Positions 1 through 64,000 of a stretch of DNA of 64,000 nucleotides are shown here, in pieces. The notes under the pieces are model-generated. The model was not told the DNA's origin, did not search any database, and worked only from the letters and a program-made list of their open reading frames with translations. Every line of letters begins with the position of its first letter. Position 1 is the first letter of the stretch. Made by a program: the position numbers and the translations under genes. The stretch is from Thiocystis minor (lineage in GTDB: Bacteria > Pseudomonadota > Gammaproteobacteria > Chromatiales > Chromatiaceae): the NCBI RefSeq assembly GCF_016653465.1, contig NZ_NHSQ01000157.1:1-64000 (forward strand), in the 5' to 3' direction.

Positions 1-127
1 CGGTTTTACTCTTCCACTATTGAATAACTTGGCACTACATTGCGATTTTCGGCCGGCGTGTACATAAAGATCAGATGGTTAGATGCCATCTGGGGGTGTT
101 TATCAATGGGGTTATGTTAAAGATGGG

Positions 128-530
128 CTAGCACCCGCCCGCCACCTGCCGGGCGCCGATGAGTTCGATGGGGTAGCCGTCGGGATCCTCGACGAAGGCG
201 ATGAGGGTCGTTCCCGCATTCATCGGCCCCGCCTCACGCAGGATCTTGCCGCCAAGCGTCTTGATCCGCTCCACGGCCGCGTGGACGTCCTCGACCTCAA
301 TGGCGATGTGGCCATAGGCGTTGCCTAGCTCGTAGCGGTCCACGCCCCAGTTGTAGGTCAATTCGATGACGCTGTGGTCAGATTCCTCCCCATAGCCCAG
401 AAAGGCGAGCGTGAACTTGCCGTCCGGGTAGTCTTTATTGGCGCAGCAGGCGCATCCCGAGCACCTGGGTGTAGAAGTCGATGGCGCGTGGCAGGTTGCC
501 GGTACGCAGCATGGTATGGAGGATTCTCAT
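128..530 (-). pseudogene. gloA: lactoylglutathione lyase (glyoxalase I), frameshifted
   Basis: The minus strand encodes a glyoxalase I in two frames. The N-terminal part starts with ATG at 530 ([20 protein letters not shown]). It runs to a TAA right after GMRLLRQ. The expected next residues ([19 protein letters not shown], then the C-terminal half with [15 protein letters not shown]) continue in another frame to the TAG at 128. Removing one base near 437 restores a single full-length family protein of about 133 residues. The family converts the methylglyoxal-glutathione hemithioacetal to lactoylglutathione. A real frameshift and a sequencing error are equally possible. The family call is safe; pseudogene status is not. 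Confidence 0.82.
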
Positions 531-620
531 GGGCAGCTCCTGGTGAGTGACGTCTCGTGACTGAGAAGAGGATCTTTCAAGGGTGAACCGGGGTCGGCGC
601 ATTGGTGAACGCGTGCCGGT

Positions 621-1037
621 TTAGAAGGACAGGCCCGCAGTCTCAAGGGTGTCCCGGATCGTCCTGATCTCGTGCGCGCTGTACGCGCGAACCGTCTCCA
701 GATGGCCCCACACCGGCTTGGGCCAGCAGGGATCACCTGGACGACGCCCGATGACATGAACGTGCAACGCCGGCACCAGGTTGCCGATCCAGGCCACGTT
801 TACCTTGGGGTAGGCCAGGGTTCCGACGAGATAATCCGAAATCCGTTTGCAATCCGCGAGTACCGCCTCGCGTTGCGCTGCCGGCAGGTCCAGAAGATTG
901 GCCAGGTCGGCTTCCGGGACCAGGATGAACCAAAGCACGGCCGCATTGCGATGGAGCAGCAGATGCGTCGCGGACAGGCATCCCAGTCGATGGCAGTCAG
1001 CGAGCAGTTGCGGGTGAAGCGGGTAGGTCTGTGTCAT
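621..1037 (-). CDS. HIT family protein
   Basis: This 138-residue protein has a histidine-triad-like motif, LHVHVIGR, at residues 91-98 near the end of the fold, as in HIT nucleotide hydrolases and transferases. The segment before it (WIGNLVPALHVH) resembles the usual N-x-x-P-x-L-H pattern. The length is typical of single-domain bacterial HIT proteins. These are cytosolic enzymes acting on nucleotide phosphoramidates or dinucleoside polyphosphates; the substrate cannot be read here. It is convergent with nothing and appears monocistronic, about 90 bases downstream of the broken glyoxalase. Confidence 0.85.
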   Translation of the reverse strand: MTQTYPLHPQLLADCHRLGCLSATHLLLHRNAAVLWFILVPEADLANLLDLPAAQREAVLADCKRISDYLVGTLAYPKVNVAWIGNLVPALHVHVIGRRPGDPCWPKPVWGHLETVRAYSAHEIRTIRDTLETAGLSF

Positions 1038-1345
1038 CAGCTATGCGAAAGCCAGAACCCGCGGGTGGGCAATCATAGTGAACATGGTCGAACACTCGCG
1101 ACGTGGTGTGATGGGGAATTTGAGTCTACCCCGTCGTCTTCTCAGGCTCCAGGCGCCGTGACCCGCGCGTCCCGGGCCGTCCGCTCACATGGTGCTGCGG
1201 GAGTTCAATGCGGCACCGATCATCGCGGCACCGCCCATGGGAGCGTCGGCGACGGATCCAGCAACAGGACCATTCGGCCAGTTGGGGGAAGCGGCACGGC
1301 TCACGCTGGGCCAGCGTTTCGGCGATCAGCAGATCCATCGATGGC
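1038..1345. other. gap without a convincing gene
   Basis: About 300 bases lie between the HIT gene and the next minus-strand gene. Open frames exist on both strands but are arginine/proline-rich shadows without family features. I see no RNA gene, clear terminator or repeat. Confidence 0.5.
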
Positions 1346-1735
1346 TCAACCGGCCACCGGATGCGCCAATCCCGCCCGCCAGTCTTCGATGAACATCTTG
1401 ATGGACTCGATGAAGTCGGGGTCATGCTCGGTGCGGTTGATCGTGGCGTGGATCAGGACACCCGCCCCCGACGGGGTCGACTCCTCCAGCGCGGTCAGCG
1501 TCCAGGCGAAGGCATTGGGGCAGGTCGGTAGCGTGAAGCGCACCCCTTCCAGGAGACACTCGCGACGCACCTGGAACTGCCCCCAGAGACAATAAATCTC
1601 GCCCTGATCGCGAGTGTCGTCCCAAGACAGCACGCGATCGATGGAGGTACAAAGCGCACTCAGACGCGGTCCGGTCAGGTGTCGCTGAAGCGACTCGGCG
1701 GTCCAATCAGCGGGCGATGTGGCGAAGAATTCCAT
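1346..1735 (-). CDS. conserved hypothetical protein
   Basis: A protein of about 129 residues beginning MEFFATSPADW. A TTG six codons upstream would add HPGTP. I prefer the ATG at 1735. It is soluble, with no signal peptide or membrane segment and a mildly acidic composition. The middle part (GEIYCLWGQFQVRRE...VRFTLPTCPNAFAW) looks like a compact alpha/beta domain, but I do not recognise the family. The 22 bases around its start codon recur at 2529-2550 ahead of another minus-strand gene, so the two genes share a leader. Confidence 0.6.
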   Translation of the reverse strand: MEFFATSPADWTAESLQRHLTGPRLSALCTSIDRVLSWDDTRDQGEIYCLWGQFQVRRECLLEGVRFTLPTCPNAFAWTLTALEESTPSGAGVLIHATINRTEHDPDFIESIKMFIEDWRAGLAHPVAG

Positions 1736-1750
1736 GGGCGTTCCAGGGTG
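1729..1750 (-). repeat. 22-bp leader repeat, copy 1
   Basis: The same 22 bases occur here and at 2529-2550. They include the start region CCCATGGAATT read on the minus strand. Beyond the identical core, the upstream 40 bases of the two copies remain similar (both contain GCC-AAGCCG blocks), so a longer promoter/leader segment was probably duplicated. Confidence 0.7.
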
Positions 1751-1792
1751 CAAGGATGAGAATCGTGGATGAGACAGCCTAAGCCGCTCACT

Positions 1793-2045
1793 CTAAAGCG
1801 CTTGGACGACACGGTCGTGCCCGTCCAGTTTCGCGCGAGACAAGGCGGCATCGCGTCATCAGACCTTCGCGTGACTCGCCGTTGCGATAGCTCGCCACAC
1901 CCAGGCTGTCCGTCTACGGCTGCTCCAGATTTGGAAAGGCATGGGCACGCACTGCCGCGCGCAGATGCTCGGCGCGTTCGACGGCGGATTCCAGTGTCAT
2001 ACCGGGGCAGATGACGAGGAACGCCTCGCCGCCCCCGCCTGATCG
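1793..2045 (-). pseudogene. GGDEF (diguanylate cyclase) domain remnant
   Basis: The minus strand reads GGGGEAFLVICPGMTLESAV, then ERAEHLRAAVRAHAF and an in-frame TAG. It continues with LGVASYRNGES, then after a frame change RDAALSRAKLDGHDRVVQAL and a stop at 1793. These are the signature, the late core strand and the end of a GGDEF domain, in the right order. The signature is degenerate (GGGEAF for GG(D/E)EF). Everything upstream of the signature is missing. The remnant is non-functional and marks a lost diguanylate cyclase gene. Confidence 0.8.
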
Positions 2046-2057
2046 CAAACAGATCGA

Positions 2058-2384
2058 TCACCTCGACGATCGATCCTCGAAGCAGGCCAGTCCTGTGCCG
2101 GTCTCGAACGCTTCGCATGAACTCATGTAGGAAAGGCTGTTGTCGCGGTGAATGGCGACCACATGACTCCCGCCCTTGGTGCAGGCCACGGCCACCAAGG
2201 CAACCTTATTCGTGCTGGTTCCGAGGGCGCGTGTGCGCTCAATGCCCTGACAGTCGTGCCCGGCTCGGGTGATGACGACCTGGAAGGCTTGCTGGGCCAG
2301 TTGGGCATGGGCGGGCAAAGCGGCCACGGTGAATACCAGCGTAAGGAGCGCACGGCGCCCGTGTGACATCGGCGTCTCGATCAT
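2058..2384 (-). CDS. small exported protein of unknown function
   Basis: 108 residues with a clear signal peptide (MSHGRRALLTLVFTVAALPAHA, cut after AHA). The mature domain has four cysteines (HDC, VAC, SSC, LACF) that could pair as two disulfides in the periplasm. The first ATG at 2384 overlaps the stop of the preceding short gene in an ATGA. The internal ATG at 2369 gives the more canonical signal peptide. The last residues (EDRSSR) run into the border of the GGDEF remnant, so the natural C-terminus may have been replaced. No family recognised. Confidence 0.6.
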   Translation of the reverse strand: MIETPMSHGRRALLTLVFTVAALPAHAQLAQQAFQVVITRAGHDCQGIERTRALGTSTNKVALVAVACTKGGSHVVAIHRDNSLSYMSSCEAFETGTGLACFEDRSSR

Positions 2385-2518
2385 TGACGAATCCCCTTGG
2401 CTTGCAATGTGCCGGTCAGGCCCCGTTCGACAAAGAGTCGCGCGATGTCTGGATCCTCAGCGACAGCCGGATGCGACACCAGCAGCAGGCCAACGATCAA
2501 AATGATGAAATGTCGCAT
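2381..2518 (-). pseudogene. class D beta-lactamase-like N-terminal fragment
   Basis: An open frame of 45 codons starts at ATG 2518. It encodes a signal peptide (RHFIILIVGLLLVSHPAVAE) and the start of a mature domain (DPDIARLFVERGLTGTL). The frame then turns into unrelated residues (QAKGIRQ) and stops, overlapping the next ATG by four bases. The DIARLF..RGLTGTL string resembles the start of OXA-type class D beta-lactamases, which would continue into the catalytic STFK region. No such region follows. The family call is from memory of the N-terminal pattern and is tentative. The truncation is plain for any exported enzyme. Confidence 0.45.
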
Positions 2519-2528
2519 ATCGAGAAAA

Positions 2529-2550
2529 ATTCCATGGGCGTTCCAGGGTG
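2529..2550 (-). repeat. 22-bp leader repeat, copy 2
   Basis: Identical to 1729-1750. Here the ATG of the repeat opens only a 12-codon frame (MEFFSICDISSF). The ATG at 2518 of the exported fragment lies a few bases further in another frame. Confidence 0.7.
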
Positions 2551-2647
2551 ATCGTGTTCGGATATCGCCGATGATAGCCCAAAGCCGATCCAGACCTGCT
2601 TTGCTGTCTGGCAGGAGATCCGTCGTGATGGCCGGCGGGTATGCCGC

Positions 2648-3566
2648 CTATCCCGTCCGGCGGCGCTGTATCGCCGCCGGAGACACCGCCCGCCGTGACC
2701 ACCAGGCCGCCAGCATGGCCCAGGACAGGTTGTGCCATACCGAGTGGTAGCGCGGCGGCCACGGGGAAGGACTTGAGCGCCAGGGCCACCGCCAGACCCG
2801 AGTTCTGCATCCCGACCTCGATCGCCAGGGTCCGGGCGCGTACCGGATCCTGCCCGAACGCCCGCGCGCCCCAATAGCCCAGCGTCAGTCCCAGCCCATT
2901 GTGCAGCATCACCGCCACCACCAGCCCCAGACCGACCGTGGCCAGACGTTCGGCATTGAGCGCGACGACGATGGCGATGATGACCAGGATCGCCAGCACC
3001 GACACACGCGGCATCCAGGATTGGACGCGCACGAGCCAACGCCCGGCGAAGCGATTGACCGCGACCCCGGCGATGACCGGCAACAGCACCACCAGCGCGA
3101 TGGAGCGCAGCATCTCCAGCACCGGGACCGTCACCCAGGCGCCGGCATAGATCCAGGTCAGCCAAGGGGTAAGCACGACGGCGAGCAGGGTGGAGGCGGC
3201 GGTCAGACTGATCGAGAGCGCCACATCGCCGCGCGCCAGATAGCAGATGACGTTCGAGGCCGTGCCGCCGGGAGCGGCGCCGACCAGCACCATCCCGACC
3301 AAGAGTTCGGGCGGGAGAGACAGCACACGCGCGAGTGCCCAGCCGATCAGCGGCATCAGGCCAAATTGCAAACACAGTCCTAAACCGACGAGCGCCGGCC
3401 GGCGGGCAATGGCCAGGAAATCGGCGGGGCGCAGCGTGGCGCCCATGCCGAACATCACAACGCCCAGCAGCGGCATCACGGCCGCACGCCAGTCCGATAG
3501 CCTGTCCGGGGCGATGACGCCGACGAAACCCGCCAACAGTGCCCAAAGCGGGAACAAAATCGTCAT
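2648..3566 (-). pseudogene. bile acid:sodium symporter (BASS) family protein, C-terminus frameshifted
   Basis: Multi-pass membrane protein of the BASS family. It carries the characteristic central segment LVGAAPGGTASNVICYLARGDVALS and the late segment EVGMQNSGLAVAL. The start at 3566 overlaps the end of the RecD2 fragment in a four-base ATGA. In the starting frame, sense is lost after FPVAAALP near 2745. The expected family ending (SVWHNLSWAMLAAWWSRR) continues one frame over to a TAG at 2648. A loss of roughly ten bases explains this. Read without the shift, the frame runs to 2457 with a non-family tail. The family transports organic anions with sodium. Activity is doubtful. Confidence 0.75.
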
Positions 3567-3979
3567 CGGAAGTCCTCTTGGAGCCGTTCCCTGAGCTTGG
3601 TCAACCGCCCGGCACCGGTTTGCTTGACCGCCATCGCCAAAGCCCGCGGCTGGGCGATCAGCACCACCAGGCGCTTACCCCGTGTCACGGCGGTATAGAG
3701 CAGGTTGCATTGCAGTAGCGTGTAATGCTGGATTGCCAGCGGAATCACCACTGCCGGATACTCCGATCCCTGGGCTTTATGCACACTGGTGGCGTAGGCG
3801 AGCGCCACGGTATCCAATTCGCCGCTTTCGTAGACCACCGTGCGGCCGTCGAAGTCAATGACGATCTCGCCCTCCTCCAGGTCGATGGTCTGGATCCGCC
3901 CGATATCGCCATTGAAGACCTCCTTGTCATAGTCGTTGACCGAGGCACCCCCCGCAAATAACCGGTCAATGTCTTCCAA
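3563..3979 (-). pseudogene. RecD2/TraA-type helicase, C-terminal fragment
   Basis: 138 residues matching only the end of a RecD2-like superfamily 1B helicase: NDYDKEVFNGDIGRIQ, then a domain ending VHKAQGSEYPAVVIPL (motif V region) and LLYTAVTRGKRLVVLI (motif VI). The Walker A, Walker B and N-terminal parts are absent. Homology begins abruptly after MEDIDRLFAGGAS, so the gene was cut by a deletion that placed its tail beside the toxin stump at 4004-4156. The remnant cannot be an ATPase by itself. Confidence 0.8.
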
Positions 3980-4003
3980 TCACGACCAGCGAGGGAGCGC
4001 GAA

Positions 4004-4156
4004 TCAAACAATGCACGGCGGTTTGGAATGGGGTATTCGCGATGCGTGTTCGAAATCCGCGATCAGGGCGGCACCGAGACCGCGTTGGCAGTCATCATAG
4101 AAACGAATCGCGTCCAGGTATTCCGCCTCCGCACCGGGCAGGAAGCTGTGCCTTAC
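4004..4156 (-). pseudogene. RelE/ParE-type toxin, truncated
   Basis: Directly behind the antitoxin, in a one-base-shifted frame, the minus strand reads VRHSFLPGAEAEYLDAIRFY, then DDCQRGLGAALIADFEHASRIP and shortly a TGA. This is the first half of a ParE/RelE-superfamily ribonuclease or gyrase toxin. The C-terminal half with the catalytic basic residues is missing. The first codon in place of the usual ATG is GTA, so even the start is lost. The break lies beside the RecD2 remnant, which suggests one deletion ended both genes. Confidence 0.7.
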
Positions 4157-4377
4157 TTCAGCAATGCCCGCGCCTTAGACGCAACGGCCTCGCCGGGAAT
4201 CGTCTGCACTAGGCAGGCATCGCACGCGTCGGCCCGCCGGGCGCTTGCTTCGCCCCATCGACGGTCGAATTCGGCATCATTCAGTTCCTCCAGACTCAAC
4301 AGCAGCTTCTGAGCGAGCGCGGCTCGTTGCTCCAATAGGAGTGTAAGCGCCGTGGATTCAAGCTGTGAAAAGATCAT
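4153..4377 (-). CDS. addiction-module antitoxin-like protein
   Basis: 74 residues, start ATG at 4377 behind a good GAGGTG ribosome site. The pattern QRAALAQKLLLSLEELND, then AEFDRRWGEASARRADA and IPGEAVASKARALLK matches the small 'putative addiction module component' family (about 70 residues). Members of that family pair with a RelE/ParE toxin encoded just downstream. The partner here is a stump, so this is probably an orphan antitoxin left after the toxin was lost. The stop overlaps the toxin frame, as in intact modules. Confidence 0.75.
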   Translation of the reverse strand: MIFSQLESTALTLLLEQRAALAQKLLLSLEELNDAEFDRRWGEASARRADACDACLVQTIPGEAVASKARALLK

Positions 4378-4448
4378 GGTGACACCTCGACAAAGTTTGT
4401 AGCGACGAATCGCATCGCTTAACAAGTCCATGCCCATGTCGGGCACAC

Positions 4449-4478
4449 GAGGGTGGAACCGCTAACGGTTCCGCCCTC
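4449..4478. repeat. intergenic hairpin
   Basis: GAGGGTGGAACCG / CGGTTCCGCCCTC with a CTAA loop forms a 13-bp stem with one mismatch in the antitoxin upstream region. No U-run of useful length follows, so terminator function is uncertain. The rest of 4480-4757 shows no gene; the long minus-strand frame there is a shadow. Confidence 0.6.
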
Positions 4479-4757
4479 TTGGGAGATCGAGATGATAGCG
4501 GGTCGCCCCGCGGACATCGACCGTAAGGCCCTTCGGTGGGCTGAGCACTCACCGCGAACGGCTTCACGCACCGATAGCCCAAATTTCTCGTTCGTCTTCG
4601 ACCCTTCGGTCAGCTCATGACGCGGGACGAATGGGAGATGATGCACGGCGGGCATGATTGATCTGGGTTTTTCGCGCCATCCAGCCATACTATGGTTTCC
4701 GATGCTGGTGGTTGACACCTGACAACCGTCACTCCACGACAAGAAGGCCCCATCGCC

Positions 4758-5564
4758 ATGAAAAATCCCACGATCCGCCGGGGTCACGGCCCCTTCCATG
4801 CCGACCAGTTGCGTTCGGGCGATCCCTATGAACTCTCCAATGGTCATCCGATCGAGTGTCTGCCGACCGGCGGTCGCGGCTCCAAGGCGAATCTGATCGG
4901 CGGTCTCGTGCTCGGGACCGATCCCGACGTGGAGTCCGCCGGCGTCGATACCGGCTATGCGCCCACGCCGGGAACCCTGCGCGCGCCGGATGTCGCGGTC
5001 GGCAATGTGCCGGACGCGCCGGGCTGGGTCGCGGGCGCGCCGCCGCTGGCGCTGGAATATGCCGACACCGGTCAGGACGAAGCCGATCTGGCGCTCAAGA
5101 TCAGCGAGCCGCTGGCCGCCGGTACCCGTTTTGTCTGGGTGGTGCGGCTCACCGGACCACGGCGCGTGGAGATCCATGAATCCGGCCAGACGATGCGGGT
5201 CTGCTATCCCGGCGACTGGCTCGAAGCCCCCGGCATCCTGCGGAACCGGTTCCTCGTCGAATCGCTCTACGATCCGCACGCGGCGGCAACGGCGGCGCTC
5301 CGCAACCTGCTGCAACGCCAGGGTTACCGCGATTTGGACGAAGTACGCGGCGAAGGCCGGGCCGAGGGCCGAACCGAGGGCAAGGCCGAGGGGGCCGTCG
5401 AGTCTCTGCGCGGCGCCGTGCTCGATGTGCTCGACGGTCGTGGGATGATCGCCGACGCCGCCACGCGCGCGCGTCTTGAACGCTGCGTCGATCCCGAGCA
5501 ATTACGGCACTGGCTGCGCCGAGCCGCGACCCTGGACGACGTGGCGGATCTGTTCGAGGGGTAA
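4758..5564 (+). CDS. Uma2-family (DUF820) putative endonuclease
   Basis: 268 residues. The central part (APDVAVGN..., PPLALEYADTGQDEADLALK, FVWVVRLTGPRRVEIHESG) follows the Uma2 layout, a PD-(D/E)XK-like fold. The family normally has a Pro-Asp, then a Glu in a hydrophobic strand, then a Lys, then a W-V strand. The C-terminal third is a charged linker (GEGRAEGRTEGKAEG) and a helical tail, a common appendage in this family. The ATG at 4758 follows a weak AGAAGG site. Uma2 genes are numerous in phototrophs and their function is largely unknown; nuclease activity is inferred from the fold only. Confidence 0.75.
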   Translation: MKNPTIRRGHGPFHADQLRSGDPYELSNGHPIECLPTGGRGSKANLIGGLVLGTDPDVESAGVDTGYAPTPGTLRAPDVAVGNVPDAPGWVAGAPPLALEYADTGQDEADLALKISEPLAAGTRFVWVVRLTGPRRVEIHESGQTMRVCYPGDWLEAPGILRNRFLVESLYDPHAAATAALRNLLQRQGYRDLDEVRGEGRAEGRTEGKAEGAVESLRGAVLDVLDGRGMIADAATRARLERCVDPEQLRHWLRRAATLDDVADLFEG

Positions 5565-5609
5565 CACGGTCGCGGGCGGGAGGCTGGTCCGTCCCACAAA
5601 GAACGCGGA

Positions 5610-6167
5610 TCACTCCGAACGCGGATTGACAAAGGGCCGCAGGGTCAGCTCCCCGCCCGCGAGAACCAGCTCCATGTGTCGCAGATACGACATGCCGAGC
5701 AGCACCTGCTCGCCTTGCAGGTTCGGCAGTACGGTCGCCTTCACCCGGCTGGCAACCAGGCCGCCGACGTCGACGCTGTCGAGTTGAGCGGACCAGCTCT
5801 GGATGTTGCCGTTGCCGGTCTTGCTGAGTCCTCCCGAACGCAGTTGCAGATTCAAGCGCAGTGCCACCCCGTAGGGCATGGCGACGTCGACCGCGCCCGT
5901 ATCCACGAGAAATTCCACTGGCTGGCCATTGATGCGCCCGTTGGCGACATATTGGTTGACGTGATTTTGTTTCAGCACGACCTGCGGAAGCCCCGATGCG
6001 TCCAGGGCGAAGGCGGGATTGGGATTGGGGTTGGCGCTACGTCCCGTCAGGCTGACCATCATCAGCAGCAGTATGCCCAAGAGCATCAGCAGCGAGACGG
6101 CGACATATTGTTTGAGCCACGCGAGTTGCTTGAGCCAGGTGACTGGCGCGAACTGAGGATGATTCAA
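5610..6167 (-). CDS. retropepsin-like membrane aspartic protease
   Basis: 185 residues. A single membrane segment at about 21-41 is followed by an extracytoplasmic domain with the aspartic protease signature FLVDTGAVDVAMP at about 87-99 and the late strand EQVLLGMSYLRHMEL. This is the TIGR02281 / clan AA single-domain type, which must dimerise to form the active site. It begins only 15 bases after the stop of the PAS-GGDEF-EAL gene, so it is the third gene of that operon. A paralogue with the same layout lies upstream at 10297-10833. Orientation (periplasmic catalytic domain) is inferred from the charge distribution around the membrane segment. Confidence 0.85.
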   Translation of the reverse strand: MNHPQFAPVTWLKQLAWLKQYVAVSLLMLLGILLLMMVSLTGRSANPNPNPAFALDASGLPQVVLKQNHVNQYVANGRINGQPVEFLVDTGAVDVAMPYGVALRLNLQLRSGGLSKTGNGNIQSWSAQLDSVDVGGLVASRVKATVLPNLQGEQVLLGMSYLRHMELVLAGGELTLRPFVNPRSE

Positions 6168-6182
6168 TGTTCTGTTTCCAGG

Positions 6183-8672
6183 TTAGGGTGCGGCGGGCAA
6201 GGTTGGCGCATCGGCGAGTCCGATCCGCTCCACCAGGTTCAGAAATTCGGCGGGTTCGAGTGCCGGGGCGCATAAATAACCCTGAAATTCGTCACAGCCG
6301 GCGGCCAGCAGAAATTCCCGCTGGGTGTCGTTTTCGACGCCCTCGGCGATCACCCGCAGTTTGAGCGCGCGCGCGAGATTGATCACCGCCGTGGCGATCG
6401 CGGCGTCGCTTTCGTCGTCCGGGAGGTCGCGCACGAACGAACGGTCGATCTTCAGCCGGTGGAGCGGAAAGCGCTTCAGATAGGCGAGGTTGGAATAGCC
6501 TGTGCCGAAATCGTCGATCGCCAGCCGCACCCCGAGAGCGACCAGTGCGTCGAGCCGGATCAGGGTGTCCTCGACGTTCTGGATCAGGATCGATTCGGTG
6601 AGTTCCAGCTCCAGTTGGCCCGGCGGCAAGGTGCTGACCGCCAGCAATTGCGCCAGGGACGTAATGAAATTCGTCTGCTGGAATTGCACCGCCGAGACGT
6701 TGACCGACATCGTCAGTCCGACACCCAGGGCTTGCCACTGTTCGCCCTGGCGGATCGCCTCGCGCAGGACCCAATCGCCGAGGGCGACGATGAAGCCGCT
6801 TTCCTCGGCGATGGGGATGAACTGGCCGGGCGAAATCTCGCCTAGCTCCCGATCATGCCAACGTAGCAGGGCCTCGACTCCGACCACCCGGCCCGTGCGC
6901 AGATCGATCTGCGGCTGGTAGGCGAGTCGGAAATCCTGCTGAACCAGCGCCTCGCGCATCGCATGATCGATCTTCACGCGGGTCAGGAGATCGACGTTCA
7001 TCTGTCGCTGATAGAAACGGAAATCGCCACGCCCGCGTTCCTTGACATGGTACATCGCGCTGTCGGCGTTCTTGATCAGGTCGTCGATGGTCTCCCCATC
7101 CGCCGGGTACAGCGCGATGCCGATGCTACAGGTGAGCGAGAATTTCATCCCGTTGATTGCGAACGGCTGGGTCATGGCGTCCAGCAACCGGCGCGCGGTC
7201 TGCTCCGCGCCAAATCCGCCGGCCTGGTGCAGCAGCAGAACAAATTCATCGCCGCCGAGTCGGGCGGTGGTGTCCACCTGACGCAGACAATGCGTGATAC
7301 GTTGCGCCACTTCGACCAAGACACGGTCGCCGAAGACGTGTCCGAGCGAGTCGTTGATCTGCTTGAATCGATCGATATCGATGAAGAGCACGGCAAAGCT
7401 GGTCCGCTCGCGTTGCGCGAGCGTGATGGCGAAGTCGATGCGCTCGGCGAGACGGATGCGGTTGGGCAGTCCGGTCAGGGCGTCGGTATAGGCGAGCTGC
7501 TCGATGCGCTGGCGCGCCGCCGCCGCTTCGGAGAGATCCTTGACGAACCCGACATAGTGAAAAGGCGCCCCCTCGGCATCCAGCACCCGAACCAGCGAGG
7601 CCAGGCACGGAAACGTCAAGCCCGCTTTGGTGCGTTGCAGAATTTCCCCCTGCCAGAAGCCGTTGCTGGCCAGCGCCTCCAAGATGGCGCGGTCGGGATC
7701 CTCGCACAGCCAGAGATGGAGCGACTGGGCGAGCGTCTGTCCGGTGAGTTCGTCGGCGCGGCAGCCGGTCATCCGCTCGCACGCCGGATTGACGGCCATG
7801 ATCCGAAACTCCGGATCGGTGACGAAGATGGCGTCGAGGCTGGCCTCGAAGACCCGGGTGGCGAGCTTCAGGCGCTTGTCGTCCGCCAGTCGCTGGGTGA
7901 TATCGCGAAACGAGTAGACGCGGCCGATGGGGTGCCCGCGCGCGTATTGCGGCAGGGTCACCCGCTCCAGCACCTTGCCGTGACGCAGCACGAGCACATC
8001 CGACGTCTCCAGCAGAGGGTCATGGACGATCGCGTTGAAGCGCGCGGCGTACTCGCCGGCATCCAGCACCGACCGCGCCATCCAGCCATGGACCCCCGCG
8101 TCGTCGCGTTCGGTGAGGAGTGCCTCGGGCAGATCCCACATTTCGGCAAAACCTTGATTGAAACCGCGAATCGCCCCGTCGAGATCGGTGACGAGGATGC
8201 CGTCGGCGGTCGATTCCAAGGTCGCGCGCAACTCGGCAACCAGTTTTTCCAGTTCGCTCTCGACCGCGCGACGCTCGCTCTGGTTGGAGATGCTCACCAA
8301 ATAGAAGGAGGGACCGTTGGGGTATTGAATCCGACTGACCCGGCGCAGGACCGTCACCAGCGTGTTGTCGTGACGGCGCAGCATGGTTTCCGACAGCAGA
8401 CAGTCGGTTTTCCCCGCGGCGACGTCTTCCCAGAAAAACACATCCTCCGGGGTGCAGGCCAGCTCGATCACCGGGCGTCCGACCAGGTTTGCGCGCGTCA
8501 TCCCCAGCAATTCCTCGGCCATCCCGTTGGCGGCCACGATGCGCAGATCGAAGGGGTCGACCAGCCAGACCGCCTCGATCAATCCCTCGATGAGCGATTG
8601 CCAGAGGCCGATGCCGTTGGCAGAGCCCCCGGCGGCCGATGCGTCAGGCGACAGTTGGGGCATCCGGTTCAT
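6183..8672 (-). CDS. PAS-GGDEF-EAL cyclic-di-GMP enzyme
   Basis: About 829 residues. N-terminal PAS domains (LIEAVWLVDPFDLRIVAANG; STADGILVTDLDGAI; LDAIFVTDPEFRIMAVNPA) are followed by a GGDEF domain with an intact motif (ARLGGDEFVLLL). An EAL domain comes last, with EALLRW, DDFGTGYSNLAYLKRFP and the late VIAEGVEN motif. Both catalytic signatures look complete, so the protein could make or degrade c-di-GMP, with PAS sensing choosing. No membrane segment is seen. The ATG at 8672 overlaps the TGA of the HD-GYP gene (ATGA), indicating translational coupling; an upstream start at 8723 would overlap far more. Confidence 0.9.
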   Translation of the reverse strand: MNRMPQLSPDASAAGGSANGIGLWQSLIEGLIEAVWLVDPFDLRIVAANGMAEELLGMTRANLVGRPVIELACTPEDVFFWEDVAAGKTDCLLSETMLRRHDNTLVTVLRRVSRIQYPNGPSFYLVSISNQSERRAVESELEKLVAELRATLESTADGILVTDLDGAIRGFNQGFAEMWDLPEALLTERDDAGVHGWMARSVLDAGEYAARFNAIVHDPLLETSDVLVLRHGKVLERVTLPQYARGHPIGRVYSFRDITQRLADDKRLKLATRVFEASLDAIFVTDPEFRIMAVNPACERMTGCRADELTGQTLAQSLHLWLCEDPDRAILEALASNGFWQGEILQRTKAGLTFPCLASLVRVLDAEGAPFHYVGFVKDLSEAAAARQRIEQLAYTDALTGLPNRIRLAERIDFAITLAQRERTSFAVLFIDIDRFKQINDSLGHVFGDRVLVEVAQRITHCLRQVDTTARLGGDEFVLLLHQAGGFGAEQTARRLLDAMTQPFAINGMKFSLTCSIGIALYPADGETIDDLIKNADSAMYHVKERGRGDFRFYQRQMNVDLLTRVKIDHAMREALVQQDFRLAYQPQIDLRTGRVVGVEALLRWHDRELGEISPGQFIPIAEESGFIVALGDWVLREAIRQGEQWQALGVGLTMSVNVSAVQFQQTNFITSLAQLLAVSTLPPGQLELELTESILIQNVEDTLIRLDALVALGVRLAIDDFGTGYSNLAYLKRFPLHRLKIDRSFVRDLPDDESDAAIATAVINLARALKLRVIAEGVENDTQREFLLAAGCDEFQGYLCAPALEPAEFLNLVERIGLADAPTLPAAP

Positions 8673-9925
8673 CGGCTCCCCCGGAGATCCAGCGGATTGC
8701 GCGCGCGCTCGAAAAAATAGCACATGCGTTGGCCGGGCGAGAGATAGTCGAAGACGGCACGCGGCAATTGCACCGGCTTCAGACTCTGGCGGATCCCTAG
8801 CTCGGGTTCGTCTTCGAGGTCGACCACCAGCGCATCGTCGCGCGGGATCCGCGGATCATGGATAAGCACCCGTGGCTTCAAGGGACGCGAGGAGTTCACC
8901 GAGACGACGAGGGCATAGCGGTCATCGGTGAGCATGACCATCGAGCCCGGCGGATACACCCCCATCATGCGGATGAAGATGCCGAGGATGGCCGCGTCGA
9001 ATTTCTGCCGGGACTGCGCGAACATCAAGGACAACGACTTGTGCGGGGTGATCGCCGCGACGGGATTGGCCGGATTGCAGAGATTGTCGTAATGGTTGAC
9101 CAGCACCAGGATGCGCGACGCCTGCGTCAATGCATCCCCGCTCAACTGCCGCGGGAAGCCGCTGCCGTCGACGTACTCGTGATGTTGGGCGATGATCTTG
9201 CAAACCTCAGCCTCCACGCCCATCCGCGCCGCCAACCCGACCCCATGGTCAACGTGCTGCTGGAAAAGCTTGCGTTCGGCGGCGTTGAAACCGTCGTCGC
9301 GCCAGCGTAAGCGTTCAGGCAGTTCGATCTTGCCGATATCGTGCAGCAAGGCGCTAAGACCGAGCGGCTTCAGCGCCGCGGCGTCGAGTCCCAGGCTTTT
9401 GCCAAGCAGCAACGCGATGACGGTCACGTTGATCGCATGCAGCGAGGATTTTTCGCCAGCCTTTTCCGAGAGCAGGCGGATAAAGCATTCGCCTTGATCG
9501 AGCAGCTTGCCGACCAGGTCGTCGATCATTGCCTCGGTCCGTTCCCGCGCCAGCGCCGGTTGGGTTTGCACGAGTTTGAGGATGTCGCGGAAGCTGCGCG
9601 TGGCATCGGAAAACTCGCGCTCGCAACGCTCCAGGCTCGCGTGCTGGGCGAGCAGGAGCTGGCGGCGCTCGGCGCTCGGCGAACGCACCTCGCCGGCGGT
9701 TTCGGCGACTGACGAGGCGGTGTCGGGCGTCGCCAGGTCGCTGCGTTCCGGCGACCAGCGCAAGCGCTTCAGACCCAGACCGCGAATCGTCTCGATCTGA
9801 CTGTCCGAAACGATTTTGAAGTTATTGAGGGCGAATGGGTGTCCGATCCAGCCGAGATCCAGATAGATATACATGCCGACGCAGAGTTCGTCGACATCGA
9901 TAAAGCTCGCCTGGTGATCGCTCAC
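8669..9925 (-). CDS. HD-GYP domain phosphodiesterase with DUF3391
   Basis: 418 residues. The N-terminal DUF3391-like region (FIDVDELCVGMYIYLDLGWIG, then PFALNNFKIVSD) precedes an HD-GYP domain. That domain carries HDIGKIELP at about 195-203 and HHEYVDGSGFP at about 248-258, with GFP in place of GYP. The family hydrolyses c-di-GMP to GMP through a di- or tri-metal site. The gene is the first of a three-gene minus-strand operon with the PAS-GGDEF-EAL enzyme and a retropepsin-like protease. It is cytoplasmic by sequence. Confidence 0.9.
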   Translation of the reverse strand: MSDHQASFIDVDELCVGMYIYLDLGWIGHPFALNNFKIVSDSQIETIRGLGLKRLRWSPERSDLATPDTASSVAETAGEVRSPSAERRQLLLAQHASLERCEREFSDATRSFRDILKLVQTQPALARERTEAMIDDLVGKLLDQGECFIRLLSEKAGEKSSLHAINVTVIALLLGKSLGLDAAALKPLGLSALLHDIGKIELPERLRWRDDGFNAAERKLFQQHVDHGVGLAARMGVEAEVCKIIAQHHEYVDGSGFPRQLSGDALTQASRILVLVNHYDNLCNPANPVAAITPHKSLSLMFAQSRQKFDAAILGIFIRMMGVYPPGSMVMLTDDRYALVVSVNSSRPLKPRVLIHDPRIPRDDALVVDLEDEPELGIRQSLKPVQLPRAVFDYLSPGQRMCYFFERARNPLDLRGSR

Positions 9926-10135
9926 GTTTCAAGTGCCTGTTGTCGGAGCCATGTCACTGTCCCTGAGGATCGAGATCCGGAAGTGTCATCCGCGCGCCAG
10001 ATCAGCGCGTTCGCGACTCAGAGGCGTCAGCCTGACTGTTCCTGATCCCATTGGGTTCGATCATGCATCCAGCCGCGACTTGACGGCAAGTCGAACGCGG
10101 CATTGGTCCGACATGCGCGCCAGTCACTGGCGGCG

Positions 10136-10271
10136 AGTGCTTCGCTGCTCAAATTCCGAGACCGGGCCTCCTCGTTGTCGTTGTCGTCATCGAATATTCG
10201 CCATGTCGAGACCGCGATCACGACAACGACAACGACCTGAGACGGTCTTGGGACTTTCGCACAGTTGCACT
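10136..10271. repeat. AGTGC-ended repeat carrying an inner hairpin insertion
   Basis: The outer parts match the 64-bp element at 60139-60202 almost base for base (AGTGCTTCGCTGCTCAAATT ... TTTCGCACAGTTGCACT). In the middle, after CGAGACC, about 74 extra bases are present. They carry a perfect 15-bp inverted repeat, CGTTGTCGTTGTCGT (10173-10187) and its complement (10220-10234). The element lies between the HD-GYP operon and the second retropepsin gene. It looks like a nested pair of palindromic mobile repeats. Confidence 0.85.
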
Positions 10272-10296
10272 CGGGCAAGCACTCAAGCCGCCAGTC

Positions 10297-10833
10297 TCAT
10301 TCATGCCGGCGCAGCGTGAGCGTATTGCCGCGCTGAATCAGTTCCAGATGCTTGAGGTAACTCATGCCCAGCAGCACCTCGCCGCCGGGCATGTTCGGCA
10401 GCACGCTCGCGCGCACCCCGCGCGCGACGAGTCCGCCAAGGTCGACCCGATCGAGCCGCGTGCTCCAGGTCTCGACGGGGCCATTCGCGGTCATGCTGAC
10501 GCCGCCGGGGCGCAGCGGCAACCGCAGACGCTGCGCCAGATCCAGCGGGAGCGCCACGTTCGTCGCCCCCGTATCGACCAGAAAGCGCACGGGCACGCCG
10601 TTGATCGCGCCGCCCGCGACATAATGACCGGCGCGATTGCGTTGCAGCACCACCTGGAGGGCCCCGTCCCGAGCCTGAGTCATGGCCGGATCCGGGTTCG
10701 GATTTTCCTGCCGCTCGATCACGGATTGGAAGAACAGCGCCAGCAACGCAAGCCCGGCGATCCAGGCGCCAAACAGCATCGCCCGTCCGAGACGCGAGGG
10801 CAGATCGTCGAGGTTCGGCCGCGGGTCATTCAT
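10297..10833 (-). CDS. retropepsin-like membrane aspartic protease, second copy
   Basis: 178 residues from the ATG at 10833 (MNDPRPNLDDLPSRLG). A longer frame to 11070 adds a region of different character and is unlikely to be coding. The layout equals the protein at 5610-6167: membrane segment 17-36, a QENPNPDPA linker, RFLVDTGATNVALP at 83-96, and EVLLGMSYLKHLELI near the end. The two paralogues share the NPNPDPA/NPNPNPA linker and bracket the c-di-GMP genes, with the repeat at 10136-10271 in between. The substrate is unknown; dimerisation is expected from the family. Confidence 0.83.
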   Translation of the reverse strand: MNDPRPNLDDLPSRLGRAMLFGAWIAGLALLALFFQSVIERQENPNPDPAMTQARDGALQVVLQRNRAGHYVAGGAINGVPVRFLVDTGATNVALPLDLAQRLRLPLRPGGVSMTANGPVETWSTRLDRVDLGGLVARGVRASVLPNMPGGEVLLGMSYLKHLELIQRGNTLTLRRHE

Positions 10834-11191
10834 CCGGATTCCAGGAGTCGTCGCGCTGGTGTCGAGGCAAGGATCGGAAAGACGAACGGAAGCCAGGAAC
10901 GGTCTTTCACTGAAGATCTCTCCTGCATGATTAAGCATGCGCCAGTGACCGGTATCGGCGAGGGTGCCAACCCCCCTGCTGAAAAGCAACCATTGCGAGA
11001 GCGGGATTGAAGATGCCATTCCTCCGTTTTTGGGAGGTGCACTGGAGGAGGAACCGGATCTCATGGCCATGGTGCGTGCCCTGGAGGCGATTTAACCGTC
11101 TCCGGGCTGCCAGGGCGCGCCAATGGTCGTCATTGCAGGCCAATCGCGATCCCCCGGCCGGGCCGGGGCATCGGTTTATTCAGGTCAAGCG
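10834..11191. other. gap without a convincing gene
   Basis: About 360 bases between the retropepsin start and the end of the hydrolase remnant. A short plus-strand stretch around 11020-11095 reads FLGGALEEEPDLMAMVRALE and may be a fragment of a lost gene, but I cannot place it. No RNA gene or repeat seen. Confidence 0.4.
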
Positions 11192-12415
11192 TCAATATCC
11201 ATCAATGCGATAATTGCATTCGGTGTCCGAATCGCAGGCGCAGATCGCCGTCGAGGTGTCGATCTGCGCGTAGGGATCCCCGGACGTTCCCCCGGACTGA
11301 TCGGGGTAGTGGTATTTCGGGGTGTTGAAATCCCCAGGGTCAACGATCGTTCCTGGAGGCGGCTGGTACGTGGCCGAGAATCCGAATTCCTGAACCTTGC
11401 CTTGTTGTTCGACGATCCGCTCCGGAAAGACCGAGATCACCATGAGGTCGAAGGACCAGGTGATCCGGGCGGCGCCTTCTCCGGGGAGGGTATCCCGACC
11501 CCGCACCACCCGGCAATGCTGCCCGACGCTTTTCATGGCGCATGCCACCGTATCGTCGGCCGTCGGGAAATGGGTCGCGACGGTGAGCCGCGGGCGCGGT
11601 TCGATCTGGCTGAGGAGGTATCCGAAGGCTCCCTGTGGCGAGTGTGAACTGTTCTGAACGGTTGTCGCTATCTCGACCGCCTGCTCCGAAGCGTCGTCGG
11701 GATCGGTCAGGCGCGCCGCTTTCATGGCCCAGATCTCGGCGGGCACGATCATTTCGTGGATGAATACGTCCACGCCCTTGTTTACCCCGTCGACGTTGTT
11801 ACAAGCTTGCTTCAGGCTGTTCGTTTCAGGTTTGGTGTCGCCGGTATAAATCATGGAGAGCCCATTCCATTCGAGCTTGTAGCCGATGGAGCCCTTGCGG
11901 GTGTGGATCACCGGAAAGTACGTGATTTTGACCCCGGTCGCATTGTTCTGATAGGCGATGTTCTCGTTTTCGTCGTAATCCACGACATCCAGATCAATGG
12001 GAATCAAGGCATAGGCGTCATCGTCGGGATCGTCGCCAACCGGAATGGGTTCGCATGGCAACCCCCAGTCGGCCTGAGTGGGCTTTTCGGATGCAGATGT
12101 GAGTCAGATCGCTCATATGGTCGCCGTGCAGATGGGTCAGGAAGACCTTGTTCATCCGTCCAAAGCCGACATTCATCGCGCCGTAATTGGCGCAGACCCC
12201 GGAACCGCAGTCGAAGACGAACTGATCCCTGGGCACTTGCCTGATCGGATCCCAGCCCACCTCGACAAAGATGCTCATCATCCGCTGCGCCAGGGTCCGG
12301 GGAGGAATCGCCGACCCCATGAAGGTAATCCGCATCTCATCCTCGCGCAGCGGCGCGATCGTGGTGCGCGTGTCACGGCGGAACGGGTAGAAGGGGCGCT
12401 CGACTTTCTCGACAG
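11192..12415 (-). pseudogene. metallo-beta-lactamase-fold hydrolase, 5'-truncated with internal deletion
   Basis: Two minus-strand frames belong to one protein. The first holds the metal-binding core (DEMRITFMGSAIPPR, FVFDCGSG, FLTHLHGDHMSDLTHI). The second resumes at WGLPCEPIPVGDD and carries FPVIHTRKGSIGYKLEW, YTGDTKP, VDVFIHEMIVP, QNSSHSPQGAFGYLL and ATHFPTADD. Between THI and WGLPCEP the family normally has some tens of residues, and the frame changes there, so a deletion occurred. At the N-terminal end homology stops at about ERPFYPFRRD, near 12400. Beyond this the DNA is the histidine kinase gene on the other strand. Substrate unknown. Confidence 0.8.
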
Positions 12416-13667
12416 AATTATCTTCAACACCCAGCGCGCCAGCCAGATCATCGAAAAGATTCGTGGACTCATCCCGCCGGCACAGGCCCGGCATGAACCG
12501 GTCGATCTCGCGCGTCTGATCCAGGAAGTCGGCGAACTGGTCGCCACCGAGACCCGACCACGGAAGGCTATCTTTGATTTCCACCTGCCGGAGCGCCCAC
12601 TCTGGGCGATGGGCGATCCGATCCAGCTCACGCGAATGGTGCTCAATCTCCTGCGCAACGCGATCGATGCGCCGTCACATGGTCAGCGATGCGACATTGA
12701 GGTCTGTCTCCGGGAGCTAGAGGGAGGCGCCCTCCGGCAAGTTCAGGACCGCGGCCCAAGGTTGGGGTCCGAGGTGTTACGCCAGGCCGGTCGGCCCTTC
12801 CTCGCCGCAAAGACACTGGAGCTGGGACGGGGGCTTGACCACTCGATTTCGTGCGCCATCGCCGAGCGGCACGGCGGCAATCTCACTCTGACAAATGCAC
12901 AGGGCGGCGGCGTATTGGCGGAACTCCGGTTGCCGCTGAAAACCGTCGCACCGCCCGACCTTCACCTAGCGGTTCAGGACCGCCCCGCCCACCGGCCGAT
13001 GAGGGTCAGTGACCGGCGGTTGGCCAACCGCTGCGCGCGCGGTCATGTGGTCGTGATCGATCACGATGTGGAAATCCTCGCCGCCCTGCGTGCCATCTTC
13101 GAACTGGAGGGCTATGCCTGCGAGACCTACGACTCGGCGGTGGCGTATCTCCAGGTGCTGAACGACAACCGTCCCTGCTTTCCGGGGCCCTGCTGTCTGC
13201 TTTGCGATGTCCGGTTGCCCGAGCTGGATGGGCTGGAGCTACAGCGTCGGTTGGCGGAGTTGAAGGCCATCCCCATGCTGCTGATGGGCAGCGCGAGTGG
13301 AGCGCCGGAAGCGGTTAGCGCCTTACGTGCCGGGGCGCTGGATGTTCTGATCAAGCCGGTAGACGCCGAAACGCTGCTCGATGCCGTGGCCAGGGCGTTG
13401 GCGGTCAGCGCGGAGCGGCAGCGCCAGGGCGCGCGCCGGTGCGAATTGGCCGCCCGCCTCTCGACGCTCACCAACCGGGAGCGCGAGGTCGCGCGCCGGG
13501 TGGCACTCGGTCAACGCAATCTCGCGATTGCCGAGGGACTGGGAATCGCGCTGCGGACCGTTAAACGGCATCGCCAGCAGGTCATGGAGAAACTGGAGGC
13601 CGACACGCTGGTCGATCTCGTGCGAGTCATCGATGAAGCCGGAGGAACACGGTCGCCAATTCGCTGA
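12402..13667 (+). pseudogene. hybrid histidine kinase / response regulator with LuxR-type HTH, 5'-truncated
   Basis: Homology starts inside the kinase dimerisation helices (FLDRIIFNTQRASQIIEKIRG). An ATPase domain follows with the N box (DPIQLTRMVLNLLRNAIDA), then a receiver domain with the phosphoacceptor in CDVRLPELDGL, then a FixJ/NarL-type HTH (LTNREREVARRVALGQRN). Sensor domains are missing. The G1 box reads DRGPRLG where DxGxG is expected, and the G2 region (ELGRGLDHSISCAIAERHGG) deviates, so kinase activity is doubtful. The frame stays open to an ATG at 12078, but that part is antisense to the hydrolase remnant. The fusion order equals a FixL-FixJ pair fused into one chain. Confidence 0.7.
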
Positions 13668-13673
13668 AATCAA

Positions 13674-15818
13674 TCAAGATGTGAGGCGCCGATAGATCTC
13701 CGTCACCTTCAGCGGCAGCCGGGCGACATCGCTGACGACGGCGAAGCTGGCCGGGCCGTAGAGATGCGGCAGATAGTCGGCGCCGGTGTCGTCGATGGTG
13801 ATACAGAAGGGATGCACGCCGGCCAGACGCGCCTCGAAGAGTGCCTGACGGGTGTCCTCGATGCCGTAGTCGCCCCGGTATTGCGGGTCGTAATCGTCCG
13901 GCTTGCCGTCGGAGAGTGTGACCAGCAGCCGGGTACGGGCCGGCTGCGCCTGGAGCAGCCGGGTCAGATGCCGGATCGGCGCGCCCATGCGGGTGTAGTC
14001 GCGCGGCTCGATGCCGCAGATGCGCGCCTTGGCGGCCGCGTCGTAGGGCTGATCGAAGCCTTTGACCGGAAAGATCTCGCAGCGTTTGCGGCCCCAGCCG
14101 GAGAAGCCGTGGATGGCGAAGCGATCGCCGAGTGTCGCCAGCGACTCGGCGAGCAGGATCAGCGACTCGCGCTCGGCGCGGTTGATCCAGCCCTTGGTGG
14201 AGCCGGACATATCGACCATGAAGAGCACGGCGATATCCCGCTCGCGCCGGTCCAGCCGGGTGAACAGCCGGTCGGTCATCTCCAGCCCGGCCTGGACATC
14301 GGCATGGGCATCGACCAGGGCGTCGATGTCGACCTCCTCGCCATCGGTCTGGCGCCGCAGACGCCGATCCTCGCCGCGCAGGATCTCGAAGGTGCGGCGG
14401 ATGGATTTGATCAGCCCGCCATAGCGGCGCAGGGTCTCGCGATAAAAACCCGGATCGCCCGGCTCGATCGTCCGTTCGCGCAGCACGCACCAGTCCTTGC
14501 GGTGATGCCGGCGGCGGTGGTCCCACTCGTCGTAGAGAAAGGCGCCTTCCTCGTGATAGGTGCCGGCCCACGCCGACTCGGGCTCGCTGTCGGCGTCGCC
14601 CTGATTGGGCCGATAGAGCCCCGGACCGGCCGCGACCAGGTAGTCGGGCGGGATCTCGCCCAGATCCTGCACGATGCTCGCCATGGTCGAGACCGCGTCG
14701 GGCGGCGGCGCGATCGGCTGGCCGTCCAGGAAGAGTTCGTAGCGGATGCCGCTGGGGCTATCCGGATCCGCTCGATCCCGGGCGGCGAGACGCGCGCGGG
14801 TCTCGGGCAGGGTTTCGGCCTCGGGTCGATCCTCGCCGGGCGGGCGGCCGTCCCGGTCCTCGATCAGTCGGGCGAGCGCGATCCGGAAGGCGTTGCGCTC
14901 CGCCGCCGCGCGTTTCGCCAGGCAGGCGCGCACCGCGTCCGGTTGCAGGATGCCGGCATAACAGCCGGCCTCGGCCAGTCCGCCGCCGGACTCGTCCGCG
15001 AGACGCAGGCTGTCGCGCACATCGGCCTGGGGCCGAGCGAGTAATCTCCAGTCGGCATCGGTTCGGGAGTCGTCCGTCTCCAGCAGACGCCGCAGCGCCA
15101 GCAGGTCGCGGTGCAGACCGGGGAAGTCGCGGGCAATGCAGGCGTCCAGACGCGCGGTCTCGAACGCATGGAAACGCGGCAGATCCGCGCTGGCGAGACG
15201 CCCCGAGTCCAGCGCCTCCAGCAGCCAGCCGCCGCGCCAGGTGCCGTACCAGTTCTGCGCCCACAGATGCACCGTCATCGCCTTGTAGAGCCGGAAATTG
15301 GCCGCCCGGTCCGGCAACCGACCGACGACCGGCGGGAGAAAGATGGTCTCGGTGTCGGTGAAACATTGAATGTCGGCGGCGATCTTGAGCGACCGGCCAT
15401 TGAGTCCACACACGAAGTGCTCCAGGATCCCGGTGCACTCCTCCAGTGCCTTTCCGCTGATCCGCTCCTGACGATGCGCGGCAAAATCGGCGACCTCCTG
15501 GAAGGCGCGAATGGCCGGCATCTGACCTTTCTTGTCGTAGAGATCCATGGCATGGAGCAGCCAGGACTCCACCGCGTCGAGTTCCATCAGACGCATCGCC
15601 GCTGGTGCGAAGGCACTGAACTGATAGGCGAGTTCGGCATTATCGCGCGCGATCACCGCGCCCCAATGCAGCACGAAGCGCTGACGTGTCCGGTCGAACG
15701 CGGCCAGATCGCGTGCCGGTTGCGCCGCCGTGCGACGCGAGGACAGCGCCGCGTCGAGATAAAGGTCCAGTTGCTCCTCAAGCTCGGCGGCGGTCAGACT
15801 GAGTTCTGAAATGGGCAT
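13674..15818 (-). CDS. NorD-like von Willebrand factor A protein
   Basis: About 714 residues from the ATG at 15818 (MPISELSLTAAELEEQ). The C-terminal vWA domain has a complete MIDAS start (FMVDMSGSTKGW, near residue 530), and later TLSDGKPDDYD and ITIDDTGADYLPHLYG. The long helical N-terminal region and LDGQ...SIVQDLGEIPPDYL segment resemble NorD and the RuBisCO-activase-associated CbbO. Such proteins work with a MoxR/NorQ/CbbQ-type AAA+ ATPase to remodel a metalloenzyme. No such ATPase is adjacent; one lies at 39055-40143. It starts 63 bases after the DUF2339 gene and closes a minus-strand operon begun by pspA. The target is unknown. Confidence 0.8.
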   Translation of the reverse strand: MPISELSLTAAELEEQLDLYLDAALSSRRTAAQPARDLAAFDRTRQRFVLHWGAVIARDNAELAYQFSAFAPAAMRLMELDAVESWLLHAMDLYDKKGQMPAIRAFQEVADFAAHRQERISGKALEECTGILEHFVCGLNGRSLKIAADIQCFTDTETIFLPPVVGRLPDRAANFRLYKAMTVHLWAQNWYGTWRGGWLLEALDSGRLASADLPRFHAFETARLDACIARDFPGLHRDLLALRRLLETDDSRTDADWRLLARPQADVRDSLRLADESGGGLAEAGCYAGILQPDAVRACLAKRAAAERNAFRIALARLIEDRDGRPPGEDRPEAETLPETRARLAARDRADPDSPSGIRYELFLDGQPIAPPPDAVSTMASIVQDLGEIPPDYLVAAGPGLYRPNQGDADSEPESAWAGTYHEEGAFLYDEWDHRRRHHRKDWCVLRERTIEPGDPGFYRETLRRYGGLIKSIRRTFEILRGEDRRLRRQTDGEEVDIDALVDAHADVQAGLEMTDRLFTRLDRRERDIAVLFMVDMSGSTKGWINRAERESLILLAESLATLGDRFAIHGFSGWGRKRCEIFPVKGFDQPYDAAAKARICGIEPRDYTRMGAPIRHLTRLLQAQPARTRLLVTLSDGKPDDYDPQYRGDYGIEDTRQALFEARLAGVHPFCITIDDTGADYLPHLYGPASFAVVSDVARLPLKVTEIYRRLTS

Positions 15819-15881
15819 CGCGAAAGAACTCTCGGTGAGTATTTGGTTCTCAGGAAATCCCCTCAAAACACGTCCAAGCCG

Positions 15882-18800
15882 TCACTCCCACCCCGCCAGA
15901 TCCGCCCGCAGGATTTGGACCCGGCGCAGGATGGCCTCGCGCTTCAGATTGAAGATCACCATTCCGCCGATAATGGTGGCGCCCAGTCCGATCAGGATCA
16001 ATGCCCGGCCGATGCCCTGGTCCGGATAGAACTGGACCAGTTGCCCGACCACATTGAAAATCAGGAAGACCACGCCGGCGTAGAGGAATGCGCGGATGCG
16101 TAGCGCGATGCCGAGCAGAATCCCGATGAAGGCCAGGGCGAGCGCCAGCACGAACACGCTCAGTTCCGGTCGCAGGAAAAGGTCCAGCGCGGCGCCGGCG
16201 TAGAGCGCGCTCAAGGCCGTCAGTCGGGCACCGCTCAGGACGCTCGGGCGCAATTCGGCGCGGTGCAGATGCAGCAGCGCCAGCACCGACACCGCCGCCG
16301 GTGCGATATAGAACTGCCAGAGTTCGTAACGTTCGGCCCATAAGGGTGCCCACAGATAGACCGCGCCGTTGAGCGCCAGCACCCCGAGATAGAGTGCCCA
16401 GGGATGGCGCAGCCGGCTCGCCAGCGTCAGATAGAGCACGGACGCGGCGAGCAGGGTTCCGCCGGACCAGCCCGAGGCGAGTTGCAGCGGCGTGGTAGCC
16501 ACGGCCAGGATGGGCAGCAGCAGGGCGAGACGGTACAACGGTCGCGCGCCGCTGAACTGGTGCAGCAGCAGCGCGACATAGGCGGCGGCCATGAGAACCG
16601 CCGTATCGCCGACCATGAAGGGCGCCAGTCCCAGACCCACCAGTCGCGCGTAACCCGCCAGCAGTCCCAACAGCAGCGCCGCGAGGTCAATCCAACGCGG
16701 TTCGTCCGGTCGGCGCCAGGCCCGCACAGCGGCCCAGCCGGCCAGGAGCAGCAGTGCCGCGCCCGCCGCCAGCGGATCGGCGCGAACGCCGAAATGCCAG
16801 GGCGACGCATCCCATCCGGCTTGAGACGCCAGCACACTCCAGCCATGCCAGACCAGCCAGCCCAGGCCGGACGCCAGCAGCCAGGGGCGCAACTCGCTCA
16901 GTGTTTGTTCCAGATCGGCAAGCCGGGCGAGCCGCTCGGGTTCGACCTCGGAGCGGTCATCAGCGAGACGATAGGCCCGGGTTTCCAGATTCCTCTGAAC
17001 CGCCATCGACGCCAGCCAGAGCAGCAGGGTTTGAACGGCATACCAGGGCGCGAGTCCGCCGACGATCTCCAGGACGAATGGATCCGTGCCCTTGAACCAG
17101 GCAGTGTAGGTCGCCGTCAGCGCCAGGGTCAGACCGAGCGCGAGCCAGATCCGCGCGCGCATCCACCAGCCCGTTGTCAGCGTCACCCCGGCCAGCGCGA
17201 TGAGGATCAGGGTTAGGAAGCGCCAGTCCAGGCTCGATGCGGCGAACAAGAGCGCGAACGCCGCCGTCGGCAAGAGGTTTAACCAGTGCGTCAGTGCCAC
17301 ACGCCAAGCGTCAGGGCCGGGCGGTCCGTAGCGCCAGGCCAGCAGGAGCAAGCCGTTCCAAAGGGTCACCGCCAGCGCGAATTGGTTTGGCGTCATGGCC
17401 AGATTCAGCAACGCCGCCACCGCTAGCAGGGTCAATCCCAGCAATAGCAGATGGGCCTGGAATCGATGTGGGCGGAGTCCGAACGCATGGCCAGCGGTCA
17501 GCGCCAGCAAGACTGTTACGCCCGTTAGCGACAGACCGCTGAACACCGGCGGTGCGACGGTCAGCCGCCACCCGAGGATCTCCAGCGCCAGCGCCAAGGT
17601 CAGCAGCGCCAGCAGGGCAAAGGGAATCCAGAACAACGGCGTGTCGAGGGCGCTGCAACGCCCATCGAGCCAGCGCGCCAGCCGCGGGCCATGCCGTCGC
17701 CACAGCGTCCCCAGCAGGAAGAGCAGATTCAGCCAGAGCAGCGCCAGCGTGATGCTCAGCGGTTGCCAGGTCAGGACGCCGGTCGCCAGCATTCCGCTCC
17801 CCGTCAGCGCCGCCACCGCCAGCCAGGCCATGCCCGGCCAGGCGGTATTGCGCAACAGGAGCCAGATATACGGCGTCAGCAGGGCCAGCGTGGCGGCGGG
17901 CGAGAGCTGACCGGCCAGAAAGCCGAGAGTGGCCCCGCCCAGCACCCCGGCCAGTCCCAGCAGGGGCCAGAGCGTCGGCGTCACGGCCCAGTCAGGCCGG
18001 CGGGCGTTCCAGCGCGGCAGCCACAGGTTGCCGCCGAGCCACAGCAGATAGCCCCAGACGATGGCGCCCCAGGCCATGCCCTGAAGATTCCAGCCGGCGC
18101 GCGAGACGACACTCAGGATCAACCCGCCCAGCAGCAGCGCTAGCATCGGGCCGCGCCAGTTCGCGGCGTTCCGCAAGGGTCGAAACACCGGAAAAAGTGC
18201 GAGACACAACAATGCCAGTAAGCCGGGCAGTCCCGGATCCTCGACCAGCGCCGCCAGCAGCGCGCCCGCCAGGGTCAGCGCATAGAGCAGACCGCCGATG
18301 CGTGACAGCGGCGAACGCCAGTAGGCCAGCGGCACGGTACGTTGCGCGTGCCGTCCAGGTTCCATCCCAAGCGCCGCCAACGCCATGACCGCGCTCAGAA
18401 GCACGTTGATCAGCGGTTGACCCAGCCCGAACAGCATGACCGGACTCAGCCAGGCCGCGATCAGCCAGATTCCGACGGTCAGCGTCGACAGGGCCGCCAG
18501 GGCATGCGGTGCCGAACGGTCGCGCCAGCCAGTCAGCACGAAGAGCAGCAGACTCAGTGCCAGCGCTGGCAGCCATTCCGGCGCCGGCGATCCCAGCAGG
18601 GCCACCCCGACGCTGGCCGCGACCGGAACGGCCGCGACGAGGAGCGCGCAGGCGTGCAGGCTCGCGTCTGCCTGCCGGCGCCCGCCAGCCCCGCCGGGCA
18701 CGGTGAAACCCAGGATCCCCGCCAGGCGCCAGGCCGAGGGACTCGCCAGCACGGCGACAGCCACCCGCCAGACCAGCAGCGCATAGAGGACGGCCACCGC

Positions 18801-21572
18801 GCCCAGCCAGGGGAGCGTCAAGCCCAGGCGACCGCACTGGACCATCAGGCCGGCCAGACCCAGCAGAAACGGGATCGCGGCCCAGCGGTAGAGATGGAAA
18901 TGACCGATGAGTAACGACCCGCTCAGGATCGCCAGCCCCACCTGCGCGGGCAACCAGGCTCCGAGCGTGCCATCCAGCAGACGCAAACTCAGATGCGTCA
19001 ACCCGAGCGCCCACAGCAGGGCCATCGTCCTTTCCAGCGGGACGCGGACGAGCGCGGTCAGCGGCGAATCTGGCGCCACGTTCACCTCGGCCAGGAGCGA
19101 GCGGAGCGCCTGACGGTGACGGTTGCGCCAGTCGAGCCAGGTCAACCATGACCACAGCGCCAGCACCATCAGGAACTCGCTCGATCCCGTGCTTGGGCCG
19201 GGGAAATACCCCAGCTTGATCAAACCTCCAAGCCCGGCGACGAGGACCAGGACGCCATAAAAGAGCATCTGTCGACGCAGATTCAGACTGAGCCAAAGCA
19301 ACACCGCACTCGCCATTGTCAGCAGGACGAGCGGCTCCATCCGGCCCAATGGCGTCTGCCAAAAAGCGACTCCGCCGAGTAACAGCCCCAGCGCCACGCT
19401 GGCCAGCGCGCCGCGAATCCAGACGGTTCGACTAACGGGCACTGGCCAGCGCACATGCAGCCCCAGACCGCTCCAGAGCGCCGCCAGCGCCAGCAGGCCG
19501 AAGGCGGTTTGCGCCTCCCAGCTCAAGGGCCGCCAGACCGCCGCATAAGCGACCGCCACCGAGGCCAGAACGACCACGCCGGCATCGGCAGAGGCCCAAC
19601 GCGGATCGGCATCCGGCAACGCCAGCACGCGCCGGACAATCCGAGACAGGAGTATCGCTGCCGTGAGTGCCGTGACGAACCCCAGCCAGCCCGGCGAATT
19701 CCAAAACAGACTCCAGACCGTCAGACCGATGAGCAATCCGCCGCACGCCAGCAGAGCGTGCCGGGCGATGGCCGGCGAGCGGGGAGCGACCCAGCGCGCC
19801 AGCAACAGCAGCGTCGCCAGCCCCGGCAGACTGGCGAGTGCATGCCAGGCTGGCGGCAGGCGCGTCAGAATCCCGAACCCGTAGAGTCCGGCCACGCAAG
19901 CCAGGAGCAACAACAACGGCGGCAGAGTCCGGTAACGCCAGGTCACCCAGGCATAGAGGACCGCCCCGAGCGCCAAGGTGAGCAGAAGGGTTGGAGTCGA
20001 CTGGAGCGACACCGCGATGGCCACCGTCGACAGCGCGTAGAGCGCGAAACTGAAGCGGGACAGAAAGGCGTATTTGTTGACCCAATCCTTGAAGGCGGCA
20101 TCGACCAGGAACAGCAGCCCGCTCAGGGCCATCAGAAACGGCCCCGCATAACCGGCGGGCAGCGCTTCCGGCCAGATCCAGGTCAGATGGACGAACGACA
20201 GGGTCGCGGTATAGATCAGCATCCCGGCGGCGTAATAGGTCGTCAGGCGCTGGTCGACGAACAGCCGTTGCAGCCATGCGCGGGCGAACCGCCACAGACC
20301 ATAGGCAAGCAGCGCCAAAAGTACCAGATGCAAGGCCGCCAGCGCGGACCAGTCCGGCCAGACACCGGCGAGCGGCGCGGCAAGCTGCACCGCAGCCAGT
20401 GCCGTCAGCAGCCAAGGATAGATCCCGCGCAGCGCCCGATCCATGAGCGCGCTGCTCAGGGCGGCCGCCCAGGCAAAGCCCGCCAGGGTGAGCGCGGTCA
20501 TCAACAGACTGACGGTCAACAGGGTTCCATTGCCGTCGCTGGCCTCGATCAGGCGAACTGCGACTGCCAGATCCAGCGGCGCCAGAAGCATGGCGAGCGT
20601 CAGCAGCATGCTGCTGGCGACCACCAGTTCCGAACCCTTGCGGCGGAACTGATAGCCGGCCCAGAGCAGGAAGGCGGTCGCGCCGGTCAGGCTGGCGAAC
20701 ACCGTTAGTGCATTGACGAACCCGCTGGTGTTGGCGATGAGAAAGAGCGCGCCGGAGACGAAGCAGAAGGCGCCGATGAACCAGCCGATGTTCTGCGCCA
20801 GGAAGGGCAGGATCAGTTTGGGCCAGCCGGAGAGACGCTGTAGAACTTTTTCCAGCGGACCCGGCTTGGCGGGTTGCCAATTGGCAGGAACTGGCGTGAT
20901 GGATTTCGGTCTGATTGGCGGGGAATCAAGCGTGGGCGGTTGGCGGGGCTCGGGAGGCGATTGGGCGCTGAATCGAGCGTCTGGCTGCTCCAGATCGGAA
21001 AGATCCAGGGTCAAGGGTTCCAAGTCCATTGGTTCCAGGGTCAGTGCCGGCGATCCGATGCGCGCCTCGGCAGCGGGCTGGATCGCGGCAACGGGCGTCC
21101 AGGTTGGTGCCGGCTTGATTTCGGGCTCTGGCTCCGGCTCGGCCGGTTGCCAGGGCGGCGGTCCGGGCGGGGTCTCCATCGATTGCGTCAACAGACTCCA
21201 GGCCAAAGCGTGCCGATGGTGCCAGTCGCGGCTGTTTGGCGTTGCCCCGCCCGCCCGCAGATGACGCACCAGCACCCGATCCAGTTCGCCCATCAGGTGT
21301 CGATGCCGCTCCCGCGTCAGCTCCCCGGCATCAGCCAGACGGTCCAGTTCCTGCCGCAACAGCAGCAGATTGTCGAGATCGTCCGGCGCGTAGCGACGGT
21401 GGCCGCCGCTGACGCCGCCCCCCGCCGCGCCCGTTGGCGTGAGGCGTTGTGCCGCCGCCAACCGTTGGCGAACCTCCTTGAGCCGCCGGTGGGTAACGAT
21501 CAGTGAAATCAGGAGGACGACCGGCGCTACCAGCCAGAGTCCTGCCGTCGCTATCAGAAAGGCCCAGGCCAT
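15882..21572 (-). CDS. giant DUF2339 multi-pass membrane protein
   Basis: 1,896 residues. An N-terminal membrane anchor (MAWAFLIATAGLWLVAPVVLL) is followed by a coiled-coil-like segment, a Pro-rich linker (about 130-260) and then dozens of hydrophobic segments to the end. The short motif around FCFVSGALFLIANTSGFVNA and the overall plan match DUF2339. The usual family length is about half to two thirds of this, so the protein is unusually long. Function of the family is unknown. It sits between pspA (42 bases upstream) and the NorD-like gene (63 bases downstream), all on the minus strand, which suggests a shared role at the membrane. No frameshift is seen in 5.7 kb. Confidence 0.85.
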   Translation of the reverse strand: MAWAFLIATAGLWLVAPVVLLISLIVTHRRLKEVRQRLAAAQRLTPTGAAGGGVSGGHRRYAPDDLDNLLLLRQELDRLADAGELTRERHRHLMGELDRVLVRHLRAGGATPNSRDWHHRHALAWSLLTQSMETPPGPPPWQPAEPEPEPEIKPAPTWTPVAAIQPAAEARIGSPALTLEPMDLEPLTLDLSDLEQPDARFSAQSPPEPRQPPTLDSPPIRPKSITPVPANWQPAKPGPLEKVLQRLSGWPKLILPFLAQNIGWFIGAFCFVSGALFLIANTSGFVNALTVFASLTGATAFLLWAGYQFRRKGSELVVASSMLLTLAMLLAPLDLAVAVRLIEASDGNGTLLTVSLLMTALTLAGFAWAAALSSALMDRALRGIYPWLLTALAAVQLAAPLAGVWPDWSALAALHLVLLALLAYGLWRFARAWLQRLFVDQRLTTYYAAGMLIYTATLSFVHLTWIWPEALPAGYAGPFLMALSGLLFLVDAAFKDWVNKYAFLSRFSFALYALSTVAIAVSLQSTPTLLLTLALGAVLYAWVTWRYRTLPPLLLLLACVAGLYGFGILTRLPPAWHALASLPGLATLLLLARWVAPRSPAIARHALLACGGLLIGLTVWSLFWNSPGWLGFVTALTAAILLSRIVRRVLALPDADPRWASADAGVVVLASVAVAYAAVWRPLSWEAQTAFGLLALAALWSGLGLHVRWPVPVSRTVWIRGALASVALGLLLGGVAFWQTPLGRMEPLVLLTMASAVLLWLSLNLRRQMLFYGVLVLVAGLGGLIKLGYFPGPSTGSSEFLMVLALWSWLTWLDWRNRHRQALRSLLAEVNVAPDSPLTALVRVPLERTMALLWALGLTHLSLRLLDGTLGAWLPAQVGLAILSGSLLIGHFHLYRWAAIPFLLGLAGLMVQCGRLGLTLPWLGAVAVLYALLVWRVAVAVLASPSAWRLAGILGFTVPGGAGGRRQADASLHACALLVAAVPVAASVGVALLGSPAPEWLPALALSLLLFVLTGWRDRSAPHALAALSTLTVGIWLIAAWLSPVMLFGLGQPLINVLLSAVMALAALGMEPGRHAQRTVPLAYWRSPLSRIGGLLYALTLAGALLAALVEDPGLPGLLALLCLALFPVFRPLRNAANWRGPMLALLLGGLILSVVSRAGWNLQGMAWGAIVWGYLLWLGGNLWLPRWNARRPDWAVTPTLWPLLGLAGVLGGATLGFLAGQLSPAATLALLTPYIWLLLRNTAWPGMAWLAVAALTGSGMLATGVLTWQPLSITLALLWLNLLFLLGTLWRRHGPRLARWLDGRCSALDTPLFWIPFALLALLTLALALEILGWRLTVAPPVFSGLSLTGVTVLLALTAGHAFGLRPHRFQAHLLLLGLTLLAVAALLNLAMTPNQFALAVTLWNGLLLLAWRYGPPGPDAWRVALTHWLNLLPTAAFALLFAASSLDWRFLTLILIALAGVTLTTGWWMRARIWLALGLTLALTATYTAWFKGTDPFVLEIVGGLAPWYAVQTLLLWLASMAVQRNLETRAYRLADDRSEVEPERLARLADLEQTLSELRPWLLASGLGWLVWHGWSVLASQAGWDASPWHFGVRADPLAAGAALLLLAGWAAVRAWRRPDEPRWIDLAALLLGLLAGYARLVGLGLAPFMVGDTAVLMAAAYVALLLHQFSGARPLYRLALLLPILAVATTPLQLASGWSGGTLLAASVLYLTLASRLRHPWALYLGVLALNGAVYLWAPLWAERYELWQFYIAPAAVSVLALLHLHRAELRPSVLSGARLTALSALYAGAALDLFLRPELSVFVLALALAFIGILLGIALRIRAFLYAGVVFLIFNVVGQLVQFYPDQGIGRALILIGLGATIIGGMVIFNLKREAILRRVQILRADLAGWE

Positions 21573-21614
21573 GATCGCCGCCTCCGCGGGAGGGAAAAGG
21601 AAACCGTTCCGGAC

Positions 21615-22289
21615 TCAATCCTTGCGCGTTTCCCGCTTGAGCGCCGCCAGTTCCGCCTCGACCTCGCTGTCGACTTCCATTTTCAGAAATTCCCGCTCGA
21701 CCTGGCTGTAGTCGCCATACAGTTCATCGCGTGCCTCCATCCTCGCCTCCATCTCATCCACCTTGCCCGCCATGCGGCCAAAGGAATGATCGAGATCGAG
21801 ACCGGTCTGAAACCGATCGTTGACCTGGCCCATCTGTTCGCGCGCCTGGGCCGCCCGTTGACGCGCCACCAGGCTGCCCTTTTTCAGCCGCGCCTCTTCC
21901 AGCTTCATCTCCAGCGCCCGCAACTGGGACTTCAGCCGCTCGCCGGTGCGCTGGGCGGACTCCCAGGAGGCTTGCAGATTGGCGGCGATGCCGTCGTGTT
22001 CCTTCTTGCGCAGCAGCGCCTCGCGCGTGAGCGGTTCGTTACCCGACTCCAGCGCCAGACGCGCGCGGTTGTGCCATTCCCCGGCCTGCCCGCGCTGATG
22101 CTCAAGCTCCCTAGCCAATTGCTTCTCGCTGGCCAGCGCGTCGATGACCCCTTCGCGCGCACTGTTGACGTTTTCTTCCATCTCGCGGATGAGTTGCTTG
22201 ATCATCCGTTCCGGGTCTTCGACACGATCCACCAGATCGTTGAGATTGGCGGCAAGGACATCGCTGATGCGCTTGAACAGACTGGCCAT
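21615..22289 (-). CDS. pspA: PspA/IM30 family protein
   Basis: 224 residues, almost entirely coiled coil: MASLFKRISDVLAANLNDLV, then EDPERMIKQLIREMEENV and long heptads. This is the N-terminal amphipathic helix and helical hairpin of the PspA/Vipp1 (ESCRT-III-like) family that binds and protects the inner membrane. The ATG at 22289 follows a GGAGGTG site at the right spacing; longer frames to 22433 lack one. It is the first gene of the pspA-DUF2339-NorD-like operon. No pspF, pspB or pspC is nearby, so regulation differs from the enterobacterial system. Confidence 0.9.
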   Translation of the reverse strand: MASLFKRISDVLAANLNDLVDRVEDPERMIKQLIREMEENVNSAREGVIDALASEKQLARELEHQRGQAGEWHNRARLALESGNEPLTREALLRKKEHDGIAANLQASWESAQRTGERLKSQLRALEMKLEEARLKKGSLVARQRAAQAREQMGQVNDRFQTGLDLDHSFGRMAGKVDEMEARMEARDELYGDYSQVEREFLKMEVDSEVEAELAALKRETRKD

Positions 22290-22776
22290 GAGACACCTCC
22301 GGGGCGTGATGACAGAGTGATGAATCTGGAAAGAGCTGCTAGCCGCCAGCGACCAGCCTTGCCTTGGCGCGACGCTTGGGTCTTGCACTCCGCCCTCCGT
22401 GTGCGAGTGGCCGACTGAGGCGAAAACGGCCAAGTCGCCGATGGGCCTGCGCTGGAGACTGACGACTCAATTTGGGACGGACCAAGTCGAGTATAGATCG
22501 GAGTTTTTTATTTGAACATCGTTCAATTCAATTTGACTGTGAGAGTCGAGACCTGTGTCACAGCATGTCGATACTTGGATCGGGGGGTGGCGTGCCCTTT
22601 AACCTAGAAAGAGCAGTCAGCCGTCAGCGACCAGCCTCCAGCCGTTGTTTTTCAAAGGTTTTCGTTGATCGAAGCCTTCCCCCGCTGGTTAGCCCAACAA
22701 ACGAGGCCCGTTGGCCAAGTGTCTGATTTAATAAAGCTGGCCGCTGAAGGCTGGAACCTGACAGCTCTTTTTCGGT
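22290..22776. other. intergenic region with degenerate REP-like repeats
   Basis: About 490 bases upstream of pspA and downstream of the hydrolase. An imperfect direct repeat is visible: AAAGAGCTGCTAGCCGCCAG at about 22331 and AAAGAGCAGTCAGCCGTCAG at about 22610, both continuing into CGACCAGCCT. A third, inverted and more diverged copy ends with GACAGCTCTTTTTC near 22770. These are scattered family repeats, not a gene. The pspA promoter must lie in the first 200 bases. Confidence 0.55.
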
Positions 22777-23811
22777 TCAATCCAGCCTGGCACAGAGCGC
22801 TTTCGTCCGGTAGCCGTCGATGGGCGTTTCCTCTCCCGATGGCAGGGGGGCGGTCGGATCGCCAAGCCAGGCGGCGATATCGGCGCGGACCCGCGCGCCC
22901 TGCCGGTCGCGGGGCAGCATGTGCCAGCCGCGACGATAGAGCACCAGACGCAATCCGTCCCGGTCGCGTGGCAGAGTGCCGAGCAGTCGGCAAAAGGCAT
23001 TCCTGGGGATGATTTCGTCATGCTCGCCATAGAGCAATAACAGCGGTGTCGGCAAATGAACGGCCGACGCGCGCGCGCCGTCCATCAAATCGGTGACGCC
23101 CCAGAGCGCGTCCACCCGCGTCGCCTTGATCGCCAGCGGATCGCGCGACATCGCCAGGAGCATCTCCCGGTTGTCGGACGGACTCCGCCGAACGCCTTCT
23201 CCAGTCAGCTTCAGCCAGGGCAGGGTTTGCATGGCCGCCCGCAGCGCCGCGCGCTGATACCAGGGCATGGTGTCGCGCGACCAGACCGCGGGCGCGATCA
23301 GGATCAGTCCGTCGATCGGCAGTGGACGCCGCGCCGCCGCCAGCATCGCGACCGCGCCGCCCATGCTTTCGCCGGCGACATAAATCCGTGCCTGCGGGTG
23401 GCGTGCGCGCAGCAGGGCGATCAGGGTCCGAAGATCCTCGGTGAGCGCCTGGTCGCCATGCCAGCGGCCGGGCAGGGCGCTCGCGCCGAATCCGCGCTGG
23501 TCGGCGGCATAGGTGACAATCCCTCGGCGTGCCAGATCGCTCGCCAGGGGTGCGAAGGCATGGCTGTAATCGTTGAAGCCATGCAAGCCGAGCACAACAA
23601 TTGACGGAGTGGCGGAACCGGACCAGGCCCGCAGCGGCAGACGATAGCCGTCGGCCATGATGGCATGGTGCGGATCCAGGCGGGGGAGGGCGTTCATCTG
23701 GCGCTGTCCGTCCTGAGCGGCGCCAAGGGGCGCGATAACCTGGGGCGTGGCGCAGCCAGCCAACACGGCAAAACCGATCAGCAGGATGGTGATCGACCGG
23801 ATCAAGGTCAT
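22777..23811 (-). CDS. exported alpha/beta-hydrolase (lysophospholipase-like lipoprotein)
   Basis: 344 residues from the ATG at 23811, which overlaps the TGA of the methyltransferase gene (ATGA). The N-terminus MTLIRSITILLIGFAVLAGC is a lipoprotein signal with the lipobox LAGC. The catalytic serine is in the elbow GESMGG. The fold landmarks LGLHGFNDYSHAF (oxyanion loop) and LLLYGEHDEIIPRNAF (acid region) match the serine-aminopeptidase/monoacylglycerol lipase subgroup. The protein should be lipid-anchored on the periplasmic side and act on lysophospholipids or acylglycerols; the substrate is inferred from the family only. Confidence 0.85.
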   Translation of the reverse strand: MTLIRSITILLIGFAVLAGCATPQVIAPLGAAQDGQRQMNALPRLDPHHAIMADGYRLPLRAWSGSATPSIVVLGLHGFNDYSHAFAPLASDLARRGIVTYAADQRGFGASALPGRWHGDQALTEDLRTLIALLRARHPQARIYVAGESMGGAVAMLAAARRPLPIDGLILIAPAVWSRDTMPWYQRAALRAAMQTLPWLKLTGEGVRRSPSDNREMLLAMSRDPLAIKATRVDALWGVTDLMDGARASAVHLPTPLLLLYGEHDEIIPRNAFCRLLGTLPRDRDGLRLVLYRRGWHMLPRDRQGARVRADIAAWLGDPTAPLPSGEETPIDGYRTKALCARLD

Positions 23812-24467
23812 CCCCGAGGATCGAGCCGCCAAACCTCTTCCGCGAGCGCGGTCAATCCGCGTCGGCGAAAATTGGGCGAGTCGTCGAGCACATCGAAGCT
23901 CGCCAGCTCGGTCATCGCGTAGCGGTCGGCGAAGAGTTGTTCAACCTCTGCGCGATGGACCGAAAAGGGCGGCCCCGTCATCTGGTTCTGATCGTAGTCG
24001 AGCGTGATCAGCAGGCTCGGGGCCGCGCTCGGCACCAGGGTCTTGACGTGCGCCGCGTACCGTGGCCGCAGTTCGGGCGGCAGGGCGATCAGCGAGGCGC
24101 GATCGTAGACCGCGCCGACCTCGCGCAGATGGTCCGGGGTCAGGTCGAAGAAATCGCCGCAGAGCAGGGTGATTTCATCGGCGCGATAGCGACGCAGCGG
24201 CCCCGCCTCGGTGATCTCGGGAACCAGTCCGGCCTCCGCGAAAAATTCCTCCACCGCCTGCTGGCTGATCTCGACCCCGAGCACCCGGTGTCCCTGGCTC
24301 GCCAGCCAGAGCAGATCCAGGGCCTTGCCACACAGCGGGACAAAGACCAGAAGATCCGACGGCAGACCGAGCCGGGGCCAGAATTCAAGCAGATGCAGGT
24401 TGATCTCGGGCAGATGCCAGCCGGTTTCGCCGCGCCGCCAGCGTTCGAGCCAGAATTCCGGTTGCAT
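23808..24467 (-). CDS. tpm: thiopurine S-methyltransferase family protein
   Basis: 219 residues from the ATG at 24467 (MQPEFWLERWRRGETGWH). The opening W..RW..G..GWH, the SAM-binding segment LVFVPLCGKALDLLWLASQG and HRVLGVEIS, and the later DRASLIALPP and LLITLDYDQNQMTGPPFSV are the standard landmarks of bacterial TPMT. In other bacteria this family methylates selenite, tellurite or thiopurines. The gene is translationally coupled to the downstream hydrolase. The longer frame to 24515 lacks family support. Confidence 0.92.
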   Translation of the reverse strand: MQPEFWLERWRRGETGWHLPEINLHLLEFWPRLGLPSDLLVFVPLCGKALDLLWLASQGHRVLGVEISQQAVEEFFAEAGLVPEITEAGPLRRYRADEITLLCGDFFDLTPDHLREVGAVYDRASLIALPPELRPRYAAHVKTLVPSAAPSLLITLDYDQNQMTGPPFSVHRAEVEQLFADRYAMTELASFDVLDDSPNFRRRGLTALAEEVWRLDPRG

Positions 24468-24594
24468 GCGAGGTTTCTCCAGTTGAACAGCGTTAAGCAT
24501 TTTAGAGGCAGCCACAAATGGCAGCGTTCACGGGGTGGTGAAACCACCATGAAGGGCAAATCTTGGTCGACCAGCGCGACCCGTCGCCGCATCT

Positions 24595-24945
24595 TCAGCC
24601 CGATCCCTCGATCATCGCGCTGCGAATCTCCGGACGATTCAGGAACCGCTCGCAGGCATTGATCACGGACATCAGATCCTGTCTGCGCTTTCCTCGCAGC
24701 GCACATTCTCAAACGATGATGACGCGCCGGCCGGACGCAATGAGAGCGATTAACGCACGCCTGTCAGGCTCCCGATGATCCTGGAGCTTTTTCTCCCAGA
24801 AGTCACGGCGTGTTTGAGGGATGGCGGACAGAGGGCAGCCGTGCGCGCGCCAGAGACATCCATGGACCAAAATCAAGGCACGTCGTTCGGGAAACACGAT
24901 ATCGGGGCAGCCGGGCAGTTTGCGATCATGGAGGCGGTAGCGGTC
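24595..24945 (-). pseudogene. vsr: very short patch repair (Vsr) endonuclease remnant
   Basis: The minus strand reads RYRLHDRKLPGCPDIVFPER, then RALILVHGCLWRAHGC (zinc/active region), TRRDFWEKKLQ and ASGRRVIIV. A TGA follows where the family has the conserved Trp of VVWEC, and then ECALRGKRRQDLM to a second stop at 24595. The N-terminal third of Vsr, including its first catalytic residues, is missing beyond 24945, where the radC remnant begins on the other strand. The family nicks at T:G mismatches in methylated sites. It is dead here by truncation and the stop. Confidence 0.85.
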
Positions 24946-25355
24946 AGGCGCTGGTGGCGGAAGCCATCAAGTGCCTGGAACAGCGATACCTCGTCAAGCA
25001 GGACTGCATCACCAGCCCCGAGGCCACACGCGACTATCTCAAGCTCCGGCTTTATGATCTTCAGTATCAAGTGTTCGCTTGCATGTTTCTCGACAGCCGG
25101 CATCGTGTCATCGTCTACGAGGAGTTGTTTCACGGCACCATCGACGGTGCAAGCGTACATCCCAGAGATGTTGTCAGAAAAGTTATCGAGACAGGCGCGG
25201 CGGCTGTGATTCTGGCCCACAATCATCCTTCAGGATTGGCTGAACTCCAGTCAAGCAGAAAGGAGGCGCTTGCCTTAATCGAAGTCCGGGTACTCGACCA
25301 CTTCATCGTGGGAGATGGGCAGGGTACTTCACTGGCCGAATGCGGTTTACTCTGA
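24942..25355 (+). pseudogene. radC: RadC/JAMM-domain protein remnant
   Basis: Homology to RadC-type JAB/MPN proteins runs from GQALVAEAIKCLEQ through SPEATRDYLKLRL, FACMFLDSRHRVIVYEELF, GASVHPRDVVRKVIE and AAVILAHNHPSG to RVLDHFIVGDG and the stop at 25355. The helix-hairpin N-terminus is absent. About ten residues are missing after HNHPSGLAEL, so the zinc-ligand Asp expected ten residues after the HxH is gone. An ATG at 24810 exists in frame, but the added residues are antisense to vsr. Probably inactive. Confidence 0.8.
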
Positions 25356-25405
25356 GCCCCAGACACCAGAACGCCAGGGATGGCTGAATCCATTGAGAGC
25401 CAACC

Positions 25406-25687
25406 ATGAACGCACTGTTTCCACTCGGCCAAACGGTGATTACCCCCAATGCGTTGGAGCGTCTTCGCCAGCGCGATCTGGAGGCCATCATCCCCACGAT
25501 TCTATCTCGCCATGAGCTAGGCGACTGGGGTGACCTTGACGATGAAGATCGTCAAGCCAACGACCTTGCGCTCAAGGAGGGGGATCGTCTGCTCAGCGCC
25601 TACCAAATCCATGAGGATTTAAAAGTCTGGGTTATCACGGAGTGGGACAGATCCGTCACGACGGTGCTGTTGCCAGAAGATTATTAG
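25406..25687 (+). CDS. conserved hypothetical protein, 'plasmid-related' type
   Basis: 93 residues: LGQTVITPNALERL, HELGDWGDLDDEDRQANDLA, LLSAYQIHEDLKVWVITEWD, VTTVLLPEDY. This small family (about 80-100 residues) is common on plasmids and islands, often near radC and restriction or repair genes, as here. The role is unknown. The stop is about 90 bases before the left end of the tRNA-Asn island, so the gene is outside the island. Confidence 0.75.
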   Translation: MNALFPLGQTVITPNALERLRQRDLEAIIPTILSRHELGDWGDLDDEDRQANDLALKEGDRLLSAYQIHEDLKVWVITEWDRSVTTVLLPEDY

Positions 25688-25743
25688 ATCAGACCTGATC
25701 CCTACAGGTGGGACAATCAAAACTACAGTCCCACCAAAAACAA

Positions 25744-25781
25744 AACGACCTACACCAATTAAGATGTAAGTCGTTGTTTTT
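25744..25781. terminator. bidirectional terminator at the left island border
   Basis: AACGACCTACA (25744-25754) and TGTAAGTCGTT (25765-25775) form a stem with one mismatch, followed by GTTTTTATT on the plus strand and TTTTGTTTTT on the minus strand. It lies directly against the 54-bp attachment copy. Before integration, tRNA-Asn would have been followed by this hairpin, so it is probably the original tRNA-Asn terminator. Confidence 0.7.
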
Positions 25782-25830
25782 ATTGGCTCCCTGGGACGGG
25801 CTCGAACCGCCGACCTAGTGATTAACAGTC
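25777..25830. repeat. left attachment site (tRNA-Asn 3' copy)
   Basis: 54 bases identical to 37256-37309. They hold the 3' part of the tRNA-Asn gene (TGGCTCCCTGGGACGGGCTC ... ATTAACAGTC) plus TTTTTAT beyond the CCA end. The identity stops at the anticodon-arm boundary. It marks the distal end of the element inserted in tRNA-Asn. Confidence 0.95.
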
Positions 25831-25942
25831 TCAGGGTACCCCATTTCTGGCCATAAATTGCCGAAACATTGTCACCCGCTCTATCTCCGCTAACCTGCCT
25901 TCAGCGTTGCCTTTTCTGTCGAATGTTATAGACTGTTACTAA

Positions 25943-26076
25943 CGCCGGGTAACAGCCTATACCGCGAAATCCTGTTACCCGGAGCGTTACCCGGAGAGGC
26001 CCCAGTGACAAGCGTTGTTACCCGGAAGCCGATTTTTGGATAAGCGGATGTCCTGATTGGAGAATCTGCGGGTAAC
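25943..26076. promoter_or_regulatory. probable integrase arm-type binding sites
   Basis: GTTACCCGGA(G/A) occurs at 25974, 25986 and 26017, with inverted partial copies (CCGGGTAAC, CGGGTAAC) at about 25945 and 26069. The same word is present at 37198-37208, with a variant at 37186, next to the other attachment site. Repeats confined to the two element ends fit arm sites of a lambda/P4-type integrase. Binding itself is inferred. Confidence 0.6.
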
Positions 26077-26107
26077 AATCATTTTGGTCCGCTAAATGGA
26101 TTGTGCC

Positions 26108-27403
26108 ATGCCTACCACCCAACTGACCGACGCCGCCGTTAGGCGACTCAAGACCCCGACCGACGTTGACCGCATCGAGTATTGGGACACCAAGACGCCG
26201 GGGTTTGGGATTCGTATCTCATCATCCGGTGTTCGTTCGTGGGTGATGCTCCTGCGCATTCTCAGAAACGGCGAATGGGTGCAGCAACGTCTGACGCTCG
26301 GGCGATACCCTGGCGTAACCCTCGCTCAGGCGAGAGAGAAGGCGATCCAGGCCCGAGGTCAAGCGGAGCAAGGGGAAGATCCCGGCGCATCTGTCCGCGC
26401 CAAGAAGACAGCCAAGGTGGACGCGAGCCGCCATACCTTCGCGTTCGTCCGCACTGAGTTTCTGACCAAGTACCGAGGTCGCCAGAATCGCCGACCCGCC
26501 CCGGCCACCCTGGCGCAGATGACGCGCGTTCTGAATGCGGACCTGTTCGCCGATTGGGAGGAGAGACCGCTGGAGAAAGTCACCCGCCGCGACGTGATGG
26601 ATTCGCTGGATGTCTTGATGGAGCGTGGCGCCGAGGTCATGGCCAATCGGACACTGGCCTATCTGGGGATGTTTTTCGGCTGGGCGCTGCATCGCGGGAT
26701 CATCCAGGTTGACCCGACCGAGGGCGTCAAGAAACCCGGCGCCGAGCAATCGCGGGCGCGCGTCCTGTCCTCCGCTGAACTGGCCGCAATCTGGCAGGCT
26801 ATCGCTGACGCGCGTGATGGGGATCTGTTCGCTGCCATCGTTCAGGTTTTGATGCTGACCGGGCAACGCCGCGAGGAAGTGGCCGGAATGCGATGGGCGG
26901 AACTGGACCTTAGCGGCGCCATCTGGACCTTGCCCGAGGGCAACCGGACCAAGAATCACCGCGAGCACATGGTTCCTTTGTCGGCGCCCGTGCTTGCCAT
27001 CCTGCGCGAGCGCCAAGCCGAGCAGGTGGCGATGGGGTTCCGCACCGAATACGTTTTCGTCGCACCGCCGCGCGAGAGAGGATTGGAGTCGAAGCCGTAC
27101 CAGGGGTGGAGCAAGGCCAAGGCCCGCCTAGATGCCCGCGCCAGTATCGCGCCTTGGACCCTGCACGATCTTCGCCGCACCCTGGCAACCCGCATGGCCG
27201 AGGATCTGCGGATTGCCCCGCATGTGATCGAGGCCCTGCTGAATCATGTCTCGGGCACCCGCTCGGGCGTGGCTGGCATCTACAACAGGGCACTGTATCT
27301 GGAAGAACGAAAAGGCGCGCTGGAGACGTGGGCGCGGTATCTAGCCGCTGTTGTCGGCGATGGCGAAGCGGATAACGTGGTGGAGATGCGGGCGAATGGA
27401 TAA
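26108..27403 (+). CDS. int: tyrosine integrase of the tRNA-Asn island
   Basis: 431 residues from the ATG at 26108 (MPTTQLTDAAVRRLK). The N-terminal DUF4102/arm-binding domain (WDTKTPGFGIRIS, LTLGRYPGVTLAQAREKA) is followed by the core-binding and catalytic domains. The latter show TGQRREEVAGMRW (first Arg), LHDLRRTLATRMAE (HxxR) and ALLNHVSG with IYNR supplying the Tyr. This is the P4-type integrase class that uses tRNA 3' ends. It lies about 280 bases inside attL, at the end far from the intact tRNA. It appears intact. Confidence 0.95.
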   Translation: MPTTQLTDAAVRRLKTPTDVDRIEYWDTKTPGFGIRISSSGVRSWVMLLRILRNGEWVQQRLTLGRYPGVTLAQAREKAIQARGQAEQGEDPGASVRAKKTAKVDASRHTFAFVRTEFLTKYRGRQNRRPAPATLAQMTRVLNADLFADWEERPLEKVTRRDVMDSLDVLMERGAEVMANRTLAYLGMFFGWALHRGIIQVDPTEGVKKPGAEQSRARVLSSAELAAIWQAIADARDGDLFAAIVQVLMLTGQRREEVAGMRWAELDLSGAIWTLPEGNRTKNHREHMVPLSAPVLAILRERQAEQVAMGFRTEYVFVAPPRERGLESKPYQGWSKAKARLDARASIAPWTLHDLRRTLATRMAEDLRIAPHVIEALLNHVSGTRSGVAGIYNRALYLEERKGALETWARYLAAVVGDGEADNVVEMRANG

Positions 27404-27941
27404 GAGCGAGTCGGCGCGGATTCAATCGCTCCTGTGTCAGTTTTACGGCATTGGCCCTGAAGAATTGGCGTGGCTGTCACCAGAGGATCAACAGGCGATG
27501 CTCGATTACGTTTTTGATCCGACATCGCCATCGGTCGCCATCCAGGTTATCAATGCGCTGAATGACGCTGAAATCCCGGTTCCTTTATGCCTTCAGTCTT
27601 GGCAAAAGGCGGCGCTATCGGCGCTTTCAGAACAACCCAACATCAAGCGCGAACTCAAGGATGCTATCGACGCACAATCGGAGCAGCCGGGCGTCAAGCG
27701 CAGACTCAAGTCAGAAGCCACTAAGGATAAACAGCGGGATGCTGTTTTTGGGGTGGTCAGGCGGATGTCGTTCGGCGACACAAGGGATGAGGCTATCGAG
27801 AAAGTCGCGGCAGGGATGAATTACAAAATCGACACCCTGTTTGAATACTACCGAAAAAATCCTCAGTGGCGCGCTGCTGCATGGGATTACGTGAGAGACA
27901 ACCCAGAAGGACGCACGCAATTATGGCCAAAAAAGGAATGA
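27396..27941 (+). CDS. island protein of unknown function
   Basis: 181 residues from the ATG at 27396, overlapping the integrase stop by 8 bases. The C-terminal part (EEAIEKVAAGMNYKIDTLFEYYRKNP-like, here DEAIEKVAAGMNYKIDTLFE) resembles a short helical DNA-binding or adaptor segment. The middle has an imperfect internal duplication, SEQPNIKRELKDAIDA and SEQPGVKRRLKSEATK. No family recognised. Coupling to int suggests a role in excision or its control. Confidence 0.65.
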   Translation: MDKSESARIQSLLCQFYGIGPEELAWLSPEDQQAMLDYVFDPTSPSVAIQVINALNDAEIPVPLCLQSWQKAALSALSEQPNIKRELKDAIDAQSEQPGVKRRLKSEATKDKQRDAVFGVVRRMSFGDTRDEAIEKVAAGMNYKIDTLFEYYRKNPQWRAAAWDYVRDNPEGRTQLWPKKE

Positions 27942-28022
27942 ATAAAGGCTAATTCGTTCCCTCTTATCGCGCTCTTTCGTGTTCTAACATGCTGAACATC
28001 CCAATTACGGAGAATGTTCGGA

Positions 28023-28277
28023 ATGCAGACCCACCATACCAGCGCATTCAATAGCGCCCATCAGTCGGCAATCGCCGCTGATCCATTCACCGACGAAACA
28101 CTCGTCACCCAAACCAAGCTGAAAGAGATCGCGGGCGGTATCTCGGACATGACTGTATGGCGCTGGCGCCGTGCTGGCTTGCTGCCTGATCCGGTTTCAA
28201 TTCGCGGGAGGAATTACTGGAAGGTGCGCGTGGTCCGCGCGGCGCTGAATCAGCTTATGGGTGGAGTGGCCGCGTGA
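28023..28277 (+). CDS. AlpA-like helix-turn-helix regulator
   Basis: 84 residues. LVTQTKLKEIAGGISDMTVW, RWRRAGLLPDPVSIRGRNYW and KVRVVRAALN form the winged MerR/AlpA-type DNA-binding unit found next to integrases, where it activates int or acts as excisionase. The ATG at 28023 has GGAG ten bases upstream; the ATG at 28014 is too close to it. Confidence 0.8.
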   Translation: MQTHHTSAFNSAHQSAIAADPFTDETLVTQTKLKEIAGGISDMTVWRWRRAGLLPDPVSIRGRNYWKVRVVRAALNQLMGGVAA

Positions 28278-28459
28278 GCAAATCCACCAACCATTCGCCG
28301 ATCTGGCGCGCGAAGTCAGCACGCCAAAGTCCCACAAATGAAAAACGCCCTGGCGGGGGCGGCCACCAGAGCGTTGCAAAGCGAGAACAATCGAGCGTAG
28401 AGTATTTAGGAGATGGCGCTGATAGGCGCCGTCACCGGGGACGCCAATCCCCGGCATAA
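28274..28459 (+). CDS. short overlapping frame behind the AlpA-like gene
   Basis: A GTG at 28274 overlaps the AlpA-like stop by four bases and opens 61 codons of basic, low-complexity sequence (KRPGGGGHQSVAKREQSS...DRRRHRGRQSPA). The DNA beneath has several short GC-rich inverted segments (GCGCTGATAGGCGCC; CCGGGGACGCCAATCCCCGG). Similar short frames sit here in P4-like elements, where the transcript rather than the peptide can matter. Either reading is uncertain. Confidence 0.35.
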   Translation: MSKSTNHSPIWRAKSARQSPTNEKRPGGGGHQSVAKREQSSVEYLGDGADRRRHRGRQSPA

Positions 28460-28589
28460 AGTCCGACCTTACCGGACACCGACGCGAACAAAAGTATAAC
28501 CCCGGAGCCGTGCGCCTGCACAGTTTCCGACTCGCGTCATCTGCCCGTGAAGGTCGAAACCAACCAAAACACTTTGGAGTTTCGACAGC

Positions 28590-29021
28590 ATGAAAACCAC
28601 CACACGCACGCCAGCCAAGGACCGCGCTCTACTCGCTGATGTCCTGGATCATTCCAGCACGGAGCTATGGCTGCTATCCAGCGCCATCGGCACCGCCGCA
28701 CTACTCGGTGACGACATCGTTTCCGCCATTGAGAGCAACAGCGCCGATTACCCCGAGTCATTCAACACCCGCACCTTGAGCGCGATCCTACGGCTGATAG
28801 ACGCCGGTTCTCATCGTCTCGGGGAGACGTTTGAGCATATCCGCGCGATACAAGCAGGCGAGTTTTCGGCACCCGAGCCGGAGCCGGTACCGCGTCGCGA
28901 GCAAACCCCAGAGGAAAAGGCCAGCCTCATCCGCGAGACCATCGAGCGGTTACAGATGGCGCTGAAAGAGGTCGAGTCTGCCGACCAGGACGCGGCGCCG
29001 ATGGCTGGGGGTACGGAATGA
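28590..29021 (+). CDS. island protein of unknown function
   Basis: 143 residues, mostly alpha-helical (KDRALLADVLDHSSTELWLL ... LIRETIERLQMALKEVESAD) with a Pro/Glu hinge (APEPEPVPRREQTPEEK). Soluble and acidic. It overlaps the next gene by four bases (ATGA), so it opens the tightly packed train that leads to the primase-helicase gene. Upstream, 28460-28589 has no gene and probably holds the promoter. Confidence 0.65.
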   Translation: MKTTTRTPAKDRALLADVLDHSSTELWLLSSAIGTAALLGDDIVSAIESNSADYPESFNTRTLSAILRLIDAGSHRLGETFEHIRAIQAGEFSAPEPEPVPRREQTPEEKASLIRETIERLQMALKEVESADQDAAPMAGGTE

Positions 29022-29200
29022 GCAAGCAAGCGTCGGCGGCACTCAAGCTCATTTCCGACACCACAAAGCTAAGCGTCAAGCTGCTTTACGCTGACCAGTA
29101 TCTTCCTGAATACATGGTCCGCCAACTGATCGCCGATCTTCGTGCGGTTCTTGACCGCTTGGAGCAGAAACTTGACGCGCGCAAGGAGGGCGACCGATGA
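29018..29200 (+). CDS. small island protein
   Basis: 60 residues, a predicted pair of helices (LKLISDTTKLSVKLLYADQY ... VRQLIADLRAVLDRLEQKLD). Starts and ends in four-base overlaps with its neighbours, which supports real translation. Function unknown. Confidence 0.6.
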   Translation: MSKQASAALKLISDTTKLSVKLLYADQYLPEYMVRQLIADLRAVLDRLEQKLDARKEGDR

Positions 29201-29547
29201 GCGCCATCGCCCACATTGACCAGGCGCTGATTGCGAAATGGAAAGCGAGTTGCCGAGTTTTGTTCATGGACGGACGGGATTTGGTTCAGTCTGACGCTGG
29301 TGCAATCTGCGACCACGAAAGATTGACGAGTTCGGTTTTCGAGTCAACGTCGCGCGCTTTCTTTGCCGCGTTTCCTGGCGCAAAAATAAGCGTTCGTTTT
29401 GACCATCGGCATGGTGTTTTTTCGGTCGATTGTGAGGACGACAGCGGAGATCGAGAGTATCGAGCGAACGACGACGGTATGTTTTCTCTCGATAGAGAAA
29501 TCCGAAAACGCCCCCGACTAACCATCGTTCAAGGAGGGATCGCCTGA
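29197..29547 (+). CDS. island protein of unknown function
   Basis: 116 residues, mixed alpha/beta, ending RKRPRLTIVQGGIA. The ATG at 29197 overlaps the preceding stop; the stop at 29547 touches the next ATG. No motif recognised and no membrane segment. Its base composition is visibly lower in GC than the neighbours around 29330-29500. Confidence 0.6.
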   Translation: MSAIAHIDQALIAKWKASCRVLFMDGRDLVQSDAGAICDHERLTSSVFESTSRAFFAAFPGAKISVRFDHRHGVFSVDCEDDSGDREYRANDDGMFSLDREIRKRPRLTIVQGGIA

Positions 29548-29933
29548 TGACCGCCCCCATGATGGGGGCTTCGGCCCCCGCTGATACCGCCCGCGTGCTG
29601 GCTTTCAAGGCAAAGCCTGTCACCCGTCTATCCCGCTCGGAGATGGTCGACCCATCCTTGATTGCCCTCTGGCTGTCCGCCCGTCGGGGTGTCATCTTCG
29701 CGCTTGAAGTTCAGGCCGAAACCGAGGCGGCTATCGTCGCCGCCGTGCTGCGCTCGGTCCAACCCTGCGATGCAGCACTGTCAACCGATACGCTGGACGA
29801 TTACGAAGGTCGGGAGTCCGATCTTTGGCCGCTTGAGATCCACGACCACCGAAGCGGAGTTGCCGTCTGGGTGACAGCGGACGGTCGGGTTCACGACCGC
29901 AAGCCGTCTGCTGAAATGGGGGGGGTCGCCTGA
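29547..29933 (+). CDS. island protein of unknown function
   Basis: 128 residues. A small alpha/beta protein with a repeated Ala/Val-rich middle (AETEAAIVAAVLRSVQPCDA). Stop and next start overlap by one base with the primase-helicase gene, so the two are co-translated. No family recognised. Confidence 0.6.
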   Translation: MTAPMMGASAPADTARVLAFKAKPVTRLSRSEMVDPSLIALWLSARRGVIFALEVQAETEAAIVAAVLRSVQPCDAALSTDTLDDYEGRESDLWPLEIHDHRSGVAVWVTADGRVHDRKPSAEMGGVA

Positions 29934-32900
29934 TGGAAACCTCCCAGCAAAGGGAGACGAAAGCCTCCCACAAGACCGCGAACGCCATCAGTCAGGCCAT
30001 GCAAGCGCCCACTGAACCGGAAGCCGCAACGACTGCCGCCGCGATGATGATAGCCCTCACGGATCGGCACGCCGAATGGCGGATGACACAAACCGCGCTC
30101 GGTGCTGCGATTGAGTATGACGTGGGCAACCTGAACCGCGTCCTCAAAGGCAAGCAGGAGATGAAGGATCAGGCCGCGCTTGCTCGCCTTGTGGCGCTGT
30201 ACGAAGGGCACGCCAAGGTGGCCCTGGAGCCGTCCGGCAAACCAATCGAGTCGGCACCGACCGATTCAGCCCCACAAGCCGATACCAGCACCATAGAGGC
30301 GGTCATCGATCCAATCGAGTACGACTCTAGCGATGATGGCGCAGACGGCGCAGAGGACGCTGTGAGCGTCAGCAATCATGACTTCCTCGCCGCGCTCTTC
30401 GCTGGCATGACCCCAGAGGAATACTTGTGGGCTTGTGAATTTATCGGCCACCCGAAGACCGACGCACAATGGGGCGGACACATGGTATTCGGCACCCTGG
30501 CCGACTATCCAGCGTGCAATACCTATTTCTCGGTGTCGGCACTCAAGCCCGACGCCAGCGGCGCGAGAAAGCGGAGAAAGGAGAATTTCTCGCGTCAGTT
30601 TGTGGTGGTCCTGGACGACTCGCCGCCGCTGCCGGGGATCGATTCGACATGGACCCTGGAAACGAGCCATCCCGAAGGGCGCAGTAATACCCAGGTCGGC
30701 TATCGGCTGGTTGATCCCATTACCGATATGGGCATTGCGTCAAGATTGAACCAGGCGCTCGGGGATGCAGGTCATCTGCCGATCGATACGAGCGGCAACA
30801 ACCCGGTGCGCTACGTCCGCCTGCCTGTTGGCTCGAATACCAAGTATCAGCCAGCGCACCAGCACCGCCTGCTGGCATGGAATCCCGATGGTCGCGTCAC
30901 CCTGGACGAACTGATCGGCGTGCTCGGATTCGACCGCGACGCGATCTTGAACGAGCCAGTACCGCCGCCGAAACCGGAGCAGGTGCGGGCGGATACCTCG
31001 CATCATGACCGATCCGAAGGTGGATTTTTCCGCTCGGTCAAAGACGCCGCGCTTGCCAATATGGACTGTTGGGTGCCTGTCATTTTCCCGTCCGCAAAAC
31101 CGTATCAAGGCGGCTACCGCGTCACGTCCAAATCGCTTGGGCGACCCCACCTGGAAGAGGATCTTTCGCTCCACCCGTCCGGGATCAAGGACCACGGCGA
31201 AGAGCACGGCCTGACGGCAATCGATGTCGTGATGAAGTGGGGGACTCCGGCGCGCACTGCCAACGAGGCGGCGCTATGGCTTTGCAGCCAGATAGGCATT
31301 GATCCGGTATCGCTGGGATGGAACGAGCCGACTCCTGATGCGTTTGACGAGTCCGAGATCCCGGACGATCTGGACCCAGTGCCACCGCGCTCCATACAAG
31401 CCCCGGACGGCTGGAAGCTGACCCGAAGCATGGTCTTCGAGGCCAGGGAAAAGAAAGACGAGACGGAGTATCTCCCCGTCTGCGGGCACCTGCGCGTGAC
31501 AGGTCGGACCAATGGCGCGCATGGCGATTGGGGCCTTGTCCTGGCATTCCGGGACCATGACGGCAAGGAGATCGTTCCTCCTGCAATTCCTGCTGAACGG
31601 CTGCATGAGGACGCCGGAATCCTCGCCCGCGAACTGGCGCGACAGGGACTGAAGATTATCCCCGGCAAGGAAAAACGCCTGCTGTCCTATTTGGCATCGT
31701 GGGAGACGGACGTTCGTATCCTATCCGCCAAACGTCTAGGCTGGCTGGAAGATCCGACCGGCGCGCTGTCGTTCGTCATGCCGGATCGGGTTATCACTCG
31801 CGACGGCACCAAGCAGGTGGTTTTCCAGCCAGACCGCTACTCGCCGACCGTCCGCACGGTGCACGCATCCGGCACCCTGGCGCAGTGGCAAATCAAGGTC
31901 GCCGCGCCGGTCTGTCGTCATCGTCCGATGTTGTTCGCACTGTGCGCCGGGCTGACTCCCGCCTTGCTCGCCTTCGCCGAAGCTGGCGATTCGTTCGTCA
32001 TCCATTTTTGGGGCAAGACCAGCCGTGGAAAAACCACGGTCGGGCAGATTTCAGCATCACCATGGGGTTGCGCTGCCGATCCCAACGACGCGCCGAGCTT
32101 GACCTTTATCCGTCGATGGAACGTGACAGGGAACGGCCTGGAAGGTCTGGCCGAGTCGCATTCGGATATGCCGCTGGTCCTGGATGAGTTGGGCAGTTCG
32201 ACCGTTGGCGATATTCGACCGCTGATCTATCAGCTTGCCGGAGGGCAGGGAAAGACCGCGCTCAATTCTGCGCGGGAAATGAAGGAGCCGAGAAGCTGGC
32301 GAACCATCGCGATCAGTACCGGCGAACTCTCTCTCCATGCGCGGATGTCCGACCCAGACGGCGACGGCACTCGGACCCGCAACGTCAAGGGCGGCCTGAC
32401 GCATCGCGCGCTGGATGTCGAGATTGCCGATATTGCTGGAGCCTCGCCAGCGTCCGAACGGGAGTCGGTTGTGTCCGGCGTCAAGGTCGCCTGCGCACGC
32501 ACCTACGGCACGGCTGGCCCGGAACTAGTGCGGTTGATTGCTGAACAATTCAGTAGCGCCTCAGCCGCGCGTCAGTACGTCAGGGATCAGGTTGCGGTGG
32601 TGACCGCTTCACTGATCGCTGACCAGTCAATTCCGGCTGAAACGGCGCGGGCTGTTCGTCGCTTCGCCCTGATTGCGGTCGCTGGAGAATTCGCGGCCCA
32701 TGCCGGGCTGATCCCGGTCGAGGCGTCCGAAGTCCGCGCGGCAGTCAAGGAGGTGGTGACCGCTTGGCTCGGTGCATCGGCGGAAACTGACGAGGATCGC
32801 ATCGTCTCTAGTGTGCGGGCATTCATCCTGAAACATGAATCGCGGTTCCAGCGCATCAATGAGCCGGAGCCGGAGACGCGAACTGGTCGATACGGGAACG

Positions 32901-33457
32901 AGTACCCGGCACCAACACGGGCTTCAGAGCCGGTCAGGGATCGCGCGGGGTATGTCGATCATGCGAAAGGACACTGGTATTTCACTGACGCCGGATTGGT
33001 CGAGGCCGCACCAGGGAACGATAAGACCACGATTGCAAGGACGCTAAAAAAAGCGGGGTATCTCTCCACCAGTGAGGGAAAACTTCAGGAGCGCGTCACC
33101 ATTGGGGCGGATCGCCCGCGCATGTATTCGGTGAAGACATCCATCCTTGATGGAGAAAAAAGCGGGGAATCCTCAGAAACAGGTGGACATGGTGGACAAG
33201 GTGGACAACCCCAGCAAACAAGCGGGCTAGAGCCTGTCCACCCGGAAAAAGGACAAGGTGGACAAGGTGGACAAGGTGGACGGGACGCAATGGACGACAC
33301 AACTGCTGTCCACCCTGTCCACCTGTCCACTAGCGAAGGTGGACAGGAACAAAACCGCGCAGTTGCTGGCGCTGTCCACCCTGTCCACCCCGTCCACCCG
33401 GAAAACAAAGATCCTGAGTTTTTTTCGGTAGACGACAACGGGGAGGTCGCGATATGA
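29933..33457 (+). CDS. replication protein: primase-like N-terminus and DUF927 helicase
   Basis: 1,174 residues. It opens with an HTH-like segment (MTQTALGAAIEYDVGNLNRV). A primase-polymerase-like region follows (PACNTYFSVSALKPDASG, FVVVLDDSPPLPG, PVRYVRLPVGS). The DUF927 ATPase domain begins near residue 480; its P-loop-like site is HFWGKTSRGKTTVG, and later landmarks are PLVLDELGSS and RSWRTIAISTGEL. Such proteins initiate replication of integrative elements and phage satellites. The last 90 residues are low-complexity (GGQGGQ and VHPVHPVHP) because the DNA carries a 9-bp repeat array. It is the largest island gene and the likely replication initiator. Confidence 0.8.
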   Translation: METSQQRETKASHKTANAISQAMQAPTEPEAATTAAAMMIALTDRHAEWRMTQTALGAAIEYDVGNLNRVLKGKQEMKDQAALARLVALYEGHAKVALEPSGKPIESAPTDSAPQADTSTIEAVIDPIEYDSSDDGADGAEDAVSVSNHDFLAALFAGMTPEEYLWACEFIGHPKTDAQWGGHMVFGTLADYPACNTYFSVSALKPDASGARKRRKENFSRQFVVVLDDSPPLPGIDSTWTLETSHPEGRSNTQVGYRLVDPITDMGIASRLNQALGDAGHLPIDTSGNNPVRYVRLPVGSNTKYQPAHQHRLLAWNPDGRVTLDELIGVLGFDRDAILNEPVPPPKPEQVRADTSHHDRSEGGFFRSVKDAALANMDCWVPVIFPSAKPYQGGYRVTSKSLGRPHLEEDLSLHPSGIKDHGEEHGLTAIDVVMKWGTPARTANEAALWLCSQIGIDPVSLGWNEPTPDAFDESEIPDDLDPVPPRSIQAPDGWKLTRSMVFEAREKKDETEYLPVCGHLRVTGRTNGAHGDWGLVLAFRDHDGKEIVPPAIPAERLHEDAGILARELARQGLKIIPGKEKRLLSYLASWETDVRILSAKRLGWLEDPTGALSFVMPDRVITRDGTKQVVFQPDRYSPTVRTVHASGTLAQWQIKVAAPVCRHRPMLFALCAGLTPALLAFAEAGDSFVIHFWGKTSRGKTTVGQISASPWGCAADPNDAPSLTFIRRWNVTGNGLEGLAESHSDMPLVLDELGSSTVGDIRPLIYQLAGGQGKTALNSAREMKEPRSWRTIAISTGELSLHARMSDPDGDGTRTRNVKGGLTHRALDVEIADIAGASPASERESVVSGVKVACARTYGTAGPELVRLIAEQFSSASAARQYVRDQVAVVTASLIADQSIPAETARAVRRFALIAVAGEFAAHAGLIPVEASEVRAAVKEVVTAWLGASAETDEDRIVSSVRAFILKHESRFQRINEPEPETRTGRYGNEYPAPTRASEPVRDRAGYVDHAKGHWYFTDAGLVEAAPGNDKTTIARTLKKAGYLSTSEGKLQERVTIGADRPRMYSVKTSILDGEKSGESSETGGHGGQGGQPQQTSGLEPVHPEKGQGGQGGQGGRDAMDDTTAVHPVHLSTSEGGQEQNRAVAGAVHPVHPVHPENKDPEFFSVDDNGEVAI
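33182..33398. repeat. iteron-like array of GGTGGACAA 9-mers in both orientations
   Basis: GGTGGAC occurs at 33182, 33191, 33200, 33257, 33266, 33275 and 33338. Its complement GTCCACC occurs at 33236, 33308, 33317, 33374, 33383 and 33392, plus one degenerate copy at 33325. Within clusters the spacing is exactly 9 bases. Forward and inverted clusters alternate. The array lies in the 3' end of the replication gene, the usual place for an initiator to find its own origin. Origin function is inferred. Confidence 0.8.
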
Positions 33458-34182
33458 CCGCCGCCGCACTGCTGTCCGACCTATCCGGCGCTGGCGTCAC
33501 TGTCCGCATTGACGACGCTGGACAACTCAAGGCATCCGGCGATCAAGCTGCCCTGGCGCGGCTGCTGCCCCAGATCCGTGAGCACAAGGCCGAACTGATG
33601 GCCATGCTCGCAGCCAACGATCCAGCGCCTCTTCACCGACTGTTCCTCGTCACCCGTCCCACCGGCGAGCAATTCACCACGAGCCGCAACCCACCTATCC
33701 CGCTGACCGAGGCCCAGGCGGATTACCCCGACTGCACCGTCGAGGTTCAGCCGGACCTGCCACCTGCCGCTGCACTCACTGACAACGACAAGTCGCTGGC
33801 GCTGGCGCTGCTGGATCACTGGCAGGAGGATGACCCGGTCATCCGCCGCGGCTGGCTGGACGGGTTACGCGATCCCGAGCGGCTGGCAGGTATGCGAGCA
33901 ATGGCGCATGCGCTCGGTGTGGCGGTCGCCGTGACACTCCCGCCTGACGACAGGCGCACCTGTCGGCAATGCCGGAATCTTTCCCGCAACGGTCGATGTC
34001 AGGCCGCCGAAGCTGGACGGCTACCGTTGACAGGCACTCGCTACGAACCCGATCAGAACGCGCTACAGCGGTGCGTGGGCTATGCACCTGGAGCGGATGA
34101 CCCAGACAGGCGACCCGGTAAAGAACGGTATCCAGGTTTGCATGCGCGGCTGTGGGCCATGGCTGGGAGGGCAGGACGATGA
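33454..34182 (+). CDS. TubC-N-like and zinc-motif island protein
   Basis: 242 residues. The first 55 (AALLSDLSGAGVTVRIDDAG ... LLPQIREHKAELMAML) match the TubC N-terminal docking-like domain often found in island proteins. The C-terminal part has a cysteine set, CRQCRNLSRNGRCQAA then LQRCVGYAP, typical of a small zinc-binding unit. It starts four bases inside the replication gene and ends in an ATGA with the next gene. Function unknown; the docking-like domain suggests binding to a partner in the same operon. Confidence 0.7.
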   Translation: MTAAALLSDLSGAGVTVRIDDAGQLKASGDQAALARLLPQIREHKAELMAMLAANDPAPLHRLFLVTRPTGEQFTTSRNPPIPLTEAQADYPDCTVEVQPDLPPAAALTDNDKSLALALLDHWQEDDPVIRRGWLDGLRDPERLAGMRAMAHALGVAVAVTLPPDDRRTCRQCRNLSRNGRCQAAEAGRLPLTGTRYEPDQNALQRCVGYAPGADDPDRRPGKERYPGLHARLWAMAGRAGR

Positions 34183-34490
34183 AGGTCTGTACCCATTGCG
34201 GCGAATCATTCGAGCCGAAATTCCCAACGGCGAAGTTGTGCTACTCGTGCTGGTTGCTACGCGAAGCCATGCTGGAGGAATACCCCGAGTTGGAACGCGA
34301 GGTGCGAACGCTTCGACTGGCTTTGGAACGCAAGGCACCGCCTGCCATCCCGCCCGACATCCTGAAAATCCTGATCGGCTGCTGTCATCCCGACAAGCAC
34401 GGCAACAGCAAATCGAGCAATACGGCAACCCGCTGGCTACTGGAGCAGCGCACGAGCGCCACCCAATTCAAGGAGACATCCCCATGGTGA
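34179..34490 (+). CDS. zinc-ribbon and J-domain-like small protein
   Basis: 103 residues from the ATG at 34179. An N-terminal CTHCGESFEPKFPTAKLCYSCW forms a four-cysteine zinc ribbon. The C-terminal half (ILKILIGCCHPDKHGNSKSS) holds an HPD tripeptide in a helix-HPD-helix setting like a minimal J-domain. If real, it could recruit a Hsp70 to the replication complex, as phage J-proteins do. This is inference from the tripeptide and its setting. Confidence 0.65.
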   Translation: MKVCTHCGESFEPKFPTAKLCYSCWLLREAMLEEYPELEREVRTLRLALERKAPPAIPPDILKILIGCCHPDKHGNSKSSNTATRWLLEQRTSATQFKETSPW

Positions 34491-34837
34491 CCACCGACCG
34501 CTTGACCCAACTGCGCCTGATCGCCGAGCAGAACCGCCCGCCGCCGATCTGGGTACCCGTCACACCCGCCGCGGTCATCGAGGGTGAAATCATCGCATCC
34601 ACAAGACCGATGCGTGGGAGCGAGTACGTTTTCACGGTCGAGCCGAACCAGATCGACATCCGCCAGATGTCCGGCGAGATAGTCACGGTGCAGATCTTCG
34701 GGCACATGGCGCGCGACTTGGCGCTCGCCGACGCCGGTATCGGCTCGCTCGTGCATATCGAGTATCTGGGGAAATTTCCAGGCACCTATGGGCGCGGAAA
34801 ATACCGGCGCTTTGCGATTGCGGTGTTGAACGACTGA
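34484..34837 (+). CDS. island protein of unknown function (beta-rich)
   Basis: 117 residues from the ATG at 34484, overlapping the previous stop. The alternating hydrophobic strands (VIEGEIIASTRPMRGSEYVF, EIVTVQIFGHMARDL, GSLVHIEYLGKFPGTYGRGK) suggest an OB-like fold, which would fit a single-strand DNA-binding helper beside a primase. No sequence motif proves this. Confidence 0.6.
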   Translation: MVTTDRLTQLRLIAEQNRPPPIWVPVTPAAVIEGEIIASTRPMRGSEYVFTVEPNQIDIRQMSGEIVTVQIFGHMARDLALADAGIGSLVHIEYLGKFPGTYGRGKYRRFAIAVLND

Positions 34838-34891
34838 CAGCCACCCAGGCGCGCGTCACCGTGGCGCGCGTCCAACCCCAGGAGACGCCCA

Positions 34892-34987
34892 ATGGACGAA
34901 CCCGAATACCTCATCACCGGACCCGGCGCGGATCGCCGACAGCGACCCCCTTCGAGCATCGGCTGGCAACAAAACCCGCATCGGTAG
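34892..34987 (+). CDS. possible 31-residue peptide
   Basis: An ATG behind CCAGGAGACGCCC (a strong ribosome site) opens MDEPEYLITGPGADRRQRPP to a TAG at 34987. The site is good but the frame is short and unsupported by family. The following 34988-35164 has no gene except the operator-like repeats. Confidence 0.35.
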   Translation: MDEPEYLITGPGADRRQRPPSSIGWQQNPHR

Positions 34988-35091
34988 ATGTACGCTCTAC
35001 CGAACAGACCGCCGCAAGCATCGCCGTTGCTGGCTTTGCTGAAAACAGGATTCAGAGTTACCCCCAAAGTTGCCCCCGAGTAGCGACGACT

Positions 35092-35426
35092 GCACTACCG
35101 ACGCACTACGCCATTACACCATTCTGCTATACTGATGCACTACACCCGTAAACAAGCGTAGCGCATGAAGCCAACTTCCTTTCGACTGCCAGCCGATGCG
35201 CTGGATCGCATCCGCCGATTGGCCCAGCCCGGCGAATCCCAGGCATCCGTCATCTTGCGTGGTTTGCTCGCCCTGGAAGGCTCGCCGCCGCCCATGAGCA
35301 TGGAAGCATTGGCGTCTCGTCTTGAAGCCGTGGAGAGCCGCCTAGACGACCTGGAAGGTGGTAGCGCGCCAGTAGTGCAGACAGCCAGCAAGAAACCGAC
35401 TGACACCCGTAGCGCGCTTGTAGTGC
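35092..35426. promoter_or_regulatory. GCACTAC repeat set around the ribbon-helix-helix gene
   Basis: GCACTAC occurs at 35092, 35103 and 35137 just upstream of the gene at 35165. Its complement GTAGTGC occurs at 35372 and 35420 inside the gene. An apparent -10 region (CTATACTGAT, about 35126) lies between the second and third copies. Multiple short sites over a promoter fit autoregulation by a small DNA-binding protein. Binding is inferred. Confidence 0.55.
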
Positions 35427-35563
35427 GACGGGACAAAGCCGAGCGCGACCGTCTAATCCTGGATCTGGCTGCAACTGGCATGAAGAACCGTGCCATCGGT
35501 CGGCAACTCGGGATACCCGAGTCAACGGTGAGATCCATCATCGAGCGTCACGCGAAACCATGA
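35165..35563 (+). CDS. ribbon-helix-helix / HTH DNA-binding protein
   Basis: 132 residues. The first 40 (KPTSFRLPADALDRIRRLAQ, then SQASVILRGLLAL) resemble a CopG/MetJ-type ribbon-helix-helix unit. A coiled-coil-like stretch follows, and the last 35 (ILDLAATGMKNRAIGRQLGI, then PESTVRSIIERH) form a helix-turn-helix. Two DNA-binding units in one chain, with repeated GCACTAC sites in its promoter, suggest an island regulator. It overlaps the next gene by four bases. Confidence 0.7.
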   Translation: MKPTSFRLPADALDRIRRLAQPGESQASVILRGLLALEGSPPPMSMEALASRLEAVESRLDDLEGGSAPVVQTASKKPTDTRSALVVRRDKAERDRLILDLAATGMKNRAIGRQLGIPESTVRSIIERHAKP

Positions 35564-35781
35564 CCGAACCGCTCTCCCAGGCCGAAACCGCTGACGCGCT
35601 CGGAGTTAGCCCCGGTCGCGTCTCACAACTCGAACAGGCGGCACTGAGAAAATGCCGGAAATGGCTCGCGGAGCACTGCATCAGCCCTGCTGATTTACCG
35701 GACGGCACACCAATCGACCCGCCGACTGGCGCGGTCATTCACTCCGAAATACCCGAGGAACACAGCCATGATTCAAACTGA
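35560..35781 (+). CDS. small helix-turn-helix protein
   Basis: 73 residues. LSQAETADALGVSPGRVSQL followed by EQAALRKCRKWL is the sigma-region-4-like HTH with an R-V-S-Q recognition helix. Coupled at both ends to its neighbours (ATGA upstream, 14-base overlap downstream). Likely a second island regulator. Confidence 0.7.
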   Translation: MTEPLSQAETADALGVSPGRVSQLEQAALRKCRKWLAEHCISPADLPDGTPIDPPTGAVIHSEIPEEHSHDSN

Positions 35782-36274
35782 AGCACCGATGAAGATCTAC
35801 GCCGAAGAACAGCTTGCCGCGCATGGATGGGTCGTTGTTGACTTGTCCATCGCCCAAACGATGCGCCCGAGCTTGTGGAACTCGCATTGTGGCGACGACG
35901 AAGCTGCCAGATTGCGACTGATCGCCGAGGCGCAACGCGACGGACAGCTTTTCAACGCGACAATCAAGATCGGCCAGCCCGGCGACAAGCCTAAAATCGT
36001 GGTAGACACAACGGGCATCGTGCGCCGGGTAATGCCGGAAGATCAGCGGACGGTTCAAATCATCGCCCGAAGCAAAGCCAAGCTGGCCGAACGGCTTGGG
36101 TGGATGGGCTTTCGCGTCGAGTCAGTCAAGGCATGGGTAGAACCCGAAGCCGAGCCGGTTCCCGATGCCAAGCCCGAGCCGATGCAGACCGGGTATCCGT
36201 TCGGTGGAGGCGCGAAGGTTGTCCATTGCCCGGCGGCTGCTGACGCCCCGCGCGTGGTGGATGCAAGTCGATAG
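35768..36274 (+). CDS. island protein of unknown function
   Basis: 168 residues, ATG at 35768 within the end of the previous gene; a second ATG eight codons on is possible. The central strand-helix pattern (QLFNATIKIGQPGDKPKIVV ... TVQIIARSKAKLAERLGW) ends in a Pro/Glu-rich spacer (EPEAEPVPDAKPEPM). No family recognised. Confidence 0.6.
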   Translation: MIQTEAPMKIYAEEQLAAHGWVVVDLSIAQTMRPSLWNSHCGDDEAARLRLIAEAQRDGQLFNATIKIGQPGDKPKIVVDTTGIVRRVMPEDQRTVQIIARSKAKLAERLGWMGFRVESVKAWVEPEAEPVPDAKPEPMQTGYPFGGGAKVVHCPAAADAPRVVDASR

Positions 36275-36337
36275 GCATCGTCAATCATAATCGCCGATAC
36301 TATTGATATTCTGAATCTTGCAGGAGGGATACAGGCG

Positions 36338-36757
36338 ATGGCGAAGTTCAAACCCGGCCAGTCCGGCAACCCGGCGGGGAAACGTCCGGGCACCGTCTGC
36401 AAGATGACGAAGTTGCGCCAGAGCATCGAGGCGGACCTGCCTGAAATCCTGAGCGCGATGGTCACGGCAGCGAAGCAGGGCGATACGACAGCGGCAAAGC
36501 TGGTGATGGATCGCGTGCTACCCGCGCTCCGACCCACCGATCAGGCCGTCAGTCTCCCCCTGGCCGGTGATGATCTGGCGGCAGATGGCCGGGCAATCAT
36601 CCAGGCCACCGGCAACGCCGACATCACGCCGGAGCAGGCAAGCCGTCTACTGGCCGGGCTTGGCAGTCTGGCGCGAGTGGTCGAAGTCGGTGAACTCATC
36701 AAACGAATCGAAAGCCTGGAGGCAAAGTATGGCGAGTCAGATCGAAAACCGAGTTGA
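36338..36757 (+). CDS. DUF5681-domain protein (phage-like)
   Basis: 139 residues. The opening FKPGQSGNPAGKRPGT is the DUF5681 signature found in phage and island proteins, often beside terminase genes. A helical region (QGDTTAAKLVMDRVLPALRP) and a C-terminal coiled coil (ELIKRIESLEAKYGES) follow. No terminase is present in this element, so packaging would need a helper. It overlaps the next gene. Confidence 0.75.
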   Translation: MAKFKPGQSGNPAGKRPGTVCKMTKLRQSIEADLPEILSAMVTAAKQGDTTAAKLVMDRVLPALRPTDQAVSLPLAGDDLAADGRAIIQATGNADITPEQASRLLAGLGSLARVVEVGELIKRIESLEAKYGESDRKPS

Positions 36758-36899
36758 GCGATTGGAAAACGCGATGGGCACGGGAGCGGCGCGCGTTGTC
36801 GTGCTCTTCGAGGATGACAACGAGCCAGCGATTGAAGGCGCGACCATCATCAAGGTCCGGTTCGTCGAGGGAGGTCGCGATGCTACGACGCAGAGTTGA
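36729..36899 (+). CDS. small island protein
   Basis: 56 residues from the ATG at 36729 (MASQIENRVERLENAM). A short coiled coil then a beta-rich tail (ARVVVLFEDDNEPAIEGATI). Overlaps both neighbours, a sign of a translated gene. Function unknown. Confidence 0.5.
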   Translation: MASQIENRVERLENAMGTGAARVVVLFEDDNEPAIEGATIIKVRFVEGGRDATTQS

Positions 36900-37077
36900 G
36901 AGTCTGGAGCGACAGGCCCAGCCAGAGGATACGTTGCCGAGCTTGGCGCAAGCCCTGCTGGCCGCGCGTGGTCAGCCGTTGGGTCCGGTGTCGGAAGCCT
37001 TGACGCCAGAGATTGCAGCGGCGAGAGAGCGAGTGCATCAGATGCGAGCCGGAGCAGAGTGCAAGCCTGCACCGTGA
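36880..37077 (+). CDS. small island protein, last gene of the element
   Basis: 65 residues from the ATG at 36880 (MLRRRVESLERQAQPEDTLP), helical. Its first residues repeat the RVE(R/S)LE pattern of the preceding protein, so the two may be related. A strong terminator follows at 37106. Confidence 0.5.
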   Translation: MLRRRVESLERQAQPEDTLPSLAQALLAARGQPLGPVSEALTPEIAAARERVHQMRAGAECKPAP

Positions 37078-37105
37078 CCAGCCAGACACCCGACGACCGA
37101 CAGAC

Positions 37106-37129
37106 ACCCGCCCGCTTGGCGGGTTTTTT
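37106..37129 (+). terminator. rho-independent terminator of the island operon
   Basis: ACCCGCC CGCTT GGCGGGT followed directly by TTTTT. A 7-bp GC-rich stem, 5-base loop and U-run, about 30 bases after the last island gene. Confidence 0.9.
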
Positions 37130-37225
37130 GTGGGGGGTGCGGGACACCGCGTAACAGTCGAAAACAGGTCAAACGCTGTTAATTTGTTACCCCCAGCGTT
37201 ACCCGGAAGGCGATTAGGCAAGAAA

Positions 37226-37254
37226 AAGGGGTTAGCCGATGAAGCTAACCCCTT
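37226..37254 (-). terminator. terminator now serving tRNA-Asn
   Basis: AAGGGGTTAGC and GCTAACCCCTT form an 11-bp perfect stem with a short loop. On the minus strand it is followed by TTTCTTG, on the plus strand by ATTTTTATT. It lies inside the island, just beyond attR, in the position where a tRNA-Asn transcript would end. Confidence 0.8.
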
Positions 37255-37255
37255 A

Positions 37256-37309
37256 TTTTTATTGGCTCCCTGGGACGGGCTCGAACCGCCGACCTAGTGA
37301 TTAACAGTC
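37256..37309. repeat. right attachment site (within tRNA-Asn)
   Basis: 54 bases identical to 25777-25830, covering the 3' half of tRNA-Asn and a few bases beyond it. With the left copy it defines an element of about 11.5 kb. Confidence 0.95.
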
Positions 37310-37338
37310 ACCCGCTCTACCGACTGAGCTACCAGGGA
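37263..37338 (-). tRNA. tRNA-Asn (GTT)
   Basis: The minus strand gives a 76-base cloverleaf. The acceptor is TCCCTGG / CCAGGGA, then G-CCA. The D arm is GCTCAGTCGGTAGAGC, the anticodon arm GTGACTGTTAATCAC with anticodon GTT, and the T arm GGCGG TTCGAGC CCGTC. The CCA end is encoded. The gene is intact on the right side of the island because the element brought an identical 3' half. Confidence 0.97.
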
Positions 37339-37556
37339 ATATTGCGAGCTGGGAATCTTATCGATGTCTTCCTAAGGAGTCAAGATTGGCCGATGTCGAT
37401 TTCCGCTTTATCTTTGGGCATCCTCCGTCTTTGCGGATTGAATTCCCGATCCGGTTTACCCATACGGTTAAGCATGCTAGAAATATCCGAGCGGCGCTTT
37501 TGTGTCGAAAACAGGTACAGGCGGTTCTCGACACGACCGAAACGGTCAGAGATCTC

Positions 37557-38666
37557 ATGACACAAATCCGTATCCAGCACGATCCACCCGCGCCCTTGCC
37601 CGACGCGGTCTACCACGGGCGAAAGCAGCAGACGAAACCCCTGACGCATCATGATATTCTGTCGCTGATGGCGCCATTTACGCAGCGCGGGCGGCACGCG
37701 GATCTGGCCGCCAGCGACCGCGCCGAGCGGCGCCTGGTCTTCCATCCCGTCGCGCATGCGCCAACCGATGAGCTGCCGCTCCATGTGCGTGAGGTTTTAT
37801 CCCTGGAGGTGCCTGATTCGGGAGATCCCTGGCTGATCCGGACGCTTTCCGATGGTTCCGGTCTCCTGGCCAGCGTGGCGGCCGTGGGGCCCGATGTCGG
37901 TCGCTTGCTGGAACAGATCGAGGCCGTCCCGATCCGGCGCCAGTTTCGGATTCATTCCGGTGTGACGGTGGCGCGCAGTTATCTGATCGAACGGACGAGC
38001 GGCGAGAAAGCCGGTCGGAACCCGCCGTTAAGCGACTTCGCGCAACCCGTGATCGTCGAGGCCAGGGCCCGTGTCGCCGGCGTCAATCTGGAGTTGAAGT
38101 CCAGCCGCTACAATCGCCATTCGGTCGAACTCAGGCTGACCGCCGACCCCGGCGCCAAGCTCCTGATTCCAGACGATCTGCTGGCGGTGCTGGGCTGGAA
38201 ATGGAGGCCCTTGCGGGAGTTCGTCGACCATTGGCGCAGCAATCTGCGCGTCCGGCCAGAGGAGCCGGCATGCACCGCCGATATCGAGGACAAACTGGAT
38301 CGCACCATCGCGCACCTGGCGCAAACGCTGGATCAGCCACCGAGCCGGTTTCATCCGCGCCATCGGCGCGCGCGCTGGCGCGTGGCCTTCCAGCGTGCGA
38401 TTCCGTTAACCATCGGACTGACCCTGCTGGCCCTGACGCCGGCGATCCAGTGGATCGAAATGAAAGAAGGGTCGATCCTGCGCTTACTCATCTTCAATGC
38501 CCCACTGATTGTCCTGGCGGGACTCTTCACCTTGCGTGAGATGCCGCGCATCGAGGTGCCGCCGATGCCGCGACCCTTGCCGAATACTGGCTGGCTGGCG
38601 CGCACGGACACCCCGCACGCCGGTCAGGATCACGAATCGCCACCCGTCGAGGCCGCCGAACCCTGA
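37557..38666 (+). CDS. membrane protein of unknown function
   Basis: 369 residues from the ATG at 37557 (MTQIRIQHDPPAPLPDAVYH). An in-frame ATG at 37386 would add 57 residues overlapping a region with no family character. A soluble domain (DSGDPWLIRTLSDGSGLLAS, VARSYLIERTS, RVAGVNLELKSSRYNRHSVE) is followed by two membrane segments near the C-terminus (IPLTIGLTLLALTPAIQWI; LRLLIFNAPLIVLAGLFTL) and a cytoplasmic tail. I do not recognise the family. It is the first chromosomal gene beyond the tRNA. Confidence 0.6.
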   Translation: MTQIRIQHDPPAPLPDAVYHGRKQQTKPLTHHDILSLMAPFTQRGRHADLAASDRAERRLVFHPVAHAPTDELPLHVREVLSLEVPDSGDPWLIRTLSDGSGLLASVAAVGPDVGRLLEQIEAVPIRRQFRIHSGVTVARSYLIERTSGEKAGRNPPLSDFAQPVIVEARARVAGVNLELKSSRYNRHSVELRLTADPGAKLLIPDDLLAVLGWKWRPLREFVDHWRSNLRVRPEEPACTADIEDKLDRTIAHLAQTLDQPPSRFHPRHRRARWRVAFQRAIPLTIGLTLLALTPAIQWIEMKEGSILRLLIFNAPLIVLAGLFTLREMPRIEVPPMPRPLPNTGWLARTDTPHAGQDHESPPVEAAEP

Positions 38667-38741
38667 GCCGCCCGCTGCAAAACCAGCGTCGCTGGCGACG
38701 GGCGCCATGTCGAGCGGCGAGACGTCTTCCTTGACATGATT

Positions 38742-38927
38742 TTAAGGTGATTTCCGGGAAAGTCTGTACCAGAATCAAAGCTTCAAATGGACAGGATTAA
38801 CAGGATGTTTCAGGATTGACAGGATTTAAAAACAACGCCTTATCATCCTGTTCATCCTGAGAAATCCTGTTAATCCTGTCCATTCCTCGTCTCTCAATGG
38901 GTAAGGTGTTTGCCGGAAATCGCCTAA
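38742..38927. repeat. MITE-like element, TIR family TTAAGGYGATTTCCGG
   Basis: Ends TTAAGGTGATTTCCGGGAA (38742-38760) and TTTGCCGGAAATCGCCTAA (38909-38927) are inverted copies. Inside, a second, perfect 21-bp inverted repeat (38786-38806 and 38864-38884) contains GGACAGGATTAACAGG, followed by further CAGGAT units. A shorter relative lies at 51771-51871. No coding capacity. Confidence 0.8.
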
Positions 38928-39054
38928 GGTCATCAACCGAGCGCGCGTCGACTCCGATACTGTATTCGGTTCGGACAGCGCCGAGTCGATGCGCCAGTCA
39001 CGCATGCCGTGCCAAGACGCGGTCCACAGGAGCAATGTCGTGCAGGGTAATCCC

Positions 39055-40143
39055 ATGAACATTCCGCCGGTCTCGATCGCGGCGGTCAAGCAGGCGCTGA
39101 TCGAGCAGTATCGGCATCCGATCCTGCGCCGGCGCGCTTCGATGCTGTGGGGCACCCGCGGGGTCGGCAAGTCGTCGATCGTCCGGCAGGTGGCCGAGCA
39201 CTTCCAGGCGCCGCTGGTGGATCTGCGTCTGACGACCATCGAGCCAGTCGATATTCGCGGCGCCATCTATGCCGACGAGCACCGCCAGCAGACGGTCTGG
39301 TTTCCGCCCGAGTTTCTGCCCGGTCCGGAGCAGCCGCAGGGGATCCTCTTTCTGGACGAGCTGACGGCGGCGGATCAGCGGCTGCAGATCTCGGCCTATT
39401 CGTTGATCCTGGATCGGCGCGTCGGCAACTATCGGCTGCCGGACGGTTGGCAGGTGATCGCGGCGGGCAACGCGACCTTTCATGGCGCGGTCAGTCACGA
39501 TATGGGCACGGCGCTGGCGGATCGGATGTTCCATTTCAATGTGCAGACGGTCATCGACGCCTTTCTGGAATACGCGCTCGACCAGGATTTCGCGCCCGAG
39601 GTTATGGCCTATCTGAAGGTGCGCCCGGACAAGCTGGACGACACCCACAGTCAGCTCGCCAACGATTATCTGGTCGGCGCCAGCCCGCGGGGTTGGGAGG
39701 ATGTCTCCCACATCCTCCAGTCGGACCTATCCGAGGCCGGGAAACGCCTCTTCGTGCAGGGGCGCATCGGCGCGGCCAATGCCGCCGAGTTCTTCGGCGT
39801 GCTGCGCGAGATCCAGGCCGGGACCGATGTGATCGCGCTGTTCGCCGCGTCGCCGGGCCCGGCAACCGTGGCGCTGCTGCCAGGCACCCTCGATGGTCTC
39901 TACGGCCTGCTCTACGCGCTGCTGGCGGCGGCCACCGACCGCGAGCGCATGGCGCGGGCGCTGGAGATCGTCGATCAACTGCCGGAGATCGACAGCCCCG
40001 CGCGTCTGCCGATCCGCGAGTCCCAGACGCTGGCCATGGAGTTGCTGTTTCAGAAGGCGCTGGAGCGCGGACTCGAAGGCGCGGTGCTCGCAAGCCCCGT
40101 TTATCGGCGCTATACCGAACAACGAGCGGCGGATGCACGCTAG
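39055..40143 (+). CDS. MoxR-type AAA+ ATPase
   Basis: 362 residues from the ATG at 39055 (MNIPPVSIAAVKQALIEQYR). Walker A is GTRGVGKSS, Walker B ILFLDELTAAD, then VIAAGNATFHGAVSHDMGTALADR, the sensor region of MoxR-type ATPases. It overlaps the vWA gene by 11 bases. MoxR ATPases act with a vWA partner to insert cofactors or remodel complexes. Two candidate partners exist in the window: the adjacent gene and the NorD-like protein at 13674-15818. Confidence 0.88.
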   Translation: MNIPPVSIAAVKQALIEQYRHPILRRRASMLWGTRGVGKSSIVRQVAEHFQAPLVDLRLTTIEPVDIRGAIYADEHRQQTVWFPPEFLPGPEQPQGILFLDELTAADQRLQISAYSLILDRRVGNYRLPDGWQVIAAGNATFHGAVSHDMGTALADRMFHFNVQTVIDAFLEYALDQDFAPEVMAYLKVRPDKLDDTHSQLANDYLVGASPRGWEDVSHILQSDLSEAGKRLFVQGRIGAANAAEFFGVLREIQAGTDVIALFAASPGPATVALLPGTLDGLYGLLYALLAAATDRERMARALEIVDQLPEIDSPARLPIRESQTLAMELLFQKALERGLEGAVLASPVYRRYTEQRAADAR

Positions 40144-41530
40144 CCCGCCTGCTAGCCCGCCTGGAACGACCGGCGCGGACGGTCTCTATTGTCATCGCGG
40201 AACCCGTGCGATTCAGACGCTGGTGGAGTTCGCGCCCTCCAGCGGCGGGCTGGCGCTGTGGATGCGTCATCTCGACGTCGACCATGCCGAGGCGCCAGAC
40301 ATCGCGGCCAACGACGGCGCGACCGTCTTCTACGGTCCCGACTTCGCGTCCTTGCCCGGTGCGATGCAGACGGGCCTGGTCGCCCATCAGGTGCTGCATG
40401 TGGCGCTGCGCCATCCGCAGCGGCTGCTGGAACTGCGACGACTCGTCGGCGAGGTCGATGACGAACTCTTCAATGTCTGCGCCGACGCCATCGTCAACAG
40501 TTCACTGAGCCATCTGAGCTGGCTTGAACTGCCGCCCGGATCGGTGCTGCTCGAAGACCTGCTGTCCGCGACGCTGAACATCCGCCAGAGTGTCGAGAAA
40601 TCCTTGCTCGAATGGGATCTGGAGCGGCTGTATCGGGCGCTCGACGACCGTCGGCCACGCGGCGATTCCCGCGGCTCTAAGGCTGGCGCGGGGTCGGCGC
40701 GGGAGTCGTCGGCCACCGGCGCGGGCGCTGGCGACCGGGAGGCGGAGTCAGGCCAAACGACCGCGCGCGAGGATGGCGAACGCGCGGCGCGGGCGCGCGC
40801 GCTCGGCGCGACCATCATCCGGGATCTGCTGCCCGCCGCCGACCGCGAACGCCCGGAGGCCGAGGCCGAGCGGTCGCGCGAATGGCGCGAGCGCATCGTC
40901 CGCGCGCATGCCGGCGACGGCATCCATTCGCTGCTGCGCGAACTGCTGGCCGACCTGCCGAAGACGCGGATTCCCTGGGAGCAACTTCTGCGCACCCAGC
41001 TTGCCCGCGGTCTATCGCTGAAACGGGAGCTATCCTGGTCGCGACCGTCGCGCTCCTACCTGGCCAATCGCGGACGCCTGGGGCGGGGGCGTCCCGGCGG
41101 CGGCCTGCGCATGCCTTGGGAACCGGGGTTTTCGGCGACCAGGGCGGTGGCCCGGCTGGTGGTGATGGTCGATATCTCCGGCTCCATCGATCATCCGCTG
41201 CTGGAGCGGTTCGCCAGCGAGATCGATGCGATCGCGCGGCGCCTGGAGGCGCGGGTGGTCGTCATCATCGGCGACGATCGGGTCACCGACACGCGGGTGT
41301 TCGAGCCGGGCCGCTCGAATCTGAAAGGTCTGCGGTTCGAGGGCGGCGGCGGGACCGACTTCACGCCGCTGCTGAAGGAGGCCGAGCGCTACGGACCGGA
41401 CATCGGGGTCTTTCTGACCGATCTGGACGGCCGCGTCGATTTTTCTCCGCGTTTCCCCGTGCTCTGGGCCGTGCCGCTGGTCTGTGCGTCGATGCGTCCC
41501 CCGTTCGGGCGTAAACTGTTGCTCGACTGA
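40133..41530 (+). CDS. vWA-like (DUF2201) protein, partner of the MoxR-type ATPase
   Basis: 465 residues from the ATG at 40133 (MHASPPASPPGTTG). The first half is a metallopeptidase-like DUF2201 domain with MQTGLVAHQVLHVALRHPQR and LFNVCADAIVNSSL, in which the expected zinc-site HExxH reads HQVLH. After a charged linker, the C-terminal vWA-like domain shows VVMVDISGSIDHPLLERF (MIDAS), GGGGTDFTPLL and VFLTDLDGRVDFSPRFP. The Gln in place of the catalytic Glu argues against protease activity and for a scaffold. Co-translated with the ATPase. Confidence 0.85.
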   Translation: MHASPPASPPGTTGADGLYCHRGTRAIQTLVEFAPSSGGLALWMRHLDVDHAEAPDIAANDGATVFYGPDFASLPGAMQTGLVAHQVLHVALRHPQRLLELRRLVGEVDDELFNVCADAIVNSSLSHLSWLELPPGSVLLEDLLSATLNIRQSVEKSLLEWDLERLYRALDDRRPRGDSRGSKAGAGSARESSATGAGAGDREAESGQTTAREDGERAARARALGATIIRDLLPAADRERPEAEAERSREWRERIVRAHAGDGIHSLLRELLADLPKTRIPWEQLLRTQLARGLSLKRELSWSRPSRSYLANRGRLGRGRPGGGLRMPWEPGFSATRAVARLVVMVDISGSIDHPLLERFASEIDAIARRLEARVVVIIGDDRVTDTRVFEPGRSNLKGLRFEGGGGTDFTPLLKEAERYGPDIGVFLTDLDGRVDFSPRFPVLWAVPLVCASMRPPFGRKLLLD

Positions 41531-41559
41531 CCATCACGAACCACACAGGTGACGAATCG

Positions 41560-42042
41560 ATGAACGAATTGAACAAAACGGAAGCGTTGGCCCAATCGGT
41601 TCTCGGCAAGGAACTCGATGCGATCGAATGTCAGGTGCTGGCGGAACGGATGGACGTGCTGTCGCTGTCGCCCGGCGAGACGCTGGTGCGCGAGGGCGAG
41701 GATCGTCGCACCCTGTTCGTGCTGGCCGCGGGCCGCCTGTGCGTCTGCAAATCCGTCGGCGGCGAAGAGGAAACCGTCTACCAGATGCGCCCCGGCGAAT
41801 GCTCGGGCACGCGCGCCTTTATCGACGGCTCGACCCGCAAGGCGGCCCTGCGCGCCGAGGGCGAGAGCCGCGTCCTGACCCTGGAGCCGGAGGACTTCGA
41901 CGCCCTGGTCGAAACCCATCCGCGGCTCGTCTACAAGGTGATGCGCGCCATCTTCCGGATCACCCATGGCAACCTCATGCGGATGAATCTGGAAAGCGCG
42001 GAGATGCGCAATTACATGCTCAGGACCGGCGGGCGTTATTGA
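41560..42042 (+). CDS. cyclic-nucleotide-binding domain protein
   Basis: 160 residues: a single cNMP-binding beta-roll (SLSPGETLVREGEDRRTLFV, AAGRLCVCKSV, YQMRPGECSGTRAFIDGSTR) and two helices, with no HTH after it. Family members without an output domain act as regulatory subunits. The phosphate-binding cassette (GTRAFIDGSTRKA) lacks the usual Gly-Glu pair, so the ligand may not be cAMP. Starting 29 bases after the vWA gene, it is probably the third gene of the ATPase operon. Confidence 0.8.
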   Translation: MNELNKTEALAQSVLGKELDAIECQVLAERMDVLSLSPGETLVREGEDRRTLFVLAAGRLCVCKSVGGEEETVYQMRPGECSGTRAFIDGSTRKAALRAEGESRVLTLEPEDFDALVETHPRLVYKVMRAIFRITHGNLMRMNLESAEMRNYMLRTGGRY

Positions 42043-42156
42043 GCGGAGGAGCATGACGGAACCAATCTTTAGAGGTCGTTCGTCGCGCTCCTGATGGACG
42101 GCTGACCACCCCGATTGGGATACGCTTAAACAACTCTATATCTCCGGGAGAACCGT

Positions 42157-43248
42157 ATGCAGAGACGTGATTTCCTGAAATCAGCCAGTGTCGGCGCCGT
42201 GGCGGCGGGTCTGGCGCTGCCGGCCCGCGCCGAGACCGAATCGCCGGCGATCAAATGGCGCATGGCGTCGAGCTTTCCGAAAAGCCTGGACACCATCTAC
42301 GGCGGTGCCGAGACGCTGGCGAAACGGGTGGCCGAACTGACGGACGGACGTTTCGAGATCCGGGTGTTCGCGGGCGGCGAGTTGGTCCCGCCCTTCGGCG
42401 TCCTGGACGCCGTGCAGCAGAACACCATTGAGTGCGGTCACACCGCCTCCTATTACTATTACGGCAAGAACAAGGCGCTGGCGCTGGAATCCACCTGGCC
42501 GTTCGGGCTCAACACCCGCCAGATGTCCGCCTGGGTCTATGAGGGCGGCGGCATGGAACTGCTGCGCGCCATGTTCGCGGAGTACGACATCGTCCACTTT
42601 CCCGGCGGCAGCACCGGCGCCCAGATGGGCGGCTGGTTCCGCAAAGAGATCAAATCGCTCGCGGATCTCCAAGGGCTCAAGATCCGTATTCCTGGATTCG
42701 GCGCGGAGATTTTCTCGCGGATGGGCGCGGTGCCTCAGTCCCTGCCCGGCGGCGAGATCTATCCGGCCCTGGAGCGCGGGGCCATCGATGCCGCCGAGTG
42801 GACCGTGCCCTACGACGACGAAAAACTCGGTTTCCAGAAGGTCGCCAAGTATTACTACTACCCTGGCTGGTGGGAGCCGGGCACCCATCTGGTCTTTTAT
42901 GTGAACAAAACGCAGTGGGAGGCCCTACCGCCAACCTATCGCGCTGCCTTCGAGGTCGCCTCCCGGGAGGCGCATCTGATGATGCTCGCCGCCTACGACG
43001 CCAAAAACCCTCCGGCCCTGCAACGCCTGATGCGCGACGGCGCCGAGTTGCGGCGTTTCCCGGACGATGTGCTGCTCAAGTCCTACGAGATCGCCCAGGA
43101 GATCTACGCGGAAGAATCCGCCCGCAATCCCACCTTCAAGACGCTCTACGAGTCCATGCTCGCCTTCCAGCAGAGTTCCGATGCCTGGTGGAGCGTGGCC
43201 GAATCCTCGATGGCGAACTTCATGCGGGCGGTGCAGCGGCGGAAATGA
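42157..43248 (+). CDS. dctP: TRAP transporter solute-binding protein (TakP-like)
   Basis: 363 residues. A twin-arginine signal (QRRDFLKSASVGAVAAGLAL) precedes a DctP domain: WRMASSFPKSLDTIYGGAE, the 2-oxoacid-type Trp/Tyr-rich segment HTASYYYYGKNKALALESTW, GGSTGAQMGGWFRKEI, GLKIRIPG and AAEWTVPYDDEKLGF. This matches the subgroup binding alpha-keto acids or small monocarboxylates. The membrane subunits lie 750 bases downstream on the other strand. The ATG follows CTCCGGGAGAACC. Confidence 0.9.
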   Translation: MQRRDFLKSASVGAVAAGLALPARAETESPAIKWRMASSFPKSLDTIYGGAETLAKRVAELTDGRFEIRVFAGGELVPPFGVLDAVQQNTIECGHTASYYYYGKNKALALESTWPFGLNTRQMSAWVYEGGGMELLRAMFAEYDIVHFPGGSTGAQMGGWFRKEIKSLADLQGLKIRIPGFGAEIFSRMGAVPQSLPGGEIYPALERGAIDAAEWTVPYDDEKLGFQKVAKYYYYPGWWEPGTHLVFYVNKTQWEALPPTYRAAFEVASREAHLMMLAAYDAKNPPALQRLMRDGAELRRFPDDVLLKSYEIAQEIYAEESARNPTFKTLYESMLAFQQSSDAWWSVAESSMANFMRAVQRRK

Positions 43249-43370
43249 CCGGCCGACCCTGCGGCCGTCCCAGCGGCCAGGCCTCGGGAGGCTCAACTGA
43301 CCTGGGACGCGGGTCGACGCAATCCATGCGCGGCGGGGTGATTCGCGGTTGACGCAATCCCCGCCCGTCG

Positions 43371-43868
43371 CTAACGACCGGCCAGGACGGAGACAGCCGG
43401 CGGCGCCTGGGCGAAGCGCAGGATCGCTGCATCATCTGCGGCAATCTCCGCGAGGACCGGACCGACCCCGTCGCCCATCAGCCGAGCCATGAGCCCCATG
43501 TTCATCGTCGCCAGGTACGTATGGCCGTCCGATTTTTCGAAGACCGAAATCGAACACGGAGCCATGACCGACACATATTTCGTCTCGTCGTTCGAGAAGA
43601 GGCGCGTGGCCAGTTCAGGTGAGCACAATTTGATCACAGTCAAACGCCCTGGATCCGGTCGACCATGGGTCAACAGGGACTTCTGAAAGTCGAAGGATTT
43701 GGCCACGAGTCAGCCCTGAGCCGTCGCGTTTTTCTCCACGGTCGCCAGCGTGGTTTCGAAATCATAGGGACTCCGCTGTTCATGGATCATCAGTGAGCCC
43801 ACGGAGCGTGCGGTCAGCAGAATCGCCAGGCCAGCGGTGAGCAAACCCCGAAAGAGACGTGTTGACAT
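43371..43868 (-). pseudogene. DUF302 protein interrupted by an in-frame TGA
   Basis: One reading frame holds two parts. MSTRLFRGLLTAGLAILLTA, with a membrane/signal segment and SLMIHEQRSPYDFETTLATV, runs to a TGA at 43712-43710 after TAQG. Then LVAKSFDFQKSLLTHGRPDP, YVSVMAPCSISVFEKSDGHT and YLATMNMGLMARLMGDG follow. DUF302 proteins have a Trp exactly where the TGA stands (GW..P). A single TGG to TGA change is the simple reading. Without it the protein would be about 165 residues, membrane-anchored, possibly redox or heavy-metal related. The second half has its own ATG at 43706. Confidence 0.8.
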
Positions 43869-43908
43869 CTTCGGATCCTCCGTTTCTGACGCATCTGTTA
43901 TCAATAAT

Positions 43909-43924
43909 ATTAGCTTATTCTAAT
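43909..43924. promoter_or_regulatory. palindromic operator-like site ahead of the DUF302 gene
   Basis: ATTAGCTTATTCTAAT is a near-dyad (ATTAG...CTAAT) about 45 bases before the DUF302 start at 43868, inside an AT-rich promoter segment. The shape and spacing resemble operators of small ArsR-type repressors that sense sulfide or persulfide (BigR/SqrR class). No such regulator is in the window; the assignment is inference. Confidence 0.4.
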
Positions 43925-43998
43925 GTACTTGACGCACGAAAATTCATCTTTGACGGCTGTCGGCATGAGGGGCGATGATCTAGTGCCCGCGCCCGCTC

Positions 43999-45450
43999 TC
44001 AGGGCGGATCGTTCGGCGGTAGCGGCTGAAAGAGTTCGCCAAAATCATCGTTATCGAGCAGGCTCGACCCACCTTGGTCGGGAAGCGTAATTTCGGTTGG
44101 AGCGCCGGTCGCGACTGATGTATCGAGTCCCCAACTCACCAGTTGGGGGAAGGCGATGATCAGAACGACCATCAGAATCTGCAGCCCAAGGAAGGGCACC
44201 GCCCCCCAGTAGATGTCCGCAGTGCGGATCTGAGGCGGGGCGACCGAGCGCAGATAGAAAAGCGCGAAACCGAAGGGCGGGTGCATGAAGCTGGTCTGCA
44301 TGTTGACCGCGAGCAGCACCCCGAACCACACCAGATCGATCCCGAAGGCCGCCGCAACCGGCGCCAGCAGCGGCAGGATGATGAAGGCGATCTCGAAGAA
44401 GTCGAGAAAAAAGGCCAGCAAAAAGACCAGCAGGTTGACGAAGATCAGAAACCCCAGCGCCCCGCCGGGCAGCCCCGTCAGCAGGTGTTCCACCCACAGA
44501 TCCCCATCCACGCCCCGGAAGGTGAGGCTGAAGACGCTGGAGCCGATCAGGATAAAGACCACAAAGCTAGTGATCTTGGCCGTAGTCGTCATGGACTGGC
44601 GCAGCATGTCCAGCTTCAGCCGGCCTTTCGCGGCGGCCAGCAACATCGCGCCCACCGCGCCCATGGCCCCGCCCTCGGTCGGCGTGGCCCAGCCGATGAA
44701 GATGGTCCCCAGTACCAGGAAGATGAGCGCCAGCGGCGGTATCAACGCGATCGCCACCCTCCAGGCCAGCGCGCGACCATGCAGGGTGCGGGCCTCGACC
44801 GGCAGGGGCGGCGCGTAGTCGGGCCGCCACAGCGTGATGCCAAACACATAAAGTAGATAAAGCCCGGTGAGCAGCAGACCGGGCAACAGCGCGCCCTTGT
44901 ACATCTCGCCCACGGAACGCCCGAGCACGTCGGCCATGACGATCAGCACCAGCGACGGCGGGATGATCTGCGCCAGGGTTCCGCTGGCGGCGATGACCCC
45001 GGTCGCCAGCGGTTTGTGATAGCCGTAGCGCAGCATGATCGGCAGCGAAATCAACCCCATCGCGATCACCGAGGCGGCCACCACGCCGGTGGTCGCGGCC
45101 AGCAGCGCGCCGACGAAGATCACCGCGTAAGCGAGTCCGCCCCGGATACCGCCGAAGATCTGGCCGACCGTATCCAGCAACTCCTCGGCCATGCCGCTGC
45201 GTTCCAGCACCAGCCCCATGAAGGTGAAGAAGGGAATCGCGAGCAGGATCTCGTTGCGCATGATGCCGAAGACGCGATCCGGCAGCGCCTGTAACAGGGC
45301 CGGGGTGAGCATCCCAAGCTCGATCCCGATCAGGCCGAACAGCATGCCCACGGCGGCGAGCGAGAAGGCGACCGGATAGCCGATCAGCAGAAAGAGCACC
45401 AGCGCCGCGAACATGATGGGCGCCAGATTGGCGGCAAGCCAGGCTTCCAT
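43999..45450 (-). CDS. dctM: TRAP transporter large permease
   Basis: 483 residues with the multi-pass DctM pattern: FAALVLFLLIGYPVAFSLA, IPFFTFMGLVLERSGMAEEL, the ATTGVVAASVIAMG motif, GTLAQIIPPSLVLIV and LLAVNMQTSFMHPPFGFALF. It forms the ion-coupled channel with DctQ and receives substrate from the DctP protein. The start lies one base after the dctQ stop. The tail past residue 440 (PTEITLPDQGGSSLLDNDDF) is longer than usual and hydrophilic. Confidence 0.92.
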   Translation of the reverse strand: MEAWLAANLAPIMFAALVLFLLIGYPVAFSLAAVGMLFGLIGIELGMLTPALLQALPDRVFGIMRNEILLAIPFFTFMGLVLERSGMAEELLDTVGQIFGGIRGGLAYAVIFVGALLAATTGVVAASVIAMGLISLPIMLRYGYHKPLATGVIAASGTLAQIIPPSLVLIVMADVLGRSVGEMYKGALLPGLLLTGLYLLYVFGITLWRPDYAPPLPVEARTLHGRALAWRVAIALIPPLALIFLVLGTIFIGWATPTEGGAMGAVGAMLLAAAKGRLKLDMLRQSMTTTAKITSFVVFILIGSSVFSLTFRGVDGDLWVEHLLTGLPGGALGFLIFVNLLVFLLAFFLDFFEIAFIILPLLAPVAAAFGIDLVWFGVLLAVNMQTSFMHPPFGFALFYLRSVAPPQIRTADIYWGAVPFLGLQILMVVLIIAFPQLVSWGLDTSVATGAPTEITLPDQGGSSLLDNDDFGELFQPLPPNDPP

Positions 45451-45451
45451 G

Positions 45452-45985
45452 TCAGTGACCTCCCCTGAGGTCCGGGAGCGGACGGTGTCCGGTCAGGGCG
45501 GCGATGCCCTTGATGACCTCGGACAGACCCTGCGCGCCGAGCAGGGCGAAGCCGACCGGGATCGCCAGCTTCATCGGCCACCAGAGCAGCCCGCCGGGGT
45601 TCATGGACAACTCGTTCTGATGGAAGGAGATCAGGAAATAGCCCCAGGCGTCGACCACGATCAACACACAGACCGGCAGCAGGAAGAGCAGTCCGCCCAG
45701 AATGTCGATCCCCACCCGCCAGCGCGGCGGCAGGCGGCCATAGAGGATATCCACCCGCACATGACCCTGTTCCTGGAGCGTCCAGGGGGCGCACAGCAGA
45801 AACACCAGCCCGAACAGAAACCACTGCGCCTCGATCATGGCGTTCGAGCCCCAGTCCAGCAGATACCGCAGGGTCGCGGTCAGTGCGCTGAGCAGCACGG
45901 CGGCGAGGATCAGCCAGACGGTGGCACGCCCAAGTCGGCGATTGAAGGTATCGATGATGGCCGAGAGGCACAGCAGCGTTTCCAT
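45452..45985 (-). CDS. dctQ: TRAP transporter small permease
   Basis: 177 residues from the ATG at 45985 (METLLCLSAIIDTFNRRLG). Four membrane segments, with EAQWFLFGLVFLLCAPWTLQ and GHVRVDILYGRLPPR as the DctQ hallmark. The long frame reaching 46996 is antisense to the cytochrome gene and corA leader and is not used. It follows the cytochrome b561 gene by 23 bases. Confidence 0.9.
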   Translation of the reverse strand: METLLCLSAIIDTFNRRLGRATVWLILAAVLLSALTATLRYLLDWGSNAMIEAQWFLFGLVFLLCAPWTLQEQGHVRVDILYGRLPPRWRVGIDILGGLLFLLPVCVLIVVDAWGYFLISFHQNELSMNPGGLLWWPMKLAIPVGFALLGAQGLSEVIKGIAALTGHRPLPDLRGGH

Positions 45986-46008
45986 TCGGAAGCCTCGCAA
46001 CGGGATCG

Positions 46009-46566
46009 TTAGACCGACCGTCCACCCCAAGGCAGCATCCGCTCCAGCGACCCGTCGCGGCGGACGTACTGATGCCACAGCGCGGCGGCCACATGGAGGC
46101 CGACCAGGCAGTAGAGGAAGATCTCCATGGGTTCGCCGTGAAAAATGTGCATGGCGTCGTTGATCCAGGGCGATTCGCCGATGATCGAGGGGAGCGGGGT
46201 GCCGAAGAACTCGGCCACGCGGCCCTTGGAAACGACCCGCAGGTAGCCAAACATCGGGATCAGCAGCGTGGCGAGATTGAGCGCCAGATGGGCCAGCCTG
46301 GCGGCGACGAGCGTCCACCGGGGTGCATCGATCGGCGTCGGTTGCGGACTGATCCGGGCCCAGAGAATGCGTGCGATCGTCACCAGGAACAGCAGGATGC
46401 CAAGCGAGATGTGCAGTTTGATCGACGAGACACGGAGGTCGGAGGGATCGGGCGCGCCTTGATGCAGGGTATTGGTGACGATGAGACCGATGATCAGTGC
46501 CGCTACCAGCCAGTGAAAAAGCTGGGACAGCAGGTTGTAACGTTGCAGGGCGGGATTCTGATTCAT
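46009..46566 (-). CDS. cytochrome b561 family protein
   Basis: 185 residues, four membrane helices. Heme-ligating histidines are visible in LFHWLVAALI, KLHISLGILLFL, ARLAHLALNLATLLIPMFGY and LHVAAALWHQYVRRDG, the prokaryotic b561 plan. Such proteins pass electrons between quinone and a periplasmic partner or relieve superoxide. Being first in a unit with dctQM is unusual; spacing suggests co-transcription, not a proven functional link. Confidence 0.88.
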   Translation of the reverse strand: MNQNPALQRYNLLSQLFHWLVAALIIGLIVTNTLHQGAPDPSDLRVSSIKLHISLGILLFLVTIARILWARISPQPTPIDAPRWTLVAARLAHLALNLATLLIPMFGYLRVVSKGRVAEFFGTPLPSIIGESPWINDAMHIFHGEPMEIFLYCLVGLHVAAALWHQYVRRDGSLERMLPWGGRSV

Positions 46567-46688
46567 GACAGATGGATTTTCCGTGATTTGAAAGGGCCTT
46601 TATGCTCGCACAGAACGCGGCGGAACAGGGAGACCGATGACGGCCTCCCCGCAAAATTATCGAGCGGTGGCTTGCTCGCCAGGGCGCC

Positions 46689-47975
46689 ATGGCAGATAGT
46701 GGCGGTCTGACGTTGGCGAACGGATCCATCGAAACCATGCGCGCACTCTTGCCCCCGCAACCGGCTGGAGCACCACCGGAAGAGACGAGACATGCCGGCA
46801 ATCCGCCCCGGTCACCGCGCACCGCCGCACAGAACGATCGCGCCCGCCCCAAACCCGCCGGGCACAAGCATATCAAGCGGGCGGCGCGGGCGCGCTTGCC
46901 GAGATCCAAGCGCGCCCCGCCGGGCCTGGCCGCCGGCATCGAATACCATGAGCTGATCCAGACCCCGCCCGACCATCCGGCACGGGTCTTCTGCACCGAT
47001 TACAACCCGGAGCAGATCCAGTCCCAGGAGGTCACCGACATCGCCGCCTTCCTCGCCGTCCACCGCCCGTCGTGGTCGCAGGTGCGTTGGATTCATGTCG
47101 AGGGGTTGCAGGATCAGGGCGTCATCCGCGCCATCGCCGAAAAATACCAACTGCATCCCCTGGCCATCGAAGATGTCCTCCATGCCGGCCATCGCCCGAA
47201 GCTGGAGGATTTTCCCGCCATCGGCGAACTGCCGGGGCGACTGTTCGTCATCGCGCGCAGCGTCCGCTTGACCGATGATCATCAGATGCTTGCCGAGCAG
47301 ATCGGTTGCTTCCTTGGCCGCAACACGCTATTGAGCTTCCAACAGAACTCCAGCCCGGCCATCGAGCAGATTCAGCGTCGGCTCGACAATCCTCTCTCGC
47401 GCGTGCGCCAGCATGACGCCAGCTTCCTTCTCTACGCCCTGATCGACGCCCTGGTCGACGGCTTCTTCCCCGTGCTCGATGCAAGTTCCGAGCGTCTGGA
47501 GGCAGCCGAGGAGGATGTGCTGACCAAGCCTCGGATGCAGAGTCTGCACGCCATGCATCTCATCAAGCGGGATCTGGTCATGATCCGTCGCGCCGCCTGG
47601 CCGATGCGCGAGCTGGTGTCCCAGCTTCAGCGCGAGCGTCACGAGTGTCTCTCCGAGATCGCCCAGACCTATTTCCGCGATGTCCAGGACCACTGCGTCC
47701 AGATCATCGACCTGATCGAGACCTACCGCGAGATCGCCAGCGCGGTGACCGAAACCTATGTCTCGGTGATGTCCAACCGCACCAACGACATCATGAAGGT
47801 ACTGACCATCATCGGAACGATCTTCATCCCGCTGACCTTCCTGGCCGGCGTCTATGGAATGAACATGCCGATCCCCGAGAATGCCTGGCGGTTCAGCTAC
47901 CCGGTTTTTTGGGCGGTGTGCCTGGCCATTGCCGGGTTCATGCTGTGGCGCTTCCGGCGTGGCGGCTGGCTTTAG
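46689..47975 (+). CDS. corA: CorA-type magnesium/cobalt transporter
   Basis: 428 residues; the first about 80 are Pro/Arg-rich and not conserved, so a later start is possible. The core shows IAEKYQLHPLAIEDVLHAGHRPK, a long cytoplasmic helical funnel, and the two terminal membrane helices with the selectivity motif YGMNMP. The protein ends FMLWRFRRGGWL. A degraded copy of the last 170 bases is found at 51600-51768. The stop codon lies inside a TTTAGGCGATTTT sequence that resembles the end of the MITE-like repeats. Confidence 0.92.
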   Translation: MADSGGLTLANGSIETMRALLPPQPAGAPPEETRHAGNPPRSPRTAAQNDRARPKPAGHKHIKRAARARLPRSKRAPPGLAAGIEYHELIQTPPDHPARVFCTDYNPEQIQSQEVTDIAAFLAVHRPSWSQVRWIHVEGLQDQGVIRAIAEKYQLHPLAIEDVLHAGHRPKLEDFPAIGELPGRLFVIARSVRLTDDHQMLAEQIGCFLGRNTLLSFQQNSSPAIEQIQRRLDNPLSRVRQHDASFLLYALIDALVDGFFPVLDASSERLEAAEEDVLTKPRMQSLHAMHLIKRDLVMIRRAAWPMRELVSQLQRERHECLSEIAQTYFRDVQDHCVQIIDLIETYREIASAVTETYVSVMSNRTNDIMKVLTIIGTIFIPLTFLAGVYGMNMPIPENAWRFSYPVFWAVCLAIAGFMLWRFRRGGWL

Positions 47976-47997
47976 GCGATTTTTGCGAAAGATCTTA

Positions 47998-48085
47998 CCC
48001 GTAGGAGCCCGCTTGCGGGCGACGTGACACGCCAAAATGCCTTCCGTGTGCCCCGCCTGTCGCCCGCAAGCGGGCTACTACGGGG
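47998..48085. repeat. large palindromic repeat behind corA
   Basis: AGCCCGCTTGCGGGCGAC (48006-48023) and its exact complement (48059-48076) form an 18-bp stem, extended outward by CCCGTAG/CTACGGG. Each arm is itself self-complementary (GCCCGCTTGCGGGC). REP-like intergenic element; may also end corA transcripts. Confidence 0.8.
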
Positions 48086-48174
48086 TTTAACGCTTGGTCA
48101 AGTCATTCCGGAAGGGTTGTGGTTCAGTTCGGATTACTGACGTGTACGCAAGCGAATCCTAAACCGCAGCCGTT

Positions 48175-48591
48175 CTACGGGCAGTGACGTTGCTCGGCTG
48201 TCTCACTATTCTGCATCTCCCCTTTCTGGACGACGAGCGCGGCAGCAAGACCCGAATCGTCGTCACCTTCGAACTGACAAAAGAAGTTCCTGGTATTTCC
48301 GACGTTCGTGAAAGAGATTTTGAAACCTTCCCCCACGATGAGAGCGGTCTCGGCAGACTTCTTTACAACGGCGGCTGTGCCGTTGTTGTTCGCCCGAAAC
48401 AACGTCGCTCGCACAAACTCGACGCGGCTGCCACCATTTACAACAGTGCAGAGGATCTGCGATCCGGGGACCGCTGGCAGAGGCGCCGTAGAAAAAATGT
48501 CGTCCGCATAGGCGTTGGAAACCATCGACAACAAGGCGGCGCTAGCGGCGGTTGCAAGTAAGTGCTTGTTCATTGCGCCACTCTCTCCCAT
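48175..48591 (-). CDS. small exported protein, paralogue 1
   Basis: 138 residues with a signal peptide (MNKHLLATAASAALLSMVSN, cut after AYA). The mature domain of about 110 residues is beta-rich with two conserved cysteines (ILCTVVN and FFCQFEG) and ends EMQNSETAEQRHCP. It is clearly homologous to 50636-51046 along the whole length, and the DNA similarity continues about 55 bases past the stop codons. The ATG has GGGAGAGAG upstream. No family recognised; a periplasmic or secreted beta-sandwich is likely. Confidence 0.75.
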   Translation of the reverse strand: MGESGAMNKHLLATAASAALLSMVSNAYADDIFSTAPLPAVPGSQILCTVVNGGSRVEFVRATLFRANNNGTAAVVKKSAETALIVGEGFKISFTNVGNTRNFFCQFEGDDDSGLAAALVVQKGEMQNSETAEQRHCP

Positions 48592-48653
48592 CTACCGTGA
48601 CGAATCCGAAAAAAATGATGCGTCCTTGTATCTGACGACGCCCTTCATTATTT

Positions 48654-48672
48654 AAAGCGATTAACGTGCCAA
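48654..48672 (-). promoter_or_regulatory. sigma-54-type promoter of paralogue 1
   Basis: On the minus strand TTGGCACGTTAATCGCTTT matches the -24/-12 consensus (TGGCACG-N4-TTGCA/T) with GG and GC exactly ten bases apart and one mismatch in the -12 element. It lies about 65 bases before the ATG at 48591. The second paralogue has no such site. Function is inferred from the match. Confidence 0.6.
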
Positions 48673-49651
48673 TTTTCGAAAACAATAAAATCAATTGCTT
48701 CTATCGGCAGGCGATCCCGGCCCAGGGCCGATGTGTCACATCGGTGATACGCGGTGGAATGCCTTGGTGTTTCAAAAGCACGAAATCCGTGCTGAATCTA
48801 TTGAAAGAAAGAAATTTTTTGTGCTGTCCACCAGGCACGCGGAGTCTTGATTTCCGTACCCTGAGCGCGACGAAAAGCCTTCTCGAAGCGTCTCGATCAC
48901 CCCGGAATCACCGCTTCACGTTTGTCCAAGCACCCATGAATCCTGCATGCCATGGCTCTTAACCATTTAAATTAAAAGAGATAATTTCATACACTCACGG
49001 CCATGATCCGGCACTGAGACTCGGGAAAAAACCGAACTGTTCATTTTTGTGACACTTTTGCAAAACAGTCACACGGATGGGACAGTGTTGCGTCTTGAGA
49101 ATCTCCATATCCAGCGAAGCCTTCCGGCGCCGGATTCAGGATGATCCGACCAAACCGCCTCCAGGGCGAAAGCTCCGGTTTCGACCATCCACCGCCTCGC
49201 GGTCAATTCAGGGCAAGTGGCGGGAGGCGGTTCGGAAGAGTTGTGAAGATCACAAGGAGCGAAAAAAGAGGGAGAGCGCGATGGGGATGTTTGGCCACGA
49301 AATGGCTGAAGCGCTGTCAGCGCTCAAGCGGGAACGCTGCGATAGCCATCGAACGCGATAACCGGACAAGGGGCTGGTTTCAAACCCGCCCCAACGGCTA
49401 TATGAGCCGGTGCTGGGCATGGAGAGTCGACGGTGGTGATTTGCGTGGGGCGATGATCGATGGGGCTAAAACGACGATCTGCTTCATGGTCTTCGTGCTC
49501 GCCGAGTAGGCGAGCACGAAGACCAATCGGTAACAATTAAATCGCCTATGAACTAAGATTTTAGCTTTTACTACTGGCTTCAGGCTTCGTTTTTATTGGG
49601 GTCAATTTTCTATACAGCGTCTTAGACCGAACCCGTTCTCAGGGTAACCGC
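48673..49651. other. long AT-richer gap with one perfect hairpin
   Basis: About 980 bases without a convincing gene; three open frames lack family or ribosome-site support. The first half is lower in GC and contains short palindromes such as GATGTGTCACATC near 48730. At 49488-49524 a perfect 16-bp inverted repeat with a GAGTA loop (arms GGTCTTCGTGCTCGCC) forms a strong hairpin. Upstream regulatory sequence of paralogue 1 should lie at the left end. Confidence 0.6.
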
Positions 49652-50491
49652 TTACTGCCCTGCGGATGCAGTGACTTCGTCAAACTCCCCCGCCTTGTAA
49701 TCGTCGATGAGGACTCTTGAAGCGTTGACCACGCTCGGCGATGCATCTTGTTCGAAGAGTTCTTGCACCACAGGGAAGGCCTTCTTCCCATGGTAATACA
49801 CCAGAATTTGCACGGCCAACTCTCGAATTTCCTCGCTGCTATCGTATCGCGCCGTCTCTGCTAGCCATTCAAAGGTCGCATTTTTGTTGCGGACATCTTT
49901 GTTCAAGGCTTCATCATGTATCTCTCTGAGCGCGCGCAGGGAAGAGAGACGCACGCTTTCGTCTGCATCGCGCAGCGTATTTCCAAAGGTATCGATCGCT
50001 TCCGCCACCTGTTCTCTTGTGACTGGCTCATTTGGTTTCGGGGCATAGATCTGCTCGGACAAATAGTAAACGGCCACGTCACGAACCTCTGCCTCCGGAT
50101 GCGTCAGCGCCTCTTGCCGCAATGTGGCTGCTGACGCTTTGGCGAGCCCTGCCAAATAGGACTCAAGATTTTCGTCAACCCGATCCAGCCCCTCTTCAAC
50201 TCGCCCCTGATCAACGACTGCCTCCGTGCGCTGAGTCTCGGGAGAAGCCGCATTCGCAGGCGATGCAGTTGGCTCCTTGACGGTGATGTCGCGGCTTTGC
50301 ACCGTCGTGACCTTATTTGACAGGCCGCTGGTCTCAGGGACGACCACTCCGGCTTCAGGCGACACCGCCCCGATCTCGGGTTCCGTCGGTTTCTGCCACA
50401 TCACCGCGATGATAACGCCCGCGACCACGAAGAGCGGGAGAATAGACCACGCCCAAACGATTTTGCCCTTCGATCCGCCATTTTTCGTCAT
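49652..50491 (-). CDS. membrane-anchored HEAT-repeat-like protein
   Basis: 279 residues. A single N-terminal anchor (IVWAWSILPLFVVAGVIIAV) is followed by a disordered Pro/Ser/Glu segment (about 33-95). A helical-repeat domain comes next, with units HPEAEVRDVAVYYLSEQ, DADESVRLSSLRALREI, DSSEEIRELAVQILVYY and DASPSVVNASRVLIDDY, the alternating pattern of HEAT or PBS-lyase repeats. Such domains bind proteins. It lies between the two paralogous exported proteins, all on the minus strand, so one of them could be its partner. Confidence 0.75.
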   Translation of the reverse strand: MTKNGGSKGKIVWAWSILPLFVVAGVIIAVMWQKPTEPEIGAVSPEAGVVVPETSGLSNKVTTVQSRDITVKEPTASPANAASPETQRTEAVVDQGRVEEGLDRVDENLESYLAGLAKASAATLRQEALTHPEAEVRDVAVYYLSEQIYAPKPNEPVTREQVAEAIDTFGNTLRDADESVRLSSLRALREIHDEALNKDVRNKNATFEWLAETARYDSSEEIRELAVQILVYYHGKKAFPVVQELFEQDASPSVVNASRVLIDDYKAGEFDEVTASAGQ

Positions 50492-50544
50492 GTTTCCGAA
50501 AGCTCCTGATTGGGGTTTGGCAACGCCCCGTCATAGCGCAAGAA

Positions 50545-50572
50545 ATAAAAGGGGCACGCTTACGCGCGCCCC
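50545..50572 (-). terminator. rho-independent terminator of paralogue 2
   Basis: Minus strand GGGGCGCGC GTAA GCGTGCCCC followed by TTTTATTTCTT, about 65 bases after the stop at 50636. Stem of nine pairs with one G-T. Confidence 0.8.
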
Positions 50573-50635
50573 AACTTAGACGGTAGCGTTCGGATTACCT
50601 ACGTGTACGCAAGCGAATCCTGAACTGCAGCCTTT

Positions 50636-51046
50636 CTAAGGATTGCCGTCACGTTGCTCGGCCGTCTCACTATTCTGTTCGGTGCCTTTCTGGATGACGA
50701 TCGCGGCAGCAACATCCGGATCGCCGTCACCGGTAAACACACAATAGAAGTTCTGTTTTGCTCCATTGTGCGTGTGAGTGATTTTGAAACCTTCCCCCTC
50801 GACGAGGGCGGTATAGGCCGATTTCTTGACAGTGGCGGAGGTGCCATCGTTATTCACCTTAAACAGCTCCGCTGTCACTCCCTCAAAGCTGCTGTCCGCA
50901 TTGACAACAGTGCATTGGATCTCGGCCCCAGGGACCGCCGGCAGATGCGCCGTATGGAAAATATCTTCCCCCTGCTGCGCATAGGCATTAGAACCCATCG
51001 ACAACAAGGCGGCACTAGCGGCGGCTACGAGTAATTGCTTGTTCAT
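50636..51046 (-). CDS. small exported protein, paralogue 2
   Basis: 136 residues: signal peptide MNKQLLVAAASAALLSMGSN ending AYA, then a domain matching 48175-48591 (AVPGAEIQCTVVN, KVNNDGTSATVKKSAYTALV, EGEGFKITHTHNG, QNFYCVFTGDGD, QNSETAEQRDGNP). Both cysteines are conserved. It has AGGAG upstream of the ATG. The upstream 51047-51260 is unlike that of paralogue 1, so the copies are probably expressed under different conditions. Confidence 0.75.
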   Translation of the reverse strand: MNKQLLVAAASAALLSMGSNAYAQQGEDIFHTAHLPAVPGAEIQCTVVNADSSFEGVTAELFKVNNDGTSATVKKSAYTALVEGEGFKITHTHNGAKQNFYCVFTGDGDPDVAAAIVIQKGTEQNSETAEQRDGNP

Positions 51047-51540
51047 TGCGTCATTCTCCTAGTCAGGTTAAAAGTGAAATGTTAACGGCACACGGGAGGC
51101 GGGAGGAGTTCGACTTCTCTGTCTTCCCACTTCTTCGCTTCTTCGCGTACTTCGTTCTACGCTCTATTAATCCATCAATACCACGCTCCTTAATACCGCG
51201 CGTGGAGTTTGCCGCGAACACTGCTTTTAATAGCGTTCCATGTGCTCATCATTGAATCTAGACCATGAAAAACAGCTCGTCAAGTTATTGAAGACCCGTA
51301 TTCAATGAGTCATAAAAGATTCATCGATCAGGCATGAAAGTCCTTTTTCTCATTGGATAGAGACCCGTGCCGAGTTCTACGTCGCTACCCCTTTTCACCG
51401 CAAATTAACGGTCAATACTGGCATCCAGCCTGTTCGTGTCAGATGCGGTGATAAGGAAGATAGTTGATAGGCAACTCGTTTGCTATGCGTATGAATACTC
51501 AGAGGTGCGGTTTCGATCAATTTTTCTTAAATAACGATCA
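51047..51540. other. gap without a convincing gene
   Basis: About 490 bases, AT-richer than average, upstream of paralogue 2. One 69-codon frame (51046-51255) has no support. Promoter sequences for paralogue 2 must lie near 51060-51150. No RNA gene seen. Confidence 0.45.
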
Positions 51541-51627
51541 GGGAAAGTACTCAGTCGAGTCTATTGAGGCGATCTTTATTCTGGGGGAAAATACTCAATC
51601 GTATCTATTGGGACGATCTTCATTTTG
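51541..51627. repeat. imperfect 44-bp tandem repeat
   Basis: GGAAAGTACTCAGTCGAGTC, then TATTGAGGCGATCTTTATTC, is followed immediately by GGAAAATACTCAATCGTATC, then TATTGGGACGATCTTCATT. The second unit runs into the corA relic: its GACGATCTTCAT belongs to the corA sequence, so the tandem copying happened after or with the corA duplication. Confidence 0.75.
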
Positions 51628-51768
51628 CTGACTTTCCTGGCCGGCGTCTATAGAATGAACATGCGATCCCTGAGAATGCACGGCGGCTCAGCTAGGCGAG
51701 CTTTTGGGTGGTTTGCCTGGCCATCGCCGGGCTCATGCCGTGGCGCTTCCGGCGCGGCGGCTGGCTTT
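51600..51768 (+). pseudogene. relic of the corA 3' end
   Basis: Compared with corA 47806-47974: GGGACGATCTTCAT / GGAACGATCTTCAT, CTGACTTTCCTGGCCGGCGT / CTGACCTTCCTGGCCGGCGT, TATAGAATGAACATGC / TATGGAATGAACATGC, and CGCTTCCGGCGCGGCGGCTG / CGCTTCCGGCGTGGCGGCTG. Small deletions destroy the frame. As at corA itself, a GGCGATTT repeat end follows directly. Non-functional. Confidence 0.9.
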
Positions 51769-51770
51769 CT

Positions 51771-51871
51771 TTAAGGCGATTTCCGGGAATCAGTTTGTAG
51801 TTTGTAGGGGCGACTTAAGTCGCCCCTTGTATGCCCCTACACGGGTCAGTCCTTTTCCGGAAATCACCTAA
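51771..51871. repeat. MITE-like element, TIR family TTAAGGYGATTTCCGG (short form)
   Basis: Ends TTAAGGCGATTTCCGGGAA and TTTTCCGGAAATCACCTAA are inverted copies and match those of 38742-38927. The interior contains the 20-bp palindrome GGGGCGACTTAAGTCGCCCC. 101 bases in all, no coding capacity. Confidence 0.8.
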
Positions 51872-51946
51872 CGACCTGAGACTGGCGAGTGCGCCCCGGC
51901 GATGTCAGGATCAATTTCAGCTTCAGTAACAGGAGATCGATCCCGC

Positions 51947-52939
51947 ATGGCCACCCCTGCCGCATCCGCCCACTCTCGCAACCAGGGCGTGGATTTTCTC
52001 CGCGCCATCTGCATCCTCTATATCGTCGGCTACTGGCATCTGATCCCCTACACGACGGCCCTGCCGGGTTACGCCAACTGGTTCACCGAGGGGCTGAAAT
52101 ACGCCGCGCTGGCGACTTTCGTCTTTTGCTCCGGTTATCTGCTTGGGCGCCATGCGATCACGCTCGATCCGCGCGGGCTCTGGTCCTTCTACCGCCGCCG
52201 TCTGCTACGCATCTATCCGCTGTATCTGCTGGCCCTGATCCTCTTTGGCGTGTTCGGCATCGCCAGTCAGACGCAGGTCGTCGAGGGCGCCCTGCTGATC
52301 TCGATGTTCAGTCCGCCGGCGATGCCGACCCTGTGGTTCGTCACCATGATCATGGTGTTCTATCTGATCGCGCCCCCGCTTATTCGCTTCGCGCATCGAC
52401 CCGCGCTCGCCGTCCTCATTGGCGGCGGGCTGCTGGTGGCGCTGGTTGGCTGGCACCAATGGATCAGGCACCTCGACCTGCGCATCCTCCTGTATCTGCC
52501 GGTCTTCGTGCTGGGCATTCTCTATCGGCGCCAGGCGTCTCTCGGCGCGCTGGCGAAACGGTACGACTGGATCCTGCTCGGACTGCTGATCCTGCTGCTC
52601 CCGCTAAGCGTGACTGGCAACGAATGGTCGCTCCGGGGCATCTTTCTCCTCATGCCCCTGATCCTGGTCAGCGCCCTGACGCTTTTCGTCTTCGCCGACC
52701 GGATCGCCGGTCGGCTCCATGCTCCGACCGTTGCCTTGCTCGCCTATGCGAGCTTCGGCCTCTATCTCTTTCATCGGCTGATCTTCAAGGCGGCGATCGC
52801 GGTTTATTTCCCTGAACAGGGCGCGGAGCAGGTTCTGTATCTTCTGTTGGTCGCGCTGCCCATCAGCCTGTTGCTCGGCTACGTCATGCAGCGCGGTTAC
52901 GATGGACTGGCGGCGCGCTGGATGCCTGACGGGAGATAG
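51947..52939 (+). CDS. acyltransferase family 3 membrane protein
   Basis: 330 residues from the ATG at 51947, which has AGGAG at the right distance; an in-frame ATG at 51902 has none. About ten membrane segments. RNQGVDFLRAICILYIVGYW at the start is the Acyltransferase_3 signature, and YRRRLLRIYPLYLLALILF is the conserved Arg-rich turn. These integral enzymes transfer acyl groups to surface glycans or lipids. The acceptor cannot be told from context. Confidence 0.85.
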   Translation: MATPAASAHSRNQGVDFLRAICILYIVGYWHLIPYTTALPGYANWFTEGLKYAALATFVFCSGYLLGRHAITLDPRGLWSFYRRRLLRIYPLYLLALILFGVFGIASQTQVVEGALLISMFSPPAMPTLWFVTMIMVFYLIAPPLIRFAHRPALAVLIGGGLLVALVGWHQWIRHLDLRILLYLPVFVLGILYRRQASLGALAKRYDWILLGLLILLLPLSVTGNEWSLRGIFLLMPLILVSALTLFVFADRIAGRLHAPTVALLAYASFGLYLFHRLIFKAAIAVYFPEQGAEQVLYLLLVALPISLLLGYVMQRGYDGLAARWMPDGR

Positions 52940-53095
52940 GGGCGTTGCGCAGGCGGCGATGGCCGCCTGCCCGGCTTGAGACATCCCCGCCCACGGCGTA
53001 TCCTCGCCCCCCTCACATCGTGACGCGCGGCGGCTCCCATCCACGCTCCAGCGTTCGCGACCCTCCCGACGGCTTCCCCCGACTCTGGCCCTACT

Positions 53096-54682
53096 ATGGC
53101 GTCTTCCATGATTCAGCCCGCCGCCGCTCCGCATTCCTGGCGCGAATCGCTCGTCTCGCTGCGTCATCCCCGCGTGATCTCCATGCTGTTTCTCGGTTTC
53201 TCGGCCGGGATTCCGCTGCTTCTGATCTTTTCCTCGCTCTCGCTGTGGCTGCGCGAGGCCGGCATCGAGCGCAACGCGGTGACCTTTTTCAGTTGGGCGG
53301 CGCTGGCCTTTTCGTTCAAATTCATTTGGGCGCCCCTGATCGACCGTCTGCCGGTGCCCTTTCTCACCCGCTGGTTCGGTCGGCGCCGGGCCTGGCTGCT
53401 GGTCGCCCAGACTTCGATCATCGCCGCCATCCTGTTCATGGCCCTGACCGATCCCTCGACGGGCGTCGACAGCCTGACGCGGATGGCGCTGGCCGCCGTG
53501 CTACTCGGCTTTTCGGCGGCGACCCAGGACATCGTGATCGATGCCTACCGGATCGAGTCCGCCGCGCCGCGACTCCAGGCGCTGATGTCGTCCACCTATA
53601 TCGCCGGTTACCGCATCGGCATGGTGGTGGCGGGCGCCGGCGCGCTCTATCTGGCGGATCTGTTCGGATCGGAGGCTGGCGCGTACAACTACGGGGCGTG
53701 GCGGATGACCTATTTCGTCATGGCGAGCACCATGCTGGTCGGGCTGATCACGACCCTGACGATCCGCGAACCCGAGACCGACCGCTCCGCCGATCATCAC
53801 TATGCCCCCACGGATTATCTGCGTCTGCTGGCGGTCTTCGCCGTCACGGCCGCCACCTTCGCGACGGTCTTTTTCCTGGGCGACGCGCCCTTTACCGGCT
53901 TGAAGACCGCCGCGGGCGGCGGCGTCCTGGTCGGCTTTCTGCTGGAGATGCTGCATTTCGCGCTGGCGGTGAGCGCGGGCGTCCTGATCGGCTGGATGCT
54001 GGTGAGACTGGGCGCCATCAACCGGGTCATGGCGCGCGAGACCTGGGTCGAGCCCGCGCTGGATTTCTTCCGTCGCTATGGCCTGAAAACCGCGCTCCTG
54101 CTGCTGGCACTGATCGGGCTCTATCGCATCTCGGACATCGTGCTCGGGGTCATTTCCAACGTCTTCTATCAGGATCTCGGCTTCACCAAGTCCCAGATCG
54201 CGACTGCGGTCAAAACCTTTGGCGTCTTCGTCAGCATCGCCGGCGGACTGCTCGGCGGATTGCTGGCGACCCGCTACGGCGTGATGCGCATCCTGATGGT
54301 CGGCGCCATTTTGTCGTCGGCGGCCCAGCTCATCTTCATCGCGCTGGCCAATGCCGGCGCCAATCTGGTGCTCCTGTATATCGCGGTAGGCGCGGACAAC
54401 CTGGTCGCCGGGCTGGCGAGCGCGGCCTTTGTCGCCTTTCTGTCGAGCCTGACCAGCGTCTCCTTCACCGCCGTGCAATACGCCATTTTCAGCTCGCTCA
54501 TGACCCTGCTGCCCAAACTGCTGGGCGGCTATTCGGGCACCATCGTCAACGGCATCGGTTATCCGGGGTTCTTCATCTTCACCAGCCTGATCGGCATTCC
54601 GGTCATCGGTCTGGTGTGGCTGGCGGGCAAACGTCTGGCGATCGCCGATCAGGCGCGGATGGCGAGCGGTGCGAAAGACTGA
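53096..54682 (+). CDS. ampG: AmpG-family muropeptide permease
   Basis: 528 residues, 12-14 membrane segments of the major facilitator type. FLGFSAGIPLLLIFSSLSLW, then LREAGIERNAVTFFSW, FKFIWAPLIDR, GRRRAWLL and FSAATQDIVIDAYRIE are the AmpG landmarks. AmpG imports anhydro-muropeptides from the periplasm for cell-wall recycling. A central loop (about 235-330) is longer than in the Escherichia coli protein. Alternative starts differ by four codons (MASSM). Confidence 0.88.
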   Translation: MASSMIQPAAAPHSWRESLVSLRHPRVISMLFLGFSAGIPLLLIFSSLSLWLREAGIERNAVTFFSWAALAFSFKFIWAPLIDRLPVPFLTRWFGRRRAWLLVAQTSIIAAILFMALTDPSTGVDSLTRMALAAVLLGFSAATQDIVIDAYRIESAAPRLQALMSSTYIAGYRIGMVVAGAGALYLADLFGSEAGAYNYGAWRMTYFVMASTMLVGLITTLTIREPETDRSADHHYAPTDYLRLLAVFAVTAATFATVFFLGDAPFTGLKTAAGGGVLVGFLLEMLHFALAVSAGVLIGWMLVRLGAINRVMARETWVEPALDFFRRYGLKTALLLLALIGLYRISDIVLGVISNVFYQDLGFTKSQIATAVKTFGVFVSIAGGLLGGLLATRYGVMRILMVGAILSSAAQLIFIALANAGANLVLLYIAVGADNLVAGLASAAFVAFLSSLTSVSFTAVQYAIFSSLMTLLPKLLGGYSGTIVNGIGYPGFFIFTSLIGIPVIGLVWLAGKRLAIADQARMASGAKD

Positions 54683-55083
54683 TTGCGGTTGAGGCTAGCA
54701 CAAGGGAATTTAATCACCCACCATTGCGCTAGCCGATTGCGTGCGAACCGCGCGAGCGCCTATACTGACCAAGCCGCTCGTCGGCACCGAAGAAAAACGG
54801 GCTTCTCGTCTCGCCCCAAGGGATAGACCTTCAGACGATGGGCTCGCAATCCATCCAGACGGCCGTTCGGTCGGATTCGCGGTCTTCGCGGCTCCACGCC
54901 TCCGGTGGTTTGAGTCGATAAAAGGTTTATCGCGGAACATGCTTTCCGCAACCCCTCGGGTCAAGACGCGCACTCAGGCCACGGGCCGTGCTGAACTCAT
55001 TGGCGCGCATTCCTCCGGTCGGCTGCGTTCGACGTGAACGTCTGTCCTTAACGTCTCCATAATCATTCGAGAGTGTAACGACA
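54683..55083. other. gap upstream of the sulfur globule gene
   Basis: About 400 bases. A 98-codon frame covers part of it without family support. The promoter of the sulfur globule protein is expected here, but I cannot fix it. A short inverted sequence (CTCGCAATCC / GGTTTGAG) is too weak to report. Confidence 0.4.
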
Positions 55084-55518
55084 ATGATGAAAGCCATGAA
55101 AATTGCCGGTCTTGCAGCGGTCGTCGGTCTGGCCAGTGCCTCCTTTACCGCGAGCGCCTGGTGGGGCGGCCCCGGTGGCTACGGGAACGACGGCCGTGGT
55201 TACGGCAACGGCATGATGGACAACATGGGCGACATGTTCGGTGACGGCACCGGCGACTTCAACATGAACATGAGCGGCAGCGGTCGCAGTCAGGGTCGTG
55301 GCTACGGTCGCGGCTATGGCCGTGGCGATGGTTATGGCTATGGCAGTGGCGATGGCTACGGCGCGCCTTATGGTTACGGCGCTCCCTATGGCTATGGCGC
55401 CCCCTATGGCTACGGCGGTGCTCCTGGCTATGGCGCCCCTTATGGCTATGGCGCACCCTATGGCGCAATGCCTCCGCAGATGCCAGTCCAGCCTCCCCAG
55501 GCCGCGCCAGCTCAATAA
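55084..55518 (+). CDS. sulfur globule protein
   Basis: 144 residues. A signal peptide ([20 protein letters not shown], cut after ASA) precedes a mature protein rich in Gly, Tyr and Asn. It opens [18 protein letters not shown], has the [20 protein letters not shown] block, and then repeats of G-Y-G-A-P-Y. This is the structural envelope protein class of periplasmic sulfur globules in purple sulfur bacteria (SgpA/B/C type). The tail is Pro/Gln-rich ([17 protein letters not shown]). Which Sgp paralogue it is cannot be decided. The GGCTATGGCGCCCCTTATGG-type DNA repeats encode the GYGAPY units. Confidence 0.85.
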
Positions 55519-55556
55519 GACCTTGTCCTTGAGCCGGTTCGTTTAGATGCTCGCGG

Positions 55557-55576
55557 ACACCCCGGAGACGGGGTGT
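55557..55576 (+). terminator. hairpin behind the sulfur globule gene
   Basis: ACACCCC GGAGAC GGGGTGT, a perfect 7-bp stem 40 bases after the stop. No U-run follows, so it may stabilise the transcript rather than end it. Confidence 0.55.
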
Positions 55577-55958
55577 GCCGCTTGCCAGCGGCGAGTGCCT
55601 CGCTCGTTTATTGAAATCCGCCAAGATCGCGATCTCTCCGCCCTGCCTCCCCTTTACCGTTGATCAACCTCTGATCGGACCGAATCCCCAACCCGCGATT
55701 CGTGTCGGTGTTCTCCGAATCGACATCCAGCATTTGAACGCCTGGCTTGACGCGCAGGACGATTTGCCGCGCCGCCGTTCCCGAACCGAGTGAATATCGG
55801 ATCTCGTACCCTATTCACGGCATGTTTTACCACTCCGCATGCCGGATCCCGCGTGCACAGAGATGCATTTATCGCGATAATTGATCGAGCATAAAAATGA
55901 TCGATCAGAATCGAGTCCGCATCGTTGGACTTTCATGCGAAACAACGCGAGGCATTCC
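55577..55958. other. gap with a possible HTH gene fragment
   Basis: About 380 bases. A plus-strand frame ends RVGVLRIDIQHLNAWLDAQD, reminiscent of the last strand and helix of an excisionase-type DNA-binding domain, but the N-terminal half is missing. Otherwise empty; 55880-55955 should hold the promoter of the next gene. Confidence 0.35.
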
Positions 55959-56738
55959 ATGACCGACAAGCATCTGTACCTGTCCCTGATCCCGCAGGCA
56001 CTCATCGCGTCCATGTTGAAGCCGGAGGAATTCGGCAGCTATTACGCGGTAGGAACCAAGGTTCATGTGCAGGGCGAGGCGATCTTTTTCGAGGTCGACC
56101 CCAAGTTCCGCTCGGATGATTTCCCCTTCCATCTCGTCGACGAACGCTGCGTCCCGAAGCCGGACGGCTCGTCCAAGAACTCGGTCTATCTCTCGATCTA
56201 CCGGGTGTTGTCGCGGGTTCCGGTCGCCGCGCTCGGCAACCTCTATCTCGTGACGAACGACGGTAAAACGCTAGAGCTGCGACGCGAGGAATACAAACCG
56301 CATCCAAACGAGCGGCTCCATCTTTATCAGGAGTTCTGCCCGATCACTCCGATGGTTGCCAGCCGGCTGGAGCCGCATGAATTTTCCGATTTCATCACGA
56401 ACCCGACCAATCCTGTCCATGTTCCTCGGATCGTTTTCTCCGAGCTGAATCTCGGGGAACTGGCGGACAATCCCGAGCACGGCTCAACCGATGACATCCC
56501 CTATTCGAACATCGACCATCTGCGCGACGTTCTCCTCGAACTGACGAACAATCACGGCAAGCCCAGCAAACTGGTGCTGAAGCAGGTCAAGGAGGGCGTG
56601 ATCTATCGCATGGTGCAAGGCGGCTTCTATGTCGGCGACCAGAACGACTTCGCTTATTATCGCTTCCCCACTCTGGCGGAACTCGAAGACCGGTATCGCG
56701 GCTGGTGGCGTTCCGCGCAGGTCACGGGGCTCGAATAA
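55959..56738 (+). CDS. conserved hypothetical protein
   Basis: 259 residues from the ATG at 55959 (MTDKHLYLSLIPQALIASML). Soluble, no signal peptide. Segments such as EEFGSYYAVGTKVHVQGEAI, YLSIYRVLSRVPVAALGNLY and LYQEFCPITPMVASRLEPHEF suggest two repeats of an alpha/beta unit. I do not recognise the family. It ends 80 bases before hppA on the same strand, so read-through into hppA is possible. Confidence 0.65.
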   Translation: MTDKHLYLSLIPQALIASMLKPEEFGSYYAVGTKVHVQGEAIFFEVDPKFRSDDFPFHLVDERCVPKPDGSSKNSVYLSIYRVLSRVPVAALGNLYLVTNDGKTLELRREEYKPHPNERLHLYQEFCPITPMVASRLEPHEFSDFITNPTNPVHVPRIVFSELNLGELADNPEHGSTDDIPYSNIDHLRDVLLELTNNHGKPSKLVLKQVKEGVIYRMVQGGFYVGDQNDFAYYRFPTLAELEDRYRGWWRSAQVTGLE

Positions 56739-56818
56739 GGCTCGCCCAATAACCGCCAGACACCCGACTGGCGCACTGAATTCATCCTTTCCACCTTGCT
56801 TGCACAGGCTGTCACCCA

Positions 56819-59017
56819 ATGAATGAGATTGTCTTTTGGATCGCGCCCATCGCCGCCATCGCGGCGTTGGTTTACGCGTGGGGGTTCTATAAGGAAATGA
56901 TCCGTCAGGACCAGGGCACCGCGCTGATGCAGGAGATCGGCGGCCATGTCAGCCGTGGCGCCATGGCGTATCTGTGGCAACAGTACAAGATCATGTCCCT
57001 GGTCTTCGTGGTGCTGGCGGCGGTGTTTGCCGTGCTGGCCTACCAGTTCCATGTGCAAAGCACCTGGCTGCCGGTCACCTTCCTCTGCGGCGGATTTTTC
57101 TCGGCGCTGGCGGGCTATTTCGGGATGCAAACCGCGACCCAGGCATCCACCCGCACCGCCGCCGCCGCCCGCACCTCGCTACCGGACGCGCTACGCATCG
57201 CCTTCCGCAGCGGCGCGGTCATGGGTCTGGTCGTGGTCGGGCTGGGACTCGGCAACATCGTGTTCTGGTTCATCCTGGCGAGCCTCCTGATTCCGGCGGG
57301 CGATACCGGCGAGACGCACCGCATGGTGCTCATCACCACCACCACCCTGACCTTCGGCATGGGCGCCTCGCTTCAGGCCATGTTCGCCCGCGTGGGCGGC
57401 GGCATCTTCACCAAGGCGGCCGATGTCGGCGCGGATCTGGTCGGCAAGGTCGAGAGCGGCATTCCGGAGGACGACCCACGCAACCCGGCGGTGATCGCGG
57501 ATAACGTTGGCGATAACGTCGGCGATGTCGCCGGCATGGGCGCCGATCTCTTCGAGTCTTACGTCGGCTCCATTCTGGCCGCAAGCGCACTGGGCGCAGC
57601 GGCCTATATGAGCGATCCGTCGCTCCAGATGAAGGCGGTGGTCGCGCCCATCATGATCGCCGGGTTGGGCATCCTGCTGTCCATCCTTGGGGTTTATCTG
57701 GTCAAGACCGAGGAAGGCGCGAACCAGAAACAACTGCTCGACGCGCTCGGGCGCGGCATCAACAGCAGCGCGGCCATGATCGTCGTCGTCTCGCTGGCGT
57801 TTCTATTCCTGCTCGGGATGCCGAACGTCTGGGGGATCTGGGGCGCGGTGATCGCGGGCCTGGTCTCGGGCGTCATTATCGGTCGCTCCACCGAGTATTA
57901 CACCTCGCCCAGCTACTCGCCGACCCGCCAGATCGCCAATCAGGCCGAAGGCGGCGCGGCGACGCTGGTCATCGCCGGGATCGGCGTCGGCATGCTCTCG
58001 ACCGCCATCCCGGTGCTGACGGTGGGTGTCGGCACCCTGCTGGCCTTCCTGTTCGCCTCCGGCTTCGATGCCAGTCAGATGAATCAGGGTCTCTATGGCG
58101 TGGGTATCGCTGCTGTCGGGATGCTGTCAACCCTGGGGATCACGCTCGCCAGCGACGCCTACGGCCCCATCGCCGACAACGCCGGCGGCAACGCCGAGAT
58201 GAGCGGTCTGGGGCCAGAGGTTCGCGCCCGTACCGACGCGCTCGATTCGCTCGGCAATACGACGGCTGCGACCGGCAAGGGGTTCGCCATCGGCTCCGCC
58301 GCGCTCACCGCGCTCGCGCTGCTGGCGTCCTATGTCGAAGTGGTCCGGATGGAACTCATCAAGGTCGGCACGACGGTGCTGACGCTTGGTCACGGCACGA
58401 CCGTCCCGACCGATTCGGCAACCCTGACCGATTTCATGACCTATTACAGCGTGAATCTCCTGAATCCCACGGTTCTGGTGGGGGTCATGATCGGCGCCAT
58501 GGTCGCTTTCGCCTTCAGCGGGATGACCGTGCAGGCGGTGGGACGCGCCGCGCTCTTGATGGTGGAAGAAGTACGTCGACAATTCCGGGAAGATCCGGGC
58601 ATCCTCAAGGGTACCTCGCAACCGGACTATGAACGCTGCGTCGCGATCTCCACTCTCGGTGCCCAACGCGAAATGGTCGTGCCCGCGCTGATCGCGGTGA
58701 TTGCCCCGGTCTTAACTGGCCTGCTCCTGGGCGTGGCGGGCGTGATCGGCCTGCTAGTCGGCGGACTCTCCAGCGGCTTCGTGCTGGCGGTGTTTCTCGC
58801 CAACTCCGGCGGTGCCTGGGATAACGCCAAGAAACACATCGAGGCGGGTCATCACGGCGGCAAGAACTCGCGCGCGCACCGGGCGGCGGTGATCGGCGAC
58901 ACCATCGGCGACCCCTTCAAGGACACCTCGGGACCGAGCCTGAATATCCTGATCAAGCTGATGAGTATCGTCGCCATCATCATGGCGGGGGTGACGGTGA
59001 CCTACAGCCTGCTGTAG
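56819..59017 (+). CDS. hppA: membrane-bound ion-translocating pyrophosphatase
   Basis: 732 residues, about 16 membrane helices. The catalytic loops are intact: [20 protein letters not shown], then [20 protein letters not shown]; later [12 protein letters not shown]; and near the end [11 protein letters not shown] and [20 protein letters not shown]. The selector segment reads [10 protein letters not shown]. An Ala there, instead of Lys, is the K+-stimulated type. The enzyme pumps H+ or Na+ across the membrane using pyrophosphate, common in phototrophs. Which ion cannot be read securely. A terminator follows at 59057. Confidence 0.95.
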
Positions 59018-59056
59018 CGGGCTGACTGGTTGCGAGTCGGGAAAGGGACGCACCTA

Positions 59057-59087
59057 ACCCTCGGGCGCCAAGCGCCCGAGGGGTTTT
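59057..59087 (+). terminator. terminator of hppA
   Basis: CCCTCGGGCGC CAA GCGCCCGAGGG followed by GTTTT, an 11-bp perfect stem 40 bases after the hppA stop. Confidence 0.88.
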
Positions 59088-59150
59088 CATGGCGGGGTTT
59101 GATGCGAGCGGTCATGTGACGCATCCCTGCGCCTCGTGGTGTCAATCGAC

Positions 59151-59465
59151 TCAGTGGTGATGATCTTCCAGCGAGCCTTCATGCGCCAGCGGCGTGCCAA
59201 GTTCCTCGAACTTGAACAGATAGAAGGCGCGATGCCCATTGTGGTCCAGAACCCGCAGACTGTCGGATTCTCTGAACCCGTTTGTTACCTTTCTGAAGTG
59301 GCCGCCATAACGCTCTTCGGCAAGCGCCAGAGGAATCTCATAGGCCATGAACTTCGGGATACCCTTGTTGGCCAGACGTTCCAGCAAGTCTGGATTTTCA
59401 AGCGAGTCATACGACGTCAGGATGACGATCGGTCCACTTCCAGTCATTAACATTGCACATTTCAT
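59151..59465 (-). CDS. small conserved cytosolic protein
   Basis: 104 residues from the ATG at 59465 (MKCAMLMTGSGPIVILTSYD). ENPDLLERLANKGIPKFMAY, then EIPLALAEERYGGHF and RVLDHNGHRAFYLFKFEELG follow a small uncharacterised family of about 100 residues found in sulfur- and hydrogen-oxidising bacteria. It ends in a His-rich HEGSLEDHHH. Convergent with hppA. Function unknown. Confidence 0.7.
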   Translation of the reverse strand: MKCAMLMTGSGPIVILTSYDSLENPDLLERLANKGIPKFMAYEIPLALAEERYGGHFRKVTNGFRESDSLRVLDHNGHRAFYLFKFEELGTPLAHEGSLEDHHH

Positions 59466-59685
59466 AAGAATCCAAATCCCCCAAGTTTGATGGCCCGCGC
59501 GGGCGGGAATGATGGTGGCGATCAACACGTCCAACCGGAATGCCCAATGCGCTCATCGCAAGGCGAACGCAGGGAACGGGCATTTGCGAGCAGGATTTTA
59601 TCACCGAAAACCGCAGTTTCCAGGTGCAATGACAACGCCGGCGGATCATGGCACCCTGTCGCCTTTCTTTTGTTGGATACGCCCC

Positions 59686-60141
59686 ATGTTTCACCTGTCA
59701 CAACCGATTCGCGCCATTCCTGTCTGGACGCTAGGCGCATCTGTCTGGGCTTTTTCCGCGGTCGCCGCCGGCGATCCCGAGCCCCCGCCAATCATGCCCG
59801 ATCCGATCGCCCAGGACCATGCGGGTAGCGCCGGGAAACTGTTCACTGAGAGCTTTTTCCTGACGCTCGGTTTCTCCTTCATGATCGGGCTGGCCATGGG
59901 CTTTGCCCTGAAGGTCGCCTTCAAGATTGCGCTGCTCGTCATTGGCCTGATCCTGCTCGGCGTCTTCGGACTCCAGTATGCCGGGCTCGTCGACATCAAC
60001 TGGTCGGGCGTCGAGGCCCATTACGACGGCTGGATGGCCTGGCTGGGCGCCTTCGCGGGCGTCTTTTTCGCATTCGTCGGAGACAATCTGACCGGCGGGG
60101 CCTCCTTTCTGGCGGGACTGGCGCTGGGTCTGAAATATTAG
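59686..60141 (+). CDS. FUN14-family membrane protein
   Basis: 151 residues from the ATG at 59686. Signal or anchor (IPVWTLGASVWAFSAVAAGD), then GFSFMIGLAMGFALKVAFK, IALLVIGLILLGVFGLQYAG and LVDINWSGVEAHYDGW, the FUN14 pattern of a glycine-rich helix pair and a conserved NW segment. A last membrane helix ends AGLALGLKY. The TAG stop (60139-60141) is the first three bases of a 64-bp repeat element. Confidence 0.75.
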   Translation: MFHLSQPIRAIPVWTLGASVWAFSAVAAGDPEPPPIMPDPIAQDHAGSAGKLFTESFFLTLGFSFMIGLAMGFALKVAFKIALLVIGLILLGVFGLQYAGLVDINWSGVEAHYDGWMAWLGAFAGVFFAFVGDNLTGGASFLAGLALGLKY

Positions 60142-60202
60142 TGCTTCGCTGCTCAAATTCCGAGACCTGAGACGGTTTTGGGATTTTCGCACAGTTGCAC
60201 TA
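60139..60202. repeat. 64-bp TAGTGC-ended element between two convergent stops
   Basis: Begins TAGTGC and ends GCACTA. The interior (TTCGCTGCTCAAATTCCGAG, then ACCTGAGACGGTTTTGGGAT) equals the outer parts of 10136-10271. The left TAG is the stop of the FUN14 gene and the right TAG, on the minus strand, is the stop of cmoB. The element fills the intergenic space completely. Confidence 0.88.
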
Positions 60203-61189
60203 GCGCCGCTCGGCAAGCAGAATCGCGCGGCACGGCGCGGGCAATCCCTCGACGGTCCGATGCGGATCATTGGGATCGAGATGATCGGGCAGCGATTGGA
60301 AACGCATCCAGTCGGTGGACCGCTGCTCCTCGCCTGTCGTGCGACTGACATCGATCACGCGAATCGCCGTGAAGCCGCAGCGACCGAGCCAGACCGAGAG
60401 TGCCGCAACGCTGGGAATGAACCAGACATTGCGCATGCTCGCATAGCGCCCCGGCGGCACCAGCACCCGTTCGTCCCCGCCCTCCAGTACCAGCGTCTCC
60501 AGCACCAGTTCGCCGCCGGGCCTGAGCAACCGGCACAACTCGCCCAGATGGTCCATGGGCGAGCGGCGATGATAGAGTACGCCCATCGAAAACACCGTCT
60601 CGAATCCGGTCAGCCCGCCCGGCAGATCCTCGATTCCAAGCGGCAGCACGGCCAGCGCGTCGTGCGTCAGGTAACGATCGAGCGCCAGGAATTGTGCCAC
60701 GAACAGCAGGGTCGGATCGATCCCGAGAACCAGCTCGGCACCTGCGCCGAGCATGCGCCAGCCGTGATAGCCGTTACCGCAGCCGACATCGAGCACCCGC
60801 CGACCGTCGAGCGGCGCGATGGCGCTAGCGAGCCGATCCCATTTCCAGTCCGAGCGCCATTCGGTGTCGATCCGCACGCCATGGAGGCAATACGGTCCCT
60901 TGCGCCAGGGATGCAGACGCATCAGCGCGTCTCGTAACTGCCGTTCGGTCTCGGGGTCAAGCGGATTGTTGGATTGGATGCCGACACAAGCGCGGTCCAG
61001 CACTCTCTTTCCGTCCGGCAACGCGGGAAGATCCGAGAGCGCCGCCTCCCAGCTCGCCAGATCGCCATGCGCGCCAGGACCGAGCCGGATCCGCACGGCT
61101 TCGGCGAGCGCATCGCCCCAGGGCGCCAGAGGCGTTTGAGCCAGACGCGCGAGAAAGGTTTGGAAATTAAATCGCGTCCCGTCTGACAT
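60200..61189 (-). CDS. cmoB: tRNA U34 carboxymethyltransferase
   Basis: 329 residues from the ATG at 61189 (MSDGTRFNFQTFLARLAQTP). RKGPYCLHGVRIDTEWRSDW is the substrate-binding stretch, VLDVGCGNGYHGWRMLGAGA the nucleotide-binding motif, and FSMGVLYHRRSPMDHLGELC and RYASMRNVWFIPSVAAL follow as in CmoB. The enzyme transfers carboxymethyl from carboxy-SAM to 5-hydroxyuridine 34 of tRNA. Its partner cmoA lies 105 bases upstream on the same strand. Confidence 0.95.
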   Translation of the reverse strand: MSDGTRFNFQTFLARLAQTPLAPWGDALAEAVRIRLGPGAHGDLASWEAALSDLPALPDGKRVLDRACVGIQSNNPLDPETERQLRDALMRLHPWRKGPYCLHGVRIDTEWRSDWKWDRLASAIAPLDGRRVLDVGCGNGYHGWRMLGAGAELVLGIDPTLLFVAQFLALDRYLTHDALAVLPLGIEDLPGGLTGFETVFSMGVLYHRRSPMDHLGELCRLLRPGGELVLETLVLEGGDERVLVPPGRYASMRNVWFIPSVAALSVWLGRCGFTAIRVIDVSRTTGEEQRSTDWMRFQSLPDHLDPNDPHRTVEGLPAPCRAILLAERR

Positions 61190-61294
61190 GCGTCGTTGGT
61201 GTCTCGACTCGATCCTGCATGAACCACTTGGCGTCGGTCGTGCCAACTTGACGGATTGCACGCAACGCCGCATGCCCTACGGGACGCGATTTCA

Positions 61295-62071
61295 TCAGGC
61301 CCATGCGATCCAGGCGACAAAGTTCAGACTCTGATACCAGCGCGTGAATCCGGCAAAACCGGCGGCGGCCAGTCGCTGCTCGTGGGTCTCGACGCTATCC
61401 GGCAGCAGAACCTGTTCCAGCGCCGCGCGTTTACGGCTGATGGCCAGATCGCTATAGCCTTGGGCGCGCTTGAAATCCTCGTGCAGCGCGGTCAGCAAGT
61501 CGCCGCCATGATCGTTTGGCACCAGAATCTTTTCGGCCAGGATCAGCACGCCGCCCGGCACCAGACCGGCGCGGATACGCCCGAGCAACTCCAGGCGGCG
61601 CTCCGGCGCGACGAACTGAAGGGTCAGATTCAGGACCGCCAGCGAAGCCTGCGCGATCGGCACCGCCTCTACGTCCGCGTGGACTAATTCGACCCGCTCG
61701 CGGCCCGGCAAGTCAGCAAGACGCGCGCGCAGACCCGCGATCATCGCGGGCGCATTGTCGATGGCGACGATCCGCACCTCGGGGCCGGTCCGCGCCAGGA
61801 TCTCGCGGGTGACCGCGCCCAGCGAACAGCCCAGGTCATAACAGCGGGTTCCGGGGCGCGCCACCCGCCGCGCGATGAGTCCGGTGATGCCGATCAATTC
61901 TGCATAACCGGGAACCGAGCGGCGCACCATGTCCGGAAACACCCGCGCGACATCGGCATCGAACCGGAACGGGCTGGCCGGTGCGTCGGGGCGGTCGAAC
62001 AGGTCATCGGATGCGTTGATCTTGATGCATCCTCCGGCTGAAGACCGGAGGATTCCCGGTGCTTTAGCCAT
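61295..62071 (-). CDS. cmoA: carboxy-S-adenosylmethionine synthase with IS-derived start
   Basis: 258 residues as open from the ATG at 62071. The family part begins about residue 21 (DDLFDRPDAPASPFRFDADV) and contains YDLGCSLGAVTREIL, IDNAPAMI, LTLQFVAPERRLELLGRI and ILAEKI, all as in CmoA. CmoA makes carboxy-SAM from SAM and prephenate for CmoB. No ATG, GTG or TTG stands at the normal start. The frame instead continues into the right end of an IS200/IS605 element (MAKAPGILRSSAGGCIKINA). Its first usable ATG overlaps the last codons of tnpB. Upstream promoter and start were displaced by the insertion. Confidence 0.85.
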   Translation of the reverse strand: MAKAPGILRSSAGGCIKINASDDLFDRPDAPASPFRFDADVARVFPDMVRRSVPGYAELIGITGLIARRVARPGTRCYDLGCSLGAVTREILARTGPEVRIVAIDNAPAMIAGLRARLADLPGRERVELVHADVEAVPIAQASLAVLNLTLQFVAPERRLELLGRIRAGLVPGGVLILAEKILVPNDHGGDLLTALHEDFKRAQGYSDLAISRKRAALEQVLLPDSVETHEQRLAAAGFAGFTRWYQSLNFVAWIAWA

Positions 62072-62648
62072 TGGACGTCGTCTCCTGAGATTGGCATCCC
62101 AATCCGACATTGAGAATATTGATCGCGGCGTTGATGTCGCGATCATGCTTGGCTCCACAGCAGGAGCATTCCCAATGCCTCACTTCAAGCCCCGCCCGAC
62201 CTTTCGGACTGCTATCGGGAATCGTCCCGCAGCACGAGCAAAAGAAATGGCCGTGATAACGCACCTGACCGTTCTTCCAGACCGCCGACCCGACCTTGAA
62301 GGGAATCCAACCAAGTGAGCGGCGACTGCCGCCCGAGCACCGCCAGCGCAGTTTGTTCTTTTTGAACTGCTTGCGCTTCTTGGCGTGTTCGGCGATCACT
62401 TCCAGGTAGGTGTGCGAGTGCAGATGCGGCGCCCGTTCGGCACGCATTCCTTGCAGCGACTTTTGCAAGTCGAAGGCGGACGTTTCAAACCGCATCCAGC
62501 CGACACCCGGAATCGGCACCGCTGAAAACTCGGCGGACTCCGCGTTCGTGGCATTCCAGACCTGATTGACCTCGAACGCCAGTTGCCGCAACAGCGGTAC
62601 ATGCTGGTCACGGATCCGGACAGAAAGTGTTTTGGTCAGCGTTTCCAT
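62064..62648 (-). pseudogene. tnpB: TnpB with internal deletion
   Basis: 194 residues, about half the usual length. The N-terminal part (METLTKTLSVRIRDQHVPLL ... HSHTYLEVIAEHAKKRKQFK, then KNKLRWRCSGGSRRSLGWIP) joins directly after YHGHFF to the C-terminal zinc finger (CSCCG ... WECSCCGAKHDRDINAAINI). The RuvC-I Asp and RuvC-II Glu regions are missing, so RNA-guided nuclease activity is impossible. The third RuvC Asp (HDRDINA) remains. The frame is preserved across the deletion. Confidence 0.85.
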
Positions 62649-62696
62649 TTCGCATAGTATAGAAGGCTTATAACCGAAAATCAAAGGTTGGTCTGC

Positions 62697-63110
62697 ATGG
62701 AATTGAAACGCGGTCGGCATTCTGTCTACTTACTCACCGCTCACTTGGTCTTCGTGACCAAGCGGCGCGGCAACGTCTTCGAGGGACGGCACCTGGAATT
62801 TCTCAAACCCGTTTTCGAGTCGGTGCTGACCGACTTCGAGAGCGAACTGATCGAGTTTAACGGCGCGTGCGATCATGTTCATTTGCTGGTGTCCTATCCG
62901 CCAAAATGGTCGGTTTCTGCACTCGTGAATAGCTTGAAAGGTGTCTCAAGCCGACGGCTGAAACAGGCTTTTCCGGAGGTCGCAACCTTCTGGTCGGTCG
63001 CCAAGTCGAAGAACGCGTTGTGGTCCCCAAGCTATTTCGCCAGCAGCACAGGCCGCGCTCCGATTGAGGCGCTGAAAAAATATATCGAGAACCAGAACCG
63101 GCCCGCCTGA
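62697..63110 (+). CDS. tnpA: Y1 transposase TnpA (IS200/IS605)
   Basis: 137 residues from the ATG at 62697 (MELKRGRHSVYLLTAHLVFV). The HUH motif is in GACDHVHLLVSYPPK and the catalytic Tyr in ALKKYIENQNRP. SALVNSLKGVSSRRLKQAFP matches the family. Full length and apparently intact, so single-strand transposition may still be possible without TnpB. Confidence 0.93.
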   Translation: MELKRGRHSVYLLTAHLVFVTKRRGNVFEGRHLEFLKPVFESVLTDFESELIEFNGACDHVHLLVSYPPKWSVSALVNSLKGVSSRRLKQAFPEVATFWSVAKSKNALWSPSYFASSTGRAPIEALKKYIENQNRPA

Positions 63111-63238
63111 AGATCCCCGCCCTAAAAGGGCGGGGCTTGTCGTTGAGGTCACAAAACCACCATCGACGCACGGCGAGCGGTTGTTAGAATGGGATCGATT
63201 GACTCGCCCACCACGCCCGACGACCCAGGAATGACGAC

Positions 63239-64000
63239 ATGAGCACGAGCGCACTCCAGCCAGAAGTCGATGACGATCTCCACGACGATGACACCCGATT
63301 CGGGACGGAGACCGAGACGATGCCCCCGATCCCCAACGATATCGATCTCGACGACCCCAGTCTCTATCTCAACCGTGAGCTAACCTGGCTGGCGTTCAAT
63401 CGCCGGGTGCTCCACGAGGCCGACGATCCGCGCACGCCGCTGCTGGAACGGGTCAAGTTCCTCGCGATCGTCAGCAACAACCTGGACGAGTTTTTCATGA
63501 AGCGCATCGGCGGGCTCAAGCAGCAGATTGCCGCCGGCGTGCACACCCCGAGCCTGGACGGACGCACCCCGCTCCAGCAGCTCAAGGAGTGTCAGGCAGC
63601 GGCCCGCGTCTTCCAGGCCCAGCAGCAGTGCATCTATGACGTTCTGATGGAGGAACTGGTCGGGCAGGACATCCGCATCACCCATCACGACGAGTTGCCG
63701 TCCGATGCGCGCGAACGGCTGCGCGAACATTTCCGCGCCAATATCTTTCCCATGCTCACCCCGCTAGCGATGGATCCGGCGCACCCCTTCCCGTTCATCT
63801 CCAACCTGGCGCTGAATCTGTTGGTCACGCTGCGCTTTCCCGGTGGACAGGAAGTCTACATGGCCCGCGTCAAGGTGCCTGTGAGCAAGGACGTGTCCAA
63901 ACGACTGATCGCGGTCGACGGCAGCCACACCTACGTGACCCTCGAAGACCTTATGGTCAACAATCTGGACATGCTGTTTCCTGGCATGGAAATCGTGTCC
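63239..64000 (+). CDS. ppk1: polyphosphate kinase 1, 5' part
   Basis: 254 codons run off the window. DLDDPSLYLNRELTWLAFNR, then RVLHEADDPRTPLLERVKFL and AIVSNNLDEFFMKRIGGLKQ form the N domain of PPK1. FPMLTPLAMDPAHPFPFISN and LALNLLVTLR open the head domain. The catalytic histidine domains lie beyond the end. The N-terminal 38 residues are an acidic extension (DDDLHDDDTRF). PPK1 makes polyphosphate from ATP at the membrane. Start ATG at 63239. Confidence 0.93.
   Translation, partial: MSTSALQPEVDDDLHDDDTRFGTETETMPPIPNDIDLDDPSLYLNRELTWLAFNRRVLHEADDPRTPLLERVKFLAIVSNNLDEFFMKRIGGLKQQIAAGVHTPSLDGRTPLQQLKECQAAARVFQAQQQCIYDVLMEELVGQDIRITHHDELPSDARERLREHFRANIFPMLTPLAMDPAHPFPFISNLALNLLVTLRFPGGQEVYMARVKVPVSKDVSKRLIAVDGSHTYVTLEDLMVNNLDMLFPGMEIVS

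Follow-up and report, generated by a model that had tools for sequence, protein, structure and literature searches.

The window, by which we mean the whole stretch of 64,000 nucleotides that was analysed, contains an integrated element of ~11.5 kb. The element is bounded by an exact 54-bp repeat of the 3′ part of tRNA-Asn (25777-37309), and it carries a tyrosine integrase, an excisionase-like protein, a DUF927 gene and small ORFs. Its main features are as follows.

25777..25830, + strand: attL, 54-bp exact copy of the 3′ part of tRNA-Asn
26096..27403, + strand: tyrosine integrase of the element
28014..28277, + strand: excisionase-like small protein (phrog_66, E 4e-6)
29933..33457, + strand: putative initiator gene, 1174 aa, DUF927 helicase
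32777..33154, + strand: C-terminal part of the initiator (~residues 949-1074), interpreted as a winged-helix domain and presumed to read the iterons
33155..33454, + strand: read-through tail, 100 codons over the putative origin
33454..34182, + strand: downstream ORF, 242 aa, whose ATG overlaps the TGA of the initiator gene (ATGA)
37256..37309, + strand: attR, the matching 54 bp at tRNA-Asn (37263-37338, minus strand)

Scanning of 14 ORFs of the element gave no match to capsid, terminase or interference families, and the downstream ORF matches TubC_N only weakly, at a score under the curated cut-off. No plasmid matched 26500-39000 in a Megablast search. Close relatives are present in named genomes of Thiocystis, Thiocapsa, Thiodictyon and Marichromatium. 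Just inside attL and near attR (25946-26077 and 37185-37205), the words GTTACCCG / CGGGTAAC are repeated, and these are probably arm sites of the integrase.

The last part of the DUF927 ORF (29933-33457) is occupied by an array of short repeats at 33182-33398. A preliminary description of this DNA had reported seven GGTGGAC and seven GTCCACC units, one of them degenerate, in the 3′ end of the gene, where they are read as GGQ and VHP. Both the count and the location were confirmed: there are seven GGTGGAC (starting at 33182, 33191, 33200, 33257, 33266, 33275 and 33338), six GTCCACC (33236, 33308, 33317, 33374, 33383 and 33392) and one degenerate GTCCACT at 33325. The strict 9-base spacing that had also been described holds inside the clusters but not overall, since the degenerate unit lies 8 bases after its neighbour; it is also out of the codon phase common to the other 13 of the 14 units. 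With GGTGGAC as + and GTCCACC as -, the array is a mirror image about an axis at ~33290 (+++ 36 - 21 +++ / -- 21 + 36 ---), in which 12 sites are paired and one is unpaired, the degenerate site standing besides. Its parts, named after the interpretation developed below, are these.

33152..33181: left flank, AT-richer (GC 0.467), candidate melting region
33182..33206, + strand: putative left half-origin, far cluster, three GGTGGAC at 9-bp steps
33236..33242, - strand: putative left half-origin, lone inverted unit GTCCACC
33257..33281, + strand: putative left half-origin, near cluster, three GGTGGAC
33282..33307: dyad centre, GC 0.577 and not AT-rich, with the axis (~33290) taken from the paired sites
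33308..33331, - strand: putative right half-origin, near cluster, two GTCCACC and the degenerate GTCCACT (33325)
33338..33344, + strand: putative right half-origin, lone inverted unit GGTGGAC
33374..33398, - strand: putative right half-origin, far cluster, three GTCCACC
33399..33428: right flank, AT-richer (GC 0.400), candidate melting region

For reference, the GC content of the gene body is 0.612. Among 2000 first-order Markov simulations of the gene, the densest stretch of 217 bp had 2 such 7-mers, against 13 exact units in the window. Thus, a chance origin of the array is excluded.

Conservation of the array was surveyed at 179 loci with a homologue of the DUF927 protein. Loci in which the C-terminus was aligned and at least 450 bp lay beyond it were kept, with four copies of the window left out, and the 160 loci kept form 102 clusters at 90% identity. 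A blind dyad finder learned the repeat at each locus, and its threshold was the maximum score (4.0) of 102 shuffles and 98 control stretches within these same genes. The dyad score exceeded every shuffle and control in 46 of the 102 clusters, including that of the window. Forty of the 46 scored at least 6; the six below this value include L187, whose motif is a low-complexity T/A sequence. Among the 56 clusters that failed the threshold, some have a half array only, for example ++ 24 - 31 +++ (L025 and L031), and some show nothing clear. A spacing-shuffle test gave p<0.05 in 31 of the 102 clusters. The unit sequences vary widely among the homologues (GGTGGACA, CCTGGACA, GGGGGACA, CCGGGACA, GGTGTTAG, GGGTGACA, GGTAACAG, GGGAACAG). 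Of the 46 passing clusters, 37 have the entire array beyond the stop codon, seven have it entirely within the ORF, and in two it spans the stop. Its halves were classed as facing inward, with the near cluster inside, in 27 clusters and outward in three, and 16, including L170, are unclassified; the label 'div' given to three loci is unreliable, because L166, without one site, is inward-facing by eye and L187 is of low complexity. Distant relatives share the geometry of the array but differ in the sequence of its units.

Further arrays were noted. Scanning of viral contigs for three GGTGGAC in a row gave 11 matches, most of them with those three units only, and two (L004 and L005) have up to 7 GGTGGAC in 400 bp. 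Another two-way array, with 12 copies of ACGACCT, is found on the viral contigs L003 (9778-10125) and L011 (8036-8383), and it looks like the same kind of origin. The 6.4-kb Nitrosoglobus plasmid pTAO100 (L198:4274-4463) has a mirror-image array, + 41 - 22 ++ 20 -- 22 + 41 --, which follows the DUF927 gene at a distance of ~640 bp and precedes a repM gene. This plasmid possibly combines two replicons; since it also has repM, it is no proof that the DUF927 gene drives replication there.

The 27 inward-facing loci served for an analysis of spacing and base composition. Of 126 steps between neighbouring units of a cluster, 103 are 9 bp and 12 are 10 bp. The distances from far to near cluster in the 54 half-sites fall into groups of 54-57 (32), 63-66 (12), 74-78 (8) and 84-87 bp (2), so that they vary as if by single helix turns, as a description of a sample in which the two halves of one locus are not independent because the finder demands mirror symmetry. 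A Fourier sum on the cluster distances was best near 10 bp (0.64) with broad neighbours and defines no single period. The centre of these arrays is AT-richer than the gene (GC 0.51 vs 0.605, p 0.0004), and the outer 30 bp on both sides are more AT-rich than the centre (GC 0.42 and 0.41, p 1.5e-8 each). Since the AT-richest DNA is outside the inward-facing arrays, it is the far cluster that borders AT-rich DNA in both the inward and the outward layouts. A perfect match to the IHF consensus was found in 4 of the 54 gaps between far cluster and single site (three loci: L051, L090 and L029), against 0.2% in shuffles. An IHF bend in the far gap of the window was considered and dropped, as the window has no perfect match.

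DUF927 is the sole Pfam family matched by the protein of the window. A profile of eight homologues matched two PDB entries, 8tch (E 6e-36), which is the initiator Rep of SaPIbov1, and 5dgk (E 2e-31), which is Cch of SCCmec, and comparison of the predicted fold with the same two structures gave Z scores of 17.4 and 17.9, respectively. The helicase model is of moderate confidence (mean pLDDT 71.7), and one AAA+ stretch in it is poorly predicted. SaPIbov1 Rep and Cch are thus the nearest solved relatives of the protein by both sequence and fold, and this kinship extends over the helicase and the C-terminal domain. The C-terminal part of the model also resembles a relaxosome accessory protein of pCW3 solved with oriT DNA (5vfx/5vfy, Z 10.1), and the match to 5vfx covers 90 residues at 2.7 A. 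We take this accessory protein (5vfx) to be TcpK, a winged helix. The N-terminal part has what we assume to be a PrimPol-like look; Pfam and PDB gave no significant match for this part, and, like the model of it (pLDDT 43.7), they speak neither for nor against a primase.

A test for co-variation of iteron and C-terminal domain covered the 33 of the 46 clusters with a dyad score of at least 7, and in these iteron similarity tracks identity of the C-terminal domain when helicase identity is allowed for (partial r 0.26, permutation p 0.001), while the helicase keeps a correlation of its own with the iteron (partial 0.23). The signal is thus modest. Among the loci whose gene reads through the array, the window and L044 have in common GGTGGACA and RPRMYSVK in the C-terminal domain, and L046 and L045 have in common CCGGGACA and RPWLYVVK.

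Reading of the gene through the array is confined to one group of the tree with seven clusters (one change; support 84/99), six of them from Chromatiaceae and one, L170, from another family of the class. As these loci form one clade, their common frame and phase are not independent events. Over 631 codons of the eight tail loci there is no stop in frame, against 14 and 12 in the other two frames, and the sites in the modal codon phase number 77 of 93, compared with 167 of 285 at loci that lack the tail. In all eight, the tail stop overlaps or abuts the start of another ORF (164-242 aa), a count made in the tail loci alone. The peptides of the tail differ widely (GGQ/VHP, PGQ/VQ, PGQ/VPAVP). 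In 21 pairs from seven of the eight loci (L170 left out), pN/pS is 0.69-1.06 in the tail and 0.21-0.39 in the helicase, and pS is lower in the tail than in the helicase in 18 of the 21; these pairs are not independent, and the repeats align loosely. It had been supposed that the DNA is what is selected and that the protein part is neutral. The low synonymous change together with a pN/pS near 1 argues for the former, and orthologues do keep the array geometry while the peptide drifts; a peptide kept over scrambled 9-mers was not seen among the tail-clade loci compared. The peptide looks neutral, then, whereas the open reading frame, which is free of stops, does not. These comparisons indicate that DNA, not peptide, is what is kept, and the GGQ/VHP repeat looks like a by-product. 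The simplest reading of the open frame would be that translation must run on to the next gene.

A relative in the genome G005 lacks most of the gene and has stops in the remaining frame, and it keeps a mirror array of 13 GGTGGAC sites ('+++ 37 - 20 +++ 36 -- 19 + 37 ---'), which may be an origin that has outlived its initiator. At this locus (L208:4250-4540; G005:C1:2912157-2912534), the end of the DUF927 gene lies beside an ORF that looks transposase-like by eye. In the tail clade, the far spacers (33208-33233 and 33346-33372 in the window) resemble CCCAGCAACCACGCGGG, and the copies in the two halves are in inverted order in some species and direct in others. A spacer element CAGCAACC-GCGGG was discarded as a candidate, because the pattern was found only in L048 among the loci of all 102 clusters; looser copies were seen by eye in the tail clade.

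Known mobile elements offer close parallels. SaPI Rep is reported to use its C-terminal domain to recognise an origin of iterons that lies immediately 3′ of its gene (PMC7581432). A rep-ori segment of an E. coli PICI enabled plasmid replication (PMC6092414), and every PICI origin is stated to hold an AT-rich region between two sets of iterons (Fig. 2 legend of the same paper). The window shares with SaPI/PICI elements a DUF927-type initiator helicase with a C-terminal DNA-binding domain (predicted in the window) that matches SaPIbov1 Rep (8tch, E 6e-36 and Z 17.4), an integrase (26096-27403) with duplication of the attachment site (54-bp repeats at tRNA-Asn), and an iteron array at the 3′ side of the gene, made of two mirror-image site sets, which is inside the gene here and after its stop in 37 of the 46 clusters. 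The window differs in that the AT-richer DNA lies outside the halves and the gene runs through the putative origin. No AT-rich DNA lies between its two iteron sets (centre GC 0.577), and partly for this reason the array is not filed as a PICI. It is very probably an origin that would work like a SaPI/PICI rep-ori with a differing layout. Outward layouts were read by eye in a handful of records, where orientation between such different repeats is a matter of judgement. PT1028, which we take to be a SaPI-family element, has at the 3′ side of its DUF927 homologue a left half of 3 sites, 23 bp, an inverted single, 44 bp and 2 sites, and its right half mirrors the left with fewer sites detected. 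Its halves face outward around an 88-bp centre of GC 0.19, whereas those of the window face inward around a ~26-bp centre of GC 0.577. The halves on a Skermanella plasmid also face outward, around a 97-bp centre (GC 0.42, flanks 0.60), and the single of the left half is not inverted in the match found.

The comparison with P4 made in the preliminary description is a fair one for site length (GGTGAACA) and half-array spacing. P4 has iterons of similar length (GGTGAACA) in both directions, and its ori1 reads +++ 22 - 43 ++ in the P4 record, which is the size of one half-origin. The crr lies just 3′ of the alpha gene and reads -- 43 + 18 + 14 - twice, a pattern that differs in detail. A literature search on the crr iterons added nothing useful. 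The sites of P4 are split between ori1 and crr, ~4.7 kb apart, whereas the window has one compact array with the unit GGTGGACA, and neither a split arrangement nor GGTGAACA-type iterons were found in it. P4 alpha, we assume, belongs to another helicase family than DUF927, and with DUF927 as the sole Pfam match the protein of the window gave no sign of an alpha-type primase-helicase. In SCCmec, Cch (5dgk) is a DUF927 homologue. Cch2 is reported to bind, via its C-terminal domain, iterons that immediately follow its gene, but it is of another helicase family and its iterons are three short direct repeats; no mirror-image array of many sites is described in the accessible text of that paper (PMC7581432).

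All in all, 33182-33398 is most probably the replication origin of the ~11.5-kb integrative element, composed of two mirror half-origins and read by the element's own initiator, with the read-through tail as a by-product. The preliminary description had proposed an origin bound by the encoded protein, and this idea gains support from the geometry kept in orthologues and from the kinship to SaPIbov1 Rep and Cch. In each half-origin, a far cluster of three 9-bp iterons would be followed after ~36 bp by an inverted iteron and after another ~21 bp by the near cluster, which has two or three iterons. The DUF927 helicase of the SaPIbov1-Rep/Cch kind, encoded upstream, would read these iterons via its C-terminal winged helix, and one helicase ring would probably be assembled on each half. 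Melting of the AT-rich DNA adjoining the far clusters may follow, and then replication of the excised element would start. In the tail clade, the gene would have lost its old stop codon and now extends across the putative origin as far as the next ORF's start; ribosomes may thereby stay on the message over this stretch, with the GGQ/VHP tail as a by-product. The analysis shows the array, its geometry and conservation, the open frame, the kinship of the protein and the ends of the element. Binding, ring loading, melting, replication, excision and translational coupling are all steps that we infer.

Other functions of the array were considered. It might encode a functional repeat-protein tail, in which GGQ/VHP is selected as peptide and the regularity of the DNA follows. 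Such a tail would account for the frame being open in all eight tail-clade loci compared and for the modal codon phase (77/93 vs 167/285), but it can hardly be reconciled with a pN/pS near 1, with peptides as different as GGQ/VHP, PGQ/VQ and PGQ/VPAVP, or with the finding that 37 of the 46 clusters have the whole array downstream of the stop codon; we rejected it on the pN/pS values and on the non-coding position in relatives. The selected thing could also be a cruciform or an RNA hairpin, such as a terminator, an attenuator or a rolling-circle hairpin. Indeed, the 223-nt stretch folds far more stably than 200 shuffles (z -8.9 as DNA and -10.3 as RNA), its arms (33182-33242 and 33338-33398) are 77% complementary, and in the window, as in roughly half of the 27 inward-facing loci altogether, the far spacers score as inverted copies beyond the 95% level of shuffles. 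However, such folding comes as a matter of course from mirror-image site arrays, and the distances from far to near cluster are in groups ~10 bp apart, as is expected of protein on duplex DNA. In addition, the far spacers of L048 are direct, not inverted, copies, and L045 leans likewise. The stable hairpins suggested as an alternative in the preliminary description are weakened by such relatives, and with a strong fold but mixed spacer pairing a hairpin was dropped as very improbable.

Iteron arrays of other plasmids can serve in incompatibility and copy-number control or in autoregulation. An array of this kind, or an operator of the initiator gene, rather than a replication start, is accordingly conceivable at 33182-33398, though very improbable. 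The element has no second array of the unit, only a lone GGTGGAC at 26416, and an operator is expected upstream of the gene. Moreover, relatives of the protein are reported to use the same place as an origin (PMC6092414, PMC7581432).

Beyond the origin proposed for the window, a more general scheme may be put forward tentatively, although it is somewhat less likely to be right than wrong. In this scheme the half-origin would be a module common to DUF927-type and P4-type elements, made of AT-rich DNA, about three iterons, an inverted iteron and two or three further iterons, some six sites that would serve one helicase ring. The module could be assembled in three ways. In the SaPI type the halves would face outward around one melted centre, in the window and 26 further protein clusters they would face inward with a melting zone on either outer side, and in P4 they would be split, with ori1 far from crr. 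Reader domain and iteron would change together, giving each lineage a new compatibility group, and the spacing would move in helical turns. In one lineage, the initiator gene would have grown through the origin, tying translation of the operon to it. A literature search, which did not extend to the SaPI origin papers of 2007 and 2012, turned up in the accessible texts neither an origin read through by its initiator gene nor an inward-facing layout.

A geometry kept while the sequence changes provides a ready set of natural initiator-origin pairs for studies of DNA reading, melting and loading by a self-loading helicase. The inward layout with AT-rich DNA outside, which departs from the published PICI layout, allows one to ask by experiment whether the half-site or the centre sets the polarity of the rings. 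The read-through gene, for its part, clearly exemplifies a reading frame that stays open although the peptide it encodes can drift freely.

Two further repeats were noted in the same genome. A small group of two GTCCACC and one GGTGGAC is present elsewhere in it (L220:3119-3245; G000:C63). In the window itself, positions 55297-55464 hold tandem repeats with periods of 12 to 54 bp that are rich in TATGGC/TACGGC.
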